The notes under the pieces: model-generated | Seen by the model: the letters and a program-made list of their open reading frames with translations, nothing else | Databases searched by the model: none | What the model was told of the DNA's origin: nothing | DNA from: SAR86 cluster bacterium | GTDB taxonomy: Bacteria; Pseudomonadota; Gammaproteobacteria; Magnimaribacterales; AG-339-G14 | Direction of reading: 5' to 3' | Assembly: GCA_028135785.1 (NCBI GenBank) | Contig: JAOIHS010000007.1 | Coordinates: 1-63,732 of the forward strand | DNA: 63,732 bases | Shown here: in pieces, positions 1 through 63,732 of the stretch | How positions within the stretch are numbered: position 1 is the first letter of the stretch | Layout: each line of letters starts with the position of its first letter | Made by a program: the position numbers and the translations under genes

Positions 1-927
1 TATCATTGATATCAAAGAAGCAAAAAGAATCCAAAAATTTTTGGTTAAATCATTATTTATAGATAAAATAAAGACTGTAAAGATTGCAAAATAATTAAAT
101 AAAACAGAAAAATATTCTTGATTTTCCCATGGGTAGATATGTCCTCCTATAGTCCCAACCAAGAAACTTAAAATGTGATCATTAGAAACTGTTTCGTTGA
201 CGTTTATGAAATTTAAGCTTGTAAAGAGAAAAATTGATGATAGAGGAATCAATGACAGAGTAAAAATTCTTATTAAATAAAACTTATTTTCTCTAAAAAA
301 AGTTAAATTTATTATTAAGTAAATATAAAAAATTGGCAGAATTAATATTGCATGCCCAAGATGTACAAAAACTAATAGTTGAAAATAAATTATGGAATGA
401 AATAATTTGTTATTTAATATTGTGGTAAAAAAAAGACATATTATTCCCAGAGCATAAAAATTCATATCTGGGAAAACCTGAAAAGAAGTTCCAGATCCAA
501 ATAATGCCAGATTATTATTTTGAATGACTAAAGCTAAAGAAATTAAAGTCGCAACTGCCGATAATGAATTTTTGTTTAAGAAAAATTTAGATAAACTGAA
601 AGAACCCAAAACAAATACTATGTTTGCAAAAACCAAGAAAAAATAAGAAGAATAAAATGGATCTATATTGAAGCTAACTTTCAGAATATATTGAACTAGT
701 ACCAAAGGATTGAGATAGCCAAGAGGAGCAAGATGTCTAATTACATCGTCTTGATATAACTCAGGATAAAGAAGAAGATTTGTATTAAAAATGCCTGATG
801 TTGAAGTATCTTGTATAGCTAAAAATCTATTGAAATCACCAATGGCAAGAATAGAAGCTAAAGTAGTAAAAATTACTAAAAGCGGAAAACTTAAACGCTC
901 TATATTAGTTTTAATGTTAGCAACCAA
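1..927 (-). CDS. Polytopic membrane protein, polysaccharide-locus type (3' end outside the window)
   Basis: The minus strand stays open from a TTG at 927-925 to the window edge, giving 309 codons with no stop, so the C-terminus is missing. The protein is strongly hydrophobic with many likely membrane segments, beginning near residues 12-28 and continuing to the edge. I do not recognise a family; large membrane proteins of this look in polysaccharide loci include GT-C type glycosyltransferases and polymerases. The TTG start lies 6 bases after the stop of the Wzz-like gene upstream, and no ATG is available until deep in the protein, so TTG is the only reasonable start. It probably shares a transcript with the wzz-like gene. 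Confidence 0.6.
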   Translation of the reverse strand, partial: MVANIKTNIERLSFPLLVIFTTLASILAIGDFNRFLAIQDTSTSGIFNTNLLLYPELYQDDVIRHLAPLGYLNPLVLVQYILKVSFNIDPFYSSYFFLVFANIVFVLGSFSLSKFFLNKNSLSAVATLISLALVIQNNNLALFGSGTSFQVFPDMNFYALGIICLFFTTILNNKLFHSIIYFQLLVFVHLGHAILILPIFYIYLIINLTFFRENKFYLIRIFTLSLIPLSSIFLFTSLNFINVNETVSNDHILSFLVGTIGGHIYPWENQEYFSVLFNYFAIFTVFILSINNDLTKNFWILFASLISMI

Positions 928-933
928 AAAAAA

Positions 934-1842
934 TTAAAAATCTGAAATTTTCTTATAAAGATTTCTCTTCGAGAAATAAAGGATCAAAACTATTAAAATT
1001 GCTATCAAAAGAGAAACAAAGGTCCCAAGTATTAAAATTAACCTTCTGCTAGGCTCTGAAGGTCTTATTGGTAGGTGCGGGCTATCAACAATAGCGAATG
1101 CAAATTCATCTGTTTTTGCTGCCATTGCTAGAGTCTGAAGATCTGAGGATATTCCTGCAGTGTAAATATCTTTTAATAAAATATAATCAATGTTGGAACT
1201 CTCAAGTCTTAATTGAAAATAGGCCAAAGATTTTTCCGCTTGAGTAATTTCTTTATTTTTTTGATAAGCATTAACATTTTTAATTATTTTTCTATTCCAG
1301 TCCTGAGCAACAAAAGGGGACATATGTTTGGTGCGAATATCAGTAAAGCCTGTTTTATCATTTACAGATACATCCACGCTACCCAGATAAGCTTCATAAG
1401 AATTTTCAAATGAAGGCTTAGAAAGAGAATTCATTATAAAAAATGTCATTTGATTTGTATCGGAATTAAAAGATTTAGAAAACATAAGTTCTTTAAGAAA
1501 ATTAGCATCTTTATAGAGCGTTCTAAAAAAATCTCTTGAGGTTAAATATTTTATTGAAATGCTATATTTATCAGAACTTCTAGATGAAAGCGATACAAGC
1601 CCACCCAAAAGAGAATCTTTCGCACCAGAATTACCATCATAGTTGAATGATTCAGCTTCTGCTAAAACAGAATCAGAATAATAGATTTTAGTAGCAGATA
1701 GAGCGAAATATATAGATAAAATAAAGCCAGCAAGGACAAAAATTAGGATGAATTTTCTTGCTTTACCTAAAACCTCAAACAAATCAATAATTCTTATTTC
1801 AATAAAATCTTTGTTTTTAATTGAATCTTTTGGCTCGTTCAT
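934..1842 (-). CDS. wzz: Wzz-like polysaccharide chain-length determinant
   Basis: Inner-membrane regulator of O-antigen or related polysaccharide chain length in Wzx/Wzy systems. The 302-residue protein has the family layout: a first membrane helix at about residues 31-50, a long periplasmic part, and a second helix at about 268-290. Just before that helix is a proline-rich motif (PHLPIRPSEPSRRLI, from about 255) like the one typical of Wzz proteins. A short basic tail (SKRNLYKK) follows. It is divergent from the plus-strand polysaccharide cluster that starts at 1932, with 89 bases between, and is followed by a membrane-protein gene on the same strand. Length is close to that of Wzz proteins without a cytoplasmic kinase domain. 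Confidence 0.85.
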   Translation of the reverse strand: MNEPKDSIKNKDFIEIRIIDLFEVLGKARKFILIFVLAGFILSIYFALSATKIYYSDSVLAEAESFNYDGNSGAKDSLLGGLVSLSSRSSDKYSISIKYLTSRDFFRTLYKDANFLKELMFSKSFNSDTNQMTFFIMNSLSKPSFENSYEAYLGSVDVSVNDKTGFTDIRTKHMSPFVAQDWNRKIIKNVNAYQKNKEITQAEKSLAYFQLRLESSNIDYILLKDIYTAGISSDLQTLAMAAKTDEFAFAIVDSPHLPIRPSEPSRRLILILGTFVSLLIAILIVLILYFSKRNLYKKISDF

Positions 1843-1884
1843 TTTTTAACTTCATTTTAACAGATATATTGGAGCTGACTTATA

Positions 1885-1895
1885 TATATAATGTT
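1885..1895 (+). promoter_or_regulatory. Possible -10 region in the divergent wzz / polysaccharide-cluster gap
   Basis: The 89-base gap between the two divergent genes contains a TATA-rich run ending in TATAAT (1887-1892), a good -10 match for the plus strand. No convincing -35 box lies at the right distance, and AT richness makes such matches common, so this is a weak call. Confidence 0.25.
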
Positions 1896-1931
1896 ATCAA
1901 TAAACACTTACTAAATTAAATATGTGTCCAA

Positions 1932-2816
1932 ATGATTAAAAGATTATTAAAAAAAATTATCCCACCGTTATTGTTTGATATTTATCTACATCTTAAGATA
2001 AAAAAAATATTTTTTTTATATAAAAAGCATTTTGATAATAACAAAATTTTAAAAAATTCAATGATAAAAAAAAGATGTTTTATATTGGGATCAGGTCATT
2101 CAATAAATGATATCAATATAGAAATACTTAAAAATGAAAATGTAATTTGTCTCAATTCATTAATGCATCATGAAAAATATGATGCGCTCATGAATTCCGA
2201 ACTAGGAAAGAAAATTCATGTGTTCACTCCTTTACATGAATTTAGAGATAAAAAATTGTTAAACGATTATATTTTGGAATTAGAAGCTCCCATACTTGAA
2301 AAAGTTGAGTGTTATTTTGGAATAGATGACTATAAACATAATTATATAAAGGAATTTAGAAAAAATAGCATTACGATAAATAAAAATAAAAAATTCATTC
2401 ACACTAATATTTTTTATGAAAATCGTGACTGCATAGAAGAAGAAGATTATGATTGTTCAAAGACTATTTGGGCGACAAAAAGTAGTTCAAATCTGGCTTT
2501 AATGTTGGCATTGTATATGGGCTTTGAAGAAATTTTTTTATTAGGAGTCGATCATAGCCATATTAATATAAATAGTGTGGATGAAATAAAAGCAGTAAAA
2601 AAAGGTGTCCTAGTAAAGGATGAACAGGATCAATTTAAAAATATATTAAGCAAAGGAAAAGAACATCAATCATCTTTCTTTAAAGACTTAATATCTGTAA
2701 TAAAGCCTATGGAGCTTATAGAAGATAAATTTCCCGGTAAAGTGAAAAACTTATCAAAAATTTCCATATTTGATTGCCATGAAGTCGTTGATATTGATTC
2801 TTTAACTTTTAAATGA
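1932..2816 (+). CDS. DUF115 / MptE-like protein, possible GT42-like sugar transferase
   Basis: First gene of the plus-strand polysaccharide cluster, 294 residues. An N-terminal basic, partly hydrophobic stretch (1-40) precedes a Rossmann-like segment with FILGSGHS (50-57). A second conserved-looking block reads SSSNLALMLALYMGF then IFLLGVDHSH (201-210). This combination (glycine-serine loop near the start, an alanine-rich helix, then LxGxD) is what I know from DUF115/MptE-like proteins. The bacterial sialyltransferase family GT42 has a similar arrangement. Such proteins occur in O-antigen and flagellar glycosylation loci. Function here is unproven; a nonulosonate transferase is possible given the NeuA/NeuB-like genes at 41.6-45.1 kb. 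Its TGA overlaps the ATG of the following broken glycosyltransferase gene. Confidence 0.55.
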   Translation: MIKRLLKKIIPPLLFDIYLHLKIKKIFFLYKKHFDNNKILKNSMIKKRCFILGSGHSINDINIEILKNENVICLNSLMHHEKYDALMNSELGKKIHVFTPLHEFRDKKLLNDYILELEAPILEKVECYFGIDDYKHNYIKEFRKNSITINKNKKFIHTNIFYENRDCIEEEDYDCSKTIWATKSSSNLALMLALYMGFEEIFLLGVDHSHININSVDEIKAVKKGVLVKDEQDQFKNILSKGKEHQSSFFKDLISVIKPMELIEDKFPGKVKNLSKISIFDCHEVVDIDSLTFK

Positions 2817-3036
2817 ACATTCAAACTGAACCTCAAATTTCAATATTACTTACTACTTTTAATTGCCAGAAAGATATAATGCGAACGTTTAAAAGTCATC
2901 TGTGGCAATATTTTATTACTCTATTTGTCTCAGAACTAGAAAGATCTTCTCAAGAAAAATTAATTTGATTTCTATATTTAAAATCATAATAAAAAATTTA
3001 TTAAAAGGCGTAAGCTATAAATTAATAAAAAAATGA
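2813..3036 (+). pseudogene. Collapsed family 2 glycosyltransferase gene
   Basis: An ATG at 2813 overlaps the upstream TGA and opens 51 codons (to the TGA at 2966-2968). Its first part, PQISILLTTFNCQKD, is the typical beginning of a family 2 glycosyltransferase; the rest has no family character. In a different frame the stretch from about 2938 to the TGA at 3034-3036 encodes a basic, hydrophobic tail (ending LLKGVSYKLIKK) like the C-terminal end of such enzymes. That TGA overlaps the ATG of the next gene. The simplest reading is a glycosyltransferase that lost its middle and its frame while both ATGA junctions survived. The first part is clear; assignment of the tail is inference. Confidence 0.6.
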
Positions 3037-3854
3037 AATATCTAAATATAGCCTGCGGAAATACTTTTATTAAAAATAAAAGTTGGACAAATATCGATTT
3101 TTCTTCTAATGATAAATCAATTAAAAAAGTAAATATTTTGAAAGGCCTAGCTTTTGAATCTAATACCTTTGACGTGGTTTATTCTTCTCATTTTGTTGAG
3201 CACATTCCAAATGATCAATTACCTAGTTTCTTAAAAGAATGTAAAAGAGTTCTGAAACCCGGCGGAATTATTAGAATAGTAACTCCAGATTTTAATTTTC
3301 TATGCTCTGAGTACTTAAAAAACTATCAGAATAATTACTTTAAAAAATCAGATTTTATAAATGCTCTCATGATTGATCAATGCGTCAGAAGAAAAAGGGG
3401 AGGATTGTTGCAAAAGCAATTAGAAGAAATTTTGAATGGAGACGATGAAGAATTTAAAAAATATGTTCTAGAAATAATAGGAAATGAAAGCATGAATTTC
3501 GTAAATAAATTACAAAGCAAAAGAGGGTTAAACATTTTTTTTAAAAGAATTCTTTCTAATCCTTATTTAATTTTTGATGCAATAGATTTGGCTAGAAATC
3601 ATTTTTTATCATTATTTTTCTCGAAAGGATTTAGAGATCAAAATATATCTTTTGCGGCAAAGGGAGAAAAGCATACTTGGCTTTATGACTTTGAAAGCTT
3701 AAAAAACCAACTAGATCGCTTAAACTTTAAAAAAATAGAAAAGAAAACATATTGTTCTTCGCATTTTACCGAAAATATATTTAAAGACTTAGATGAGTTT
3801 GAAGGTAGACCCAGAAAAGGTACTCACCAGTTTTTTCTAGAAGCCCTAAAGTAG
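3033..3854 (+). CDS. Class I SAM-dependent methyltransferase
   Basis: 273 residues. The start YLNIACG (3-9) is the SAM-binding motif I of class I methyltransferases in a shortened form, and FDVVYSSHFVEHI (46-58) followed by LKPGGIIRIVTPDF (74-87) are motifs II and III of the Methyltransf_11 type. The C-terminal half (about 100-273) is basic and aromatic and is not a domain I can name. Small proteins of this type in polysaccharide clusters methylate sugars or act beside glycosyltransferases; the substrate cannot be read from sequence. It starts within the remnant of the broken glycosyltransferase (ATGA junction at 3033-3036) and is 2 bases ahead of the next gene, so it is cotranscribed. Confidence 0.8.
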   Translation: MKYLNIACGNTFIKNKSWTNIDFSSNDKSIKKVNILKGLAFESNTFDVVYSSHFVEHIPNDQLPSFLKECKRVLKPGGIIRIVTPDFNFLCSEYLKNYQNNYFKKSDFINALMIDQCVRRKRGGLLQKQLEEILNGDDEEFKKYVLEIIGNESMNFVNKLQSKRGLNIFFKRILSNPYLIFDAIDLARNHFLSLFFSKGFRDQNISFAAKGEKHTWLYDFESLKNQLDRLNFKKIEKKTYCSSHFTENIFKDLDEFEGRPRKGTHQFFLEALK

Positions 3855-3856
3855 AT

Positions 3857-4978
3857 ATGAAAATTTTACATCAATTTAAGGATTTACTCAGAGAGTTCTA
3901 TGTTAATCATTCTATGCCTATGAATGTGTATGAATCTAACTCAAAAAGAGTTCTAATTTCTTATATAAAATCTCCTTTTTATTTAAAAAAAAATGTCATA
4001 TCTCACAGTAACTTTATCGAATCTAAAATAATTGCTAAGACATTCAAAGAGTTGGGTTATTCAGTTGATGTTGTAGATTATAGGTGTAAAAGGAAAATTA
4101 ATTACGATAGATATACCATCGTCTTTGGTTTTGGATTGCCTTTTCATAGTGCCCTTTCTCATCCAGGCTTGACTAAAATTTGTTATTTAACTGGTTCAAA
4201 TCCTAATTTTTCAAATTTAAGAGAGGCACAAAGAATAGAAGAATTTAATAAGAAAAATAATAAAAGGTTGCTACCAAGGAGAGAAGCATATTGGCCTTGG
4301 ATGCATGCAGCCATAAATTCAGATTTTCTGATAGTTACGGGTAATGATTTTAGTAAATCCACATACGAAAAGATTAAAGACAATGTGATTAAAATATCCG
4401 TACCATTTATACCTTCCAAGAATATTATTTCAGAAAAAAATAGTAATGGATTTCTTTGGTTTGGTGGAGCAGGAGCTCTTTTTAAAGGATTGGATCTTAC
4501 TTTGGATGCATTTAAAGAGTTAGATGAAGATTTTACTCTTGATATATGCGGTCCAATAGAAAATGAGAAGGATTTTATGGAATTCTATTCGGATGAAATT
4601 GAAAAAAACGAAAAAATAAAATTTCATGGCATGGTTGACGTATCTTCTGAAAAAATGAAAGAGTTGTTAAGTAAAAATAAATTCGTAATTCTTCCTTCTT
4701 GCTCGGAAGGAGGAGCTTCATCTGTTTTGACATGCATGAACTTAGGTTTAATACCTATAGTTACTAAAGAATGTAGCCTTGATTTGGAAGAGTTTGGTTT
4801 TGTTATTGAAGAATTAACTAAAGATGCGGTCTTAAAATCTATGAAAATCGCGTCTAAAATATCTGAAGAAGAAAAATGTATTCAGCAAAAAAAAATGAAA
4901 AGCTTTTTATCAAGAAATCATTCAGAAGATTCTATAACTATCAAATTTAAAAAAATTATTCAAGAAATAGCCCCTTAA
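3857..4978 (+). CDS. Glycosyltransferase, GT4-like (GT-B fold)
   Basis: 373 residues. The C-terminal Rossmann domain is recognisable: LWFGGAGALFKGLDL (200-214), where other GT4 enzymes have a glycine-rich loop with a K for phosphate binding, and ILPSCSEGGASSVLTCMNLG (278-297), a version of the EX7E nucleotide-sugar motif in which the acidic residue sits in SEGG. The N-terminal domain (30-180) is more divergent. It should transfer a sugar from a nucleotide donor onto the growing lipid-linked repeat unit at the cytoplasmic face. It follows the methyltransferase by 2 bases. Donor and linkage are unknown. Confidence 0.75.
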   Translation: MKILHQFKDLLREFYVNHSMPMNVYESNSKRVLISYIKSPFYLKKNVISHSNFIESKIIAKTFKELGYSVDVVDYRCKRKINYDRYTIVFGFGLPFHSALSHPGLTKICYLTGSNPNFSNLREAQRIEEFNKKNNKRLLPRREAYWPWMHAAINSDFLIVTGNDFSKSTYEKIKDNVIKISVPFIPSKNIISEKNSNGFLWFGGAGALFKGLDLTLDAFKELDEDFTLDICGPIENEKDFMEFYSDEIEKNEKIKFHGMVDVSSEKMKELLSKNKFVILPSCSEGGASSVLTCMNLGLIPIVTKECSLDLEEFGFVIEELTKDAVLKSMKIASKISEEEKCIQQKKMKSFLSRNHSEDSITIKFKKIIQEIAP

Positions 4979-5018
4979 GGACTTAAAATCAAGGATATTT
5001 ATTAATAAAAGGTTTAGA

Positions 5019-5051
5019 ATGCGTTTTTTAATCTATAGAGAGATTCCTTGA
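5019..5051 (+). other. Ten-codon reading frame before the C-methyltransferase
   Basis: AAAAGG (5007-5012) precedes ATG (5019) by 6 bases; the frame reads MRFLIYREIP and its TGA (5049-5051) overlaps the TTG start of the next gene (TTGA). It may act as a translational lead-in for the rare TTG, or be what is left of another gene. Not shown to be translated. Confidence 0.3.
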
Positions 5052-6262
5052 AAGTTAACCAGTGTAGATCTTGTAAAAGCGATCGATTAAAAAAAATTAT
5101 TGATTTAGGAGAGCATCCTCCTGCCGACACTTTTATTCCAGAAAAATTTAAAGGTATAGATCTTCCTTCATACCCACTTCAGTTGTCTATGTGCCTTGAA
5201 TGTAATCATGTATTCACAAGTTTTTATGTTTCCCCGGAAGAAAGATATCAAAGATATGAATATAGTTATGATTCTTCAAATTCTGTCGTGTCTGAAGGTC
5301 ACTTCAAGTCGTTTTCAGATTCTGTTTTAGAGTATTTACCCTTTAAAGAGGATTCACTTATTATCGATATAGGAAGTAACGTGGGGACTTTATTAAGCAA
5401 ATTCTTCGAAAGGGGGTTTGCAAATATTTTAGGAATAGAGCCATCAAAAAATATTTCAGATATTGCCTTAAAAAAAGGTATAAAAACAATAAATAAATTT
5501 TTTAATAAAGATTTAAAACATCATATTAATTTTCAAGATAAAGCCGATTGCATTTTAAGTGCTAATGTTTTTAATCACACAGACGACATAAGAGAGGTAT
5601 TAGATCTAGTTACAGAATTATTATCTGAAGATGGTTTGCTTGTATTTGAGGTGCCCTATTTATTGGATTTAATAAAACAAAACGCATTTGACACAATTTA
5701 TCATGAGCATGTTCATTATTTTAGCGTTAAATCTTTAAAAGTTATTTTAAATCAATATGGGTTGGAGATTGTTAAACTGGAAAATATAGACTATATGTGT
5801 GGATCGTTGAGAGTTTATTGTCAAAAATTTTCGAAAGAAATAAAAGAAGATTCTCAAGTTAATATAGCTATAAAAAATGAAAATCTATTCGGTTTGTTTG
5901 ATATCGAGACTTATGAGAGTTTTATGAAAAATATTTTTACTATGAAAAAAGAATTAAAAAAAGATATATCAAATATTCTTTTAGAAGGAGGTAAAATAGT
6001 CGGAGTGGGGGCCGCAACAAAAGGTAATACTTTATTAAATTTCTGTGATTTGAATGAAACTTCTATTTCATATTTAGTTGATACTTCAAATTTAAAAATA
6101 GGTAAATTTGCTCCTGGATCTATGATTCCTATTAAGCATGATGATGAAATAGAAGAGGAGGTTACTCACTTACTTATCTTGCCATGGAATATCTCAGAAT
6201 ATCTAGTTAAAAAATTAAGCTTCCTAGAAAAAAAGTTTTTAATTCCTCAACTAAAAAAATAA
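5048..6262 (+). CDS. NDP-sugar C-methyltransferase family protein
   Basis: 404 residues with the three-part layout of the TylC3/NovU-type sugar C-methyltransferases: an N-terminal zinc finger (C6, C9, C49, C52), a central SAM domain with IIDIGSNVGTLL (105-116), and a C-terminal NAD-like domain with GGKIVGVGAATKGNTLL near residue 315. The HEHVHYFS segment (219-226) corresponds to the family's conserved HEHxxYF active-site motif. It would add a methyl group at a ring carbon of a keto-sugar nucleotide, giving a branched sugar. The start is TTG (5048) and overlaps the stop of a ten-codon reading frame (TTGA). The gene is 1 base ahead of a cupin gene and is part of a sugar-modification block with the aminotransferase after it. 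Confidence 0.82.
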   Translation: MKVNQCRSCKSDRLKKIIDLGEHPPADTFIPEKFKGIDLPSYPLQLSMCLECNHVFTSFYVSPEERYQRYEYSYDSSNSVVSEGHFKSFSDSVLEYLPFKEDSLIIDIGSNVGTLLSKFFERGFANILGIEPSKNISDIALKKGIKTINKFFNKDLKHHINFQDKADCILSANVFNHTDDIREVLDLVTELLSEDGLLVFEVPYLLDLIKQNAFDTIYHEHVHYFSVKSLKVILNQYGLEIVKLENIDYMCGSLRVYCQKFSKEIKEDSQVNIAIKNENLFGLFDIETYESFMKNIFTMKKELKKDISNILLEGGKIVGVGAATKGNTLLNFCDLNETSISYLVDTSNLKIGKFAPGSMIPIKHDDEIEEEVTHLLILPWNISEYLVKKLSFLEKKFLIPQLKK

Positions 6263-6263
6263 T

Positions 6264-6656
6264 ATGAAAAAAATAATAAAACCAGTTTTCTCGGATGATA
6301 GAGGAGACATAATTGATATTCTTGCAGGTATTGAGATAGATGCTGTAACTTTGATAACTTTTACTAAAGGTGCCGTTAGGGCAAACCACTATCACAAAGA
6401 AACAACTCAATGGAATTACGTTTTAAAAGGGGAGGTGAGGTATGTATCAAAAAAACCAAATGAGGATGCAGTTGAAGAATTTTTAACTAAAGGAGATTTT
6501 GTTTGTAGCGAACCCTTTCAATCTCATGCCTTTGAAGGAAATGAAGACTCTAATCTTCTTATTCTAACCAAAGGTCCTAGAGCCGGAAAAGATTATGAAA
6601 GTGATACCTATAGACTAGAGGTTCCTTTGATAAAATATAAAGAAAAAGGTCTATGA
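6264..6656 (+). CDS. Cupin-domain sugar-nucleotide enzyme (epimerase/isomerase-like)
   Basis: 130-residue single-domain cupin. The metal-site motif is visible as ANHYHKETTQWNYVLKGEV (about 38-56), with a second cupin strand around SEPFQSHAFEG (77-87). Small cupins of this kind (WxcM/FdtA-like or RmlC-like) act on keto-sugar nucleotides as isomerases or epimerases, or assist their neighbours. It lies between the C-methyltransferase (1 base upstream) and the aminotransferase (overlap of 4 bases, ATGA), so a role on the same intermediate is likely. Exact reaction unknown. Confidence 0.7.
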   Translation: MKKIIKPVFSDDRGDIIDILAGIEIDAVTLITFTKGAVRANHYHKETTQWNYVLKGEVRYVSKKPNEDAVEEFLTKGDFVCSEPFQSHAFEGNEDSNLLILTKGPRAGKDYESDTYRLEVPLIKYKEKGL

Positions 6657-7783
6657 AAGTTCCTGTTTCAAAGCCATTATTCAGTGAGTTAGCTAAAGAG
6701 AATATCTTGGATGCATTAAATGATAAGGCTATCTCTGGATTATTTGGAAAATATATTCCTGAATTTGAAGAAAGTTTCGCAGAATTTTGCGGCTCCAAAT
6801 ATGCTATTTCCTGTAGTAGCGGAACGGCGGCAATTCATCTACCTTTAGCTGCTTATGGATTAAAAAAAGGTGATGAAGTTCTAGTTTCTTCGCTTACTAA
6901 TATGGCAACGTTTTTTGCGGTGATGTATACAGGTGCCACTCCTATTCCTGTAGATATAGACTTAGATACTTTAAATATGAATATAGACGATTTAAATAAA
7001 AAAATTAATGATAAAACCAAAGCAATTCTTGTAGTTCATTTATTTGGTCATCCAGTAGATATGAACTTGATAATGAAAGTTGCGGAAGATAGAAATATCC
7101 CTATATTTGAAGACTGCGCTGAATCACATGGGGCAGAATATTTGGGTCAGAAAGTTGGAAGTTTTGGAACTGCTGGAAGTTTTAGTTTTTTTGCTAATAA
7201 AATTTTAACTTCTGGAGAAGGGGGGATAGTTACTACAAATGATTCTCAATTGAACGATAAAATTAGGAATATTAAATCTCTTGCTTTTGGAGATGAGGAT
7301 AAATTTCAACACAAAGATATTGGATTTAACTACAGATTTACTAATCTTCAAGCAGCTTTAGCGTGTGAGCAAGTTAAAAATGCAGATTTTTTGGTTAATA
7401 AGAGAATAGAAATAGCGAATTTTTATAATGAAGAGTTCAAAAATTATTCAGATGTGATAAATCTGCCACAGCAAAAAAACTACGCAAAAAATGTCTATTG
7501 GATGTACCACATGGTTTTAAATCCTAATGAAAAGCTATTTAACTCAAGACAAGAAATTTGTGACAGATTGGGTGAAAAAGGAATAGAGACTCGATCAGGA
7601 TTTGTTCCCTTTAACTTGCAACAAATTTTTATTAAAAAAGGAATGACTAGACCTGAAGATTGCCCTAATGCTTCCTTAACTGCTAAAGCATCGTTCTATA
7701 TTCCAACAGGGCCTGATATTTCTTCTGAAGAATTAGATTATGTATCTACTAATTTTAAAATGATACTCGATAGCCTCTTGTAA
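6653..7783 (+). CDS. DegT/DnrJ/EryC1 sugar aminotransferase, perosamine-synthase (RfbE)-like
   Basis: 376 residues, PLP-dependent, fold type I. The Schiff-base lysine is K183 in SFSFFANKILTSGEGG; D154 in IFEDCAESHG binds the pyridine nitrogen; SCSSGTAAIHL (53-63) is the phosphate-binding loop. Blocks such as SGTAAIHL, YTGATPIPVD and HLFGHPVDM resemble GDP-perosamine synthase (RfbE), which aminates GDP-4-keto-6-deoxymannose, the product of Gmd. A gmd gene lies 2 kb downstream, which supports but does not prove GDP-perosamine or a C-methylated relative as product. Its ATG overlaps the cupin stop (ATGA). Confidence 0.83.
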   Translation: MKVPVSKPLFSELAKENILDALNDKAISGLFGKYIPEFEESFAEFCGSKYAISCSSGTAAIHLPLAAYGLKKGDEVLVSSLTNMATFFAVMYTGATPIPVDIDLDTLNMNIDDLNKKINDKTKAILVVHLFGHPVDMNLIMKVAEDRNIPIFEDCAESHGAEYLGQKVGSFGTAGSFSFFANKILTSGEGGIVTTNDSQLNDKIRNIKSLAFGDEDKFQHKDIGFNYRFTNLQAALACEQVKNADFLVNKRIEIANFYNEEFKNYSDVINLPQQKNYAKNVYWMYHMVLNPNEKLFNSRQEICDRLGEKGIETRSGFVPFNLQQIFIKKGMTRPEDCPNASLTAKASFYIPTGPDISSEELDYVSTNFKMILDSLL

Positions 7784-7784
7784 A

Positions 7785-8561
7785 ATGCAAAAAGAGATGA
7801 AATTTGCAAAATATGCCTCTTTTTATGACCTTTTGTATTTAGATAAGGATTATCAAAAAGAAATAAATTTTATTAATAATTTACTTCAAAAATTTTCTAA
7901 ATCTAATACTCAAATAATATTAGATGTAGGATGTGGAACGGGTCTTCACGCTATTGAGTTAAAAAAATTAGGTTACGATGTAGCAGGAAGTGATATATCT
8001 GCAGAAATGGTAACTATCGCTAGAGCTAACGCTAGTATAAAAGGTTTAGAGATAGACTTTTATGAAGAGTCTTTTCAGAATATTGATAGGATCGAGAAAA
8101 AATACGATGCAATCCTGACTATGTTTTCATCTATAAATTATTTAGTTTTAAAAAAAGACTTAGATAAATTCTTCAAAAATATACATGCAATGCTAAATAA
8201 AAATGGAGTCTTTATATTTGATTTTTGGAATGGAGATTCAGTTATTAAAAATTATTCTCCCACAAGAAAAAAAACTGGATCAAAGGGAAATCAAAGAATC
8301 GAAAGAGTATCTCAAACAAAGATTGATCAAAAAATTCAAAGTGTCGATCTAAGATTTGATTTTAAAATTTTTGAGAATGAAAAAAAGGTAGATGACTTTT
8401 CAGAATTTCACAAGCTAAGATATTTTTTTCAAGAGGAACTAAAAAGTTTTTTGAATGATAATGACTTAGAGCTGATATTTTCATGCCCTTTTATGGAACC
8501 TAATAATCAAATAGACGAAGATACATGGAATGTCACTTTTGTTTGTAAAAAGAATAATTAA
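7785..8561 (+). CDS. Class I SAM-dependent methyltransferase
   Basis: 258 residues. FAKYASFYDLLYLDKDY (7-23) is the start typical of this small-molecule methyltransferase family; IILDVGCGTGLHAIEL (44-59) is SAM motif I; GSDISAEMV the acidic loop; YDAILTMFSSINYL (about 106-119) motif II. A beta-rich segment after residue 160 replaces part of the core, as in dTDP-amino-sugar N-methyltransferases of the DesVI/TylM1 type. Placed directly after the aminotransferase (1 base gap), N-methylation of the newly made amino sugar is a reasonable guess. Not specific enough to name. Confidence 0.75.
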   Translation: MQKEMKFAKYASFYDLLYLDKDYQKEINFINNLLQKFSKSNTQIILDVGCGTGLHAIELKKLGYDVAGSDISAEMVTIARANASIKGLEIDFYEESFQNIDRIEKKYDAILTMFSSINYLVLKKDLDKFFKNIHAMLNKNGVFIFDFWNGDSVIKNYSPTRKKTGSKGNQRIERVSQTKIDQKIQSVDLRFDFKIFENEKKVDDFSEFHKLRYFFQEELKSFLNDNDLELIFSCPFMEPNNQIDEDTWNVTFVCKKNN

Positions 8562-8566
8562 TTAAA

Positions 8567-9769
8567 ATGAATATAGCTTTATTTATAGATAATAAATTAG
8601 ATTCTGGGGGGGCATTTCAATGTTCGCTTTCAAATATTTTAAACTTAATTAAGAGCTCAGATAAAAGATATAAATTTAAAATTTTTACTACCATTAAAGA
8701 AAATCTTCATTTCTTTGAAGATAAAAATATTGAAGTGATCTATATAAAATATGGTTTTATAAATAAGTTATTGTCATACGTAAGAAAAGCAAATAGATTT
8801 TCAAAATATATTAAATTTTTAACATTAAATAGACCGCTAAAATTAGATGCAGTTTTTGCTAAATATGAAATTGATCTTGTTTACTTCGTCTCATCATCCC
8901 CTTTAGCAAGAGAGATTGAAGCTCATAATTTTGTTTATACACTCTGGGACTTATGTCACTTAGATCACCCCGAGTTTCCTGAAGTAAGTTTTTATGGAGA
9001 ATTCGAATCAAGACAAGCTTTATTTAATGAGGTTTTACCAAAAGCAATAAATATAATTGTTGAGTCTGAGATGGGCAAACAGAATTTGATAAAGAAATTC
9101 AATATTGACGCAGACAGAATTACTATTTTGCCTGTTCTTCCGTCAGATAATAATTACAGCCAAAAAGAATTTTCAACTAATATCAATGTAGACATAAAGA
9201 CTAAATATTTATTAAAAGAGGATTACATTTTTTATCCAGCACAATTTTGGGCTCATAAAAATCATATATATATATTAGAAGGAATAAAAATTTTAATAGA
9301 TAAGGGTTATAAAATAAATGCTATTTTTTCTGGATCTGACAAAGGAAATCTTGAGTATATTTTAAAAAATATAAAGAAAATGAACCTAGAAGATTCTGTC
9401 AAATATATAGGGTTTGTTGATAATAATGAATTGTCATGCCTCTATAAACAAGCATTAGCTTTGGTAATGCCCACTTATTTCGGGCCAACTAATCTACCTC
9501 CCTATGAAGCTTTTCTAAATAACTGCCCAGTTTTATATTCAGATCTTCCAGGACTTAGAGATCAAGTAAAAGACTCTGCTTTACTAATGAATCTTAAAGA
9601 TCCAGAATCTCTAGCTAATAATTTAATAAAAATAATCAATAAAGAGCCTGAATTGATTAAAATGATGGAAAATTCAAAGTTTCTAATAGAAAACTTAGAG
9701 CAAATTTATATAAAAGAGCAAAAAAAGATTTTTGATAATTTTTCCATAAAAAGGAAATGCTGGGATTAA
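8567..9769 (+). CDS. Glycosyltransferase, GT4 family
   Basis: 400 residues, GT-B fold. The N-terminus MNIALFIDNKLDSGGAFQCS carries the acceptor-domain glycine loop. In the C-terminal domain, FYPAQFWAHKNHIYILEGI (about 218-236) is the donor-phosphate loop with the HKNH signature, and VMPTYFGPTNLPPYEAFLNN (about 300-319) carries the nucleotide-sugar motif of mannosyltransferase-like GT4 enzymes. It probably adds one sugar to the lipid-linked repeat. Upstream methyltransferase is 5 bases away, downstream gmd 3 bases. Confidence 0.83.
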   Translation: MNIALFIDNKLDSGGAFQCSLSNILNLIKSSDKRYKFKIFTTIKENLHFFEDKNIEVIYIKYGFINKLLSYVRKANRFSKYIKFLTLNRPLKLDAVFAKYEIDLVYFVSSSPLAREIEAHNFVYTLWDLCHLDHPEFPEVSFYGEFESRQALFNEVLPKAINIIVESEMGKQNLIKKFNIDADRITILPVLPSDNNYSQKEFSTNINVDIKTKYLLKEDYIFYPAQFWAHKNHIYILEGIKILIDKGYKINAIFSGSDKGNLEYILKNIKKMNLEDSVKYIGFVDNNELSCLYKQALALVMPTYFGPTNLPPYEAFLNNCPVLYSDLPGLRDQVKDSALLMNLKDPESLANNLIKIINKEPELIKMMENSKFLIENLEQIYIKEQKKIFDNFSIKRKCWD

Positions 9770-9772
9770 AAC

Positions 9773-10855
9773 ATGAAAGATAGAAAAAAAGCGTTAATCA
9801 TAGGAATTACTGGACAAGATGGGTCTTATTTAGCGGAGTTACTTTTAAGTAAAGGTTATGAGGTGCATGGAACCAAAAGAAGATCATCATCTTTAAACAC
9901 CATGAGAATAGATCATATATATGAGGATCCTCATATTGATTCAAGGCAGTTAATTTTACACTATGGTGACTTAACAGACGCTTCCAACATTACCAGTCTA
10001 GTTCAGAAAATTTCTCCTGATGAAATATATAATTTAGGCGCACAATCTCATGTAGCTGTTAGCTTTGAGATGCCAGAGTACACTGCGCAAGTTGATGGAT
10101 TAGGAACTTTAAGGCTTCTAGAAGCAATCCGTCAATGTGGCTTAGAAAAAAAGACAAAGTTTTATCAAGCCTCTACTTCCGAGCTATATGGAATGGTTCA
10201 AGAGTCTCCTCAAAGAGAATCTACCCCGTTTTATCCTAGATCTCCTTATGGAGTTGCAAAGCTTTTTGGGTATTGGAGTGTAGTTAATTACAGAGAGGCA
10301 TATCAAATGTATGCCTGTAATGGAATATTATTCAATCACGAATCACCTCGAAGAGGAGAGACTTTTGTAACTAGAAAAATTACTAGAGGATTAGCTAGAA
10401 TAAATTATGGAATTGAAAAATGTCTCTATATTGGAAACTTAGATTCTTTAAGAGATTGGGGGCATGCTAAAGATTATGTTTATATGCAATGGATGATGCT
10501 TCAACAAGAGTCTCCAAAAGATTATGTTATTGCAACAGGAAAACAAATTTCTGTAAGAGATTTTGTGACAATGTCAGCTAAAAACCTTGGTATAAACATT
10601 ACTTTCAAAGGAAAAGAAAAAAGTGAGATAGGCATTATCGATAGTTTAGATAAAGAAAATAATTTTTTAAAAGAGGGAGACGTAATTGTAGAAGTTGATC
10701 CAAGATATTTTAGACCGACAGAGGTAGAAAGCTTACTGGGAGATGCATCAAAAGCAAAAAAAGATCTTGGATGGGAACCAAAAATATCTATAGAAGAAAT
10801 GTGTAAAGAAATGATTGAAGAAGACCTCAAAATAGCCAAACTAGAAATTAATTAA
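9773..10855 (+). CDS. gmd: GDP-mannose 4,6-dehydratase
   Basis: Converts GDP-D-mannose to GDP-4-keto-6-deoxy-D-mannose in the cytoplasm, the entry point to GDP-fucose, GDP-rhamnose and GDP-perosamine. 360 residues, the usual family length. NADP-binding loop [14 protein letters not shown] (11-24), catalytic ASTSELYG (133-140), Y159/K163 in [12 protein letters not shown], and [18 protein letters not shown] further on are all intact. The next gene encodes GDP-fucose synthase, so the two make GDP-L-fucose or a related sugar; the aminotransferase upstream could tap the same intermediate. No GDP-mannose supply genes are in the window. Confidence 0.97.
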
Positions 10856-10878
10856 AAGAATTAAATAACCTGGTTTTT

Positions 10879-11853
10879 ATGAAATTAGATCAAAAAGATA
10901 ATATTTTTATAGCGGGACACAAAGGCATGGTCGGCTCAGCGATAAAAAAATGCTTTGAAGAAAAAGGTTTTAAAAATATCATTTTTGAAGATAGAACTAA
11001 TCTTGATTTAACAAGTCAAAATCAAGTTTCTAATTTTTTTAAAAAAAATAAAATAGATAAGGTTATTATTGCTGCAGCTAAGGTAGGGGGCATAGGAGCA
11101 AATTCTAAATATCCGGTAGACTTTCTAATTGATAATTTATACATACAATCAAATCTTTTAAGAGAAAGCCAAGTTTACGATATTGATCAGGTTTTATTTT
11201 TAGGCTCTTCATGCATTTATCCTAAAATAACACAAAATCCAATTAAGGAAGATCAATTAATGTCAGGAAAGCTAGAAGCAACCAACGAATGGTATGCGCT
11301 TGCCAAAATAGCTGGCATAAAGCTTTCTGAGGCATACAACATACAATTTAAAACAGATTTCAGAAGTATTATGCCAACCAATCTTTATGGTCCAGAAGAT
11401 AATTTTGATTTAGAAAATGGACATGTAATTCCGGCTTTAATAAATAAATTTTTTGATGCTGTAAAAAATAATTTGGATTCAGTAGAAATATGGGGATCAG
11501 GAAACCCTCAAAGAGAATTCTTACATGTTAATGATCTTGCAAATGCTGTTTTTTTTATCATGAGTTTGGAAAAAGAGGTTTATTCAAAATTTACAAAACC
11601 TTCTTTATCTCATATAAATATAGGCACAGGTGAAGATATATCTATAAAACAGCTAGTAAAAAAATTAACTAAAATATCCGGTTTTAAAGGTGAAATTATT
11701 TATAATACTAACAAACCAGACGGCACTATAAAAAAAGCTTTGGACGTTTCAAAAATAGAATCTTTAGGTTGGAAGCATAATATTTCTCTAGATGAGGGCT
11801 TAGAAGAAACTTTTAAGTGGTACAGTAATAATTACCCTCAAGTAAGAAAATAA
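10879..11853 (+). CDS. fcl: GDP-L-fucose synthase
   Basis: Bifunctional 3,5-epimerase/4-reductase that turns the Gmd product into GDP-L-fucose with NADPH. 324 residues. AGHKGMVGSA (12-21) is the dinucleotide loop; GSSCIYPK (109-116) and Y139/K143 in NEWYALAK are the catalytic residues; the AAAKVGGIGAN block is characteristic of WcaG/Fcl. A 23-base gap separates it from gmd, and the pairing is the normal arrangement in colanic-acid and O-antigen clusters. Confidence 0.95.
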   Translation: MKLDQKDNIFIAGHKGMVGSAIKKCFEEKGFKNIIFEDRTNLDLTSQNQVSNFFKKNKIDKVIIAAAKVGGIGANSKYPVDFLIDNLYIQSNLLRESQVYDIDQVLFLGSSCIYPKITQNPIKEDQLMSGKLEATNEWYALAKIAGIKLSEAYNIQFKTDFRSIMPTNLYGPEDNFDLENGHVIPALINKFFDAVKNNLDSVEIWGSGNPQREFLHVNDLANAVFFIMSLEKEVYSKFTKPSLSHINIGTGEDISIKQLVKKLTKISGFKGEIIYNTNKPDGTIKKALDVSKIESLGWKHNISLDEGLEETFKWYSNNYPQVRK

Positions 11854-11866
11854 TTATTCAAAAACA

Positions 11867-12640
11867 ATGAACTCTCCAATAGTTTCAATAATAACCATTG
11901 TTTTAAATCGAAAAGAGGATTTAGAAAAAACTCTGGAGAGCATCACAAATCAGTCATTTAAAGATAAAGAACTCATCATAATAGATGGAGGCTCGACTGA
12001 TGGAAGCTTAGAAGTATTGGATAAATATTCTGAAAATATAGATATCTTAGTATCAGAAAAAGATAAGGGAATTTATGATGCAATGAATAAAGGCGTAAAA
12101 CTAGCAAGGGGAGAATGGTTAAGTTTTATGAATGCAGGAGATACATATTTCAATGACAAATCTTTAAATGACGTTTTTAAAAAGCATTCCACAAATGATT
12201 ATGATCTCTTAATAGGAGATACAGTCATTTCATATAGAAACTTTAAGAAGGAATTAAAAGTTAAAGCGTTAAATAAAATTTGGAAGGGAGCCAGATTTAT
12301 TCATCAATCCGTTTTGATTAAAAGAATATTCCAGTTAAAAAACCTATACAACATCGATAATAAAATAAGTGCAGATTTTGAATTTTTTTATCAGACAATT
12401 AATGCTGGATCAAAAATAAAAATATTAAATCAAAATGTATCTATTTTTCAATCTGGGGGAATATCAGATACTAGCAGAATAAAATCTTCAGCAAGCAATA
12501 TGAAAGTTGTTTTAAAAAATGAATGGAGTTTTTATAAATTAATTTTCTATATATTTAAGATTAGTTATGAAATTATAAAAATCTCTCTTAAATTTATTTT
12601 GCCAAAAAAAGTTATTAGCTTTATTCAAGAAAATAAATGA
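11867..12640 (+). CDS. Glycosyltransferase family 2 (WcaE/WcaA-like)
   Basis: 257 residues, GT-A fold. VSIITIVLNRKEDLEKTLES (6-25) is the start of the nucleotide-binding domain; IIDGGSTDGS (38-47) and FMNAGDTYF (87-95), where NAGD stands at the DxD position, complete the donor site. EKDKGIYDAMNKGVKLA (64-80) is the signature of the subgroup that includes WcaE of colanic acid. A second gene of the same subgroup lies at 22879, so the two may be old duplicates. The end overlaps the polymerase start by 4 bases (ATGA). Confidence 0.88.
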   Translation: MNSPIVSIITIVLNRKEDLEKTLESITNQSFKDKELIIIDGGSTDGSLEVLDKYSENIDILVSEKDKGIYDAMNKGVKLARGEWLSFMNAGDTYFNDKSLNDVFKKHSTNDYDLLIGDTVISYRNFKKELKVKALNKIWKGARFIHQSVLIKRIFQLKNLYNIDNKISADFEFFYQTINAGSKIKILNQNVSIFQSGGISDTSRIKSSASNMKVVLKNEWSFYKLIFYIFKISYEIIKISLKFILPKKVISFIQENK

Positions 12641-13881
12641 AAATTAAAAATTATCTTCAATTTAATTTGGTAGAGACTATTGCGTCTCTCTTTATTGTTT
12701 TTTCCTTACTTCCATGGGTAAATTTTGGGACTAATGGGAGAGATTCACAAATATGGCCTCTTTTATTTGGCTCTCTTTTTCTTTTAACGACTTTTAGAAA
12801 AAAAGTTCCTATCTTATTTTTATATCCTCTTGCTCTTCCAATAATGGGTTTATTTGGGTGGCTTTTTTTATCAGATTTATCAGCTACTGGAATCTCTAGT
12901 TTTATTGCTATTAGAGGTATTTTATCTTACTTAGGATTTGCTATTTGTTTTGTAGCTTTTATGTTTTATCTAAGAGAAAGAGAGTTTCCTCTAAAAATTT
13001 TTATGAATATAAATATCATTTATATTCTCGTTGGAATATTTCAGGCATATATAGATCCTGCAGTGGTATCAGGTATTGTTGCATCAAGAGATCAGACTTT
13101 TTCAAATCAATCTACTCTTGTAAGAGGCGTACCTTCTTTAACTCCTGAACCAACTTATTTTGCTATTTATTTATATTTTATTTCTTTTCTTTATTTAATT
13201 AATTTTGAATTTAACCCTCCAAAAAAAGTACAAATATTATTGATAGTTAATCTTTTAGCAATTATTTTTTTATCTAGATCTACAATGGTTCTTCTATTTT
13301 TATTATTAACAATACCTTTCTTAATGCATAGAATTAATCTAAAAAATTTAGCTGTGGCTCTTATTTTTATTTTACTAAGCACACCTATATTTATTTATTT
13401 GTTCCCAGAAACAAGAGTTCTTCTGTTAGTGGATTTATTATTTGAGGAGCCCCGATTCATAGGTTTATTATTAATTGATGAAAGTATCAATGATAGAATT
13501 TCACATGTTATTTTCCCTTTGCAAGGAGCCTTGGTGAACGATCTTCTTCCGGTAGGCTTTCACAAATGGTCAGAAACCTATAGTTATTTAGCTGAGTATT
13601 GGAATGGAATTTTTTGGTATGGTTCGGGCGGCTCTATAATGTCTTTTTTTGGATTAATAGTATTTGAGTTCGGAATTTTTGGATTAATACTTTTAGGATA
13701 TCTTTTTATAAAATTTCAAGATGGGACCTATAGTAGATTTTCAGAAACTTTTTTATTATTCATTTTAATGAACACCTCTATTCCACCTTCATTTCCTTTG
13801 CTAGCTATGGTTTTCGGGTTTTATATTTATAGCAATCATTACAAAGCAACGAAAACCCTTAATACAAAAAAATTGATTTAA
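12637..13881 (+). CDS. wzy: Wzy-like O-antigen polymerase
   Basis: 414-residue membrane protein with about 10-12 predicted segments and a longer loop near residues 265-330, the general architecture of Wzy polymerases, which join lipid-linked repeat units on the periplasmic side. Wzy proteins have little sequence conservation, so the call rests on topology, length and its place in a cluster that also has Wzx- and Wzz-like genes. SRSTMVLLFLLLTIPFL (about 212-228) is a stretch typical of the O-antigen ligase/polymerase superfamily. A WaaL-type ligase is the alternative, but those are usually outside such clusters. Confidence 0.75.
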   Translation: MKIKNYLQFNLVETIASLFIVFSLLPWVNFGTNGRDSQIWPLLFGSLFLLTTFRKKVPILFLYPLALPIMGLFGWLFLSDLSATGISSFIAIRGILSYLGFAICFVAFMFYLREREFPLKIFMNINIIYILVGIFQAYIDPAVVSGIVASRDQTFSNQSTLVRGVPSLTPEPTYFAIYLYFISFLYLINFEFNPPKKVQILLIVNLLAIIFLSRSTMVLLFLLLTIPFLMHRINLKNLAVALIFILLSTPIFIYLFPETRVLLLVDLLFEEPRFIGLLLIDESINDRISHVIFPLQGALVNDLLPVGFHKWSETYSYLAEYWNGIFWYGSGGSIMSFFGLIVFEFGIFGLILLGYLFIKFQDGTYSRFSETFLLFILMNTSIPPSFPLLAMVFGFYIYSNHYKATKTLNTKKLI

Positions 13882-13884
13882 AAA

Positions 13885-14847
13885 ATGAATTATAAAAGTA
13901 TTTTGATTACAGGCGGCGCAGGCTTTATTGGGTCTCATGTTTACGATTACTTTAATTCAATTTATCCCGAAGCAAAAATAACCATTCTAGATAAGATGAC
14001 TTATGCTGCAAATAAAAAGAACATACCCGAGAATTTTATAAATAAAAATCATTCTTTTAAGCAAACAGATATTAATGATTTTGAAACTTGCATGTCGATA
14101 ACTAAAGATTTAGATTTGGTTCTTCATTTAGCTGCAGAGAGTCATGTTGGAAATTCCTTTGACGATTCATTAATCTTTACACGATCAAACACTTTAGGAA
14201 CTCATACTCTTTTAGAGGCCTGTAAAAGAAATAAGGTTAAACGAATCATTCATGTCAGCACGGATGAAGTTTATGGTGAAAATATCAACTCTAAGTTTTC
14301 TGAAACAGATCCTTTAAATCCTACCAATCCATATTCTGCTACAAAAGCAGGCGCTGAAATGATAGCTCAAGCATATTTTAGGTCTTTTAAACTACCAATA
14401 AATATAGTGAGAGCAAATAATATTTATGGCATAAGACAATATCCTGAAAAAATTATTCCTAAATTTATTTTGAGAGCTTTAGATGGGTTACCTTTAGAGA
14501 TTCAAGGAAATGGAAAACATCAAAGACACTATCTTTCAGCTTTAGACTTTGCAGTAGCTTTAAAAACTATTCTAGATAACTTTACTCCAGGAAATATATT
14601 CAATATTGCCTCAGATTTAGAATTAACTAACTTAGAGGTTGCCAATAATATTAATTTACTAATCAGGCCTAATGACACTAAAGATAATATAAATTTTATT
14701 GAAGACAGGCCTTTCAATGATTCAAGATATGCAGTCAATGATAATTTACTGAGAAATCTGGGTTGGATGCCTAAAAAAAATCTTATATCTGATCTACCAA
14801 AAATTATTGAATGGTATAAAACAAATAAAAATTGGTTTGATAAATAA
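13885..14847 (+). CDS. RmlB-like NDP-sugar 4,6-dehydratase (extended SDR)
   Basis: 320 residues. ITGGAGFIGSHVYDYF (8-23) is the NAD loop, STDEVYGE (125-132) and Y150/K154 in TNPYSATKAGAEM are the catalytic groups, and AAESHVGNSFDD matches the dTDP-glucose 4,6-dehydratase pattern. It is therefore close to RmlB (rfbB), which makes dTDP-4-keto-6-deoxyglucose. RmlA, RmlC and RmlD are absent from the window, and the protein is somewhat shorter than RmlB (about 350-360), so the substrate may be dTDP- or another NDP-glucose. Directly after wzy (3 bases). Confidence 0.82.
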   Translation: MNYKSILITGGAGFIGSHVYDYFNSIYPEAKITILDKMTYAANKKNIPENFINKNHSFKQTDINDFETCMSITKDLDLVLHLAAESHVGNSFDDSLIFTRSNTLGTHTLLEACKRNKVKRIIHVSTDEVYGENINSKFSETDPLNPTNPYSATKAGAEMIAQAYFRSFKLPINIVRANNIYGIRQYPEKIIPKFILRALDGLPLEIQGNGKHQRHYLSALDFAVALKTILDNFTPGNIFNIASDLELTNLEVANNINLLIRPNDTKDNINFIEDRPFNDSRYAVNDNLLRNLGWMPKKNLISDLPKIIEWYKTNKNWFDK

Positions 14848-14853
14848 ATTTAA

Positions 14854-15999
14854 ATGAAAATATACTTATGTGGTTCTTTTGATGGCCCTCTTACAGGTCA
14901 AATGCAAACGCTTAATGGTGTTTATGATTCTCTTAAAGAAAATTTTAAAATTAGTAAAATAAATTTTCCTTATAAAGATTTTTTATTTCCATTTAAGTGG
15001 GTTTTATTTACATTTAATCTAGTTTATATTTTAATTTTTGATAAAAATAAAAAAGTTTTTTATCTTCTAGTTCACAGGACAAGAATAAGTTTTTGGTTGA
15101 GAGACTTTCCTGTTCTTTCGTTTTCCTACATTACTAATTCGAACCTTATCTGTCACTTAGTTGGATCAGATATAGAAATTTTTTTTAATAAATTAAACTT
15201 GGTAGAAAAATTTATTTTAAGAAAACTATATTCTAAAGTAGATCATTGGGTTGTCTTAGGGCCTGTTATGGAAAATCAATTAAAAAATTTATATCAAAAA
15301 TTAGATATAAATAAACCCTGCCCTTGTTTTTCTCAAGGGACTCTTAAAGCCACTACTGTGGGTGGATTTTTTCCAATAGAATCAGATTCTCTTTACGATG
15401 AGAAAAAGATCGAAAAAAAAATAAATAATTTTGGTCGGGAAATTTATATTGGCTATATGTCAAACTTAATAGAAGAAAAGGGGATAGTAGAATATATTGA
15501 AGCAGTTATTTCTCTCAAAGAAAAAACAAATATTTCTTTTAAAGCTTGGATAGGCGGAATAACCTTAGGAAATATTTCACCAAGGTTAAAAAATGCTTTA
15601 GTTACTGCAAATAAAAAAGAATATATAGAGGTTTGCGGTTTATTAAAAGGTGATGACAAATGGAATAAATTAATGAGTACAAATATTTTTATACTTCCTA
15701 GCTACTATAAATCAGAATCTCTTCCACTATCTTTGGTTGAAGCAATGAGGTTTGGAAGTCTTTGTATTTCTTCTGATGTTGGAGAAATAAAGAATTTACT
15801 TTCTAATGAAAGAGGAATTATTCTTGAGGAAGTAAAAACTGAAAATATTACCAATTCCATTAAAAAATCTAGTGAAAATATTGAAATTTCAAAGAATATG
15901 ATGAGGCGGTCAAATTCCTATATTTCAGATGAATTTTCCTTTGATTCTTTTAAAAGTAAAATCGAGAATCTTGTAAAAAATATTTTAGTAAAAGGCTGA
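14854..15999 (+). CDS. Glycosyltransferase, GT4-like
   Basis: 381 residues. MKIYLCGSFDGPLTGQMQTLNGVYD is an acceptor-domain start with a glycine loop at about 11-15. In the C-terminal half, IGYMSNLIEEKGIVEYIEA (around 204) is the donor-site loop and ILPSYYKSESLPLSLVEAMRFG (around 280) is the EX7E nucleotide-sugar motif with both acidic residues present. A cytoplasmic, membrane-associated transferase in the repeat-unit pathway is expected. The N-terminal half contains an aromatic, hydrophobic stretch (about 43-60) that may contact the membrane. Confidence 0.82.
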   Translation: MKIYLCGSFDGPLTGQMQTLNGVYDSLKENFKISKINFPYKDFLFPFKWVLFTFNLVYILIFDKNKKVFYLLVHRTRISFWLRDFPVLSFSYITNSNLICHLVGSDIEIFFNKLNLVEKFILRKLYSKVDHWVVLGPVMENQLKNLYQKLDINKPCPCFSQGTLKATTVGGFFPIESDSLYDEKKIEKKINNFGREIYIGYMSNLIEEKGIVEYIEAVISLKEKTNISFKAWIGGITLGNISPRLKNALVTANKKEYIEVCGLLKGDDKWNKLMSTNIFILPSYYKSESLPLSLVEAMRFGSLCISSDVGEIKNLLSNERGIILEEVKTENITNSIKKSSENIEISKNMMRRSNSYISDEFSFDSFKSKIENLVKNILVKG

Positions 16000-16011
16000 T
16001 AGATAAGCAAA

Positions 16012-17130
16012 ATGAAAGACAACAAAAAGAACATTCTTCTAATTTTTTCTTCATATTTGCCCTATCATCTTGATAAAGCTGAATCTATAAAGGATAAAGC
16101 TAATTTCCTCTCAGTCGGTTCCTTTGATGACGGGTATGAAGAAATACAAAAAGCTAACTCTACAAATATTAATAATATTCATATCTTATTTCCTGATAAA
16201 AAAGTTGAAGATATATCTTTTCTAAAAATCCAAATTAAACTTTTTATTGAATTATTGCGTAGAAAAGAAGAAAAAATATTTATAGGTATTGGTGGGAATA
16301 TTAGAAGTTATCACCCTTCAATTTTTATTGGAGTGATCCTCAAGAGAATAGGTGGAAAGAAAGTCTTTGCAATGTTTGATACAAACTTTTCTGATAGAGA
16401 AAGGAATATATTCAAAGAAATAGTTAAAGCTTTTTTTCTAATTCCCTTTTCCGGTGCTTTATGTTCAAGTCCTCAATCGGCAGCTTATTTTGATTTTTTG
16501 AGCATAAAAAATAAACCAAGAACTACCTTTGGGCTTAATACTTTTAATTCAATTAAGTTTAGAAAAGAAATTTTAAATAAAAAAGAAAACCCCGATCAAT
16601 TTATATATGTAGGGCGGATGAGTGAAGAAAAAAACCTTTATTTTTTACTTGAAGCTTATCAAAGATATTTGAAGACTCCTTCTAAAGAAAAAATTAAATT
16701 GAAGCTAAAAATGATAGGCGATGGTCCTCAGCTATCATTGCTCAAAATTAGAGCAAAAGAACTAGGCTTAGATGATAATATTTTTATGGGAGTAAAAAAT
16801 TCTTTAGAAATATCTAAGGAGCTAAACAAGTCTAAAGCATTATTGTTACCAAGTTTTACAGAGCCTTGGGGTTTAGTTGTAAGCGAGGCTGTAGCTATGT
16901 CTGTGCCTGTAATAGCTTCTGATAAAGTTAACTCTAAAGGATATTTAATTAGGCAGATGGTGAATGGTCTCTGTATAGAGCCTGATAATCTATTGGGGTG
17001 GAGTAGAGCATTACTAAAGGTTGCTGAAGATGAAGAATTTTATAATTCACTTATTAGTAACTTTGAAGACTACAAAACTTATATGGATGTCAGTTCATTT
17101 AGGGAAGCCATAACCTTATTAGCGAAATAG
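16012..17130 (+). CDS. Glycosyltransferase, GT4 family
   Basis: 372 residues. FIYVGRMSEEKNLYFLLEAY (around 196-215) is the GT4 donor-phosphate loop, and ALLLPSFTEPWGLVVSEAVA (around 280) is the EX7E motif with E in TEPWG and E in SEA. LKMIGDGPQLSLLKIRAKEL between them is also standard for the family. Sugar and linkage unknown. Closely linked to the upstream transferase (12-base gap) and the flippase after it (4-base gap). Confidence 0.87.
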   Translation: MKDNKKNILLIFSSYLPYHLDKAESIKDKANFLSVGSFDDGYEEIQKANSTNINNIHILFPDKKVEDISFLKIQIKLFIELLRRKEEKIFIGIGGNIRSYHPSIFIGVILKRIGGKKVFAMFDTNFSDRERNIFKEIVKAFFLIPFSGALCSSPQSAAYFDFLSIKNKPRTTFGLNTFNSIKFRKEILNKKENPDQFIYVGRMSEEKNLYFLLEAYQRYLKTPSKEKIKLKLKMIGDGPQLSLLKIRAKELGLDDNIFMGVKNSLEISKELNKSKALLLPSFTEPWGLVVSEAVAMSVPVIASDKVNSKGYLIRQMVNGLCIEPDNLLGWSRALLKVAEDEEFYNSLISNFEDYKTYMDVSSFREAITLLAK

Positions 17131-17134
17131 CTAA

Positions 17135-18442
17135 ATGAACTTTTTAAATAATTTTCTTGAAAAATATAATCATGCCCTTCAGAGACTTTCACTTGCACTA
17201 AGTATAAGAGGACTTGGATTAGTCTTTAGTATTACAGTTACATTTTTATTAATTGATATCTTAGATGCAAGAAATCTTGGAATCTTTTATTTTATAATTT
17301 CCTTAGCTAGGATGACAAGCATAATAGCTAGTCTAGGCATCTTTGCAGCGATAATACCTGAATTTTCAAAGGCACCAATTGAGAAAAAAGAAGCAATTTT
17401 AAGTCAATCTATCATTCCATGTTTACTAATAAGTTTAGTCTTTTTTCTTTTAATTAATTCAATTTTTTTCTTTTTTCCAGATTCAATAAACGAAACATTC
17501 TGGTATGTTCCTTTCTTTAGTATTTTGGTTGTAACTTATTTAATTCAATTTAATTTATATAATTATTTTAATTGTAAACAAAAATTAGGTTTAACCTCTT
17601 TTATGTTGGAAGGAAATGGAAGGAATTTCTTTTTCTTACCGCTTGTTTTAATTGTTTACTTCAACATTGAGCCTTCAAATTACGATATAAGAATTTTGGT
17701 TAACCTTTTAATTATTTCTTCCGTTTTTACAGTAATTGTAGGTTTAATAAATTATGATTTTAGAGGTTTAAAGAAAAACTTCTCTTTGAAGACATATTTT
17801 TCTTTTCACAAAACTGGTATAAAATTTTTACCTTCAGTACTAGTTTCTAGTGGTGCACCAAGCATATACGAAATATACATAAATTTATTTTTTGGACCGG
17901 TTACCTTGGCAGTGTTTGGCGTAGCTAACAGAGTTCTTGCGCCTCTAATGATTCATAATGATTTGCTTGTATTGAATTATGCTAAAGCTTCAAGCTTTTA
18001 CAGTAATAATCAATTTCAATTGGCTAATGATCTTCACAAAAGATCAGTAGCTTTCTCATTTTCAATAGCTTTATTACTAATGACTTTATTTTATTTTATT
18101 GGCTTGAACCTTATTTCTGAATTTATAAATTTTAATAAGTTGCCTAATATTAAAGAAGTAATTTTTATATTCTTTATTTCATCTTTAGTTCAATCAGTTT
18201 GTAATTTTTCTTTGCATTTCTTAAGAAATATAGGAGATTACTTTTCTATTACTTTAATAGAAGCTATTTCTGTAATAGGCACAGTCATATTGATGTATAT
18301 TTTTAGCGATTTTGGAATTATTGGAGCTGCCATTGCTATCTTGTCAGGAAGATTATTTATGCAACTTTCTGGTTTTATTTATGCAAAATACTTTTATAAA
18401 ATTCCTATGGTTTTAGCTAAGCCTCAGAAATTTAATCCATAA
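17135..18442 (+). CDS. wzx: Wzx-like polysaccharide flippase (MOP superfamily)
   Basis: 435-residue polytopic membrane protein with about 12 hydrophobic helices. An amphipathic start, then GLGLVFSITVTFLLIDILDARNLG (about 25-48), is the first-helix pattern of polysaccharide-biosynthesis MOP exporters, where a transported lipid-linked repeat passes from the cytoplasmic to the periplasmic side. Completes a Wzx/Wzy/Wzz system with the genes at 12637 and 934. Its last 19 bases overlap the end of the opposing metallophosphoesterase gene. Confidence 0.85.
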   Translation: MNFLNNFLEKYNHALQRLSLALSIRGLGLVFSITVTFLLIDILDARNLGIFYFIISLARMTSIIASLGIFAAIIPEFSKAPIEKKEAILSQSIIPCLLISLVFFLLINSIFFFFPDSINETFWYVPFFSILVVTYLIQFNLYNYFNCKQKLGLTSFMLEGNGRNFFFLPLVLIVYFNIEPSNYDIRILVNLLIISSVFTVIVGLINYDFRGLKKNFSLKTYFSFHKTGIKFLPSVLVSSGAPSIYEIYINLFFGPVTLAVFGVANRVLAPLMIHNDLLVLNYAKASSFYSNNQFQLANDLHKRSVAFSFSIALLLMTLFYFIGLNLISEFINFNKLPNIKEVIFIFFISSLVQSVCNFSLHFLRNIGDYFSITLIEAISVIGTVILMYIFSDFGIIGAAIAILSGRLFMQLSGFIYAKYFYKIPMVLAKPQKFNP

Positions 18443-19311
18443 ATTTTTCCATTAATAATAGAAATAAATATGTCTCCTTCTAAATTTCCCACTCCTGAAG
18501 ATATGAACTTTATATTATCCTTTTCTAAACACTCGAATCTAGGAAGATATTTAAAGGCTCCGGTGTCTCCAGAAAAAACTATTACTTCATTAATATTCTT
18601 CGATTTCTTTTTAATTATTTTATAGTTAAATAGTGGGTCAAAATTTTGCGCTAAACCCTCATTAGAGTTAGATATTTCTGAAGGATAAGGTCTCATTATA
18701 TTATGGGTATATATAAAAAGCTTATTCACTTCCTTTCCTGTAAGGCTTTTAAAATCTTCTTTATTAATCATGCCCGGGCTTTCTAAAGAATTTATAAAAA
18801 GGGAATAATTATTCTTCTCTAACTTTTTAGTGATTGGATAATTTTTTTTAAAAACGTCAAAGAAAATATCCTTTTTACTATTATCTCCAATTCCTAAGTC
18901 GTGATTACCAGGAGATATTTCTATACTAATATTTCTTTCTTCTAAAATTTTTAACAAATCTTTCCATTTTTTTCTGGAAGGATTAAAAAAAATATCTCCA
19001 GTAAAGACAATCTCATCTATCAATAAAGAATTTTTTTCAATAAAATTAAATATGATTGATTTTTTAATATTTTCTTCATTCATCAAGCTATAGGCATGAC
19101 CTATAACTATAATGATTGAATCATTTTTGCTTAAATCTTTGATGTTAATAAACTCTAAAGTACAAGACTCCAAGCCATGATTTTTTTTTATAAAGATATT
19201 TTTTAAAGATTTAAGATCATCTTTCAATTCAATTAGTAGCGAAGGGCTGCTCCATTGCAAGTAGCCTCCTAAAATTATCCCAATGAGAAGAATAATTAAT
19301 TTTTTTATCAT
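18424..19311 (-). CDS. Membrane-anchored metallophosphoesterase-like protein
   Basis: 295 residues on the opposite strand to the polysaccharide genes. An N-terminal hydrophobic segment (about 4-26) should anchor it or export it, leaving a calcineurin-like domain outside. Metal-site blocks are TGD (104-106), SPGNHDLG (133-140) and YTHNIMRPY (201-209). The first block reads VIGHAYS (69-75), without the usual DxH aspartate, and the last reads SGDTGAFKY (247-255) instead of GHxH. So the family is clear but the site is atypical; activity is uncertain. Neighbours suggest a role on phosphorylated cell-surface material. Its start is 55 bases from the divergent DUF4956 gene. Confidence 0.72.
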   Translation of the reverse strand: MIKKLIILLIGIILGGYLQWSSPSLLIELKDDLKSLKNIFIKKNHGLESCTLEFINIKDLSKNDSIIIVIGHAYSLMNEENIKKSIIFNFIEKNSLLIDEIVFTGDIFFNPSRKKWKDLLKILEERNISIEISPGNHDLGIGDNSKKDIFFDVFKKNYPITKKLEKNNYSLFINSLESPGMINKEDFKSLTGKEVNKLFIYTHNIMRPYPSEISNSNEGLAQNFDPLFNYKIIKKKSKNINEVIVFSGDTGAFKYLPRFECLEKDNIKFISSGVGNLEGDIFISIINGKIYGLNF

Positions 19312-19366
19312 TTTTAATTTAAATTAAATTTATATTGATAAGCTAAGATATAATATTTAAGCATAT
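19312..19366. promoter_or_regulatory. Divergent intergenic region between metallophosphoesterase and DUF4956 cassette
   Basis: This 55-base gap must hold the promoter for the minus-strand gene and may hold one for the plus-strand cassette. TATAAT at 19349-19354 is a perfect -10 for the plus strand, 12 bases before the ATG; transcription from it would give an almost leaderless message. I see no good -35 box 16-18 bases upstream. Weak call in an AT-rich context. Confidence 0.3.
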
Positions 19367-20005
19367 ATGATTAATTCTATTTTAAATAATATTCCTGAGT
19401 TAATTGGGTTAATTTTTTTACCTATTGCTGGCTTCTTATTTAGAACAATTCTTTTAATTGTTGGCCAATCCTGGGCAAGAAGTTATCCTCAGCTTGCTAC
19501 ATTTATGATCCTGCCTTTGGTTACTTATATTGTGACTTCAGTTATTTCAGGAAATATTGCTCTATCTCTTGGAATGGTTGGCGCCTTATCAATTGTAAGA
19601 TTTCGAAATCCTGTTAAATCACCGTTCGAATTAGTAGTTTTCTTCTTCTTAATAACACTAGGAATTTCATATTCTGTCGATTTTAGATGGGCTACTTTAT
19701 TGCTCATTTCAGTATGCTCCATAATTTTAGCAATTCACTTTGTAGATATATCTATGAAGAAATTATATTCAAAATCTCTATACTCCTCTTCTTTTAATGA
19801 AGGTAACGAAATGATCACGTTAGAGATAATTTCTACTTCACCAATTAATGAACTGAAAGATAATATTCACATGATTGGTTTTTCTAAAGACAATCAAAAC
19901 TATATTTATAGACTGGCATCATTAGACAAAGATGCTTTGATAAATTTAGCAGAATCTTATCAAGATCAAGAATATGTAAGCTCCATGCATTACAACACTT
20001 TTTAA
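19367..20005 (+). CDS. DUF4956 membrane protein
   Basis: 212 residues: four or so membrane helices in the first 125 residues, then a cytoplasmic domain of about 85 residues. The block GMVGALSIVRFRNPVKSP (69-86) is the hallmark of DUF4956, a family of unknown function that often lies beside VTC-domain (polyphosphate polymerase-like) and CotH genes; both follow here. The architecture resembles MgtC/SapB-like membrane proteins with a C-terminal regulatory domain, which is inference. Its TAA shares a base with the ATG of the next gene (TAATG), so translation is coupled. Confidence 0.85.
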   Translation: MINSILNNIPELIGLIFLPIAGFLFRTILLIVGQSWARSYPQLATFMILPLVTYIVTSVISGNIALSLGMVGALSIVRFRNPVKSPFELVVFFFLITLGISYSVDFRWATLLLISVCSIILAIHFVDISMKKLYSKSLYSSSFNEGNEMITLEIISTSPINELKDNIHMIGFSKDNQNYIYRLASLDKDALINLAESYQDQEYVSSMHYNTF

Positions 20006-22263
20006 TGATCTTTTTTTTTAATTTATTTAAAAAATTAAAGCTAAAATATCTCACAATTTCTTTCTTCTTCTTTTTCTTTTCTATTGGGTTGCAAAGCGCG
20101 TGTGATTTTGAACAAGGTCAATATACCGAAAAACTTATGAAGCTTTCGTCTATCAAATCATTAAAAATTAATACATTGAATTCAAAAAGGTGGGCAAAAA
20201 ATAGTTTTAAAATAATATCCCATCCCTCATATCAAATTCCTGAGAATCTCAAAAAAAAATTTAAAGGATCTATAACAATATTTTATGAGTTTGGGTCTTG
20301 TTCATTTCCAATCCGTCTTAAACAATTAGGAGATCTAAAAGATCATATTTCTTTTTTAAAAGGTAATTTAGTTCATAGTTTAAAAATAGAACTAGAGGAA
20401 GGAAATCTTGCAGGAATAATAAATTTTAATTTATTTTTACCCAAGACCAGAGGGAAATTAGAAGAGTTATTAGGTTCTTTGTTAATAAAAAAATTAGGTT
20501 TTTTATCGCCAAGAAGTAGACTGATTAGTGCAGAATTTAATGGAATATCTACAGAGTTTATTTTTCAGGAAGCTTCTTCAAAAGAATTTTTAGAAAATTT
20601 AAATAGAACAGAGGGCCCAATATTTGAAGGAGATGAAAAATTTATTTGGGACACATCCTATGGAGAGCCATTTACCCTAGAAAACATATCTCTTTCTAGA
20701 CAAGAAAACAAATCATGGATTTCAAAAGGTATAAATCAAAAATTAATTTCTCTTAAATCTTTTTCAATTCTTCAGTCTATCTATATGAATTTTGCATCTC
20801 AAGAGAATCTTGGAATCAGCCTTGACTTAAAAAAACTTTCTCAGGAGAATAAAAGTTCTTTTAAAAATTGGATGAATTATGAAATTTTAATTAATTCCAT
20901 GAATGGATATCATTCTCTAAGGCCGCACAATAGAAAATTTTATTGGAATTCTTATACCGCCACATTCGAACCAATTTATTACGATGGCAATCTTAAATTT
21001 AAAAAAATATATTTAAAAAATAATTTGTCTGGATCAATAAATGAATCAATTTATAAAAAATGGATTCAAATATTTAATATAGAAGATTTTGAAAGAGTAA
21101 AATTAAAAGTAAAAAATATCGATTTAGCTCAGATTCAAAAAGAATTAAACTTACGTGGAATTAATATTTCTTTAGTAAATTTGAATTCAATAATTAATAC
21201 TGTAATTAGAAATATTGACGAACTTTCAAAATATAAAAAATCTATTAATGAAAAAAAACTAATAACAAAAAATTCTGAAATAAAGTTTATAAATAACTTT
21301 CATACAATTTTTCCTAAGGGAAATTATATAAAAGCAAGAAAATTAAAAAATAATGACAATATTATTTTTCAAAACTGTAACAAAAAAAATGTATGTTCAA
21401 ACATTGATATAGATGATCAAGCCTTAGAGGAGTTAATTTCTTCAAGACCAATCAATAAAGAAAAAGCCTTTTTTAAAAGCATTGAAGATTTAGAGAGCTC
21501 AAAAATTCAAATTATTTCTTTAGAAAATAATATAGAAATACTTGCCTCAACAGGTATCAACACTAAATTCGATAAAATAAAGAGAATAATCACTTTTCGT
21601 CAATCAAAAAAAAGTGACTGGGTTCTAATTAAAGACGTAAAATTGGAAAACTTAAAAATAAATTTTTATGGCATTTCTCAAGAACCGCTTTCAAAGAACT
21701 TTAAATCAAGAATAAATGAAAATGGACTCACTGGATGTTTAAACTTTTATAAAGTTAACTTTTTAAATTCTTCCATTTATGCTGAGGGAGGAGGATGCGA
21801 AGATCTTGTAAATATCGTATTTTCATCTGGAATTATAAATGAAGCTAGAGTTGACAAGGTTTTATCAGATGGTTTGGATATGGATTTTTCTGACATAAGA
21901 ATTAATAATCTTTTTGTATCAAATGCAAGAAATGATTGTTTAGATCTTAGTTTTGGAAATTATTCTATTATAGATATGCAAGTTATAAATTGTCTGGATA
22001 AGGCTATTTCAGTTGGAGAAAAGTCAATTTTTAATGGTGAAAATATCTTAATAGAAAATTCAAATAAAGGCTTGTCTTCAAAAGACTCTTCTATGTCCAC
22101 AATAAAAAAATTAGAAACAAAAAATGTTTTAATTGATCTTGAAGCCTTTAATAAGAAACAGGAATTTGGAGGTTCAGATATAGAAATAAAAGAATTTTTA
22201 AGAGAAGAATTAAAAATAATTGAGGATAAAAATTCAAATATAATTTACCCAAGAAATGTTTAG
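20005..22263 (+). CDS. Secreted CotH-like protein with C-terminal beta-helix
   Basis: 752 residues. A basic start and a very hydrophobic segment (about 14-29) form a signal peptide; LQSAC (29-33) could be a lipobox, though with Q at -3 it is weak. Residues about 125-335 look like a CotH kinase-type domain: ISTEFIFQEASSKEFL (181-196), GPIFEGDEKFIWD (204-216), HSLRPHNRKFYW (303-314) and EPIYYDGNL (322-330) fit the acidic and HxxN-type blocks of CotH/HipA-like kinases. Residues about 540-735 have short repeated strands with stacked asparagines typical of right-handed beta-helices. CotH proteins phosphorylate extracytoplasmic proteins. The end overlaps the VTC gene by 8 bases. Confidence 0.68.
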   Translation: MIFFFNLFKKLKLKYLTISFFFFFFSIGLQSACDFEQGQYTEKLMKLSSIKSLKINTLNSKRWAKNSFKIISHPSYQIPENLKKKFKGSITIFYEFGSCSFPIRLKQLGDLKDHISFLKGNLVHSLKIELEEGNLAGIINFNLFLPKTRGKLEELLGSLLIKKLGFLSPRSRLISAEFNGISTEFIFQEASSKEFLENLNRTEGPIFEGDEKFIWDTSYGEPFTLENISLSRQENKSWISKGINQKLISLKSFSILQSIYMNFASQENLGISLDLKKLSQENKSSFKNWMNYEILINSMNGYHSLRPHNRKFYWNSYTATFEPIYYDGNLKFKKIYLKNNLSGSINESIYKKWIQIFNIEDFERVKLKVKNIDLAQIQKELNLRGINISLVNLNSIINTVIRNIDELSKYKKSINEKKLITKNSEIKFINNFHTIFPKGNYIKARKLKNNDNIIFQNCNKKNVCSNIDIDDQALEELISSRPINKEKAFFKSIEDLESSKIQIISLENNIEILASTGINTKFDKIKRIITFRQSKKSDWVLIKDVKLENLKINFYGISQEPLSKNFKSRINENGLTGCLNFYKVNFLNSSIYAEGGGCEDLVNIVFSSGIINEARVDKVLSDGLDMDFSDIRINNLFVSNARNDCLDLSFGNYSIIDMQVINCLDKAISVGEKSIFNGENILIENSNKGLSSKDSSMSTIKKLETKNVLIDLEAFNKKQEFGGSDIEIKEFLREELKIIEDKNSNIIYPRNV

Positions 22264-22873
22264 AATTGAAGATAAAATTCCATTAAATAAATTCGAAGTT
22301 CTTACTTTTTTAGATTCTTTAAAATCAATAAAGGCAGAGAAGATATATCCCAGCAGATCGATAAAAAGTATTTATTTTGATGATTCAAAATTAACTATGT
22401 TCCTGGAATCTGAAGAAGGGATAGTCCCTCGAAAAAAAATAAGAATTAGATCTTATAATGATGAAGAAAATTATCTACTTGAGACAAAGATTTCATCACC
22501 AGAAGGAAGGTATAAAATATCCAAAGAAATTCTTCCTTTAAAGAAAGATTTTTATTTAAAGAATGGTTATTTTGATAATAAATATGGAATTTGCTTACCA
22601 GTATCTGAAATTATCTATACAAGGGATTACTTTATGATCGAAAAAATTAGAGTGACTCTTGATACTTTTATAAAGTTTAGACATTACAAAGAAAGTTCTT
22701 TTAATAAATCAGACAAATCAGTTTTAGAAATAAAAACTTCTCCTGAAGTAAATCTAGATGTTTTAGATAATATTATCTTGGGGAGGAAAGCAAGATTTTC
22801 AAAATACGTGATTTCTATTTTGAATAATAAGATTTTTGAAAAGAAATATAATGTCCTTTCAAATATAAAATAA
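22256..22873 (+). CDS. VTC-domain protein (polyphosphate polymerase-like triphosphate tunnel enzyme)
   Basis: 205 residues, the size of a lone VTC catalytic domain. The charged residues that line the tunnel are all present: E5/K7 (RIEDK), R63/R65 (RIRSY), E76/K78 (LLETK), R123 (YTRDY), R132, D136 and E158/K160 (LEIKT). VTC4 of yeast makes polyphosphate from ATP with this fold; bacterial relatives with DUF4956 partners are annotated as polyphosphate polymerases but are little studied. No membrane segment, so it acts in the cytoplasm, probably with the DUF4956 protein two genes upstream. It starts inside the CotH gene. Confidence 0.83.
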   Translation: MFRIEDKIPLNKFEVLTFLDSLKSIKAEKIYPSRSIKSIYFDDSKLTMFLESEEGIVPRKKIRIRSYNDEENYLLETKISSPEGRYKISKEILPLKKDFYLKNGYFDNKYGICLPVSEIIYTRDYFMIEKIRVTLDTFIKFRHYKESSFNKSDKSVLEIKTSPEVNLDVLDNIILGRKARFSKYVISILNNKIFEKKYNVLSNIK

Positions 22874-22878
22874 GAAAA

Positions 22879-23619
22879 ATGAAATTTTCTATAATTACTG
22901 TTTGCTTTAATAGTGAGAAAACTATAGGGGAAACTCTAAGATCAGTTAGTTCTCAAAATTATGGAAATGTTGAACACATAATAATAGATGGAGGATCATC
23001 TGACGACACACTAGGTATAGTTAATAATTTTAAGCATGTTATCAAGATAATTTCTGAAAAGGATGAAGGAATTTACGATGCAATGAATAAAGGTATTAAT
23101 TTAGCAGAAGGAGATGTAATCGGCTTTTTGAATTCTGACGATGTTTTTTATAATGAAAATGTCATTAAAGATTATTTTAATGATTTTACAAAATATGAAA
23201 CTGATATTGTTTATGGAGATTTAATTTTTACATCCTTGTCGGGTAAGAAAAATATAAGAAAATGGCATTCTTCTTCATACGAAGTAAATAAATTGGGTAT
23301 TGGCTGGATTCCCCCGCATCCAACCTTTTACGCTAAAAAAAGTCTCTTTGAGAACCTAGGTAATTTTGATACAAATTTTAAATTTGCTTCAGATTTTGAT
23401 TTGATGACAAGATTCTTACTTAGTAACAATTCTGTAACAAGATATTCAAAAGGTTATAAAGTTAAGATGAGATATGGAGGCGCTACAACAAAAAATTTAA
23501 AAAATATCTACCTTGGTAATCTAGAAATCATTCGTGCTTTAAAGAAAAATAATATAAAAAGAGAAGAATTTTTTTTATTTAAAAAATTTTTAAATAAAAT
23601 TTTTCAATTTTTTAAATAA
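22879..23619 (+). CDS. Glycosyltransferase family 2 (WcaE-like)
   Basis: 246 residues, GT-A fold. SIITVCFNSEKTIGETLRSV (4-23), IIDGGSSDDT (35-44) and FLNSDDVFY (83-91; SDD in the DxD position) form the donor site. EKDEGIYDAMNKGINLA (60-76) is shared almost word for word with the family 2 enzyme at 11867, so the two genes are paralogues. WIPPHPTFYAKKSLFENLG in the second half is also typical of this group. It lies 5 bases after the VTC gene. Confidence 0.9.
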   Translation: MKFSIITVCFNSEKTIGETLRSVSSQNYGNVEHIIIDGGSSDDTLGIVNNFKHVIKIISEKDEGIYDAMNKGINLAEGDVIGFLNSDDVFYNENVIKDYFNDFTKYETDIVYGDLIFTSLSGKKNIRKWHSSSYEVNKLGIGWIPPHPTFYAKKSLFENLGNFDTNFKFASDFDLMTRFLLSNNSVTRYSKGYKVKMRYGGATTKNLKNIYLGNLEIIRALKKNNIKREEFFLFKKFLNKIFQFFK

Positions 23620-23633
23620 ACCGTTAATCAATT

Positions 23634-25610
23634 TTGAATTATAGAAAAGAAATAGATGGTCTCAGAGCTATTGCAGTAATTCCTGTAATTTTTTTTCATG
23701 CTGGATTCGCTTTTGCATCTGGAGGTTATATTGGAGTAGATATATTTTTAGTAATAAGCGGATATTTAATTACTAATATTATTTTAAAAGAACAAGAAAA
23801 AGGTATTTTCTCTATTTCTTCTTTCTATGAAAGAAGAGCGAGGAGAATCCTTCCGGCATTATTTTTAACAATGCTTTTATGTATTCCCTTTGCATTGATT
23901 TGGATGCTGCCTATTGCATTAACTAATTTTTCGGAAAGTATTCTTGCCACTACTTTTTTTTCATCCAATATATTTTTTTGGAGAGAAGCCGGATATTTTG
24001 ACAGCCCATCCGAATTAAAGCCTTTACTGCATACATGGAGTTTAGCTTTAGAAGAGCAATTTTATATATTTTTTCCAGTGCTTATGTTGCTTTTATACAA
24101 AACTAGAGTTTTTTTTATAATTTCATCACTTTCAATTTTATTAATACTAAGTCTTTGTTTGTCTCAATGGGGGGCTTTAAACTATCCTACCGCTAATTTC
24201 TATTTATTACCTTCAAGAGGATGGGAGCTATTAGTGGGTTCTCTGGCTGCAATCTTTATTTTTTATAAATCAGAAAAAAAAATATTTATTATTGATAATA
24301 GATTTTTTAAAAATTGTTTTGGAATTATAGGATCAGTCTTAATCATTTTTTCAATTATAGAGTTTGATGACTCTACTCCCTTTCCAAGTCTTTGGACTTT
24401 ATATCCTGTTTTAGGAGCTCTTCTAATAATTCTTTTTTCCGATAAGGAGACTATTGTAGGAAAGTTCTTATCACTTAAGCCTTTAGTTTTTTTAGGTCTA
24501 ATTAGTTATAGTTTGTATCTATTTCATCAACCTATTTTTGCTTTTGCAAAAATTTATACGTTTGGCTCTTTAAAAGAAAATAGTTTTATTGCATTGATAA
24601 TTATAAGTATTTTTCTATCATTTTTAAGTTGGAAATTTATAGAGACACCTTTTAGGAATAGAGATCTAATATCTAAAAAAGTTCTTTTAAAATCGATATT
24701 TTTAAGTGTAATAATTTTTTCTACTTTTTCTTTTATAACAATAAAAAATTTGGGTTTCCATGAAAGATTTGAGGTGAGTAACGACATAAAAATGTCTCTA
24801 AGTAGAGACGATAATGAAGATTGTTTTGCAATTGAGGATTCGCATTTTATAAAAAAATGGGGTTGCAATGTTGGAGAGAATAAAAATAAATATGATTTTT
24901 TTATATCTGGGGATAGTCATGCTAATACTTATTTAAATGCTTTTGATAGACTTTCCATAAAAAATAAAAAGAAAGGTTTTTTTGCCGGCTTAAGTGGATG
25001 TCCACCATTATTAGGTATAAATACTTTTGATCCTGATGGCGGAATATTTGATTGTAAAAAGCTAAATGAGAGAACATTTAATTTCATAAAGGATAATAAT
25101 ATAAAAAATATTATTCTTATATCCAGATGGTCTTATTACACCTATGGGGACTATAATAAAAAAGATATTAGATTTCTAAAAAGAAAGGAAAATGACGTAA
25201 AAAATCTGCAGACCTCTAGAGACAATTTTATTTATGGGTTAAAAAATACAATAAAAAGATATTCAGATATAGGAGTGAAAGTAAATTTAATTTCACAATA
25301 CCCGCAACAAAAAATTAATCCAAATGATATTTATTATAGAAAACTTAATTCGGATGATCTTGTTGCTTACTTGCAAGATCTTTCCATAGACAGAGATCAA
25401 AACAATAAACTTAACGAGTTCGCTGATAATGCCTTTTTAAATATTAAATCTAAAAATTTTAAATCTTACGATTTTGACAATATTCTCTGTAATAAAAAAT
25501 GCTTTATAGGAGATAAGAGCGGTTCGTTTTATTATGATGATGACCACTTAAGTGATTATGGTATGAATTTAATAGATAAGGAGCTTAATAAAATTATTCA
25601 ATCTTTTTAG
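23634..25610 (+). CDS. O-acyltransferase (acyltransferase 3 plus SGNH domain, OafA type)
   Basis: 658 residues in two parts. Residues 1-375 form the ten-helix acyltransferase-3 domain with DGLRAIAVIPVIFFHAGF (8-25; H22 catalytic) and the GGYIGVDIFLVISGYL block. After a linker comes a periplasmic SGNH domain with SGDSHAN (425-431) carrying the nucleophile and DDDHLSDYG (635-643) carrying the D/H pair. Such enzymes move acetyl groups across the membrane and onto O-antigen sugars. The start is TTG at 23634; translation from it begins with the conserved YRKEIDGLRA motif, so it is right. Confidence 0.93.
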   Translation: MNYRKEIDGLRAIAVIPVIFFHAGFAFASGGYIGVDIFLVISGYLITNIILKEQEKGIFSISSFYERRARRILPALFLTMLLCIPFALIWMLPIALTNFSESILATTFFSSNIFFWREAGYFDSPSELKPLLHTWSLALEEQFYIFFPVLMLLLYKTRVFFIISSLSILLILSLCLSQWGALNYPTANFYLLPSRGWELLVGSLAAIFIFYKSEKKIFIIDNRFFKNCFGIIGSVLIIFSIIEFDDSTPFPSLWTLYPVLGALLIILFSDKETIVGKFLSLKPLVFLGLISYSLYLFHQPIFAFAKIYTFGSLKENSFIALIIISIFLSFLSWKFIETPFRNRDLISKKVLLKSIFLSVIIFSTFSFITIKNLGFHERFEVSNDIKMSLSRDDNEDCFAIEDSHFIKKWGCNVGENKNKYDFFISGDSHANTYLNAFDRLSIKNKKKGFFAGLSGCPPLLGINTFDPDGGIFDCKKLNERTFNFIKDNNIKNIILISRWSYYTYGDYNKKDIRFLKRKENDVKNLQTSRDNFIYGLKNTIKRYSDIGVKVNLISQYPQQKINPNDIYYRKLNSDDLVAYLQDLSIDRDQNNKLNEFADNAFLNIKSKNFKSYDFDNILCNKKCFIGDKSGSFYYDDDHLSDYGMNLIDKELNKIIQSF

Positions 25611-25613
25611 TAT

Positions 25614-26591
25614 ATGAAAAAAATATCAATAATTGGAGGCTCTGGATTTATAGGGCAAAATTTAGCAAATACTTTTTTAAAAAATAATTATTCTTTCGAG
25701 ATACTAGATCTTGTTCAGAGCAAAGGTTTCGAAACTAAATATAATTTTTTTGATGTTACTTCTTTAGATGGCAAAGAAAAAGTAACGGGTGAAATAATAA
25801 TAAATCTTTCTGCGGAGCATAAAGATGATGTAAAGCCTGCATCTAGATATTACGAGGTTAATGAAAAGGGTGCAGAAAATATTTGTAGAATTGCCGAAGC
25901 TAAAAACATAACCACTATAGTTTTTACCAGCTCAGTAGCTGTTTATGGGTTTGCAAGCCCAAAAACTGGAGAAGATGGAGATATTAAGCCTTTCAATGAC
26001 TATGGTAAATCAAAGGCAAAAGCAGAAAAAGTATATCAAGACTGGTATCAAAGAGATCCTGAAAATAGAAAGTTAATCATTATTAGACCTACTGCAGTTT
26101 TCGGTAAAAATAATAGAGGAAATATTTATAATTTATTCAATCAAATTAATTCAGGTTTTTTTGCAATGATAGGCTCTGGAAAGAACATAAAATCCATAGC
26201 ATATGTTGAAAATTTAGTAGATTTTATTACTTTTTCTCTAAATCTCAATAATGGGTATCATCTTTATAATTTTATAGACAAGCCTGATCTAGATATGAAT
26301 AATTTAGTAAAACTTATTAAAGAGATATTAAATAAGCAAGATATTTTAACAATTAAAATACCTTATTTTTTAGCTTATCTAATTGGAAAAATTGCTGATT
26401 TTATTTCTTTTGTAACAAGAACTTCATTTCCTATATCTTCTATTAGAGTAGAAAAATTTTGTAAAAATACTCAATTCGATACTGCGGTAACAAGCTCTGG
26501 TTTTGAGCCAAAAATTACACTTAATGAAGCAATAAAAATTACTTTAAAAGAAGAATTTTTTGATAAAGCAAAAGATAAATTAAAAAGATAA
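25614..26591 (+). CDS. NAD-dependent sugar-nucleotide epimerase/dehydratase
   Basis: 325 residues, extended SDR. IIGGSGFIGQNLA (6-18) binds NAD; TSSVAVYG (105-112) and Y130/K134 in FNDYGKSKAKAEK form the catalytic set. The last third has hydrophobic stretches around IPYFLAYLIGKIADFISF (about 244-262), seen in SDR proteins that associate with the membrane. Substrate unknown; UDP-sugar 4-epimerase or reductase activity is possible. Last gene of the polysaccharide locus; its TAA shares a base with the RNase D start. Confidence 0.78.
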   Translation: MKKISIIGGSGFIGQNLANTFLKNNYSFEILDLVQSKGFETKYNFFDVTSLDGKEKVTGEIIINLSAEHKDDVKPASRYYEVNEKGAENICRIAEAKNITTIVFTSSVAVYGFASPKTGEDGDIKPFNDYGKSKAKAEKVYQDWYQRDPENRKLIIIRPTAVFGKNNRGNIYNLFNQINSGFFAMIGSGKNIKSIAYVENLVDFITFSLNLNNGYHLYNFIDKPDLDMNNLVKLIKEILNKQDILTIKIPYFLAYLIGKIADFISFVTRTSFPISSIRVEKFCKNTQFDTAVTSSGFEPKITLNEAIKITLKEEFFDKAKDKLKR

Positions 26592-27445
26592 TGAAATTTC
26601 TAAAAAGAATTGCTTTAAGACTCAAGAGAAAAAAAGAAATTTATTTAATTGATTTAGATCAAGATAGAGATTTTATTCAGCACTTATTAGAAGATGAAAA
26701 AATATTAGCTATAGATACTGAGTTTGATTGGAGAAGAACTTATTATCCAACATTATCCCTGCTTCAAATTGCCACAGAAAATTCTATATTGCTAATCGAT
26801 TGTATCGGAATGAAAAATCTAAGTTTTCTTAAGAAGATTTTAGAAAATAAAGAGACCTTAGTTATTTTTCACTCTGCAAGAAGCGATACGACAGTTCTCT
26901 TCACGGCCTTAGGAATAAAGATTACAAACGTTTTTGATATTCAAATTGCTGAAAAATTTATATCAAAAAGCGATATCAAAAACTATGCCTCAATTGTTGA
27001 AACATATTTTCCAATAAAGCTTTTAAAAACTGAAACAAATTCTAATTGGTTGAAAAGACCCTTCTCAGAAGATCAGCTTCAATATGCAGCTGATGACGTT
27101 GAATATTTAATAGGAATTTATAAAAAACAAAAGAAAATTCTTATTAAAAAGAATGATTTAAATTTAATTTTAGATGCATCAAGAAAAGAAGCAAATGCAG
27201 GTAACGACGATTTGCATGTTTCAAGACTAAAGAAATTGAAAAAAGCAGGCCAAAAAGAAAAAAAGATATTTTTATGGAGAGAAAAAATAGCCAGTGAAAA
27301 AAATATCCCTCCCTCTCATATTTTTAAAGACAAACAAATGAATCTTTTAAAAAATATTAAAAGTGAAAATGATATAGATAATCTTTTGATTATTTTGAAA
27401 GATAAAATTTTAGTTGAACGGTTTCTTAGTGAGATTATTGGATGA
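26591..27445 (+). CDS. rnd: Ribonuclease D
   Basis: 3'-5' exoribonuclease for tRNA and other stable RNA 3' ends. 284 residues against about 375 in E. coli. The DEDDy exonuclease site is complete: D42 and E44 (AIDTEFDW), D99 (SARSDTTVLF), Y165 and D169 (QYAADDVEYL). After it, about 80 residues hold one HRDC-like domain (LFLWREKIASEKNIPPSHIF type); the second HRDC of longer RNase D is missing. It marks the return to core genome after the polysaccharide genes and overlaps the next gene by 4 bases. Confidence 0.9.
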   Translation: MKFLKRIALRLKRKKEIYLIDLDQDRDFIQHLLEDEKILAIDTEFDWRRTYYPTLSLLQIATENSILLIDCIGMKNLSFLKKILENKETLVIFHSARSDTTVLFTALGIKITNVFDIQIAEKFISKSDIKNYASIVETYFPIKLLKTETNSNWLKRPFSEDQLQYAADDVEYLIGIYKKQKKILIKKNDLNLILDASRKEANAGNDDLHVSRLKKLKKAGQKEKKIFLWREKIASEKNIPPSHIFKDKQMNLLKNIKSENDIDNLLIILKDKILVERFLSEIIG

Positions 27446-27753
27446 TTTTTTTTTGGTTCCTTTATTTTATTTTTCTTATAATTTTATGCTTAATTTTTAT
27501 AAATCTTTTTAAAAATAAATATGTAATTTTTTTATTAACACCTATTCTTTTTGGATTATTTGGATCTGTTTGGTTTCAAGAGCCTGGAAAGAATGATCTT
27601 GCACCTATTTTCTCTATTTTTCTTATGGAGTTAGTCATAGTTGAATCAAATGGTACATATAGATTATTGAGACCTATGATTGGTTTTATACTAGTTGCTT
27701 TATTGGTAAGTATTGTTCTTTACTTTAGGCCTATAAAATCTAAAAAGAGATAG
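27442..27753 (+). CDS. Small membrane protein of unknown function
   Basis: 103 residues with about three or four hydrophobic segments (roughly 1-21, 26-44, 52-67 and 76-94) and a basic tail (RPIKSKKR). No motif is recognised. It starts inside the RNase D gene (ATGA), so it is translated with it, and its end overlaps the end of the opposing phosphodiesterase gene by 14 bases. Confidence 0.65.
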   Translation: MIFFWFLYFIFLIILCLIFINLFKNKYVIFLLTPILFGLFGSVWFQEPGKNDLAPIFSIFLMELVIVESNGTYRLLRPMIGFILVALLVSIVLYFRPIKSKKR

Positions 27754-28228
27754 TCTTTGCTTCATTATTTTTAGTCTCATAAAGACCAATTCTATTTTTC
27801 CCTTTCATCAAGCCAGCGCATTCACCAGGATTAAATATTAATGTTTTATTTATAATTTCTTGTCTTAAGCGATGAGTATGACCATGAAAAATTGCATCTA
27901 CTTTTTTAATATGTTCTCTACTAATAATATCGGGGTGATGAAAAATAAGTATTTTTACTTTATCTAAATTAATTAGATGAGGTTCTTCATAAATTTTAAA
28001 TCCTATTTTATTTGCAGTTTTTATTAACTCTGATTTTTCTTCGAAATCATTATTACCAAAAACACCAACAAGGGGCATATTAAGATCAGAAAAGGCTTTT
28101 AAAGATTTTGGCAAGGTAATATCCCCGGTGTGAATAACTAATTCGACCTCATGAAAATTAAACAACCTACAGATTTCAGATATATTAGATAAATTATTAT
28201 GTGTATCTCCTGTTATACCTATTAACAA
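27740..28228 (-). CDS. YfcE/MJ0936-type metallophosphoesterase
   Basis: 162 residues, cytoplasmic. All metal-site motifs are intact: GDTHNN (7-12; D8, H10), TGDI (35-38), GNNDFE (58-63), FHHPD (96-100) and GHTHR (116-120). Family members hydrolyse phosphodiesters in vitro; the natural substrate is not known. The start is a TTG (28228-28226), since the sequence before it has no in-frame ATG and the first residues LIGITGDTH are the first strand of the fold. The gene follows the thiolase on the same strand with 6 bases between. Confidence 0.85.
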   Translation of the reverse strand: MLIGITGDTHNNLSNISEICRLFNFHEVELVIHTGDITLPKSLKAFSDLNMPLVGVFGNNDFEEKSELIKTANKIGFKIYEEPHLINLDKVKILIFHHPDIISREHIKKVDAIFHGHTHRLRQEIINKTLIFNPGECAGLMKGKNRIGLYETKNNEAKTISF

Positions 28229-28234
28229 AACATA

Positions 28235-29374
28235 CTAAGGTTTTTCGAGAATATGTATTGCACATGCTGTTCCTAAACCAATAACATGTGTCATCCCAAT
28301 TTTCGCTCCTTCAACCTGCCTAGCACCAGCTTCTCCTCTTAAATGAGTACAAACTTCATAAATATTGGCTATTCCTGTAGCTCCAAGAGGATGTCCTTTA
28401 GAAAGAAGACCTCCTGATACGTTTACAGGTATTTTACCCCCAAGCCCTACGTGACCTTCATCTATCATTTTCCCCGCATCCCCATCTTTACAAAGCCCGA
28501 GATTTTCATAGTGAAGCATTTCTGCTGTAGCGAAGCAATCATGTAATTCTACTAAATTAATATCCTCAGCACCTAAGCCCGCTTGCTCATACGCCTGTTT
28601 GGCTGCAATTCTTGTACATGCATTTACATCAGGCATAACCAAGTCTCTATCCGTATAAGGGTCACTTGCAAGGGCAGACGCTCTTACCTTGATAGCCCTT
28701 GCCATTCCCAACTCTTTTGCTTTTTTTTCTGAAACTAAAACCGCTGCAGCAGAACCATCAACATTGACAGAGCACATTAATTTAGTATTTGGATAAGAAA
28801 TCATTTCAGCATTCATAACATCATCTATTGGTGTTTCTATTTGATACATGGCTTTTGGATTAAGAGTTGAATGATGATGATTTTTGACAGAAATTTTTGC
28901 AAACTGTTCAAATGTAGTTCCATATTCTCTTGTATGTTCCATCCCAGCTTCAGCAAATATACATGGCATAGTTCCTGAACCAATTAAACCTTCTTTAGGA
29001 ATACCATCTGCACCACCGCCAGTTCCGAGAAGTCCTTTACCCATTTGTTCGACACCGACAGCTAAAACGACATCATACATACCAGCTTTTATTGACATCC
29101 AAGCTTCTCTAAACGCTGTTGCTCCAGTTGCACAAGCATTTGCACAGTTGACTACTGAAATTCCAGTTTGACCTATTTCTTGAAGAATTCTTTGACCAAC
29201 CATAGCGTTCGCTTGACCTAAATTACCACAGTACATTGCTTGCATATCCTTAATACCTAGACCAGCATCATCAAGGGCCATCAAAGCGGCTTCTGCACCA
29301 ATATTAGGGACCGTTCTATCCGGAAATCTCCCAAACTTAATCATATCCACTCCTAAAACATATACATCGCTCAT
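28235..29374 (-). CDS. Thiolase (acetyl-CoA acetyltransferase / SCP-x type)
   Basis: 379 residues. Nucleophilic C81 lies in NCANACATGATAF; H328 in GGLLSKGHPLGATG is the second catalytic block. The lack of the classical biosynthetic-thiolase signature and the DUF35 partner directly upstream place it in the SCP-x-like group that acts on unusual or sterol-side-chain acyl-CoAs or in archaeal-type HMG-CoA pathways; the substrate here cannot be told. A strong ribosome site (AAGGAG on the minus strand, about 29381-29386) precedes the start. Codon choice is richer in G and C than in the polysaccharide genes. Confidence 0.88.
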   Translation of the reverse strand: MSDVYVLGVDMIKFGRFPDRTVPNIGAEAALMALDDAGLGIKDMQAMYCGNLGQANAMVGQRILQEIGQTGISVVNCANACATGATAFREAWMSIKAGMYDVVLAVGVEQMGKGLLGTGGGADGIPKEGLIGSGTMPCIFAEAGMEHTREYGTTFEQFAKISVKNHHHSTLNPKAMYQIETPIDDVMNAEMISYPNTKLMCSVNVDGSAAAVLVSEKKAKELGMARAIKVRASALASDPYTDRDLVMPDVNACTRIAAKQAYEQAGLGAEDINLVELHDCFATAEMLHYENLGLCKDGDAGKMIDEGHVGLGGKIPVNVSGGLLSKGHPLGATGIANIYEVCTHLRGEAGARQVEGAKIGMTHVIGLGTACAIHILEKP

Positions 29375-29398
29375 CTCTATCTCCTTCTTAATTAAAAT

Positions 29399-29818
29399 CT
29401 ATGCTGGTTCAAAAAAATAACTTAAATAGGAGTTACCATCGGAATCCTTTCTTCCTAACGCATCTCGATAAACTATCTTTACTTTCATTCCAAATTCTAC
29501 ATTCTCGGGGCTAGGATCAACATTAATAAGATTTCCTTTTATGGTTCCGCCGCCATCAAGATCAACTAAAGCAGAAATATATGGCACATCTATTCCTGGA
29601 AATGATCTATAAACTATAGAAAAAGAATATAGAGACCCAGTATCATTTAATTTAATTTTAGAAATTTTGTTTCTTGCGAAGCATTTAGAACAAACACTTC
29701 TTTCTCCTAAATAAATAGCACCACATTCATTGCATTGGTGACCTTCTAAATATGGGTGGCCTTTTTCAGGAATTATTAAGTAATCTACAGCAGGCAATAT
29801 AATTTTATTTTCCGACAT
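29399..29818 (-). CDS. DUF35 zinc-ribbon/OB-fold acyl-CoA-associated protein
   Basis: 139 residues. The rubredoxin-like zinc ribbon is at residues 29-46 (C29, C32, C43, C46) and the OB-fold follows (about 60-139). DUF35 proteins form complexes with SCP-x-type thiolases and channel CoA intermediates; the thiolase gene is the next one downstream (24 bases), so a complex of the two is likely. A good AGGAGA ribosome site precedes its ATG. Confidence 0.9.
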   Translation of the reverse strand: MSENKIILPAVDYLIIPEKGHPYLEGHQCNECGAIYLGERSVCSKCFARNKISKIKLNDTGSLYSFSIVYRSFPGIDVPYISALVDLDGGGTIKGNLINVDPSPENVEFGMKVKIVYRDALGRKDSDGNSYLSYFFEPA

Positions 29819-29880
29819 ATTCTTCTCCTATAAATTAGAATATCATTTATAAAAATTTTTTAAATAAATAAATATAATTT

Positions 29881-30615
29881 ATGAGTCTTTTTGGCGGAAT
29901 CATTGGCGGGTTTGTTGGTTTTACTTTTTTAGGTCCAATTGGAGCTCTAGTTGGAAGTGTGGTTGGCTCGAGAATGAGCGAAGATCGAAGTAAAAGAAGA
30001 CACCCTAACAATTTAGATCATCAAGTTGCTTTTTTTGCTGCTTTGTTTGCTTGCCTTGCAAAAATAGCTAAAGCAGATGGGATTGTTTCAAAAGAAGAGG
30101 TTGCTAAGATTGAAGAATTTATTTCAGTAAAATTTAATCTAGAGAAAGATCAAAGAAATTTTGCAATAAACTGTTTTCAACAAGCTAAAGACGATAATAT
30201 TTCTTTTGATGAATACGCAAATCAACTTTATTTACTATTAAAACAAAGTCCGAACTCATTACTTATTTTTTATGAACTATTATTTGAATTAGCAATGGCT
30301 GATGGTGAGCTCCATCCTTCAGAAGAAAAGATTCTGAAAAGGGTTCCCAGTATATTTAAATTATCTCAGAGCGTTTTTGAAGAACTGTATGATAAGTATG
30401 TTTCATACATAAAAAATTACTATCAGGTTCTAGGAGCTAATGAAAATATGGATTTTTCTGAAATAAGAAAACTTTATTTAAAAAAAAGAAAAGAATTTCA
30501 TCCTGATATGCTCATATCAAAAGGTCTTCCAGAAGAATTAATAGAAAAAGCAAAAAATAAATTTATAGAGATCCAAGAAGCCTATGAGGAGTTGGAAAAA
30601 AAGTATGAAAAATGA
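29881..30615 (+). CDS. TerB-J-domain co-chaperone, DjlA-like
   Basis: 244 residues. Glycine-zipper start (GGIIGGFVGFTFLGPIGALV, 5-24) that may insert into the membrane, a TerB-like helical domain (about 48-170) and a C-terminal J domain with FHPDM (206-210), the HPD that stimulates DnaK. The layout is that of DjlA, where an N-terminal membrane segment anchors the protein to the inner membrane. It is divergent from the DUF35 gene and overlaps the DoxX gene (ATGA). Confidence 0.85.
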   Translation: MSLFGGIIGGFVGFTFLGPIGALVGSVVGSRMSEDRSKRRHPNNLDHQVAFFAALFACLAKIAKADGIVSKEEVAKIEEFISVKFNLEKDQRNFAINCFQQAKDDNISFDEYANQLYLLLKQSPNSLLIFYELLFELAMADGELHPSEEKILKRVPSIFKLSQSVFEELYDKYVSYIKNYYQVLGANENMDFSEIRKLYLKKRKEFHPDMLISKGLPEELIEKAKNKFIEIQEAYEELEKKYEK

Positions 30616-31094
30616 TATTTTTAATCATGAATTTTTTTAAATCATTCAATCAAAAATTATTAAATCTCATCGCATTTGATTTTTTAGTCCTTTTCACTAT
30701 CAGAGTGTATCTTGCTTTTATTTTTTGGTTTGCAGGATATGGAAAAATAAACTGGAAATCTGGCTATCCTAACATCGATAGATTTGCTGATTTTTTAGGT
30801 CCTGGAGGTCAAGATAATCTTAATTTCGTAATGCCATATTTTTTTGGCTGGCTAGCTATTTTAGCTGAAGCGGGCGGAGCAGTACTTTTATTAGTAGGAT
30901 TATTCTCTAGATGGGCTGTTCTTCCATTAATAATTACCATGCTTGTTGCTACATACTATCACTCGCCTAACGGGTGGAATGCAGATGCTAGTGGTTATGA
31001 AATGTCAGTGACTTATATCATTATGCTCATGACAATACTTATTTTTGGCCCTGGTAAATACTTTTCTTTAGATTATTGGGTATTAAGAAAATAA
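30612..31094 (+). CDS. DoxX-family membrane protein
   Basis: 160 residues with four helices. IRVYLAFIFWFAGYGKINW (about 25-43), then EAGGAVLLLVGLFSRWAVLPL (about 89-109), are the DoxX signature blocks. Members are small inner-membrane proteins linked to redox or quinone processes; the role of this one is unknown. The first ATG overlaps the upstream stop; a second ATG at 30627 would trim only five residues. Confidence 0.85.
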   Translation: MIFLIMNFFKSFNQKLLNLIAFDFLVLFTIRVYLAFIFWFAGYGKINWKSGYPNIDRFADFLGPGGQDNLNFVMPYFFGWLAILAEAGGAVLLLVGLFSRWAVLPLIITMLVATYYHSPNGWNADASGYEMSVTYIIMLMTILIFGPGKYFSLDYWVLRK

Positions 31095-31095
31095 A

Positions 31096-31701
31096 TTGAT
31101 TATAGAAAGAAATATTACCTCTAAACCTTTGGCTAAGGTTGCAGAGATTTTATCTAAATCAGAAAAACTTAACCTTATTGATTGGAATGCTATGAATATC
31201 TCTACAGTGGATGCTGAAAATAAACCTTCATCTCGAATGGTGCTTTTAAAGAAAATTAATGATCAGGGATTAGTTTTTTATACGAACTTCAACAGTAAAA
31301 AAGGACAAGATTTAAAAAATAATAGCTCAGTAGCTGTAAATTTTTGGTGGCGCGAACTGAAAGAACAAATAAGAATTGAAGGCTCAGTTATAGAGCTCAC
31401 GGACCAAGAATCTGATGATTATTTTAACTCTAGAGCCCTCCAGTCTAGAGTTGCTGCAATTATTTCACAGCAAAGTGAAAAAATTGAATCTCAAGAAAGC
31501 CTTCAAAAGAAAATAGACGAACAAACAAAAATCTACGCAAACAAAGGTGAAAATCCAGAAAGACCAAACCACTGTGGGCTATATTTAATTAAGCCTGACT
31601 CTATTGAATTATGGAAAGAGGGAGATTTTAGGACTCACGAGCGAGAAAAATTTACAAAAAATAAAGAAGGTATTTGGGAAAGTTATTTTTTATCTCCTTA
31701 A
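31096..31701 (+). CDS. pdxH: Pyridoxamine 5'-phosphate oxidase
   Basis: FMN enzyme of the final step of pyridoxal-phosphate synthesis and salvage. 201 residues (E. coli 218). SSRMVLLKKIND (45-56) binds FMN; NFWWRELKEQIRIEG is the dimer and FMN strand; SRALQSRVAAIISQQSE is the phosphate-binding helix; FRTHERE near the end supplies the substrate arginine and histidine. The start is a TTG at 31096, 1 base after the DoxX stop, with no clear ribosome site. pdxB at 47622 belongs to the same cofactor pathway. Confidence 0.93.
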   Translation: MIIERNITSKPLAKVAEILSKSEKLNLIDWNAMNISTVDAENKPSSRMVLLKKINDQGLVFYTNFNSKKGQDLKNNSSVAVNFWWRELKEQIRIEGSVIELTDQESDDYFNSRALQSRVAAIISQQSEKIESQESLQKKIDEQTKIYANKGENPERPNHCGLYLIKPDSIELWKEGDFRTHEREKFTKNKEGIWESYFLSP

Positions 31702-31717
31702 TTCATTCGGTTATAAT
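31690..31717 (+). promoter_or_regulatory. Probable promoter of thrS
   Basis: TATAAT (31712-31717), followed by a G, is a perfect -10; TTATCT (31690-31695) is a weak -35 at 16 bases. Transcription would begin near 31724, leaving a leader of only about 23 bases before the thrS ATG, so there is no room for an E. coli-style tRNA-mimic operator. Confidence 0.45.
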
Positions 31718-31746
31718 GTCTTGAGACCCCTCGTATAGGTCAAAAT

Positions 31747-33675
31747 ATGATTAATATTACTCTTCCCGATAGCTCCATTAAATCCTTTAAAAATCCAATT
31801 TCTATCAATGACCTTGCCGCATCCATTGGTCCAGGCTTAGCCAAGGCAACTGTTGCGGGAAAGATAAACGGAGAGTTAGCTGATGCATCAGATCTGATCA
31901 ATGAAGACGCCTCTATAGAGATTATTAGAAATGTGGATCAAGATGGAATTGAAATTATCAGACATAGCTGCGCTCATCTTTTTGGGCACGCACTTAAACA
32001 ATTATTTCCTAAAGCTAAAATGGCTATCGGACCAACAATTGATAATGGATTTTACTACGATATAGATCTTGAGCATTCTCTTTCCCAAGAAGACCTAGAG
32101 AAAATAGAAACAAGGATGAAATCTTTGGCTGAAACTAAATATCAGGTTCTAAAAAAAATAGTTCCTAAAAAAGAAGCTGTAAAGATTTTCGAAGACAGAA
32201 AAGAATCTTACAAATTAGAAATCTTAGATGAGATACCTGATGATGAGACTGTTGGTTTGTATCATCATGATGAATATATAGATATGTGCCGCGGGCCGCA
32301 TGTTAGTTCTATGGATCATATCAAAGCCTTGAAATTAACTCATGTCGCTGGAGCATACTGGAGAGGAGACTCTAAAAATAAAATGCTTCAAAGGGTTTAT
32401 GGGACAGCATGGAATAGCGAAAAAGACCTTAAGAAGTATTTAAACAATATAGAAGAAGCCTCAAAAAGAGATCATAGAAAGTTAGGTCAAAAGTATGATT
32501 TATTTCATTTTCAAGAAGAAGCACCAGGAATGGTTTTTTGGCATCCAAATGGCTGGACAATTTATAGAATTCTTGAAGATTTTATTAGAAAAGAACAGCT
32601 TGAATCAGGCTATCAAGAAATCAATACACCGCAAGTTGTAGATAGAAAGCTTTGGGAAGAATCAGGACACTGGGAAAAATATAGAGAGAATATGTTTGTT
32701 ACTGAAATAGATGAAGAGCATGCTAATGAAAAAAGAATGAACGCACTTAAACCAATGAATTGCCCATGCCATGTTCAAATCTATAATCAGGGAATTAAAT
32801 CATATAGAGATTTGCCCATTCGATTTTCAGAGTTTGGTTCTTGCCATAGATATGAAGCTTCTGGAACGCTGCATGGCTTAATGCGAGTTAGAGCATTTAC
32901 TCAAGACGATGGACATATTTTTTGCACAGAGGATCAAATTCAAAATGAAACAAAGAACTTTATAGAGTTGTTATCAAAAATATATTCTCAATTAGGTTTT
33001 AAAAGTTTTGATATAAAACTTTCCACTCGACCTGAGATCAGAGTTGGGTCAGATGAAGTCTGGGATAAAGCAGAAGCTTCTTTAAAATCAGCTATAAAGA
33101 ATTTAAAACTTCCATATCAGATTGCAGATGGGGAAGGTGCTTTCTATGGTCCCAAATTAGATTTTGTTCTTACAGATGCTTTGGATAGAGAATGGCAATG
33201 CGGGACTTTTCAAGCTGATTTTATTCTTCCTGAAAGATTGAAAGCAAAATACATTGGAGATGATGGTGAGAAACATCAACCAGTTATGATTCATCGTGCT
33301 ATTTTAGGTTCTTTTGAGAGGTTTATTGGAATTTTAATAGAAGAATGTGACGGTAATTTTCCTTTATGGTTGGCGCCTACTCAGGCAGTAATTATGAACA
33401 TTTCTGATAAACATGCGGAAAAAGCCAAAGAATATGCAAAAAAACTCACTTCTGAGGGTTTTAGGGTCAAATTAGACTTGAGGAATGAGAAGATCACTTA
33501 TAAAATCCGCGATCACTCTATGCAAAGAATGCCTTTTCAATTAATTGTCGGAGACAAGGAGATCGAGAATAATTCAGTCTCTGTCAGGGCAAGAAAAGGA
33601 GATGATTTGGGGAGTTTAACTCTAGAAGAATTTAAAAATCTTTTAGATACTAAAATTAAATCAAAGGAGGTTTGA
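31747..33675 (+). CDS. thrS: Threonyl-tRNA synthetase
   Basis: 642 residues, as in E. coli. TGS domain (1-62), an editing/SAD domain with [11 protein letters not shown] (about 75-85) and a further zinc-type CRGPHV, and the class II core (about 245-535) containing [12 protein letters not shown] and the closing [13 protein letters not shown]; the anticodon-binding domain ends the protein. It charges tRNA-Thr and clears Ser-tRNA-Thr. First gene of the thrS-infC-rpmI-rplT-pheST-ihfA run. Its last codons form an AAAGGAGG ribosome site for the short reading frame before infC. Confidence 0.97.
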
Positions 33676-33705
33676 TTGAACAATACTTTAAGGACTTTAG
33701 TCTAA
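33676..33705 (+). CDS. Nine-codon leader reading frame before infC
   Basis: AAAGGAGG (33663-33670) is the best ribosome site nearby and is 5 bases from a TTG (33676). That TTG opens nine codons (MNNTLRTLV) and a TAA (33703-33705) in the same frame as infC, three bases before its ATG. The ATG itself has only a distant AAGGA, 14 bases away. Ribosomes finishing the short frame could restart on infC, or the stop may be an altered piece of an older infC start. Translation of the peptide is inferred, not shown. Confidence 0.4.
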   Translation: MNNTLRTLV

Positions 33706-33708
33706 TTT

Positions 33709-34254
33709 ATGGCTCAACCAAGAAGAGCTTATGAGAAAAAAAATAAGCAACCTATAAATCAATTCATTAAAGCTTCAAAAGTTAGATTAATATCTGCTGA
33801 CGGAGAACAATTAGGAATTACAGGCATAAATGAAGCCATGGACAAAGCCAAGTCATTGAATCTTGATTTAGTTCAGATGAATGATGATTCTGAAATGCCA
33901 GTATGCAAACTCATGGATTATGGAAAGCATTTATTTGACCAAAAGAAACAAAAGGCCGCTTCGAAGAAAAAAACTAAAAAAACTCAATTAAAAGAAATTA
34001 AGTTTAGACCTGGTACCGACGAAAATGATTATCAGATTAAAATGAGAAATATCATTAAGTTTTTAGAAGATGGTGATAAAACTAAAATTACCATGAGATT
34101 TAGAGGAAGAGAATTAGCACATAAAGATATAGGATTAAAGCTATTAAAGAGAGTAGAATCTGATCTCAGTGAAATAGCGGGTGTAGAACAAGAGCCAATT
34201 TCTGAAGGACGACAATTAGTAATGTTATTGAGCCCATTAAAAAAAAATAATTAA
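33709..34254 (+). CDS. infC: Translation initiation factor IF-3
   Basis: 181 residues, the E. coli length. N-domain with [20 protein letters not shown] (20-39) and [17 protein letters not shown]; a lysine-rich linker; C-domain with [20 protein letters not shown] and [11 protein letters not shown]. Keeps 30S subunits free and checks the start codon. E. coli infC starts at AUU, which lets IF-3 repress itself; here the only in-frame start downstream of a TAA is an ATG, so a different control is expected (see the short frame before it). Followed by rpmI after 1 base. Confidence 0.97.
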
Positions 34255-34255
34255 A

Positions 34256-34453
34256 ATGCCAAAAATTAAAGTACATAGCGGAGCAGCCAAAAGATTCAAG
34301 AAAACTGGATCAGGCTTAAAAAGAAAGCACGCAAATAAAAGTCATATTCTTACAAAGATGTCTACTAAGTCTAAGCGTCAATTAAGAGGCACAGCCGCAT
34401 TGGCTCCGGGCGATGTAAAGCTAGTTAAAAGAATGTTTAAGGAGAAATCATAA
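34256..34453 (+). CDS. rpmI: Large-subunit ribosomal protein bL35
   Basis: 65 residues, full family length. [21 protein letters not shown] at the start and [16 protein letters not shown] near the end are the family blocks; about a third of residues are basic. It sits between infC and rplT as in most bacteria, with one base on each side, so the three are translated from one message. In other gammaproteobacteria the unit is repressed by L20; I did not identify that binding site here. Confidence 0.97.
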
Positions 34454-34454
34454 G

Positions 34455-34811
34455 ATGTCTAGAGTAAAACGCGGTGTCACAGCTAAAGCAAGACACAAGA
34501 AAATTTTAAAGTTAGCCAAAGGTTATAGAGGAGCTAGAAGTAGAACTTTTAAAGTAGCCAAACAAGCTGTAACTAAAGCTGGACAGTATGCTTATAGAGA
34601 TAGAAGAGTGAAAAAAAGAACTTTTCGTAAACTTTGGATAGTAAGAATTAATGCTGCTGCTAGAGCAAATGGACTCTCTTATAGCGTTTTCATGAACGCT
34701 TTAAAAAAAGCAAACATTGACTTAGATAGAAGGGTGTTGGCGGATATGGCAGCTGAAGATGAAAAAGCTTTTGCTGATTTGGTCGCAATAGCTAAGCAAA
34801 ATGCAGCATAA
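34455..34811 (+). CDS. rplT: Large-subunit ribosomal protein bL20
   Basis: 118 residues, normal length. [20 protein letters not shown] (2-21) is the extended basic N-terminus that threads into 23S r[23 protein letters not shown] is the globular-domain block. It is essential for 50S assembly and, in E. coli, represses its own operon. ATG has a GGAG-type site inside the end of rpmI. Confidence 0.97.
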
Positions 34812-34819
34812 TATATGCT

Positions 34820-35794
34820 ATGGATTTGCAACTGCTTAAAAAGCAATTACTTCAAGATTTAAAAAACGTATCAAGTGCACAGGACCTTCAAGATCTGAAG
34901 GTAAAATACCTTGGTAAAAAAGGTGAAATCACTCTCTTATCTAAAAATCTAGGAAAACTGACACAAAAGGAAAGACCTAAGGCTGGAAAATCCATAAACG
35001 AGCTGAGAGTTCTATTTGAAATTAAAAGTGGTTCTTTATTATCTAAAATAGAAAAAAATGAAATTGAAGAGAGCCTAGAAAAAGACTCAATAGATATTTC
35101 TCTACCTGTAAATAATCTTCAAAATGGAAGTCTTCATCCTATAACCAGGACAATCGACAAAATATGCGAGTTTTTCTCTTCTAGAGGTTATCTAATTGAG
35201 GATGGACCTGAAATAGAAAGTGAATATTATAATTTTGATGCATTAAATATTCCAAAAGATCACCCAGCAAGAGATATGCATGATACTTTTTATGTTGATG
35301 TGGAGACTTTACTGAGAACGCATACTTCGCCTGTACAAATAAGAGCTATTAATAAGAGGAGCGTGCCTTTAAAGGTAATTTGTCCCGGAAAAGTATATAG
35401 AAGCGATGCAGACCAAACGCACACGCCAATGTTCCATCAAGTAGAAGGTCTTTTGATAGATGAGAAAGTTAATTTTGGAAACCTCAAACAAGAATTGACG
35501 GATTTTCTAAATTTCTTTTTTAAGAAAAATTTAGAAGTAAGATTTAGGCCTTCATATTTTCCTTTTACCGAACCATCTGCAGAAGTAGACATTATGGATA
35601 AAAAAGGCTGGTTAGAAATAATGGGCTGCGGAATGGTCCATCCAAATGTTTTAAAAGAAGCGGGAGTCGATCCTAATAAATATTCTGGCTTTGCATTTGG
35701 TCTCGGTATAGAAAGAATGGCAAAACTAGATTATGAAATGGATGATATGCGTCTATTATTTGAAAATGATGTGAGACTCATTTCTCAATCTTAA
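34820..35794 (+). CDS. pheS: Phenylalanyl-tRNA synthetase alpha subunit
   Basis: 324 residues (E. coli 327). N-terminal coiled coil (about 1-85) that contacts tRNA, then the class II catalytic core with HPITRTIDKICEFF, GPEIESEYYNFDALN and DHPARDMHDTFYV (motif 2 region), HQVEGLLID, and the closing motif 3 GFAFGLGIERMAKL (about 292-305). Works as an alpha2-beta2 enzyme with PheT, encoded 2 bases downstream. Confidence 0.97.
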   Translation: MDLQLLKKQLLQDLKNVSSAQDLQDLKVKYLGKKGEITLLSKNLGKLTQKERPKAGKSINELRVLFEIKSGSLLSKIEKNEIEESLEKDSIDISLPVNNLQNGSLHPITRTIDKICEFFSSRGYLIEDGPEIESEYYNFDALNIPKDHPARDMHDTFYVDVETLLRTHTSPVQIRAINKRSVPLKVICPGKVYRSDADQTHTPMFHQVEGLLIDEKVNFGNLKQELTDFLNFFFKKNLEVRFRPSYFPFTEPSAEVDIMDKKGWLEIMGCGMVHPNVLKEAGVDPNKYSGFAFGLGIERMAKLDYEMDDMRLLFENDVRLISQS

Positions 35795-35796
35795 AA

Positions 35797-37845
35797 ATGA
35801 AAATTCTTAAATCACATTTAGAAGAGAAAATAGGTAAGAAGAAAAATATTTCTAAGCTTGCTGAACAGTTGACAATGCTTGGTCTTGAAGTTGATTCAGT
35901 AGAGTCTTTAAAAAAAGATTATTGTATAGATATTGATTTGACACCTAATAGAGGAGATTGCTTCAGTGTTCTCGGCGTAGCTAGAGAAATTGCTGCCAAT
36001 GATTGTATAAAACTAAAAAAAGAAAAGTCTTTAAAAGTAAATTTGTCTGGAAAACCAATCACGAATGTAACAATTAAAGATTATGACGCTTGTCCTAGAT
36101 ATTGTTATAGCGAAATTTCAAATTTATCGTCAAAAGATAAAAACAACAATGTAAAGAAGCTTCCAGAATTTATTAACCATAGATTAGAAATTGCAGGAAT
36201 AAATTCAATCAACCCCATTGTTGATATATTAAATTATGTAATGCTGGATATAGGTCAACCGATGCATGCCTTTGATAAAAATAAAATTGATGGCGATATC
36301 CAAGTTAGGTTTGCAAAGAGTAACGAAAAAATTATTTTACTGGATAAGCAAAAAATTAATACATCTCAAGATTGTCTTTTAATTACAGATAAGAAAAAAC
36401 CAATAGCTCTTGCAGGAGTTATGGGGAGCTATGACTCTTCAGTTGATTTAGAAACTAACGCCATTATTCTGGAATCTGCTTTTTTTTCACCTAAATCTAT
36501 TAGAGGAAAGGGTCGAAGATATGGAATTCAAACAGATGCGTCACAAAGATATGAAAGAGGAGTTGATTTTGAATTGCAAAGAAAAGCTCTATTATTTGCA
36601 ATCAGCCTTATTCATGAACATATAGGCGGAGTCTCTTCTGATATAAAAGAAATTTCATCAAGCAAGTCTTTGCCATCAAGAAAACTAATAAATCTTTCTA
36701 TATCAACATTGAATAATAAGTTGGGTACATCCTTATCAATTACAGAAGTAAAAAAAATACTTACCTTTTTAGAAATTTCTTCTTCTTCAGGTCCTGGAGA
36801 TCCATTGGTAAAACTTAAACCACCCAGTCATAGATTTGATCTAGAAATTGAAGCAGATATTATTGAAGAAGTTGCTAGACTAGTCGGATACGATAAATTA
36901 CCTCTAGAAAAGGTCAAAACTTCTTTTCAAGAATTCTCCAAAACAGCTTATCAAAATACACTCGATTTAAAAAAGTTTATTGCCAGTCAAAATTTTCAGG
37001 AAGTTATAAATTACTCTTTTATAGATGATCGGCTTCAAGAAAAACTAGGCTTAACTAAAGGCATGATAAAAGTTCAAAATCCAATAAACGAAAAATTAAA
37101 CTCTATGAGAACAAGCCTTTTACCCGGTTTATTAAATAACTTAATTTCTAATTCTAAAAGAGGGGCTTCTTTTTTAAAGATTTTTGAAGAAGGAAAAGTT
37201 TTTTCTAAAAATAAGAAAATATCTGAATTGAATAGATTTGCTGGAATCATTTATGACCAGGAAAAGAAAAAAGGTTGGAGAGAATCGGGCTCTTATAATT
37301 TCTTTTCTCAAAAAGAATTTATTTTAAAATTATTAAATTTCTCAAATTTACAAAAAATTATTCTCAAACCCTCCTCTTCTAAATTGCTTCATCCAAAAGT
37401 ATCTGCTGACATATTTAAAGCTGGGAAAAAGATAGGCTCTTTCGGAGAAATTCATCCTATTGTTCTAAAAAAGGTTAATCTAAAAAAATCTTTTTTTTAT
37501 TTTGAGCTAGATTCTTTAGAACTATTTAACGAAAAAAAGGTAGAACTTATAGAGCCATCCAAATATCCGCAAGTTCAACGGGATCTGGCTTTTACTGTGC
37601 CTGAACACTTAATATTTAAAGATATTGAATCTGCAATTATAAAAAATTCTGGTAATAACTTGATAAACTTAAAGTTATTTGATTTATTTAAAGGCGGCGA
37701 TCTGCCTAAAAATCATAAAAGTCTAGCCTTTAGGATAACTTGGCAATCAAAAAAAGAAACCTTAGATGATCTTTACATAGAATCTATCGTTAAAGAAATC
37801 GAAAAAAACCTTAAAGATAACTTTAAGGTTGAGCTGAGAGGTTAA
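35797..37845 (+). CDS. pheT: Phenylalanyl-tRNA synthetase beta subunit lacking the EMAPII-like domain
   Basis: 682 residues instead of about 795. The N-terminal module runs LTMLGLEVDSVESL (25-38) straight into CIDIDLTPNRGDCFSVLGVA (43-62); in E. coli PheT about 110 residues forming the OB-fold tRNA-binding (EMAPII-like) domain lie between those blocks. The B3/B4 editing domain, B5, the class II-like core and the C-terminal FDX-type anticodon domain (PSKYPQVQRDLAF to the end) are present. So the enzyme should still charge and edit, without the extra RNA-binding arm. Reading frame is clean, so this is a true domain loss rather than an error. Confidence 0.95.
   Translation: MKILKSHLEEKIGKKKNISKLAEQLTMLGLEVDSVESLKKDYCIDIDLTPNRGDCFSVLGVAREIAANDCIKLKKEKSLKVNLSGKPITNVTIKDYDACPRYCYSEISNLSSKDKNNNVKKLPEFINHRLEIAGINSINPIVDILNYVMLDIGQPMHAFDKNKIDGDIQVRFAKSNEKIILLDKQKINTSQDCLLITDKKKPIALAGVMGSYDSSVDLETNAIILESAFFSPKSIRGKGRRYGIQTDASQRYERGVDFELQRKALLFAISLIHEHIGGVSSDIKEISSSKSLPSRKLINLSISTLNNKLGTSLSITEVKKILTFLEISSSSGPGDPLVKLKPPSHRFDLEIEADIIEEVARLVGYDKLPLEKVKTSFQEFSKTAYQNTLDLKKFIASQNFQEVINYSFIDDRLQEKLGLTKGMIKVQNPINEKLNSMRTSLLPGLLNNLISNSKRGASFLKIFEEGKVFSKNKKISELNRFAGIIYDQEKKKGWRESGSYNFFSQKEFILKLLNFSNLQKIILKPSSSKLLHPKVSADIFKAGKKIGSFGEIHPIVLKKVNLKKSFFYFELDSLELFNEKKVELIEPSKYPQVQRDLAFTVPEHLIFKDIESAIIKNSGNNLINLKLFDLFKGGDLPKNHKSLAFRITWQSKKETLDDLYIESIVKEIEKNLKDNFKVELRG
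37807..37830 (+). other. Perfect 10-bp hairpin at the end of pheT
   Basis: AACCTTAAAG (37807-37816), loop ATAA, CTTTAAGGTT (37821-37830). The stem is perfect but no T-run follows, so it is not a standard terminator. It lies in the last pheT codons, 16 bases before the ihfA ATG, and could act as an RNA-stability or processing element between the two. Confidence 0.5.
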
Positions 37846-37846
37846 A

Positions 37847-38122
37847 ATGTCATTAACTAAAGCAAAACTAGTTGATTACTTAAGTGAAAAAGTAGGTCTG
37901 CCAAAAAAAGACTGCTTTTTAATAGTAGAATCTTTTTTTGGTGAAATTTGCAGTGCTTTAGAAAGAGGAGAGGAGGTAAAACTTCCTGGACTTGGAAATT
38001 TTTTGGTGACTCATAAAAAAAGTAGACCAGGAAGGAATCCAAGAACTGGAGAGGAGCATGTTATTTCAGAAAGGAACGTAGTTAGCTTTAAAGCTGGAAG
38101 AAAGTTGAGAAAAAGTCTTTAA
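37847..38122 (+). CDS. ihfA: Integration host factor alpha subunit
   Basis: 91-residue DNA-bending protein of the HU/IHF family. KAKLVDYLSEKVGLPKKDC at the start and LGNFLVTHKKSRPGRNPRTG (about 49-68) with the minor-groove proline in RNPRTGE. ihfA directly after pheT is the normal gammaproteobacterial order, which separates it from HU genes. GAGAGG before its ATG serves as the ribosome site, just beyond the hairpin in pheT. Confidence 0.95.
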   Translation: MSLTKAKLVDYLSEKVGLPKKDCFLIVESFFGEICSALERGEEVKLPGLGNFLVTHKKSRPGRNPRTGEEHVISERNVVSFKAGRKLRKSL

Positions 38123-38125
38123 TTT

Positions 38126-38443
38126 ATGGATTTTAATTTAAATCAGATATCAAATAAAAAATATTTCAGCATCAAAGAAGTCTCCACAATTTGTAAAGTA
38201 GAGCCGCATACTTTGAGATATTGGGAAAAACAATTTAACACTATCTTTTTCATACATCGTTCAGGCAATAGAAGGCTTTATCAACAAAAGGACATAATCA
38301 ATTTGATAAAAGTAAAAAATTTTTTGAAAGAAGAGGGTATGACTATAAAAGGAGCAAAAACAAAACTTGAAGGCTCAAAAGAAGATACTTCTTTAAACTT
38401 TAAAATAGTTGAAGATCTCAAAGAAATTTTAAAAATACTATAG
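38126..38443 (+). CDS. MerR-family regulator next to ihfA
   Basis: 105 residues. YFSIKEVSTICKVEPHTLRYWEKQF (14-38) is the MerR helix-turn-helix with the first wing, ending RSGNRRLYQQKDI. The rest is a short coiled segment with no ligand domain. A small MerR protein after ihfA is usual in Pseudomonas-like genomes, where a proline tRNA follows it; here two other genes come between. Targets unknown. Confidence 0.9.
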   Translation: MDFNLNQISNKKYFSIKEVSTICKVEPHTLRYWEKQFNTIFFIHRSGNRRLYQQKDIINLIKVKNFLKEEGMTIKGAKTKLEGSKEDTSLNFKIVEDLKEILKIL

Positions 38444-38466
38444 TTTTATTTTAAACGGGAGGAAAG

Positions 38467-38991
38467 ATGAGAAGAATAATCACTGGACACAACAAAGAAG
38501 GTAAATCAGTTATAAAAATTGATGGACCTCCAGCTCGATCTTTGGGTGAAGATGTTGGTGGGCTTTACGAACTTTGGAATACTTGCGGCGAACAAATCAA
38601 TACTTTAGATGATATAGATAGAGCTGACTCAGAAGTATTGTTGTCTCCTGAAAAAGGCGGAACTAAATTTAGATATTTTAAAATTAATCCAACTCCAGAA
38701 GGGGTCCCTGCAGAAATGATAGAAGAAGCTACTGCCGAAGCTTTTGAGAAAATGGGTGCAGGGCATCATAGAGTCGATACATCCAGACATCCGGCAATGC
38801 ACAAAACAGATACAATTGACTATATTATTTTATTGAAAGGAGACGTTACTTTATTGTTAGATGAAGAAGAGGTTACTTTAAATCCTTTCGATGTGGTTGT
38901 TCAAAGAGGAACTAATCATGCATGGGTAAATAACGGAAGCGAACCTGCATTATTTATAGCAGTTTTAATCGATAGCGATTTAAAAGAATAA
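38467..38991 (+). CDS. Cupin-domain protein
   Basis: 174 residues. The single cupin domain is in the C-terminal half: HKTDTIDYIILLKGDVTLLL (about 118-137) then NPFDVVVQRGTNHAWVNNG (about 144-162), with one histidine each at the usual metal positions. The N-terminal 100 residues are family-specific and include GHHRVDTSRHPAMH. I cannot name a substrate. It has an unusually strong ribosome site (GGGAGG, 38457-38462) and is 6 bases from the carboxyltransferase gene. Confidence 0.75.
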   Translation: MRRIITGHNKEGKSVIKIDGPPARSLGEDVGGLYELWNTCGEQINTLDDIDRADSEVLLSPEKGGTKFRYFKINPTPEGVPAEMIEEATAEAFEKMGAGHHRVDTSRHPAMHKTDTIDYIILLKGDVTLLLDEEEVTLNPFDVVVQRGTNHAWVNNGSEPALFIAVLIDSDLKE

Positions 38992-38997
38992 TTAAGC

Positions 38998-40591
<1,594 letters not shown>

Positions 40592-40604
40592 ATTTAATTA
40601 TTTA

Positions 40605-41588
40605 TTAAGCTATTTTATTTTGTAGTTTGCCTACTTTTGATATTTCAAGCGTCATAACATCGCCTGAGTTTAAAAATTCCCAATGTTCTATTCCTGTACA
40701 GTCTGCTGGCGCGCCAGTTCCAAAAAATTCACCCGCTACTAACATTTCTCCTTCAGAGGCAAAAGCTATCATGTCCGAAATACTATGATGCATGTCAGAA
40801 ATAAGGCCAACACCTTTTAATGAATCATTGATTGAGACTCTGAGTTCAAGTTCTTTGGGATCTGGTATTTCATCTCGTGTCACTATCCATGGACCCATAA
40901 TATTTCCAGTTTGGAAATCTTTACCTTTTAGAGGTCCGGTAACTCCACGAAATTCAGGTAACAATCTTTTTCGAGCTGACATATCATTAAAAATTGTATA
41001 ACCAAATATGTAGTCCATGGCATTTTCTTTAGCTATGTCCATACCATTTTTACTGAGGATAATTCCAAGCTCGCATTCGTAATCGAGCATCGGCTCTTTA
41101 AAAGTCGGAGGGATAACATCGTCGCTTGGACCAATGAATGACGTATTTGAACCCTTATAATAGATAGGGGTTTCATAGAATTGTTTTGGAGGCTTGATAA
41201 ATTTTAGTAATTTATTTACCCGATAAGCAAAAGCTCCCATTTGATTACGAACCAAAGAATCAATTGATTGAAGCAAATGTTTCTCATAGACGCTAAAAGC
41301 TCTAAACTTCACTGGCACAGGCAGTGGGGCACATAAAAAAATATCAGTAAGATCTTCCAATTGACTTTCATTTTCTAGAGACCATCGTTCTATTTTCTTT
41401 ATAGCTTCTAATCCAGCATCACCTGATTCGATTAAAGTTTGCATGGTAGATAACTCATTACTCATATTTAAGTTTAATTTTTCATTACCCTTAAGAAGAT
41501 CGATGAAATGAGTTTCATGAGGAAGAACCAATCCTGTTCGAATTTTGGTCAAGTCATCTTTACTATGTTGATAGCTAATTAATTTCAT
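40605..41588 (-). CDS. Fumarylacetoacetase (FAH)-family enzyme
   Basis: 327 residues. The C-terminal FAH domain has the metal-binding block MLDYECELGIILS (about 167-179), then FNDMSARKRLLPEFRG, KGKDFQTGNIMGPWIV and the closing GAPADCTGIEHWEFLNSGD. Members hydrolyse, decarboxylate or isomerise 2-oxo acids and related compounds. Its ATG overlaps the cytidylyltransferase stop (ATGA), making it the fourth gene of the nonulosonate-like operon, so a 2-oxo-sugar acid substrate is conceivable; an ordinary aromatic-catabolism role is the alternative. Convergent with the tRNA, 13 bases away. Confidence 0.85.
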   Translation of the reverse strand: MKLISYQHSKDDLTKIRTGLVLPHETHFIDLLKGNEKLNLNMSNELSTMQTLIESGDAGLEAIKKIERWSLENESQLEDLTDIFLCAPLPVPVKFRAFSVYEKHLLQSIDSLVRNQMGAFAYRVNKLLKFIKPPKQFYETPIYYKGSNTSFIGPSDDVIPPTFKEPMLDYECELGIILSKNGMDIAKENAMDYIFGYTIFNDMSARKRLLPEFRGVTGPLKGKDFQTGNIMGPWIVTRDEIPDPKELELRVSINDSLKGVGLISDMHHSISDMIAFASEGEMLVAGEFFGTGAPADCTGIEHWEFLNSGDVMTLEISKVGKLQNKIA

Positions 41589-42274
41589 AATAGTTCTTCG
41601 TATAACTCAGTCTGTTCTGCTAAAAACCAATCTAATTCACTATCAATATCTATGCTTCTAGATTTAGGCATCACATAGGCAGATGTTTCACCGCAAAATC
41701 TTGTCTTATCTCTCAAAAAAGACTTTATATCAAAAATATAGATGGCACCATTTTCAGTAATTTGATTTTTAACAGACTGTCTTGCTGATCTTTTAATTTT
41801 ATTATGATTTATTGGTATAAATTTATTTCTTAAATTTTTCCAGATTGGCTTAAAATCTTTATATCCAGAAAATAAAGATTGAGAATTAGAATTCTCATAT
41901 AGATCCATTGCTTTCTCTATGTCTGTATAATTTCTTAACGGAGAAGTGCATTGAAGGAAGAGAATTGTATTATAACTATCAATATTATCTATATTGTTAA
42001 TAACTTCTGTGATTGCATCTTCTGATGAACTAAAATCTCCGGAATTCTTTTTTGATCTTAATATCCCTTGCGCTCCATATTTTTTAGCAGTTTTTATGAT
42101 TTCTTTGCCATCAGAAGATACATACATTTCAATATCTCTATTAATCTTTTTTGTTTCGATAATTGTTTTAGCTATAAGAGGCACGCCGTTAAATTCTTTT
42201 AAATTTTTTTTAATTATTCCTTTGGAGCCTTCTCTAGCAGGAATTATTACTAAATATTTAAAATTTTTATTCAC
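41585..42274 (-). CDS. CMP-nonulosonate (acylneuraminate) cytidylyltransferase
   Basis: 229 residues. IIPAREGSKGIIKKNLKEF (10-28) is the CTP-binding signature of the NeuA family; VSSDGKEI, FLQCTSPLRNYTDIEKAM and the later PKSRSIDIDSELDWFLAE (with the metal-binding DIDSELDW) are also as expected. It activates a nine-carbon 2-keto-3-deoxy sugar acid (Neu5Ac, legionaminate, pseudaminate or relatives) as the CMP derivative. The size is that of single-domain NeuA/PseF proteins. The NeuB-like synthase is two genes upstream. Confidence 0.9.
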   Translation of the reverse strand: MNKNFKYLVIIPAREGSKGIIKKNLKEFNGVPLIAKTIIETKKINRDIEMYVSSDGKEIIKTAKKYGAQGILRSKKNSGDFSSSEDAITEVINNIDNIDSYNTILFLQCTSPLRNYTDIEKAMDLYENSNSQSLFSGYKDFKPIWKNLRNKFIPINHNKIKRSARQSVKNQITENGAIYIFDIKSFLRDKTRFCGETSAYVMPKSRSIDIDSELDWFLAEQTELYEELL

Positions 42275-43277
42275 TTTGATAATCGTTATGTAAGTTTTGA
42301 ATTAATTCTTTTCCAGATATTAATTCATTAAAATTTAGTTTAGTTTTCAAAGCAGAGTTATCTGCTATTAAATTTCTTTTTTCATCGACGAGATCTCTTG
42401 AAATTTCTTTGGCTATTAATTTATCTTTATTATTATAAAACTCTATTAATCCTTCACCATTAGAAACTTTTTTAAATTCTATCGAATAAACTGTAAATAC
42501 GTTTTCAATAAACTGTTCTACAGACATTACGTTTCCAGTACCTAAAACAAATTTTCCAAAAATATTTTTTTTTGCTGCATCTAGAAAAATTGAGCAAAAA
42601 TCTTTAGCGTAACCCCAGTCTCTTGTGGATTTAGCGTTATAAAACTCAAGAATATCAGCTTCTTCGTTAATGTTATTTAGAATTTTATTAGCAAAGTTAA
42701 ATATCTTTTTTGAAAAGAACTGACGACCTCTATATATAGATTCATGGTTATACAAAATAGGTCTAAAGATCTTTAAACCAAAATTCTTTTCGTATAAATC
42801 GCATAGAAATAGATCTGTTACTTTTGAAATGCCATACGCATTTATTGGATTTATTTTAGTTATTTCATTTTGAGGAAAAATATCAGGACTTCCAAAAACT
42901 TCAGAGCTTAATGGCTGCATAAACCAAATATCTCTATTTGCGTTCTTTATTGCATCGAGAACACTATATGTAATTGAAAAGTTTTCGTTTATACAATTAA
43001 AAATATCCAAATTACTACTTTGGACAAAGCTGTTAGAGGCAAAATTAAAGACATGGGTGTATAACTCCTCTTTGAGTTTTTTATTTAATTCGAATGTATT
43101 AGTCAGATCCATATAGATAATGCGAATTTTTTTTTGGGATACTAGTTTTTTAAATGACTTTGGAATATCAGCTGAAGATCTTCTAACAATTAAATCAGCT
43201 TGAATGTTTTCACTCACAAGTAATTTGACTAAAACTTGAGCGTCTTGACTAAATCCTCCGCATATTAGAATTTTCAT
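42267..43277 (-). CDS. Gmd-like NAD-dependent epimerase/dehydratase
   Basis: 336 residues, extended SDR. ILICGGFSQDAQVLVKLL (3-20) is a variant of the GDP-mannose dehydratase loop (GxTGQDxxxL); QPLSSEVFG (121-129) and Y148/K152 in INAYGISKVTD are the catalytic set; LYNHESIYRGRQFFSKKI and STRDWGYAKDF match the Gmd donor-binding blocks. It is clearly shorter in conservation than the true Gmd at 9773, so another nucleotide sugar (perhaps UDP- or CDP-linked) is likely. It overlaps both neighbours (4 and 8 bases) in the four-gene operon. Confidence 0.85.
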   Translation of the reverse strand: MKILICGGFSQDAQVLVKLLVSENIQADLIVRRSSADIPKSFKKLVSQKKIRIIYMDLTNTFELNKKLKEELYTHVFNFASNSFVQSSNLDIFNCINENFSITYSVLDAIKNANRDIWFMQPLSSEVFGSPDIFPQNEITKINPINAYGISKVTDLFLCDLYEKNFGLKIFRPILYNHESIYRGRQFFSKKIFNFANKILNNINEEADILEFYNAKSTRDWGYAKDFCSIFLDAAKKNIFGKFVLGTGNVMSVEQFIENVFTVYSIEFKKVSNGEGLIEFYNNKDKLIAKEISRDLVDEKRNLIADNSALKTKLNFNELISGKELIQNLHNDYQSE

Positions 43278-45094
43278 TTTTTTACTTTATCAAACAAGAA
43301 CTCTAAAGCTGCATAAAACTTTTCTCCTACGTTATGATGTCCTTCCCAGACTTCCAGAACCTTTATCTCAGGATGATTTAAAATTTTCTGATAAGAATCA
43401 AGATCTCCTTTACCGAAATCAACTCCTTCTCCATCAATTCCTTCCCCATCAGAAATATGGATATGTTTTATTTGTTTTTTAAGACGAGAATACCAATCAT
43501 GCCAATCTGCATTGAAATAATTTGCTGATAAAATTAAATGGGAAAAGTCCAGACATAAACTAATATTATTTTTAATGATTAAATCTATATCCTCTTCCTC
43601 ACAAAATTGATTCAAGATGGCTGATCCTCCAAAGTACCAAGCTTTTTTGGGAAGCCATTGAGCTAATAAGTAAATATTGTGATCATTTTTAATATTTTCA
43701 CAAAAATTTTTAAATTCTTTATAAAAAATCTCCTTTTCAGAGGACCTTTCTGAAAAGCTTCCTAAAATTAAACAATCATTTCTTGATATATTTTTTATTA
43801 ACTTTGATGCCTCAATGCAAGTATCTATAATTTCTCTGCTCTTCTTCCTGATATTGTTTTTAGGTGAAAAAGGATCAATTAAACTATCACTACTAATATA
43901 ATCAGGCAAATGGATGCTAATGGAGTCTTCTTTTTCAATAAGATCTGTCAACAAACCAGGATTAATTTGAATTTTAAATACTTCTTCATATGAAAGGTGT
44001 AATTCAAAAAATCTGCCATTAAATCTATTTCTAATATTTTTGAAATCATGGAGTCTCACTGGAAGAGAAATTTTATGAGCATCTCTAAATTCTTGAACTT
44101 TAATGCTTATTTTGGATAATCTATTTAAGTGAGAGTCTAGAAGAGGGTCTCCTTTATGTACATCTTGTGTTAATTTAAATGATTGAATATTCTCAATTTC
44201 ATGACTCCTCAAGCCTGTTGCAGGAGACTTTTCAATTAAACTTGATGTTAGAATTTCATCTCCTTTTTTATGATTCTCATTAAAGTACAAGCCAGTTCCT
44301 AAACTCCTTATATTTAGAATTTCTCCTTGATTAATCTCTCTTCTAGGGCAAGAAATAATTTCATTATATTTTGAAATTATTTTATTCATCATAATAAATT
44401 CATTTAAATCAGAACTAGTAGAAATATCTAATCCAAGGTCTTCTTTTGAAAGACATATATGTCTTTCTATAAAATCAATTTCATATTGCAGCGCTAGTAA
44501 TGCAATTTCACAGTTTTCATCATGAGATGAATATCCAATATTCGCTTTTGTCATGTTTTTCATCCGAGAAATAAAACTTAGTTGCTGATTTCCAATTGAT
44601 ATTGGATAGTTTGCAATACAATGAAAAGCACAATCATTCTTATCTAAATTAGATAGTTTGAGATACTTTTCAATCTCATCTTCAGATCCGCCGCCATAAC
44701 TAATCATAACGGGAAGATTTTTAGTTTTAGCCAATTTTATTAAACTAATATTTCTAAATTCAGCAGAAGGTATTTTAATAAAATCAATCTCAAATCCTGT
44801 CAGAAAAAAGTCTTCAAGATCTTTTTTTCTAAAGAAGCTAAAGCCAATTTTTAACTTATTATCTTTTGAGATATTTATTAGTTCTGGTATCCAAGAAGTA
44901 TTTAATGAACTTCTTTCTAGTTCTGATTTAATCAAAGTGCTACCTAATTCATGATTCTCAGCAAAAAAATCTTCAGATCTATATTGAAATTTAACTCCCC
45001 AGGTTTTGGAAGATGCTGCATTAAGAATTAATTTTTTTGCGTTATCTAGTTCACCCCTATGATTAATTCCAATCTCAGCTATTAATTTAGTCAT
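43274..45094 (-). CDS. NeuB-like nonulosonate synthase fused to a xylose-isomerase-like TIM barrel
   Basis: 606 residues in three parts. Residues 1-245 are the NeuB barrel: IAEIGINHRGEL (5-16), GVKFQYRSEDFF (33-44), CIANYPIS (159-166), GYSSHD (187-192; H191) and ERHICLSKEDLG (210-221; H212), the two metal histidines. Residues about 255-328 are the antifreeze-like/SAF domain. Its K-R-P-G-x-G block reads K-S-P-A-T-G (289-294), so the arginine that reaches the substrate in neisserial NeuB is a serine. Residues 330-606 are an AP-endonuclease-2/xylose-isomerase-type barrel with LDFSH (515-519), HIHISDG (544-550) and EVWEGHH (581-587). First gene of the operon; the fusion suggests that an epimerase step and condensation are coupled. 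Confidence 0.86.
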   Translation of the reverse strand: MTKLIAEIGINHRGELDNAKKLILNAASSKTWGVKFQYRSEDFFAENHELGSTLIKSELERSSLNTSWIPELINISKDNKLKIGFSFFRKKDLEDFFLTGFEIDFIKIPSAEFRNISLIKLAKTKNLPVMISYGGGSEDEIEKYLKLSNLDKNDCAFHCIANYPISIGNQQLSFISRMKNMTKANIGYSSHDENCEIALLALQYEIDFIERHICLSKEDLGLDISTSSDLNEFIMMNKIISKYNEIISCPRREINQGEILNIRSLGTGLYFNENHKKGDEILTSSLIEKSPATGLRSHEIENIQSFKLTQDVHKGDPLLDSHLNRLSKISIKVQEFRDAHKISLPVRLHDFKNIRNRFNGRFFELHLSYEEVFKIQINPGLLTDLIEKEDSISIHLPDYISSDSLIDPFSPKNNIRKKSREIIDTCIEASKLIKNISRNDCLILGSFSERSSEKEIFYKEFKNFCENIKNDHNIYLLAQWLPKKAWYFGGSAILNQFCEEEDIDLIIKNNISLCLDFSHLILSANYFNADWHDWYSRLKKQIKHIHISDGEGIDGEGVDFGKGDLDSYQKILNHPEIKVLEVWEGHHNVGEKFYAALEFLFDKVKK

Positions 45095-45148
45095 ATTTTT
45101 TGTTTCTGAATGAATAAGAATGAGTTAAATAATTAAAGAACCTAAGGA

Positions 45149-45154
45149 ATTATA
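45149..45154 (-). promoter_or_regulatory. Possible -10 of the nonulosonate-like operon
   Basis: Read on the minus strand this is TATAAT, about 55 bases before the synthase ATG, in the 70-base gap after tusA. No fair -35 stands at the normal distance. Given low GC, the match may be by chance. Confidence 0.25.
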
Positions 45155-45164
45155 ATGCAAAAAA

Positions 45165-45380
45165 CTACCTTTTCTTGACTAAAAAAATTAATGTTTCTTC
45201 ATTCTTGTTGAATGATAAAAGTTCATGATTTAAATATTCGCAAAATTTTTGAACATCTTTAATTGAAGTTGGATCGGTTGCAACCAATTCAACAGTGTCA
45301 CCTGATTTAGATTCATATATTGCTTGGTGAAGAAGCATGATCGGCTCAGGACAAATTAATCCAATTGCATCAACTTTCAT
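45165..45380 (-). CDS. TusA/SirA-family sulfur-carrier protein
   Basis: 71 residues. The conserved active-site block is GLICPEPIM (7-15; C10 carries sulfur in TusA). The rest, SGDTVELVATDPTSIKDVQKF, is the standard fold. TusA transfers sulfur to TusBCD for tRNA thio-modification, but many relatives serve other sulfur routes. Lies alone between two gaps of about 60-70 bases, same strand as its neighbours. Confidence 0.88.
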   Translation of the reverse strand: MKVDAIGLICPEPIMLLHQAIYESKSGDTVELVATDPTSIKDVQKFCEYLNHELLSFNKNEETLIFLVKKR

Positions 45381-45442
45381 TAATTATTTATTCTCGAATT
45401 TAACTTTTAAAATACTAGACAATATTTTAAGCTATTTTTAGA

Positions 45443-46855
45443 TCAAAATACTTTAAAATTTTTATTGTTTATTGCATTTTTAGTAGTTTTATTTAATCTA
45501 AATAAAACCAATATAGATGCAATTATTACACCTGAACAGAGGCCAATCCACATGCCAAAAGCTCCTTGAGCTGGGATAAAAAAATTAGTTAACCCAATGG
45601 AATATCCTAGTGGTAATGCAAATAACCAAAAAGCGATAATCATGATGAAGAGCGGAGCTAAGGTATCTTTATAGCCTCTTAATGCTCCCTGTCCGGTAAA
45701 ACTAATACCGTCAGAAATTTGCATAAAAGCTGCAACCAATAATAAAGATCCAGATAGCGAAATGATTTTTGGATCTGAATTAAAAAAACTAGCAAGATTT
45801 GAACCATATCTAAATAGAATAAAGAAATTAAAAATGGCGAGCGAAACAGCAACGCATATTGCAAAAAAAGAAGAATATCTTGCATGCTTAAAATTACCAG
45901 CACCTAAAAGATTACCAGTCCTCACAGCTGCAGCTAATCCTACTGAGAGAGGAAGCATAAAAGTAACGGTTGTTACCTGCATAGCAATAGAATGAGAGGC
46001 AATAGTTGCTTCTCCCAAGTTGCTCAATAAAAGACCGCTACCACTAAAAAGTCCAAATTCTACAAATATACAAGCTCCAATAGGGAAACCTAGTTTAAAA
46101 ATTTCAAATATCCTATTGAAATCAGGCTTTACAAATTCTTTAAATAAATTTGCTTCTTGATAATGTTTTGAAAAATATATGTAGATAATAAGAACTAGCA
46201 ATGCGGACCAAGATGAAATAGCAAAAGAGATACCGCATCCTGCGCCACCCATCTCAGGTAAACCAAAATTACCAAATATAAATCCATAATTTAGAAGAGC
46301 ATTCTGAATTACCATACCAATATTTATATATGTTATTGGAATAGGTCTAGTTATGCCTTCACTAAAAGATTTTAGAGGTTGAAAAAGAAATAATGCAGGC
46401 GTTCCTATCAATAAACCATTTAGGTAGCTTTTTGCAATAACTCTCACTTCCTCTGGCGATTGAAAAAATTCTAAAAGACGATCGGCAAAAGACAGATAAA
46501 TAGAAACCAGAATAATTAATGGCAAACATAACCAAAATGCTTGTTTTAAAAGAGGACCAATTTCTGAAGTTCTCTTAGCTCCATAAAATTGAGCCACAAA
46601 TGCAGTAATAATAAACAAGCTACCACCTAATCCAAAAAAAACTGGCCAAAAAAGCATATTCCCGGTCGCTACTGCAGCTTGGTCAACAGTGCTGTAATTT
46701 CCAGTCATTAATGCAGCAATAACGCCCGTAGCATGCGTTGCCAATTGCGAAAAATATATTGGTATTGCAAGTCCAGCAAATACTTTTAACTCAAGGCTAA
46801 TTTTTTTTGAAGAATTAACAGTTTCTAACGTCCTGATATCATCGTGTTCTTTCAT
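45443..46855 (-). CDS. MATE-family multidrug/sodium antiporter, NorM-like
   Basis: 470 residues with 12 hydrophobic helices. LAIPIYFSQLATHATGVIAALMTGNYS (about 31-57) matches the first MATE helix with the conserved Q and T/G pattern; QAFWLCLPLIILVS and GLPEMGGAGCGISFAISSWSA (about 197-217, the conserved GxxGA) follow. Exports cationic compounds in exchange for sodium or protons. Divergent from the acyltransferase gene; no clear operon partner. Confidence 0.9.
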   Translation of the reverse strand: MKEHDDIRTLETVNSSKKISLELKVFAGLAIPIYFSQLATHATGVIAALMTGNYSTVDQAAVATGNMLFWPVFFGLGGSLFIITAFVAQFYGAKRTSEIGPLLKQAFWLCLPLIILVSIYLSFADRLLEFFQSPEEVRVIAKSYLNGLLIGTPALFLFQPLKSFSEGITRPIPITYINIGMVIQNALLNYGFIFGNFGLPEMGGAGCGISFAISSWSALLVLIIYIYFSKHYQEANLFKEFVKPDFNRIFEIFKLGFPIGACIFVEFGLFSGSGLLLSNLGEATIASHSIAMQVTTVTFMLPLSVGLAAAVRTGNLLGAGNFKHARYSSFFAICVAVSLAIFNFFILFRYGSNLASFFNSDPKIISLSGSLLLVAAFMQISDGISFTGQGALRGYKDTLAPLFIMIIAFWLFALPLGYSIGLTNFFIPAQGAFGMWIGLCSGVIIASILVLFRLNKTTKNAINNKNFKVF

Positions 46856-46902
46856 AAAGGTAGGTTATGATAGTACTTTAAAAAATTGCCTCGGAGTTAA
46901 AA

Positions 46903-47625
46903 ATTAGAAGAGATAATCGTCCTTTATGGTTAAAACGCATCCATTGGTGGTTTGATCAAAACTACATTAAAAATAAACTCACGCCTCAGTTTGAAAAACT
47001 AGGAGTCGGTTCTCTCGTTTTAGGCGTCAAATATTTACATATAAATGGAGAAGGAATCTCTGTTGGAGACTTCTCTACCTTTATATCTGCCCCAGATTCT
47101 CATATTCATTTAACTACATGGAATGCAGATAAGCATGAGGGGAAAATAGAAATAGGAGATTATTGTTTATTTAGTCCAGGAGTCAGAGTTTCTGCAGCAA
47201 CTAAAATAAAAATTGGTAACTCATGTATGTTTGCTAATAGTGCATATATTTCAGATTCTGACTGGCATGGAATATATGATCGAGCATTGCCTGTAGGAAA
47301 ATCAAAGCAAGTAACTTTGCATGATAATGTTTGGATAGGAGATGGCGCTATCGTTAGTAAAGGAGTAACAATTGGAGAAAATTCGATAGTGGGAGCAAGG
47401 ACAGTTGTAATAAAAGATGTGCCTGCAAATGTAATAGTTGCTGGAAATCCAGCAAAAATTATCAAAGAACTAGATTCTAAAGAAAAGATTATTTCTAGAG
47501 CTGATATGTTTTCTAGTCCAAAAGAATTGGATGATCTTTATTTAGAAATTGACCGAATCAGTTTGAAACAAAACTCTTTATTTAGATGGATAAAAAGCAA
47601 GTTTTATCCCAGTTCTGATCAATGA
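46903..47625 (+). CDS. Left-handed beta-helix O-acyltransferase starting at ATT
   Basis: 240 residues. Homologues I know begin MRRD(K/R)RPYWLKR; here the matching frame reads IRRDNRPLWLKR with ATT at 46903, preceded by GGAG (46893-46896) at 6 bases. A stop (46879) lies 24 bases upstream and no ATG, GTG or TTG is available before 47227, which is inside the hexapeptide-repeat domain. Hexapeptide repeats run from about residue 45 to 180 (IEIGDYCLFSPGVRVSAAT, WIGDGAIVSKGVTIGENSIV), with H in DSDWHG as a catalytic candidate. Acceptor unknown. Overlaps pdxB by 4 bases. Confidence 0.8.
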   Translation: MRRDNRPLWLKRIHWWFDQNYIKNKLTPQFEKLGVGSLVLGVKYLHINGEGISVGDFSTFISAPDSHIHLTTWNADKHEGKIEIGDYCLFSPGVRVSAATKIKIGNSCMFANSAYISDSDWHGIYDRALPVGKSKQVTLHDNVWIGDGAIVSKGVTIGENSIVGARTVVIKDVPANVIVAGNPAKIIKELDSKEKIISRADMFSSPKELDDLYLEIDRISLKQNSLFRWIKSKFYPSSDQ

Positions 47626-48719
47626 TTAAGGTATTGGCTGATAAAGATATTCCATATATTGATGAGGTTTTTAAGAACTCAAAAGATTATCAACTTACTA
47701 AATTATCTTTTGACGAGATAACCAGTAACACCTTAAAAGATATAGATGCTTTGCTAAGCAGATCTGCAACACTGCTTAATGGCAAATTGCTTGAGGGCAC
47801 GAAAGTAAAATTTATTGGATCTCTAACTTCTGGAGAGGATCACATTAACTTTAACGAAATAGATAATCTAGAAATTGAAGTAAATTCTGCAAAAGGATGC
47901 AATGCTCAAGCAGTTACAGAATATATATTGGATGCGTTATCTGCATCCAAAGAAAAAAGACTAGGCATTATTGGTGAAGGATTCGTGGGAAGTAAATTAA
48001 GAAAAGTACTTGAAGCTTATGATTATGAAATTAAAATTTATGATCCATATTTGCATAAACATAATGAAAAAACTTTAAACGATGTTCTAAGCTTTCCAAT
48101 AGTCTCAGTTAATTCCTCTTATTCAAAAGAGGGTAAATTTCCATCTCATAATTTAATTTCATCGCTCAACCCTAATCAGCTTTTGATTAATACCTCTAGA
48201 GGAGAAATAGTTGATTACATATCTATCAATAATTCATCAAAAGCCAGACTCATTTGCGACGTATGGAACAATGAGCCAAGTTTGGATAAAGAAGATATAA
48301 AAAATACATTTAGAGCAACTCCTCATATTGCAGGAAATACTTTTGAAGCAAAGATAAATGCTTTGAATATAATTTCAAAAAAATTAGATAGTTTTTTTGA
48401 TAAAAAAGATTTGAATAAATTAGTTGTAAAAACCAAAGTCTTGGAAATAAATTCAAAAAATATTTCAAAATCTTTAGATGATAATTTACTTCCTTTTGAA
48501 TTAATTGATATTTTTTCTCCATGCAATAGAGTAAGTTCTGCTTTTAAAAAAACCATTAAAGAAACAATAACTGATATAAATTTTGCTCAGAAATTCCAAA
48601 AAATAAGAAAAAGTTTCGAACGAAAAGGCTTTGGTGAATATGCTCTATCCGTGAGAAAAATTAAACCCTCGCAGCAAGAAAAATTATCATTATTAGGTTT
48701 TGAGATTCATAGAGAATAA
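47622..48719 (+). CDS. pdxB: Erythronate-4-phosphate dehydrogenase
   Basis: 365 residues (E. coli 378). IKVLADKDIPYIDEVF at the start, LGIIGEGFVGSKLRKVLEAYDYEIKIYDPY (about 111-140) as the NAD domain, LINTSRGEIVD and DVWNNEPSLDKED as the second catalytic block, and a C-terminal PdxB-type tail with NRVSSAFKKTIKET. Second step of the deoxyxylulose-phosphate-dependent route to pyridoxal phosphate; pdxH is at 31.1 kb. ATG overlaps the acyltransferase stop. Confidence 0.92.
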   Translation: MIKVLADKDIPYIDEVFKNSKDYQLTKLSFDEITSNTLKDIDALLSRSATLLNGKLLEGTKVKFIGSLTSGEDHINFNEIDNLEIEVNSAKGCNAQAVTEYILDALSASKEKRLGIIGEGFVGSKLRKVLEAYDYEIKIYDPYLHKHNEKTLNDVLSFPIVSVNSSYSKEGKFPSHNLISSLNPNQLLINTSRGEIVDYISINNSSKARLICDVWNNEPSLDKEDIKNTFRATPHIAGNTFEAKINALNIISKKLDSFFDKKDLNKLVVKTKVLEINSKNISKSLDDNLLPFELIDIFSPCNRVSSAFKKTIKETITDINFAQKFQKIRKSFERKGFGEYALSVRKIKPSQQEKLSLLGFEIHRE

Positions 48720-48736
48720 ATCTTTATAATAGCTGG

Positions 48737-49114
48737 ATGAAAGATATAAAAGAAAAATTATCAGATCAGGCTTTTCATGTCACTCAAGAACAAGGAACTG
48801 AGCCCCCTTTTAGTGGTGATTTATTGAACATCAAAGAAGAAGGAATATTCAAATGTATTTGTTGTGACGAAAATTTATTTTTATCATCAGCTAAATTTGA
48901 ATCTGGAACTGGCTGGCCTAGTTTTTGGGAACCAATAAAGGATGAAGCAATTAAAAAAATTCAAGACAATAGTCACGGAATGATTCGTGTTGAGGTGCAA
49001 TGCGGCAAATGCTCAGCGCATTTAGGACATGTTTTTAATGATGGACCCAAACCTTCTGGCTTGAGGTTTTGTATGAACTCAGTCGCCATGTCTTTTACAG
49101 CAGAAAAAATATAA
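48737..49114 (+). CDS. msrB: Peptide-methionine (R)-S-oxide reductase
   Basis: 125 residues. Catalytic C112 in RFCMNSVAMSF; zinc cysteines C40 and C43 (FKCICCDE) and C89 and C92 (QCGKCSAHLGHVF); FESGTGWPSFWEPI is the substrate block. Repairs R-methionine sulfoxide in proteins. No signal peptide, so cytoplasmic. A second, possible cysteine at 42 is unusual between the zinc ligands. Confidence 0.95.
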   Translation: MKDIKEKLSDQAFHVTQEQGTEPPFSGDLLNIKEEGIFKCICCDENLFLSSAKFESGTGWPSFWEPIKDEAIKKIQDNSHGMIRVEVQCGKCSAHLGHVFNDGPKPSGLRFCMNSVAMSFTAEKI

Positions 49115-49117
49115 ATT

Positions 49118-50683
49118 TTGGTTCCTTCTACAAACTTTAATGATTCAAAACAAAGTATTTCTCAAGATACTTTTAGAGTTTCATTCTGGACATTTACCTC
49201 AAGAATTTTTGGTTTAATTAGAGATGCTGCAACTACAAGCTTACTTGGGGCTGGGGTGGCTCATGATGTTTTTGTAGTTATTTTAAAGATTCCAAATGTA
49301 TTTAGAAGAATGGTGGCGGAAGGAGCTTTCAATCAGGCTTTCATCCCCGTTTTAGTAGATTATAAAAAAAATAAAAATACAGAAGAAATTGCTTTTTTTA
49401 TAAATAAAGTTTTCTCTTTGTTATCTACAGCAGTTCTGACCATGTGTTTATTAGCGATGATTTTCGCGCCTCTATTTATTTTAGTCTTTGCTCCTGGATT
49501 TTACTTTGATCCGGAAAAAAAATTATTAGCTATAGATATATTAAGAATAACCTTTCCCTACTTATTTTTTATTTCCATGGTGGCGCTTTTCGGGGGTATC
49601 TTAAATTCTTTTCAAAGATTTTCTGTTCCCGCAGCTACTCCTATTATTTTTAATATAATGATTATTATTTCTGTTATTTTTGCCGCAGACTTCTTTGAAT
49701 CGCCGGTCTATGCAATTGCTATAGCTGTTTTTTTATCAGGAATTTTTCAGCTTTTATTCAATTTATTTGCCTTGAAGGATTTAAATTTAATGCCACGGTG
49801 GAATTGGGATTATAAAGATCCGGGGGTTAAAAAAGTTTTTGCATTAATGCTTCCGGGCTTGTTAAGTGGAGGAATACTTCAACTAAATATTTTAATCGAT
49901 ACTATCTTTGCATCTTTACTTCAAACAGGTAGCCCAACATGGCTCTATATATCTGATCGTCTAATGCAATTGCCTTTGGGAATATTTGGAATAGCTATTG
50001 CAACTGTTATCTTGCCTAAATTATCAGAAAACTTTTCTACTCATGATGTTAAAGAGTTTAATAATCGTTTTAATTGGGCACTTCAATTAATTATTTTAAT
50101 ATCTATACCCTCTGCAATTGGCCTTTACTACCTTAGTGGACCTATTATTGAAACGATCTTTATGAGAGGTGAGTTCTCTTTAAAGGATGCATTTATGTCT
50201 GCTCAAAGTCTCCAAGCTTTTACATACGGACTGGTTGCTTTTATGATGATTAAAGTTCTCAATGCTGGATTCTTTTCTAGACAAGACACAAAGACACCAA
50301 TGATTGTTACTTTATTTTCGTTTTGTATAAATATTCTATTAAATTGGTTTTTAGCTTTTTACTTGAATTTAGGACATGTCGGCTTGGCCCTAGGAAGTTC
50401 TTTGGCAGCAATTCTTAGCGCGTTAATACTATTTTTTGTATTAGTAAAAAAATCGATACTAAAAATTTCCAGTTCCTGGATTTTGTTTTTGTTAAGAGTG
50501 AGCTTAGGAGCCATTCTTTTAATAATTATGCTTGAATTTATAAGTCCCATTTGGTTTAGCTGGACTCAATATTCCCTAGGCATTCAGATCGTTTATTTAA
50601 CTACAATTATTTGTTCTTCAGTCATGATATATTTTTCAACTCTTTTAATAACCGGACTTAAATTAAGTTTTTTTAGAGTTTAA
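49118..50683 (+). CDS. murJ: Lipid II flippase MurJ
   Basis: 521 residues, 14 helices, MOP superfamily. VSFWTFTSRIFGLIRDAATTSLLGAG (about 21-46) is the family's first-helix motif with conserved R and D, followed by NVFRRMVAEGAFNQAFIPVL (about 64-83) including the substrate-site arginines. Moves lipid II across the inner membrane. The start is TTG at 49118, right after msrB and without a clear ribosome site. In line with ribF and ileS, the usual gammaproteobacterial order. Confidence 0.95.
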   Translation: MVPSTNFNDSKQSISQDTFRVSFWTFTSRIFGLIRDAATTSLLGAGVAHDVFVVILKIPNVFRRMVAEGAFNQAFIPVLVDYKKNKNTEEIAFFINKVFSLLSTAVLTMCLLAMIFAPLFILVFAPGFYFDPEKKLLAIDILRITFPYLFFISMVALFGGILNSFQRFSVPAATPIIFNIMIIISVIFAADFFESPVYAIAIAVFLSGIFQLLFNLFALKDLNLMPRWNWDYKDPGVKKVFALMLPGLLSGGILQLNILIDTIFASLLQTGSPTWLYISDRLMQLPLGIFGIAIATVILPKLSENFSTHDVKEFNNRFNWALQLIILISIPSAIGLYYLSGPIIETIFMRGEFSLKDAFMSAQSLQAFTYGLVAFMMIKVLNAGFFSRQDTKTPMIVTLFSFCINILLNWFLAFYLNLGHVGLALGSSLAAILSALILFFVLVKKSILKISSSWILFLLRVSLGAILLIIMLEFISPIWFSWTQYSLGIQIVYLTTIICSSVMIYFSTLLITGLKLSFFRV

Positions 50684-50685
50684 AA

Positions 50686-51630
50686 ATGCATTTAATAAGA
50701 GGAATCAACAACATAGATTTTTTTAAAAAAAATTTTCCAAATGCAAAATTAGTCGCAACTATAGGTAACTTTGACGGACTACATTTAGGCCACAAAGAAA
50801 TAATAAAAAAAATGAAATCTATTGGTATTGCAAACAATCTTGAGTCTTTAGTTATATTTACTGAACCGCATGCAAAAGAATTTTTTTCAGCAAATAAAGA
50901 TTTATCTGACCAACCAACAAGAATTTCACCTTGGAGAGATAAATTTAAAAGATTGAAAGATAATTCTATAGATTACGGTTTTTTTCTTAAATTTAATACT
51001 AAATTGCAAAAAATGACGCCAGAAAATTTTATTGAGGAAGTTTTAGAAAAACTTAACATCCAATACTTGCTCATAGGAGATGATTTCAAATTTGGAAAGG
51101 AAAGAGAGGGGGATTTTGACATGCTCTTATCATGGGGAAAAAAGAACAATATCCAGGTATCAAAAATTCCTACATATACATTTGAACAAAAAAGAGTCAG
51201 TAGCACGCGGATAAGAAAATCATTAGAGAATGGTGATTTTAATATGGCTGAAAAATTATTAGGCAGAAAATATACATTTTCTGGTAAGGTCGTTTTTGGA
51301 AATAGATTGGGAAGAACTATCGGCGTGCCTACTGCTAATATTTGGGTTCCAAAAAGTAATTTACCAATAAAAGGAGTTTATGCTGTTAAAGCTTTAATAG
51401 AAAAAAGACAGTTCAATGGAATTGCTAATATGGGTATTAGACCAACCGTTGGAGGCACTTCACCAGTTTTAGAAATTCATATTTTTGATTTTAATAAAGA
51501 TATATATGGACAGAGAATAGAAGTAGAATTCCATAAAAAAATAAGAGAAGAAAAGAAATTTGTTCACTTAGATCAATTAAAAGATCAAATTTCTAAAGAT
51601 ATTGAAATAGCAAAAAAATTTTTAAATTAA
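50686..51630 (+). CDS. ribF: Bifunctional riboflavin kinase/FAD synthetase
   Basis: 314 residues (E. coli 313). N-terminal adenylyltransferase domain with VATIGNFDGLHLGHKEII (23-40; the nucleotide HxGH) and SSTRIRKSLENGDF (about 174-187); C-terminal riboflavin-kinase domain with GRTIGVPTANIWVP and the closing strands. Makes FMN and FAD. TAA of ribF abuts the ileS ATG. Confidence 0.96.
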   Translation: MHLIRGINNIDFFKKNFPNAKLVATIGNFDGLHLGHKEIIKKMKSIGIANNLESLVIFTEPHAKEFFSANKDLSDQPTRISPWRDKFKRLKDNSIDYGFFLKFNTKLQKMTPENFIEEVLEKLNIQYLLIGDDFKFGKEREGDFDMLLSWGKKNNIQVSKIPTYTFEQKRVSSTRIRKSLENGDFNMAEKLLGRKYTFSGKVVFGNRLGRTIGVPTANIWVPKSNLPIKGVYAVKALIEKRQFNGIANMGIRPTVGGTSPVLEIHIFDFNKDIYGQRIEVEFHKKIREEKKFVHLDQLKDQISKDIEIAKKFLN

Positions 51631-54423
51631 ATGAAAGAATTAAAAGAAACATTAAACCTTCCAAATACTGGTTTCTCAATGAAGGCCAATTTAGCCCAAA
51701 AGGAACCAAAAATTTTAGAACACTGGAAAGAAATAGATTTATATTCTTTATTGCAAGAAAAAAATAAAGATAAGCCGAAGTTTATTTTGCATGATGGTCC
51801 TCCTTATGCAAATGGCCCAATTCATCTTGGTCACGTTGTTAATAAGGTGCTTAAAGACATCATTATCAAGACCAAATTGATTTCTGGATATGACGCTCCT
51901 TATATTCCTGGATGGGATTGTCATGGGCTTCCCATTGAGCTAAATGTCGAAAAGAAATCTGGAAAAGTAAATATAGATATAACTGCTACTAATTTTAGAG
52001 CTCAATGTAGAGAACATGCTAATCAACAAATAGCAATCCAAAGAAATGACTTCAAAAGGTTGGGAGTTCTTGGAGATTGGTCAAATCCATACAAAACGAT
52101 GGATTATAAATTTGAAGCTAATATAGTCAGATCTTTAGGAAAGATAATAGAAGCAGATCATCTTTCCAGAGGATCTAAGCCTGTTTATTGGTGCGATCAA
52201 TGCAGCTCAGCACTGGCCGAAGCAGAAGTTGAATATTTTGATAAGGAATCAAAAGCAATAGATTTTCTTTTTCCAATTCATTCCGACCAATTTAAAAATA
52301 TTTTCGGAGATTTAAAATACCAAAAGTGTTTTATTGCATCATGGACTACAACGCCATGGACAATCCCAAGTAATAAAGCTATCTGTTTTAATCCAAAATT
52401 AAATTACGAACTATTCGAAGTAAAATTTAAAGGAAAAATTATCAATGTATTGTTATGCAGCGAACTTGTTGAACCTTTCTTTGAAAGGTGTGAAATTAAA
52501 GAATATAAATCTATGGGGGCAGTTGGAGGAGAAAAGCTTTCAGGTTTGATTTCTTCTCATCCTTTTTTAGAGCAATATTCTCCATTGATTTCTGGAGGGC
52601 ATGTTACTTCTGAAATGGGAACGGGCTTTGTTCATACAGCTCCTGCTCATGGATTAGAAGATTATGATGCTTGTAGAGGTATGGATATAGATTTCACAAG
52701 TCCCGTGAGAGCAGATGGAACTTTTGGAGAGGATATTGAATATGTGGGTGGAAAAAATATCAAAGAGGGAAATGAAATTGTAATAGACCTTTTACTAGAG
52801 AAAGGGTTGCTTCTCGCTCAAAATAAATATCACCATAGTTTTCCTAATTGCTGGAGACACAAAACACCATTATTTTTTAGAGCGACGCCTCAATGGTTTA
52901 TTTCAATGGATAAAAATAATTTACTAAAAAACTGTGAAGAAAAGATTGAAGAGGTTAACTGGTTGCCTGAATGGGGTAAAACTAGAATATCTAGCATGAT
53001 GTCGGATAGACCGGATTGGTGTATCTCTAGGCAAAGGTCATGGGGCGTTCCAATTACTTTATTCATCCACAAAGAAACAGGAGATTTGCATGAAGATACT
53101 TTAAAAATTATTGAAAAAGTCGCTCAAAAAATTGAAAGCGATGGAACTGAAGTATGGTTTTCTTCTGACTCTAGAGATTTTATAGGTAATGATGCTGATA
53201 ATTATGAAAAAGTTACGGATACTTTAGACGTATGGTTTGATTCCGGAGTAACTCATTTTTGCGTTTTAAATGAGAATAAAAATCTGTCTTACCCAGCAGA
53301 TCTATATTTAGAGGGCTCTGATCAGCATAGAGGATGGTTTCAATCTTCTTTGTTGACAGGAATGGCTATGAACAATAATACACCTTACAGAACTGCCCTT
53401 ACTCATGGTTTTGTGGTGGATTCCAATGGAAGAAAAATGTCCAAATCACTGGGTAATGTTATTTCGCCTCAAGCTGTATGGAATAAGAGAGGAGCTGATA
53501 TTTTAAGAGCATGGGTCGCTTCAACCGACTTTAGAAATGAAATGAACTTCTCTGAAGAAATAATGGATCGAACATCAGATTCATACAGAAGAATTAGAAA
53601 CACGATGAGATTTTTAATGAGTAATTTGTACGATTTTGATGCAGATAAAGATTTTATTCAACCAGATAAATATACTGAATTAGATAAATGGATAGTCTTA
53701 AAAGCAAAAAATTTTCAAAAAGATATTAAGCAAGATTATCAAAACTATGAAATTCATCTAGCTTTTCAAAAAATATTAAATTTTTGTACAAATGAATTAG
53801 GTGGGTTTTACTTAGATATTATAAAGGATAGATTGTACACTTCAAAAAAAGATGGAGATGCTAGAAGATCGTCTCAATCATCATTGTTTCAATTATTAAA
53901 TGCTTTAATAACATGGATTGCTCCAATTTTAAGCTATACAGCCGAAGAAGCTTACTTAGAAATCAATAAAAACAATTCATCAATATTTCTTTCAGACTGG
54001 TTTGAAGGTTGGGCTGATCTAGATAGCTCGATTGATAATGAAACTTGGAATTTATTAATAGAAACTAAAACCGAAGTGAATAAATTTCTTGAAGAAAAAA
54101 GAAATAATGGAGAAATAGGTTCTTCATTGGAAGCAGAGGTAACTCTGCATTGCGATGATCAGCTTTTCATCAGACTAAGTGAGATTTCAGACGAGCTAAA
54201 ATATTTATTTATCACATCAAAAGCTACTTTAACTCATCTAGAAGATGGCAAAACTAACACAGATATCGAAGGTTTGATGCTCTCTATAAAGCCTAGTGAT
54301 ATGGAAAAATGCGATAGGTGCTGGCACCATGTTGAAGAATTGCTAAGTTTTAACGGAGATAGAATCTGTAGTAGATGCAAAGAAAACATCGAAGGACAGG
54401 GCGAGGTAAGGTCTTATATATAA
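51631..54423 (+). CDS. ileS: Isoleucyl-tRNA synthetase
   Basis: 930 residues, class Ia. HIGH-type motif GPIHLGHVVNKVLKDI (about 63-78), CP1 editing domain around TTTPWTIPSNKAI, KMSKS in GRKMSKSLGNVIS (about 601-613), and a C-terminal zinc finger (CDRCWHH and CSRCKENI). This is the bacterial, mupirocin-sensitive subtype by length and zinc tail. Its end overlaps the likely beginning of lspA by 8 bases. Confidence 0.97.
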   Translation: MKELKETLNLPNTGFSMKANLAQKEPKILEHWKEIDLYSLLQEKNKDKPKFILHDGPPYANGPIHLGHVVNKVLKDIIIKTKLISGYDAPYIPGWDCHGLPIELNVEKKSGKVNIDITATNFRAQCREHANQQIAIQRNDFKRLGVLGDWSNPYKTMDYKFEANIVRSLGKIIEADHLSRGSKPVYWCDQCSSALAEAEVEYFDKESKAIDFLFPIHSDQFKNIFGDLKYQKCFIASWTTTPWTIPSNKAICFNPKLNYELFEVKFKGKIINVLLCSELVEPFFERCEIKEYKSMGAVGGEKLSGLISSHPFLEQYSPLISGGHVTSEMGTGFVHTAPAHGLEDYDACRGMDIDFTSPVRADGTFGEDIEYVGGKNIKEGNEIVIDLLLEKGLLLAQNKYHHSFPNCWRHKTPLFFRATPQWFISMDKNNLLKNCEEKIEEVNWLPEWGKTRISSMMSDRPDWCISRQRSWGVPITLFIHKETGDLHEDTLKIIEKVAQKIESDGTEVWFSSDSRDFIGNDADNYEKVTDTLDVWFDSGVTHFCVLNENKNLSYPADLYLEGSDQHRGWFQSSLLTGMAMNNNTPYRTALTHGFVVDSNGRKMSKSLGNVISPQAVWNKRGADILRAWVASTDFRNEMNFSEEIMDRTSDSYRRIRNTMRFLMSNLYDFDADKDFIQPDKYTELDKWIVLKAKNFQKDIKQDYQNYEIHLAFQKILNFCTNELGGFYLDIIKDRLYTSKKDGDARRSSQSSLFQLLNALITWIAPILSYTAEEAYLEINKNNSSIFLSDWFEGWADLDSSIDNETWNLLIETKTEVNKFLEEKRNNGEIGSSLEAEVTLHCDDQLFIRLSEISDELKYLFITSKATLTHLEDGKTNTDIEGLMLSIKPSDMEKCDRCWHHVEELLSFNGDRICSRCKENIEGQGEVRSYI

Positions 54424-54916
54424 TTCAAAAATAAAGTTTTTTATTTTAATTGGAATCATCTTTTTTGTTAGTTTGGATCAAATATCTAAATTATTAATTC
54501 TTAATTATCTTGAAGTTAACCAATCTATCCAAATCTTCAATTTATTAAATTTTACTTTTGTTAAAAACTTTGGAATTGCTTTTAGTCTTTTTAACAATGA
54601 AAGTCTAAACGCTTCTTTGATTCTAGTTATATTAGTATCAATAATTTGTATTTTTCTTTTCATTAATATTTTTACCAGTATTTTTGAAAAACAAATAGCA
54701 CTTTTAGAGCGCTGTTCAATGGCTGCTATTTTGTCTGGAGGAATAGGAAATTTAATAGATAGAATTGCTTATGGTTATGTTGTTGATTTTATTGACATAT
54801 CCTTTAATCCTTATGTATTCAACTTAGCCGATGTATATGTGACTATGGGAATCATAATGTATTTGTTAAAATCTTTTCTTTTCGCAAACAAAGATGAAAG
54901 TAATAAAGTTAGCTAA
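54416..54916 (+). CDS. lspA: Prolipoprotein signal peptidase
   Basis: Four-helix inner-membrane aspartyl protease that removes lipoprotein signal peptides. NFGIAFSL, GGIGNLIDRIAYGYVVDFIDI and FNLADVYVTMG carry the conserved residues including both catalytic aspartates. The first helix, IKFFILIGIIFFVSLDQISK, must be translated; a TTG at 54473 would begin in its last turn. No ATG, GTG or TTG exists in frame between the TAA at 54407 and that TTG. ATA at 54416, after GAGGTAAGG, gives 166 residues (E. coli 164) and is my chosen start; ATA at 54431 or ATT at 54443 are alternatives. The end overlaps ispH by 23 bases. Confidence 0.85.
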   Translation: MYNSKIKFFILIGIIFFVSLDQISKLLILNYLEVNQSIQIFNLLNFTFVKNFGIAFSLFNNESLNASLILVILVSIICIFLFINIFTSIFEKQIALLERCSMAAILSGGIGNLIDRIAYGYVVDFIDISFNPYVFNLADVYVTMGIIMYLLKSFLFANKDESNKVS

Positions 54917-55829
54917 CCCGAGGGGATTTTGTGCAGGAGTAGATAGAGCTATAGATATAGTCTCAGAGGCTATTGAAAGATTTGGAGCTCCTGTCTATGT
55001 GAGGCATGAAGTAGTTCATAATAGAAAAGTCGTAAATGATCTAAAAGCCAAGGGAGCAATCTTTGTCCAAGAACTTTCTGAAATACCTAAAGGCTCCATA
55101 ACAATATTTTCTGCTCATGGAGTTGCCGAACAGGTAGAGTTAGACGCTGATTATAGAGAATTAAGGTATTTCGATGCAACCTGCCCATTAGTCTCAAAAG
55201 TTCATAAAGAAGTCGTTCGATTTGCACAATCAGGTAAAGATATAATTATGGTAGGGCACGAAAATCATCCAGAGGTTGAAGGAACTCTGGGAAGGTTTCC
55301 GCTTAATTCTTTGGGGAAGATGTATTTAGTCGAGGACGTTGATCAGGCAAAGTCCATTAATGTTAACCAACCAGAAAACTTATGTTTAGTAACTCAAACA
55401 ACTCTTTCAGTTTCTGATACCGAAGAAATAATTGAAGAGCTAAAAAAAAGATTTCCTTTAATGCAGGAGCCTAAATCTGAAGATATATGCTATGCCACTC
55501 AAAATCGTCAAGATGCTGTAAAACAACTCGCTTTAGAATCTGAAGCAATAATTGTGGTTGGCTCAGAAAACAGCTCAAATTCAAATCGACTAAAAGAGCT
55601 CGCTGAAAAATCAGGCTCTATTTCTTATCTAATTGATGATCCTGATCAAATTAAATTAGAAATGTTACATAATATATCTTCTCTTGGAATTACAGCCGGT
55701 GCTTCAGCACCTGAGGAATTAGTTCAATTGATTGTTAAAAAGTGCATGACTTTTGGGTATGAAAATCTAGAAGAATTGGACGGCCTCAAAGAGAATATAT
55801 TTTTTAAATTACCAGTAGAACTGAGATGA
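54894..55829 (+). CDS. ispH: 4-hydroxy-3-methylbut-2-enyl diphosphate reductase
   Basis: 311 residues. Last step of the MEP isoprenoid pathway. The three cluster cysteines are in RGFCAGVDRA (10-19), DATCPLVSKVHKEV (about 94-107) and ICYATQNRQ (about 196-204); HEVVHNRKVV and the SSNSNRL block are also there. ileS-lspA-ispH is the standard order. The gene begins inside lspA and ends with a 4-base overlap with the DadA-like gene. Confidence 0.97.
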   Translation: MKVIKLANPRGFCAGVDRAIDIVSEAIERFGAPVYVRHEVVHNRKVVNDLKAKGAIFVQELSEIPKGSITIFSAHGVAEQVELDADYRELRYFDATCPLVSKVHKEVVRFAQSGKDIIMVGHENHPEVEGTLGRFPLNSLGKMYLVEDVDQAKSINVNQPENLCLVTQTTLSVSDTEEIIEELKKRFPLMQEPKSEDICYATQNRQDAVKQLALESEAIIVVGSENSSNSNRLKELAEKSGSISYLIDDPDQIKLEMLHNISSLGITAGASAPEELVQLIVKKCMTFGYENLEELDGLKENIFFKLPVELR

Positions 55830-57070
55830 CAAAGAAAATAGCAGTTATTGGAGCAGGTATAGCAGGAACTACAACTGCTTATTCGTTGGCTAAACAAGGA
55901 ATGGATGTGACTTTAATAGATTCAAGAAGATATCCAGCCATGGCAACAAGTTATGCGAATGGTGGTCAATTAAGTGCTAGCAATTCAGAAGTCTGGAATA
56001 CTCCAAAAAATATTTTAAATGGCCTTAAATGGATGTTTAAAAAAGATGCTCCATTATTATTCAATCCATCCCCAAGTATTCAAAAATATAAATGGATAAT
56101 GGGATTTTTAGCCGCAACATTCGATGGAAAACATAAAATAAAAACTCAACAAACAATAGACCTTGCGAAGCGAGCGAGGGAAATCTATTTTGAGATAGCT
56201 GATAAAGAAGGGATAGATTTCGACTTACTAAAAGAAGGAATATTGCATTTTTACGATAATGATAAAGAATTGAAAGCAGCAGCAACTAAAGCGATATGGC
56301 TTCATCAAGAAGGTATGGAATGGGAAGTATTGAGTCGTGATGAGGTAGAAGATTTAGAGCCTGCCTTTAAGTCGTCAAGAAATGATAAAAAAATTGTTGG
56401 TGGAATTTATACAAAATCTGATGCGAGTGGAGATATTCATAAATTTTGCAAAAATATGCACCAAGTACTCGAAGATAAATATGGAGTTAAATCTTTATTT
56501 AATACTGAAATCGAAACAATTTATAAAGATAAAGATAAAGTTATTTTGGCTGCTGCCGATGAATCTTCTGCTTCAGGAATGCAATTTGATCAAGTTGCTA
56601 TTTGCGCGGGTATAGAGACTCAAAGGTTTGCAGACGTCTTGGGAGATGGCATGAGAGTTTATCCAGTTAAAGGATATAGCATAACCATACAGTTAGACGA
56701 TGAAGAATCACAAATATCAGCTCCTAAAGTTTCGCTATTAGATGACCCAAAAAAAATTGTATCTAGTAGATTAGGAAATAGACTAAGAGTAGCTGGTACC
56801 GCAGAATTGGCGGGAATTAATAAAGATATTAAACAAGATAGAATTAGGCCTCTGTTGGGCTGGGTAAGAGATTACTTTCCTGGAGTAAGTACTGAAAATT
56901 ATACTCCTTGGGCTGGTTTAAGACCGATGACTCCCGATATGATGCCTTTAATTTTTGAAAGTAAAGCTAAGGATATCTTTTATAATACGGGACATGGTCA
57001 CTTAGGTTGGACTTTAGGAGCCGCGACTGGAGATTTACTTGCTGAAAAGATGATTAATGAAAGAATTTGA
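55826..57070 (+). CDS. D-amino-acid dehydrogenase, DadA-like
   Basis: 414 residues. FAD loop IAVIGAGIAGTTTAYSLAKQG (5-25), then YANGGQLSASNSEVWNTPKN (43-62), which is the DadA signature region, and GLRPMTPDMMPLI with GHGHLGWTLGAATGDLLAE at the end. DadA oxidises D-alanine and other D-amino acids and feeds electrons to quinone. Here it overlaps the peptidoglycan-recycling gene ampD, which suggests use of wall-derived D-alanine. Substrate is inferred. Confidence 0.88.
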   Translation: MTKKIAVIGAGIAGTTTAYSLAKQGMDVTLIDSRRYPAMATSYANGGQLSASNSEVWNTPKNILNGLKWMFKKDAPLLFNPSPSIQKYKWIMGFLAATFDGKHKIKTQQTIDLAKRAREIYFEIADKEGIDFDLLKEGILHFYDNDKELKAAATKAIWLHQEGMEWEVLSRDEVEDLEPAFKSSRNDKKIVGGIYTKSDASGDIHKFCKNMHQVLEDKYGVKSLFNTEIETIYKDKDKVILAAADESSASGMQFDQVAICAGIETQRFADVLGDGMRVYPVKGYSITIQLDDEESQISAPKVSLLDDPKKIVSSRLGNRLRVAGTAELAGINKDIKQDRIRPLLGWVRDYFPGVSTENYTPWAGLRPMTPDMMPLIFESKAKDIFYNTGHGHLGWTLGAATGDLLAEKMINERI

Positions 57071-57596
57071 AGGTTGGATAAAAGAAGCAAAAAAAATTGA
57101 ATCACCTAATTTTAGCCATAGATCAATTGAATCTGAAATAAGTCTTATTGTCATTCATGGAATCAGTTTGCCTCCTGGCATGTATGGATCAGAAAATATT
57201 GATAAATTTTTTCTCAATAAACTAAATCCTGCAGAGCACGAATCTTTTAAAGAAATTTCTAACTTAAAAGTTTCATCTCATTTTCTTATAGAAAGATCTG
57301 GAGACCTTAAGCAATTTGTATCTATTCGCCATAAGGCTTGGCATGCTGGAGTTTCTAAATTTGAAGATCGAGAAGAATGTAATGATTTTTCTATTGGTAT
57401 AGAACTAGAAGGTACAGATTTAACTAAATATGAAATCAGTCAATATGAAAAGTTAATTGATCTATGTAATGTTTTAATGCAAAACTACCCTTTAATAACA
57501 AAAAAAAGAATCGTGGGCCACTCAGACATATCTCCTAAAAGAAAAACAGATCCTGGAAGATTATTTGATTGGAATTATTTTAAATCTAAAATCTAG
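57057..57596 (+). CDS. ampD: 1,6-anhydro-N-acetylmuramyl-L-alanine amidase
   Basis: 179 residues (E. coli 183). Zinc ligands are visible: H in LIVIHGISLPPGMYG (about 31-45), the H of GHSDISPKRKTDPGRLFDW near the end (H and D of HSDxxPxRKxDPG). Cytoplasmic amidase that removes stem peptides from anhydro-muropeptides, part of wall recycling together with AmpG, encoded two genes on. Starts inside the DadA-like gene (overlap 14 bases). Confidence 0.95.
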   Translation: MKEFEGWIKEAKKIESPNFSHRSIESEISLIVIHGISLPPGMYGSENIDKFFLNKLNPAEHESFKEISNLKVSSHFLIERSGDLKQFVSIRHKAWHAGVSKFEDREECNDFSIGIELEGTDLTKYEISQYEKLIDLCNVLMQNYPLITKKRIVGHSDISPKRKTDPGRLFDWNYFKSKI

Positions 57597-57598
57597 CT

Positions 57599-58081
57599 AT
57601 GCCATCATTTGATATTGAATCTAAAGTAGATCTTCATGAATTAACAAATGCAGTAGATCAATCAAATCGAATCATAATTAATAGGTTTGATTTTAAAGAA
57701 GCAAATGCAAGTTTCGAATTCTCAGAAGAACAAGTTAAATTAACCGCAAATGAGGCTTTTCAACTGGATCAAATGATTCCTATTTTAAAAGAAAATCTTG
57801 CAAAACGCTCAATAGATCTTAAGGCTTTAAAATTAGGAGAAAAATCAATTTCAAATAATATCGCATCTATGAGTGCGGAAATAATTCAAGGAGTTAATCA
57901 AGATATCGCTAGAGAAATAGTTAAGAGTATTAAGACTTCAAAAATAAAAGTACAAAGTGCCATTCAGGGAGATTGCGTAAGAGTTACTGGAAAGAAAAGA
58001 GATGAATTGCAAGATGTCATATCTCTTCTAAAGAAAAATAAAATAGAAATACCTTTGCAATTCGTAAACTTTCGAGATTGA
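57599..58081 (+). CDS. yajQ: YajQ-family nucleotide-binding protein
   Basis: 160 residues, normal length. PSFDIESKVDLHELTNAVDQ (2-21) and VRVTGKKRDELQDVISLLK are the family blocks. YajQ proteins have two ferredoxin-like domains; a Xanthomonas relative binds cyclic di-GMP, others may bind RNA. Function in this organism is unknown. Between ampD and ampG with 2- and 3-base gaps. Confidence 0.95.
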   Translation: MPSFDIESKVDLHELTNAVDQSNRIIINRFDFKEANASFEFSEEQVKLTANEAFQLDQMIPILKENLAKRSIDLKALKLGEKSISNNIASMSAEIIQGVNQDIAREIVKSIKTSKIKVQSAIQGDCVRVTGKKRDELQDVISLLKKNKIEIPLQFVNFRD

Positions 58082-58084
58082 TAT

Positions 58085-59365
58085 ATGTCATGGTTAGGTT
58101 CCCTTAGGAATTATTTTCAACCAAGAATTCTTCTAGTAGCCGCTCTAGGTTTTTTATCAGGCCTTCCTTTAGGATTATTAATTGATCCATTAAATTATTG
58201 GCTTGCTGAAATAGGAATTAATAAATCTACAATAAGTCTGCTTTCTTTAGTTTTGTTATCTTATTCACTAAAAATGATCTGGGCTCCATTAGTAGATAGA
58301 CTTAGAATTCCAGTTTTAGAAAAATTGGGACAAAGAAAAAGTTGGCTTTTCTTATCCCAAATTTTAAGTTTTATAGCTATTTTAATTTTGGGTCTTATAA
58401 ACCCATTAGATAACTTAGATTTTTTTATCTTATTAATACTCGCGCTTAGTATATTTTCAGCTACTCAAGATATATGTGTAGACGCGCTCAGAATAGAGTT
58501 AGTTGAAAAAAATGAAATAGGCGAAGCTTCAGCCGTTTATATAATTGGATACAGAATAGGTGCAATTTTACTATCTCAAGTTTTAACTTTTTATATAGCT
58601 GAAATGTTCGGTTGGAATTTAGCTTATGTTTCTATCGGAATCATATTCATTGTTTTTTCAATAGCAATGTTATTTATTCTTCCTGAACCAGATCGTGAAG
58701 CAAAACCTTTTATCTCTTTATTTGATAAACCTTCAATATGGTTTCAAGACTCTTTTATTGCTCCGATTACAGATCTTTACAATAGATACAAAGAGCATTT
58801 ATTGATTTTGCTTTTACTGACCTTTACATACAGATTAAGTGATATGTTTCTTGGCCCTATGGCAATGCCTTTTTATCAAGAAATGGGTTTTTCTAAAACA
58901 GAAGTTGCTGAGATAACAAATTTCTATGGACTGTGGATGACAATAATAGGAGGCCTATTTGCTGGAATTACCTTGCATAAGTATGGATTAGTTAAAAATA
59001 TGGTTTTTGGATCAATATTTATACCAATTGCTAATATGCCATTTATATATTTAAATTTTATTGGCTACGATCTTGGGTTTTTGATCCTAACTATTACAAT
59101 AGATAATTTTTCACAGGGATTCATAGGGGTTGTAGGAATTACATTTTTATCTTCTATGGTTTCTCCAACTTACACTGCCACTCAGTATGCTCTTTTATTT
59201 GGAATGGTAGCGATTCCTCCAAGATTAATATCAGGAGCTTCTGGTTTTATAGTGGAAGATTATGGATTTCAATTTTTTTTCATAATTTGTGCTTTATTAG
59301 GTATTCCAGCAATTATCTTTTCCTTAATGGTTTACAGAAAAAAATCTATTTTCGGGTTTAATTAA
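58085..59365 (+). CDS. ampG: Anhydromuropeptide permease AmpG (MFS)
   Basis: 426 residues, 12 or more helices. GFLSGLPLGLLIDPLNYWLAEIG (18-40) is the AmpG first loop and helix; WAPLVDRLRIPVLEKLGQRKSW (about 66-87) the MFS loop; ATQDICVDALRIELVEKNE is characteristic of AmpG/acetyl-CoA-transporter proteins. It imports GlcNAc-anhydroMurNAc peptides, which AmpD then cleaves. T-rich DNA follows, with no clear hairpin. Confidence 0.92.
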   Translation: MSWLGSLRNYFQPRILLVAALGFLSGLPLGLLIDPLNYWLAEIGINKSTISLLSLVLLSYSLKMIWAPLVDRLRIPVLEKLGQRKSWLFLSQILSFIAILILGLINPLDNLDFFILLILALSIFSATQDICVDALRIELVEKNEIGEASAVYIIGYRIGAILLSQVLTFYIAEMFGWNLAYVSIGIIFIVFSIAMLFILPEPDREAKPFISLFDKPSIWFQDSFIAPITDLYNRYKEHLLILLLLTFTYRLSDMFLGPMAMPFYQEMGFSKTEVAEITNFYGLWMTIIGGLFAGITLHKYGLVKNMVFGSIFIPIANMPFIYLNFIGYDLGFLILTITIDNFSQGFIGVVGITFLSSMVSPTYTATQYALLFGMVAIPPRLISGASGFIVEDYGFQFFFIICALLGIPAIIFSLMVYRKKSIFGFN

Positions 59366-59391
59366 AATTTTTTATTTTTTTATTCAAAAGA

Positions 59392-59420
59392 CTTGAAAAA
59401 CTCTAATGTGTACATAAATA
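59392..59420 (+). promoter_or_regulatory. Probable sigma-32 (heat-shock) promoter of groES-groEL
   Basis: CTTGAAAAA (59392-59400) matches the heat-shock -35 (CTTGAAA) very well. Thirteen or so bases on, TACATAAAT (59411-59419) is a partial match to the -10 (CCCCATNTA). It is 85-110 bases before groES, in the only sizable gap of that region (138 bases). Confidence 0.55.
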
Positions 59421-59503
59421 GAACTGTATGTTGTGTATTTGTCTGGTGTTTACTAGAATGCGCCAACTAATAATTAAATTTAAGTATTCAATAGGAGATA
59501 TAA

Positions 59504-59794
59504 ATGAAATTTACCCCACTTGGAGATAAGCTTCTAGTAAGAAGAGGTGACGAAGAGCAAACTTCTGCAGGAGGCATCGTATTACCAGGCTCAGCGACTG
59601 AAAAACCTTCTGAAGGAGAAGTTTTGGCGATAGGTCCAGGCAAAACTTTAGATAACGGAGACAAAGTCGAAGTTTCGGTTAAGGTTGGAGATACTGTTGT
59701 GTTCGGTCAGTATGCAGGTAGCAATACTATTAAAATCGACAATGAAGAATTACTAATCTTAAGTGATAGTGACCTTTTGGGCACGGTATCTTAA
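59504..59794 (+). CDS. groES: Co-chaperonin GroES
   Basis: 96 residues. FTPLGDKLLVRRGDEEQTSAGGIVLPGSA (3-31) includes the mobile loop (about 16-32) that binds GroEL; VVFGQYAGSNTIKIDNEELLIL closes the barrel. An AGGAGA ribosome site (59492-59497) precedes the ATG. It caps GroEL, encoded 24 bases downstream. Confidence 0.98.
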   Translation: MKFTPLGDKLLVRRGDEEQTSAGGIVLPGSATEKPSEGEVLAIGPGKTLDNGDKVEVSVKVGDTVVFGQYAGSNTIKIDNEELLILSDSDLLGTVS

Positions 59795-59809
59795 ATAAAT
59801 TAAATATAG

Positions 59810-61465
<1,656 letters not shown>

Positions 61466-61483
61466 TCAATGTAAGTAAAAAAA

Positions 61484-61509
61484 GGGCTCTAAATAGAGCC
61501 CTTTTTTTT
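61484..61509 (+). terminator. Rho-independent terminator after groEL
   Basis: GGGCTCT (61484-61490), loop AAAT, AGAGCCC (61495-61501), then eight T. The flanking A and T runs extend the stem. It is the clearest intrinsic terminator in the window, 18 bases after the groEL stop. Confidence 0.93.
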
Positions 61510-61559
61510 ATGTACTTAAAATTACTCTATAATGAATGAAAAACTTTTAGGGGGTTTTT

Positions 61560-62195
61560 ATGGACTATTTCATTACACATGTACTTTTTAGGTTTGGGCA
61601 TATTTTAGTAGGAATAACTTGGATAGGATTACTTTATTATTTCAACTTCGTTCAGACCGAATATTTTAAGGAAGCAGAACCTGATGCCAAATCAGATGTT
61701 TTAAAAAAGCTAGCTCCAAAAGCATTATGGTGGTTTAGATGGGCTGCGGCTTTTACTTTTCTAACAGGATTATATTTGCTTTATGGTCTTCAAGCTAATG
61801 TTACTAATGAAATAATATTAGGATCGTTAATGGGCACAATAATGATGCTGAATGTTTGGGGGATAATCTGGAGAAATCAAAAAATTGTTATTGGAATCGA
61901 AGAAGGTGATGCAGTTTTAGCGGGCGCTAAAGCAGCTCTTGCATCTAGAACTAATACTTTATTGTCAGTTCCTATGCTTTATTTTATGGTTTATTCTGCT
62001 CACGGATTACCAAAGGATTACCTAATGAGTAGCTATACAAATACTGGGTTTTTGATAGTTATCGCTAGTATTCTGTTAATTGAAGCTAATGCAATTTTTG
62101 GAAAAATGTATCCTTCCATCGCATCTGTTAGGGGGGTTATAACTTCTAGTTTTGCTTTGACTTTTATATTCTCTGGACTGGCTTTTTATCTATAA
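61560..62195 (+). CDS. PuuD-like (urate oxidase N-terminal) membrane protein without cytochrome domain
   Basis: 211 residues, about six helices. LFRFGHILVGITWIGLLYYFNFVQ (9-32) with two histidine/tryptophan positions and LWWFRWAAAFTFLTGLYLL (about 56-74) match the membrane domain of PuuD-type urate hydroxylases, which carry a cytochrome c domain at the C-terminus. That domain is absent. Short versions of this kind are widespread in marine gammaproteobacteria and alphaproteobacteria; urate as substrate should not be assumed. Its stop overlaps the corB end by 6 bases. Confidence 0.72.
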   Translation: MDYFITHVLFRFGHILVGITWIGLLYYFNFVQTEYFKEAEPDAKSDVLKKLAPKALWWFRWAAAFTFLTGLYLLYGLQANVTNEIILGSLMGTIMMLNVWGIIWRNQKIVIGIEEGDAVLAGAKAALASRTNTLLSVPMLYFMVYSAHGLPKDYLMSSYTNTGFLIVIASILLIEANAIFGKMYPSIASVRGVITSSFALTFIFSGLAFYL

Positions 62196-63473
62196 TTCTT
62201 CTTCGTTATCAAGGTCTATCTTCTTAAGCTGATGGACCTTGGCAAACTTAATCATATTATCTTTAATCAATATAGTTTCTATTAAGTAGTTATTAATCTC
62301 TATAGAAATATTTGCTTCAGGAATAGTTTCTGTTTTTTCTAGAATAAGGCCATTTAAAGTTTTGGGGCCACTTAAAGGAAGCTCCCAGTCCAATTTTTTA
62401 TTTATTTCTCGAATAGATACGCTTGCATCGATAAGATAACCTCCATCTTTTTGTTCTTTAATTTCTAATCTTTCTTCTTCATGAGGATCGGTTAACTCAC
62501 CAACTATCTCCTCAAGAATATCTTTGATTGTCAGCATTCCCTTGACTGAACCATATTCATCTAAAACGATCGCGATGGTTTTTTTGTCTTGTTGAAAATT
62601 GAATAATTGAATATTTAGAGAAGTATTTTCTAAAGCAAAGTAGACCTCATCAGATTTATCTAGAAGACTTTCTATATTCTTATTTCTATCAGAAAGAAAA
62701 GAATTGATACCATATAAATCAATTATCCCTCTACTATCATCAATATTTTGATCGAATAAAGGTAAGAATTCTTTTTTACAATTTTTTAATTGTTTTTCTA
62801 TTTCGCTAATATCATCTGATACATCTATGCCTAATATTTCTCCTTTAGGAATCATAACCTCATCTACTGTAATTTTATCCAATTCAAGGATGCTCAAAAG
62901 CATCTCTTGATATCTAGCTGGAATTAAATCTCCGGAACTTTCTAATATACTTTTTAATTCTTCAGGTGATATATCTTCTTCGGTATTTTTATCATTAGCT
63001 CCTAAAAAATTCAGAATTGAATTTGAAAAGAAATTAACAATCCAAACTAATGGATATAGTATTTTTTGAAGAAATTTAAGAATCAATGAGAAAGGTAGGG
63101 CAACTTTTTCTGCATTATTAGCAGCAAAAGTTTTAGGAGTTACTTCTGCGAATATTAAAATTACCATCGTCAAAACAATGCTTCCAATGAAGACTCCGCT
63201 ATTACCAAAAAGTTCTAGACATAAAATAGTAGTTAATGCGGCAGCTAAAATATTTACAAAGTTATTTCCAATAAGAATAATTCCTAATAGCCTATCTGGC
63301 CTTTGGAGAAGTTTATTTGCACGAATAGCTGACTTATTCTTCTGCTTTATCAGATGTTTGAGCTTAAAACGGTTAAGAGCCATCATGCCCGTTTCTGCGC
63401 TTGAAAAAAAAGCAGAAAGGCAAAGAAGGGTGAATATACTGGATAGGAGCATCCAGATAGGAATTTCGTTCAA
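62190..63473 (-). CDS. corB: CorB-type CNNM/CBS-domain ion transporter
   Basis: 427 residues: CNNM (DUF21) membrane domain (about 1-180) with SAFFSSAETGMMALNRFKLKHL (21-42) and IFAEVTPKTFAANNAEKVAL (about 106-125); a CBS pair (about 205-330) with VMIPKGEILGIDV; and a CorC/HlyC C-terminal domain (about 345-427). Relatives export or regulate magnesium. Position next to rpsP matches the usual corB location near the ffh-rpsP region. Divergent from rpsP, 113 bases away. Confidence 0.9.
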   Translation of the reverse strand: MNEIPIWMLLSSIFTLLCLSAFFSSAETGMMALNRFKLKHLIKQKNKSAIRANKLLQRPDRLLGIILIGNNFVNILAAALTTILCLELFGNSGVFIGSIVLTMVILIFAEVTPKTFAANNAEKVALPFSLILKFLQKILYPLVWIVNFFSNSILNFLGANDKNTEEDISPEELKSILESSGDLIPARYQEMLLSILELDKITVDEVMIPKGEILGIDVSDDISEIEKQLKNCKKEFLPLFDQNIDDSRGIIDLYGINSFLSDRNKNIESLLDKSDEVYFALENTSLNIQLFNFQQDKKTIAIVLDEYGSVKGMLTIKDILEEIVGELTDPHEEERLEIKEQKDGGYLIDASVSIREINKKLDWELPLSGPKTLNGLILEKTETIPEANISIEINNYLIETILIKDNMIKFAKVHQLKKIDLDNEEEL

Positions 63474-63530
63474 ATTAGTAGGAGAAAGCTCTGAAAATTA
63501 ACATTGTTTGGTAATTATATGATGTTTTAC

Positions 63531-63558
63531 TTGAATACAAAATGAATTTACTTAGAAT
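63531..63558 (+). promoter_or_regulatory. Probable sigma-70 promoter of rpsP
   Basis: TTGAAT (63531-63536), 16 bases, TAGAAT (63553-63558). Start of transcription would be near 63565, about 20 bases before the ATG. Both boxes differ from consensus at one or two bases. Confidence 0.55.
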
Positions 63559-63586
63559 AGCCTCTCTTAAGACAAAATATTAAATT

Positions 63587-63732
63587 ATGGTAACAATTAG
63601 ACTTTCAAGATCAGGTGCAAAAAAGCGCCCGTTTTATCACATCACAGTCACGGATTCGAGAAAACCTCGAGACGGAAGGTTTATCGAAAGAGTGGGTTAC
63701 TTTAATCCTATTGCCCAAGGCAAAGATGTTAG
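63587..63732 (+). CDS. rpsP: Small-subunit ribosomal protein bS16 (cut at the window edge)
   Basis: The first 48 codons are present. [20 protein letters not shown] (2-21) and [18 protein letters not shown] (24-41) are unmistakable bS16 blocks. First gene of the usual rpsP-rimM-trmD-rplS operon, whose rest lies outside. Ribosome site is weak in the AT-rich leader. Confidence 0.96.

Follow-up and report, generated by a model that had tools for sequence, protein, structure and literature searches.

Which sugar would be made by a block of four overlapping genes beside tRNA-Pro in a SAR86 cluster bacterium, and do all four genes belong to its pathway? The block lies in the window (the whole stretch of DNA analysed here, 63,732 nucleotides of contig JAOIHS010000007.1), and its features and edges are as follows.

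40515..40591, plus strand: tRNA-Pro(ggg), found by ARAGORN; one edge of a variable spot
40605..41588, minus strand: FAH-family enzyme (327 aa; PF01557), probably outside the pathway, as a hitchhiker or separate catabolic gene
41585..42274, minus strand: CMP-nonulosonic acid cytidylyltransferase, NeuA/PseF-like (229 aa, GTG start; PF02348)
42267..43277, minus strand: diverged Gmd-like SDR, a probable GDP-sugar 4,6-dehydratase (336 aa; PF16363)
43274..45094, minus strand: fused nonulosonic-acid synthase (606 aa ORF; PF03102 and PF01261)
45165..45380, minus strand: TusA gene (PF01206, 7e-19); opposite edge of the variable spot

An initial annotation had described four minus-strand genes with ends overlapping by 4, 8 and 4 bases, and both the ORFs and the overlap letters agree with this: synthase and Gmd-like gene share ATGA, Gmd-like and cytidylyltransferase genes share GTGAATAA, and cytidylyltransferase and FAH genes share ATGA. 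The end of the FAH gene is 13 bases from tRNA-Pro(ggg). The domain E-values of all four genes are far beyond chance (synthase, PF03102 NeuB 7e-31 and PF01261 AP_endonuc_2 4e-10; Gmd-like SDR, PF16363 GDP_Man_Dehyd 1e-52; cytidylyltransferase, PF02348 CTP_transf_3 4e-21; FAH protein, PF01557 FAA_hydrolase 1.4e-48). As was also claimed, the block has neither a 2-epimerase nor an aminotransferase gene; a DegT aminotransferase gene lies about 33 kb away in a polysaccharide locus of the window. I put the probability at roughly one half that the synthase, Gmd-like and cytidylyltransferase genes form a module for a CMP-activated nonulosonic acid lacking the C5 N-acetyl group (KDN-like), most likely deoxy-KDN, with the FAH gene outside it.

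The fused synthase and its active site

The synthase consists of a NeuB barrel (residues ~1-245), an antifreeze/SAF domain (~255-320) and a D-tagatose-3-epimerase-like barrel (~340-606). In its AF2 model (pLDDT 92, pTM 0.77), the N-terminal part matches the NeuB structures 6ncs (Z 31.5) and 2wqp (Z 31.1), and the C-terminal barrel matches 3wqo (Z 20.7), 3ayv and UlaE, all at Z 20-21. The synthase shares the NeuB barrel, the SAF domain and the PEP/metal residues with Neisseria meningitidis NeuB (SiaC) and Campylobacter jejuni PseI. Unlike them, it has a Ser in place of Arg314 and an extra C-terminal barrel, and it stays far below the equivalog cut-offs, with 127 of 399.65 bits for NeuB (TIGR03569) and 119.1 of 340.25 bits for PseI (TIGR03586).

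In row and chain alignments, the PEP/metal residues are kept as K107, S189, H191, E210 and H212; His236 of the meningococcal enzyme (NmeNeuB) is presumably a further residue of this kind. The PEP/metal residues listed for NmeNeuB include Lys129, Ser213, His215 and Glu234 (PMC6795526). According to the same paper, Arg314 of NmeNeuB places the N-acetyl group of ManNAc, the R314A variant is inactive while R314K is active, and mannose is not accepted (PMC6795526). The Arg314 position, which lies in the SAF domain, was followed through an alignment of 107 rows including 79 fused synthases; three chains fix the column, the wild type having R in it, R314A having A and R314K having K. It is Ser290 in the window synthase and Ser or Ala in 8/8 members of the clade described below (clade C), and none of the 71 other fused rows has Arg there. 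Of the unfused rows, 6 have a gap at the position, and 21 of the other 22 have Arg. The groups as counted here include two rows added later, L101 with Ser and L045 with Tyr. Since Arg is found in 0/79 fused synthases, the product is probably KDN-like and derived from a non-acetylated sugar. The active-site neighbours of clade C also differ: Glu112 and Ser190 (8/8) stand for the Asp and Gly of the other fused synthases (71/71). Both features favour the module.

What is the role of the extra barrel? Its fold and its Asp, His and second Glu are those of D-tagatose 3-epimerase-like/COG1082 barrels (3wqo, 3ayv, UlaE), whose metal site I take to be Glu-Asp-His-Glu. In contrast to these, the metal site of the window barrel is incomplete, with Gln479 replacing the first Glu while D516, H546 and E581 are kept, and the same Glu-to-Gln change is present in 42/42 fused synthases aligned.

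The clade and its Gmd-like partner

Is this architecture confined to the window? With the whole synthase as a single-protein query, no matches were found in genome contigs. With an alignment of the C-terminal barrel as the query, 303 relatives were found in genome contigs, of which the best 80 were kept. NeuB and the epimerase-like barrel share one frame in 74 of these best 80 of 303 loci; in the other six, there is only a barrel at a contig edge (L044, L080) or no called frame that matches at the threshold (L074, L078, L087, L111). The N-termini of L042 and L095 are cut by contig edges. In the larger set of 90 loci (L031-L120), L041 repeats the place of L031, and L117-L119 are near copies. 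Viral contigs contributed four fused synthases, but neither the Gmd-like nor the FAH protein has a relative there. Among plasmids, 72 records match, only one of which covers over 80% of the synthase (25.7% identity).

The fusion itself was thus rejected as a novelty, given the 74/80 loci and a precedent in Serratia. The KL1/KL2 loci of Serratia marcescens resemble the window in having a NeuB with a sugar isomerase/epimerase domain and a cytidylyltransferase gene, and they serve the surface polysaccharide; mutants of this NeuB with its extra COG1082 domain have fourfold lower sialic acid, which complementation restores; in the polysaccharide, the ratio of KDN to Neu5Ac is about 20:1, and deleting the capsule region removes the two sugars (PMC9000132). 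This genetic result favours the module. Against it, KDN is reported for Serratia only, and for a capsule locus rather than a purified enzyme, and the Serratia relative belongs to another clade (clade A, which also holds a Spongiibacter marinus protein, L061). This relative is L114, a 746-aa synthase of S. proteamaculans without a Gmd-like neighbour, whose length is that of the 2241-bp S. marcescens neuB (PMC9000132). The window synthase has the Serratia-type chain of NeuB, SAF and COG1082-like barrel but lies outside clade A (100/100); it differs from L114 in belonging to clade C, in its 606-aa length, in its Gmd-like neighbour and in its active-site neighbours. Of the claim that no described pathway has this gene set, one half holds: no paper on the Gmd-coupled clade was found in the literature searched, which had most subscription papers outside its reach. 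For the fused synthase there is a genetic precedent, with KDN, in Serratia (PMC9000132).

A phylogeny of the synthase had been proposed as a check. In the tree, whose labelled references do not include LegI, the window synthase falls in the small, distinct clade C, on one side of a branch with 100/100 support, which favours the module. In the NeuB-domain tree, from which L041, L118 and L119 were removed as duplicates, clade C has eight rows and support 100. The low equivalog scores, the separate clade and the missing Arg314 equivalent make a different six-carbon precursor likely, as had been suggested. Clade C is small, however: it amounts to about five separate lineages, as its three Roseibium/Labrenzia rows are near copies and its two Polynucleobacter rows likewise, which weakens the case.

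The Gmd-like gene directly adjoins the synthase gene in the window and in 7/7 fetched clade-C loci, against 0/71 other fused-synthase loci (including three near copies from viral contigs). This bears out the tie between the two enzymes that had been supposed from one locus, and it speaks for the module. In G014 the two genes share 8 bases, as they do in both of the Roseibium/Labrenzia loci that were measured. The SDR shares with Gmd its Pfam domain, the catalytic residues, which I take to be Ser/Thr-x-Glu and Tyr-x-x-x-Lys (here Ser-Ser-Glu, SSE, and YGISK), and NADP- and GDP-type signatures (RRSS, NHES..RG, RDWG). Unlike Gmd, it has an altered glycine motif and reaches only 135.5 of the 415 bits of the gmd equivalog TIGR01472. 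Two observations on the partners count against the module. They do not group as one clade in the Gmd tree, where branches are very long and the window's partner joins another kind of Gmd-like protein (support 89), and in the Pelagibacteraceae partner the catalytic Glu is gone.

The window cytidylyltransferase gene is two genes downstream of the synthase gene. The best solved relatives of its product are the CMP-Neu5Ac synthetases 1qwj and 1eyr, and it reaches only 112.6 of the 205.7 bits of the PseF equivalog. In 56 of the 76 loci examined (L074, L078, L087 and L111 omitted), a cytidylyltransferase gene is at most six genes away from the fused synthase. In clade C the picture is uneven, which tells against the module: no such gene turned up at this distance in the two Polynucleobacter loci (one begins right at the edge of its contig), and that of Pelagibacteraceae is two genes off on the opposite strand. 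In favour of the module, the triplet in G014 is followed by a flippase gene and, two genes on, by a polysialyltransferase-like gene (PF07388, 7e-14). Against it, PF07388 is absent from 6/7 clade-C genomes searched, the SAR86 genome included. A sialyltransferase gene was also looked for beside the window triplet, and none was seen. As for the proposed recurrence of the four-gene set, the three-gene unit is conserved, but the FAH gene was found in 0/90 loci. The cultured marine relative Roseibium marinum DSM 17023 carries the same three genes.

The predicted product and rival explanations

What the sequence shows is the genes, the fusion, the clade, its constant Gmd-like neighbour, the kept PEP/metal residues and the missing Arg314 equivalent; the product, all substrates and the sequence of reactions are what I infer from these. 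The Gmd-like SDR would make a GDP-linked 4-keto-6-deoxyhexose that feeds the hexose precursor; the fused barrel would convert a sugar into the free hexose substrate by isomerisation; the NeuB half would condense phosphoenolpyruvate with this free, non-acetamido hexose; and the cytidylyltransferase would activate the nonulosonic acid as a CMP-sugar for a surface glycan. If the SDR does make such a precursor, the end product would most likely be deoxy-KDN, for example a 3,9-dideoxy-nonulosonic acid; that it is 9-deoxy is possible. A canonical gmd gene of the window (9773-10855, 572.6 bits), adjoined by an fcl-like gene, indicates that GDP-sugar chemistry is present in the cell. Elsewhere in the window, an MptE-like protein (1932-2816) scores below the Pfam cut-off and is without a solved relative by sequence. 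On the other side, no enzyme has been shown to reduce the 4-keto group or to release the sugar from GDP, and the GMP/PMI family has no match in the 65%-complete genome of the SAR86 bacterium.

More tentatively, and with the odds against it, clade C may make an undescribed class of nonulosonic acid that lacks amino groups and starts from a GDP-derived 6-deoxyhexose instead of UDP-GlcNAc (3,9-dideoxy-KDN or an epimer), in which case the Gmd-like enzyme and the barrel with the altered metal site would be a new precursor route. If the module is real, synthases of non-acetylated, KDN-like sugars may be told from NeuB/PseI by a sequence rule (no Arg314 equivalent, plus a fused epimerase barrel), and a small clade would be named whose product is expected to differ even from KDN. 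It would also mean that SAR86-type bacteria, which are abundant in the ocean and uncultured, bear a sugar resembling sialic acid. As the triplet is also present in a named strain, Roseibium marinum DSM 17023, the prediction is testable.

The synthase and cytidylyltransferase may instead make plain KDN, the Gmd-like gene serving another glycan sugar such as a GDP-6-deoxyhexose. This is unlikely but has to be taken seriously, as the frequent proximity of a cytidylyltransferase gene to fused synthases, the KDN of the Serratia neuA/neuB capsule loci (PMC9000132) and the window's own gmd and fcl-like genes all fit it. The last point cuts both ways, because a second gmd would be unneeded for a GDP-6-deoxyhexose route; the adjacency of the Gmd-like gene in clade C only and the difference of the NeuB active site from clades A and B also speak for the module.

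An eight-carbon (KDO-like) or other ulosonic acid, with a pentose supplied by the fused barrel, is improbable. The NeuB half does resemble KDO8P synthases by fold (Z ~20.7), and UlaE, which the barrel matches at Z 20.1, is a ketose 3-epimerase acting on a pentulose phosphate. However, NeuB structures match far better (Z ~31), the protein has a SAF domain, and the closest member of the family for which a product is reported comes from a nine-carbon acid locus (PMC9000132).

The initial annotation had placed all four genes in one pathway, with the FAH enzyme acting on a 2-oxo acid. The protein has both the FAA_hydrolase domain and the ExE and Asp that I take to be the superfamily's metal motif (YECELG at 170, NDMSAR at 201). 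Its gene overlaps the cytidylyltransferase gene by four bases inside the block that occupies the place of the relatives' CoA-transferase gene, and some FAH-family enzymes use 3-deoxy-2-oxo sugar acids; the match to NF053535 (2,4-didehydro-3-deoxy-L-rhamnonate hydrolase) has an E-value of 2.7e-29 but only 102.3 of 500 bits. Nevertheless, no FAH match was found in the 90 loci searched (L031-L120), 81 of which have a fused synthase and three (L034, L035, L036) only an unfused one, and the GC content of the gene is 35.8%, against 27.5-28.8% for the triplet. FAH-family relatives occur apart from the other three genes, a finding named beforehand as one that would tell against the proposal: in genome samples that are draws rather than all genomes, the closest relative found over the full length (38%, G117) sits in a cluster that looks catabolic, with genes for a flavin monooxygenase-like protein, an AMP-binding ligase, a cyclase, a TetR regulator and a cupin. 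The FAH gene was therefore rejected as a member of the module and looks like a hitchhiker, leaving a four-gene pathway very improbable.

Least probable of all is that the product is one of the usual acids (Neu5Ac, legionaminic or pseudaminic acid) and that the absent steps are encoded elsewhere: NeuC or an aminotransferase could be missing from a 65%-complete assembly, Pelagibacteraceae G949 has NeuC-family genes above the cut-off, the window has its DegT aminotransferase, and S. marcescens has a little Neu5Ac (PMC9000132). Against this, the Arg314 position is lost in all of clade C, the synthase scores are about one third of the equivalog cut-offs, and 5/7 of the clade-C genomes searched, two Roseibium genomes (5.5 and 6.1 Mb) among them, are without a NeuC match; the one in G014 falls far below the cut-off.

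The block stands where relatives carry a CoA-transferase gene. Among the eight relatives looked at, tRNA-Pro(ggg) is at the matching place in six, and all eight have TusA copies, 63-71% identical. A tRNA-integrated mobile island was rejected, as no integrase was seen in the ORF list around the block, inspected by eye rather than by family search. The triplet's GC content is within 1.1 to 1.5 standard deviations of other window genes, and that of the FAH gene is 0.7 standard deviations above other window genes and 2.9 above the polysaccharide genes; GC content by itself is a weak argument. The triplet is probably a horizontally acquired module.

A fused synthase in a small conserved module

Four overlapping minus-strand genes lie beside a tRNA-Pro in the window, as the initial annotation had it. 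The block spans 40605-45094; the successive overlaps are 4, 8, and 4 bases, and the plus-strand tRNA-Pro(ggg) is 13 bases from its end. The source genome (0.95 Mb) is 65% complete, and the window is its contig 18.

Genes of the block
43274-45094, minus strand: fused synthase, a single chain of 606 aa (Pfam NeuB plus an AP_endonuc_2 barrel)
42267-43277, minus strand: Gmd-like gene (Pfam GDP_Man_Dehyd)
41585-42274, minus strand: cytidylyltransferase gene (Pfam CTP_transf_3)
40605-41588, minus strand: FAH gene (Pfam FAA_hydrolase)

The first three of these genes form a real, small, conserved module, a new variation on the known NeuB-barrel (KDN-type) synthesis systems, and its prediction is open to test in a named strain. 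The architecture of the fusion itself is already known. With the C-terminal barrels of four relatives as the query, 303 encoding stretches were found in genome_contigs. Among the best 80 of the 303, 74 have the NeuB and barrel parts in one frame, two of these 74 being truncated at a contig edge; 51 of the 74 fused chains are longer than 700 aa and 40 match an N-terminal CBS reference. One barrel domain (L044) lies on a contig binned as Bifidobacterium breve, which is probably mis-binned. Two fused synthases in viral_contigs (L117 and L120) lie beside or near GT29-family sialyltransferases (PF00777, 3e-19 and 7e-20).

The fusion also occurs in Serratia marcescens. According to a study of its KL1/KL2 strains (PMC9000132; 2025 follow-up, PMC12077157), these carry neuA together with a neuB that encodes an extra sugar phosphate isomerase/epimerase domain. 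The study reports that neuB deletion lowered sialic acid fourfold and that complementation restored the level, that the polysaccharide has KDN and Neu5Ac at about 20:1, and that both are absent after deletion of the capsule region.

Distribution of the synthase clade and its neighbors

In the NeuB-domain tree (107 rows), a branch with SH-aLRT 94 separates the 28 unfused synthases from the others. Among the fused ones, clade A (53 rows, mostly CBS-bearing) includes a Serratia proteamaculans protein. The synthases of clade B (17 rows) often adjoin a GHMP kinase, a GmhA-like isomerase, and SDRs. Clade C (8 rows, support 100) consists of the window, the SAR86 genome G014 from the same family, three near-identical Roseibium/Labrenzia members, one Pelagibacteraceae member, and two Polynucleobacter members. 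A long-branch Prochlorococcus row groups with clade C in this tree (support 88); a tree built with care from 42 fused chains gives clade C, minus this row, 100/100 support. The inner order of clade C is unsure because of long branches.

Clade C looks rare. Its profile matched eight genomes among the 203 of the order; the window and G014 score above 940 bits, both being part of that profile, and the other six score 358-384 bits and include the clade-A genome G050 and the clade-B genome G047. In a sample of 398 phylum genomes, four others matched at 335-357 bits, and only some of these ten weaker matches (335-384 bits) were placed in a tree.

Other gene sets were seen outside clade C. In several clade-B loci (L046, L049, L056, L033, and others), the fused synthase lies beside a nucleotidyltransferase, a GHMP kinase, and a GmhA-like isomerase, in some also with a GmhB-like HAD; this arrangement resembles the GDP-heptose gene set coupled to a nonulosonic-type synthase. 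The SAR86-order loci L032 (6607-11862, from G050) and L100 have a cytidylyltransferase, an Fe-alcohol dehydrogenase, a DegT aminotransferase, and a CBS-NeuB-barrel protein in a row, reminiscent of the KdnA/KdnB pair of 8-amino-KDO synthesis.

In the window and all seven fetched clade-C loci (L037-L043), a Gmd-like gene is the immediate neighbor of the synthase, which holds for none of the 71 further loci fetched that carry a fused synthase. The overlap of the two genes is eight bases in G014 and in the two Roseibium/Labrenzia loci measured. The cytidylyltransferase follows the pair in the window, G014, and Roseibium/Labrenzia. In Pelagibacteraceae, it is two genes off on the opposite strand, whereas the Polynucleobacter loci (L042, L043) showed no cytidylyltransferase within six genes of the synthase. 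In L043, the Gmd-like gene is followed by an SDR, a Gfo/Idh oxidoreductase, a ThDP enzyme, and a methyltransferase. After the triplet of G014 come a flippase gene and, two genes on, one for a polysialyltransferase-like protein (PF07388); these neighbors point to the product being a CMP-nonulosonic acid. A search for PF07388 in the six remaining clade-C genomes, among them that of the window, found none. An MptE-like protein below its Pfam cut-off (window 1932-2816) is an unproven candidate glycosyltransferase for the CMP-sugar.

Active sites and the likely substrate

In the NeuB half of the window synthase, the residues for PEP and metal are all retained (K107, S110, S189, H191, E210, H212, and D223). 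Ser290 occupies the position of meningococcal NeuB Arg314. This position is well fixed, since the solved wild-type, R314A, and R314K chains align there as R, A, and K. As described in PMC6795526, Arg314 is the sole SAF-domain residue acting directly in the active site, where it positions the N-acetyl group; activity is lost in R314A and kept in R314K, and the enzyme does not accept mannose. The residue at this position is Ser in four and Ala in four of the eight clade-C rows (the Ala rows being three near copies and Pelagibacteraceae), Ser in all 16 clade-B rows compared, and Ser, Gly, or Ala in 50, 2, and 1 of the 53 clade-A rows. Two fused rows first outside the groups have Ser and Tyr, and the 28 unfused rows have Arg (21), Gly (1), or a gap (6). 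The loss of Arg314 in fused synthases fits the Serratia KDN and speaks against a Neu5Ac, Leg, or Pse product, in line with the different six-carbon precursor proposed initially. At neighboring positions, clade C is distinct from the remaining fused synthases (Glu112 for Asp and Ser190 for Gly; 8/8 versus 71/71), and thus its substrate may be different from mannose.

AlphaFold2 models have a pLDDT of 92 for the whole chain and 89.5 for the barrel alone. The best structural matches of the barrel in these models are D-tagatose-3-epimerase-like (3ayv and 3wqo, Z 20.8; UlaE, 20.1), with xylose isomerases at about 19. D-tagatose-3-epimerase-like enzymes have a two-Glu epimerase mechanism. The barrel keeps the metal ligands Asp516, His546, and Glu581, but this mechanism would be altered because the first metal Glu is replaced by Gln479. 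Judging from Gln in 42/42 aligned fused chains, the chemistry of the whole family may be other than 3-epimerization.

The Gmd-like protein has retained its dehydratase residues along with the NADP and GDP signatures, but its score for gmd is 135.5 of 415 bits. A canonical gmd (572.6 bits) lies at 9773-10855 within a polysaccharide locus, adjoining an epimerase-family gene that by eye resembles fcl; thus, the copy in the block is unlikely to be the fucose enzyme. Neither a reductase nor a GDP-hydrolase was identified. Two observations count against a simple story: the clade-C Gmd partners do not group as a single clade, and the Pelagibacteraceae partner lacks the catalytic Glu.

The genomic spot and the FAH gene

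The interval from tRNA-Pro to TusA was compared in eight relatives, none of which has the synthase block there. In the six stretches holding both edges, a CoA-transferase family III gene lies between them (PF02515 in G004, the others by similarity to G004), and the window has the block in its place. The G005 contig begins within the CoA-transferase gene; in G003, it is followed by other genes, and the stretch examined showed no tRNA. The nearest congener, G004, is 94% identical to the window in the flanking carboxyltransferase, yet it lacks the block. Also absent from the window is a cytidylyltransferase-cupin gene that the relatives have between TusA and MATE. The block was probably recently acquired or swapped in.

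Of the four-gene set proposed in the initial annotation, the Gmd-like neighbor recurs (7/7 clade-C loci) and the FAH gene does not: it had no match in the frames of 90 loci, 81 with a fused synthase (phmmer, 1e-8). Its GC content also deviates (35.8% versus 27.5-28.8% for the other three). The triplet agrees with the polysaccharide genes of the window (mean 28.6, SD 2.4, n = 15) and the FAH gene with the other genes (mean 33.0, SD 3.7, n = 22), although the spread is wide. The four-base overlap and the location within the replaced block count for its membership; on the missing matches and the deviating GC, it was dropped from the module. FAH-family matches occur in 62 of the 101 relatives searched, a set that includes the own genome, at 27-37% identity outside the window gene; the own genome has a second one. 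The nearest full-length relative found (38%, in G117) lies next to genes for a flavin monooxygenase-like protein, an AMP-binding ligase, a cyclase, a TetR regulator, and a cupin.
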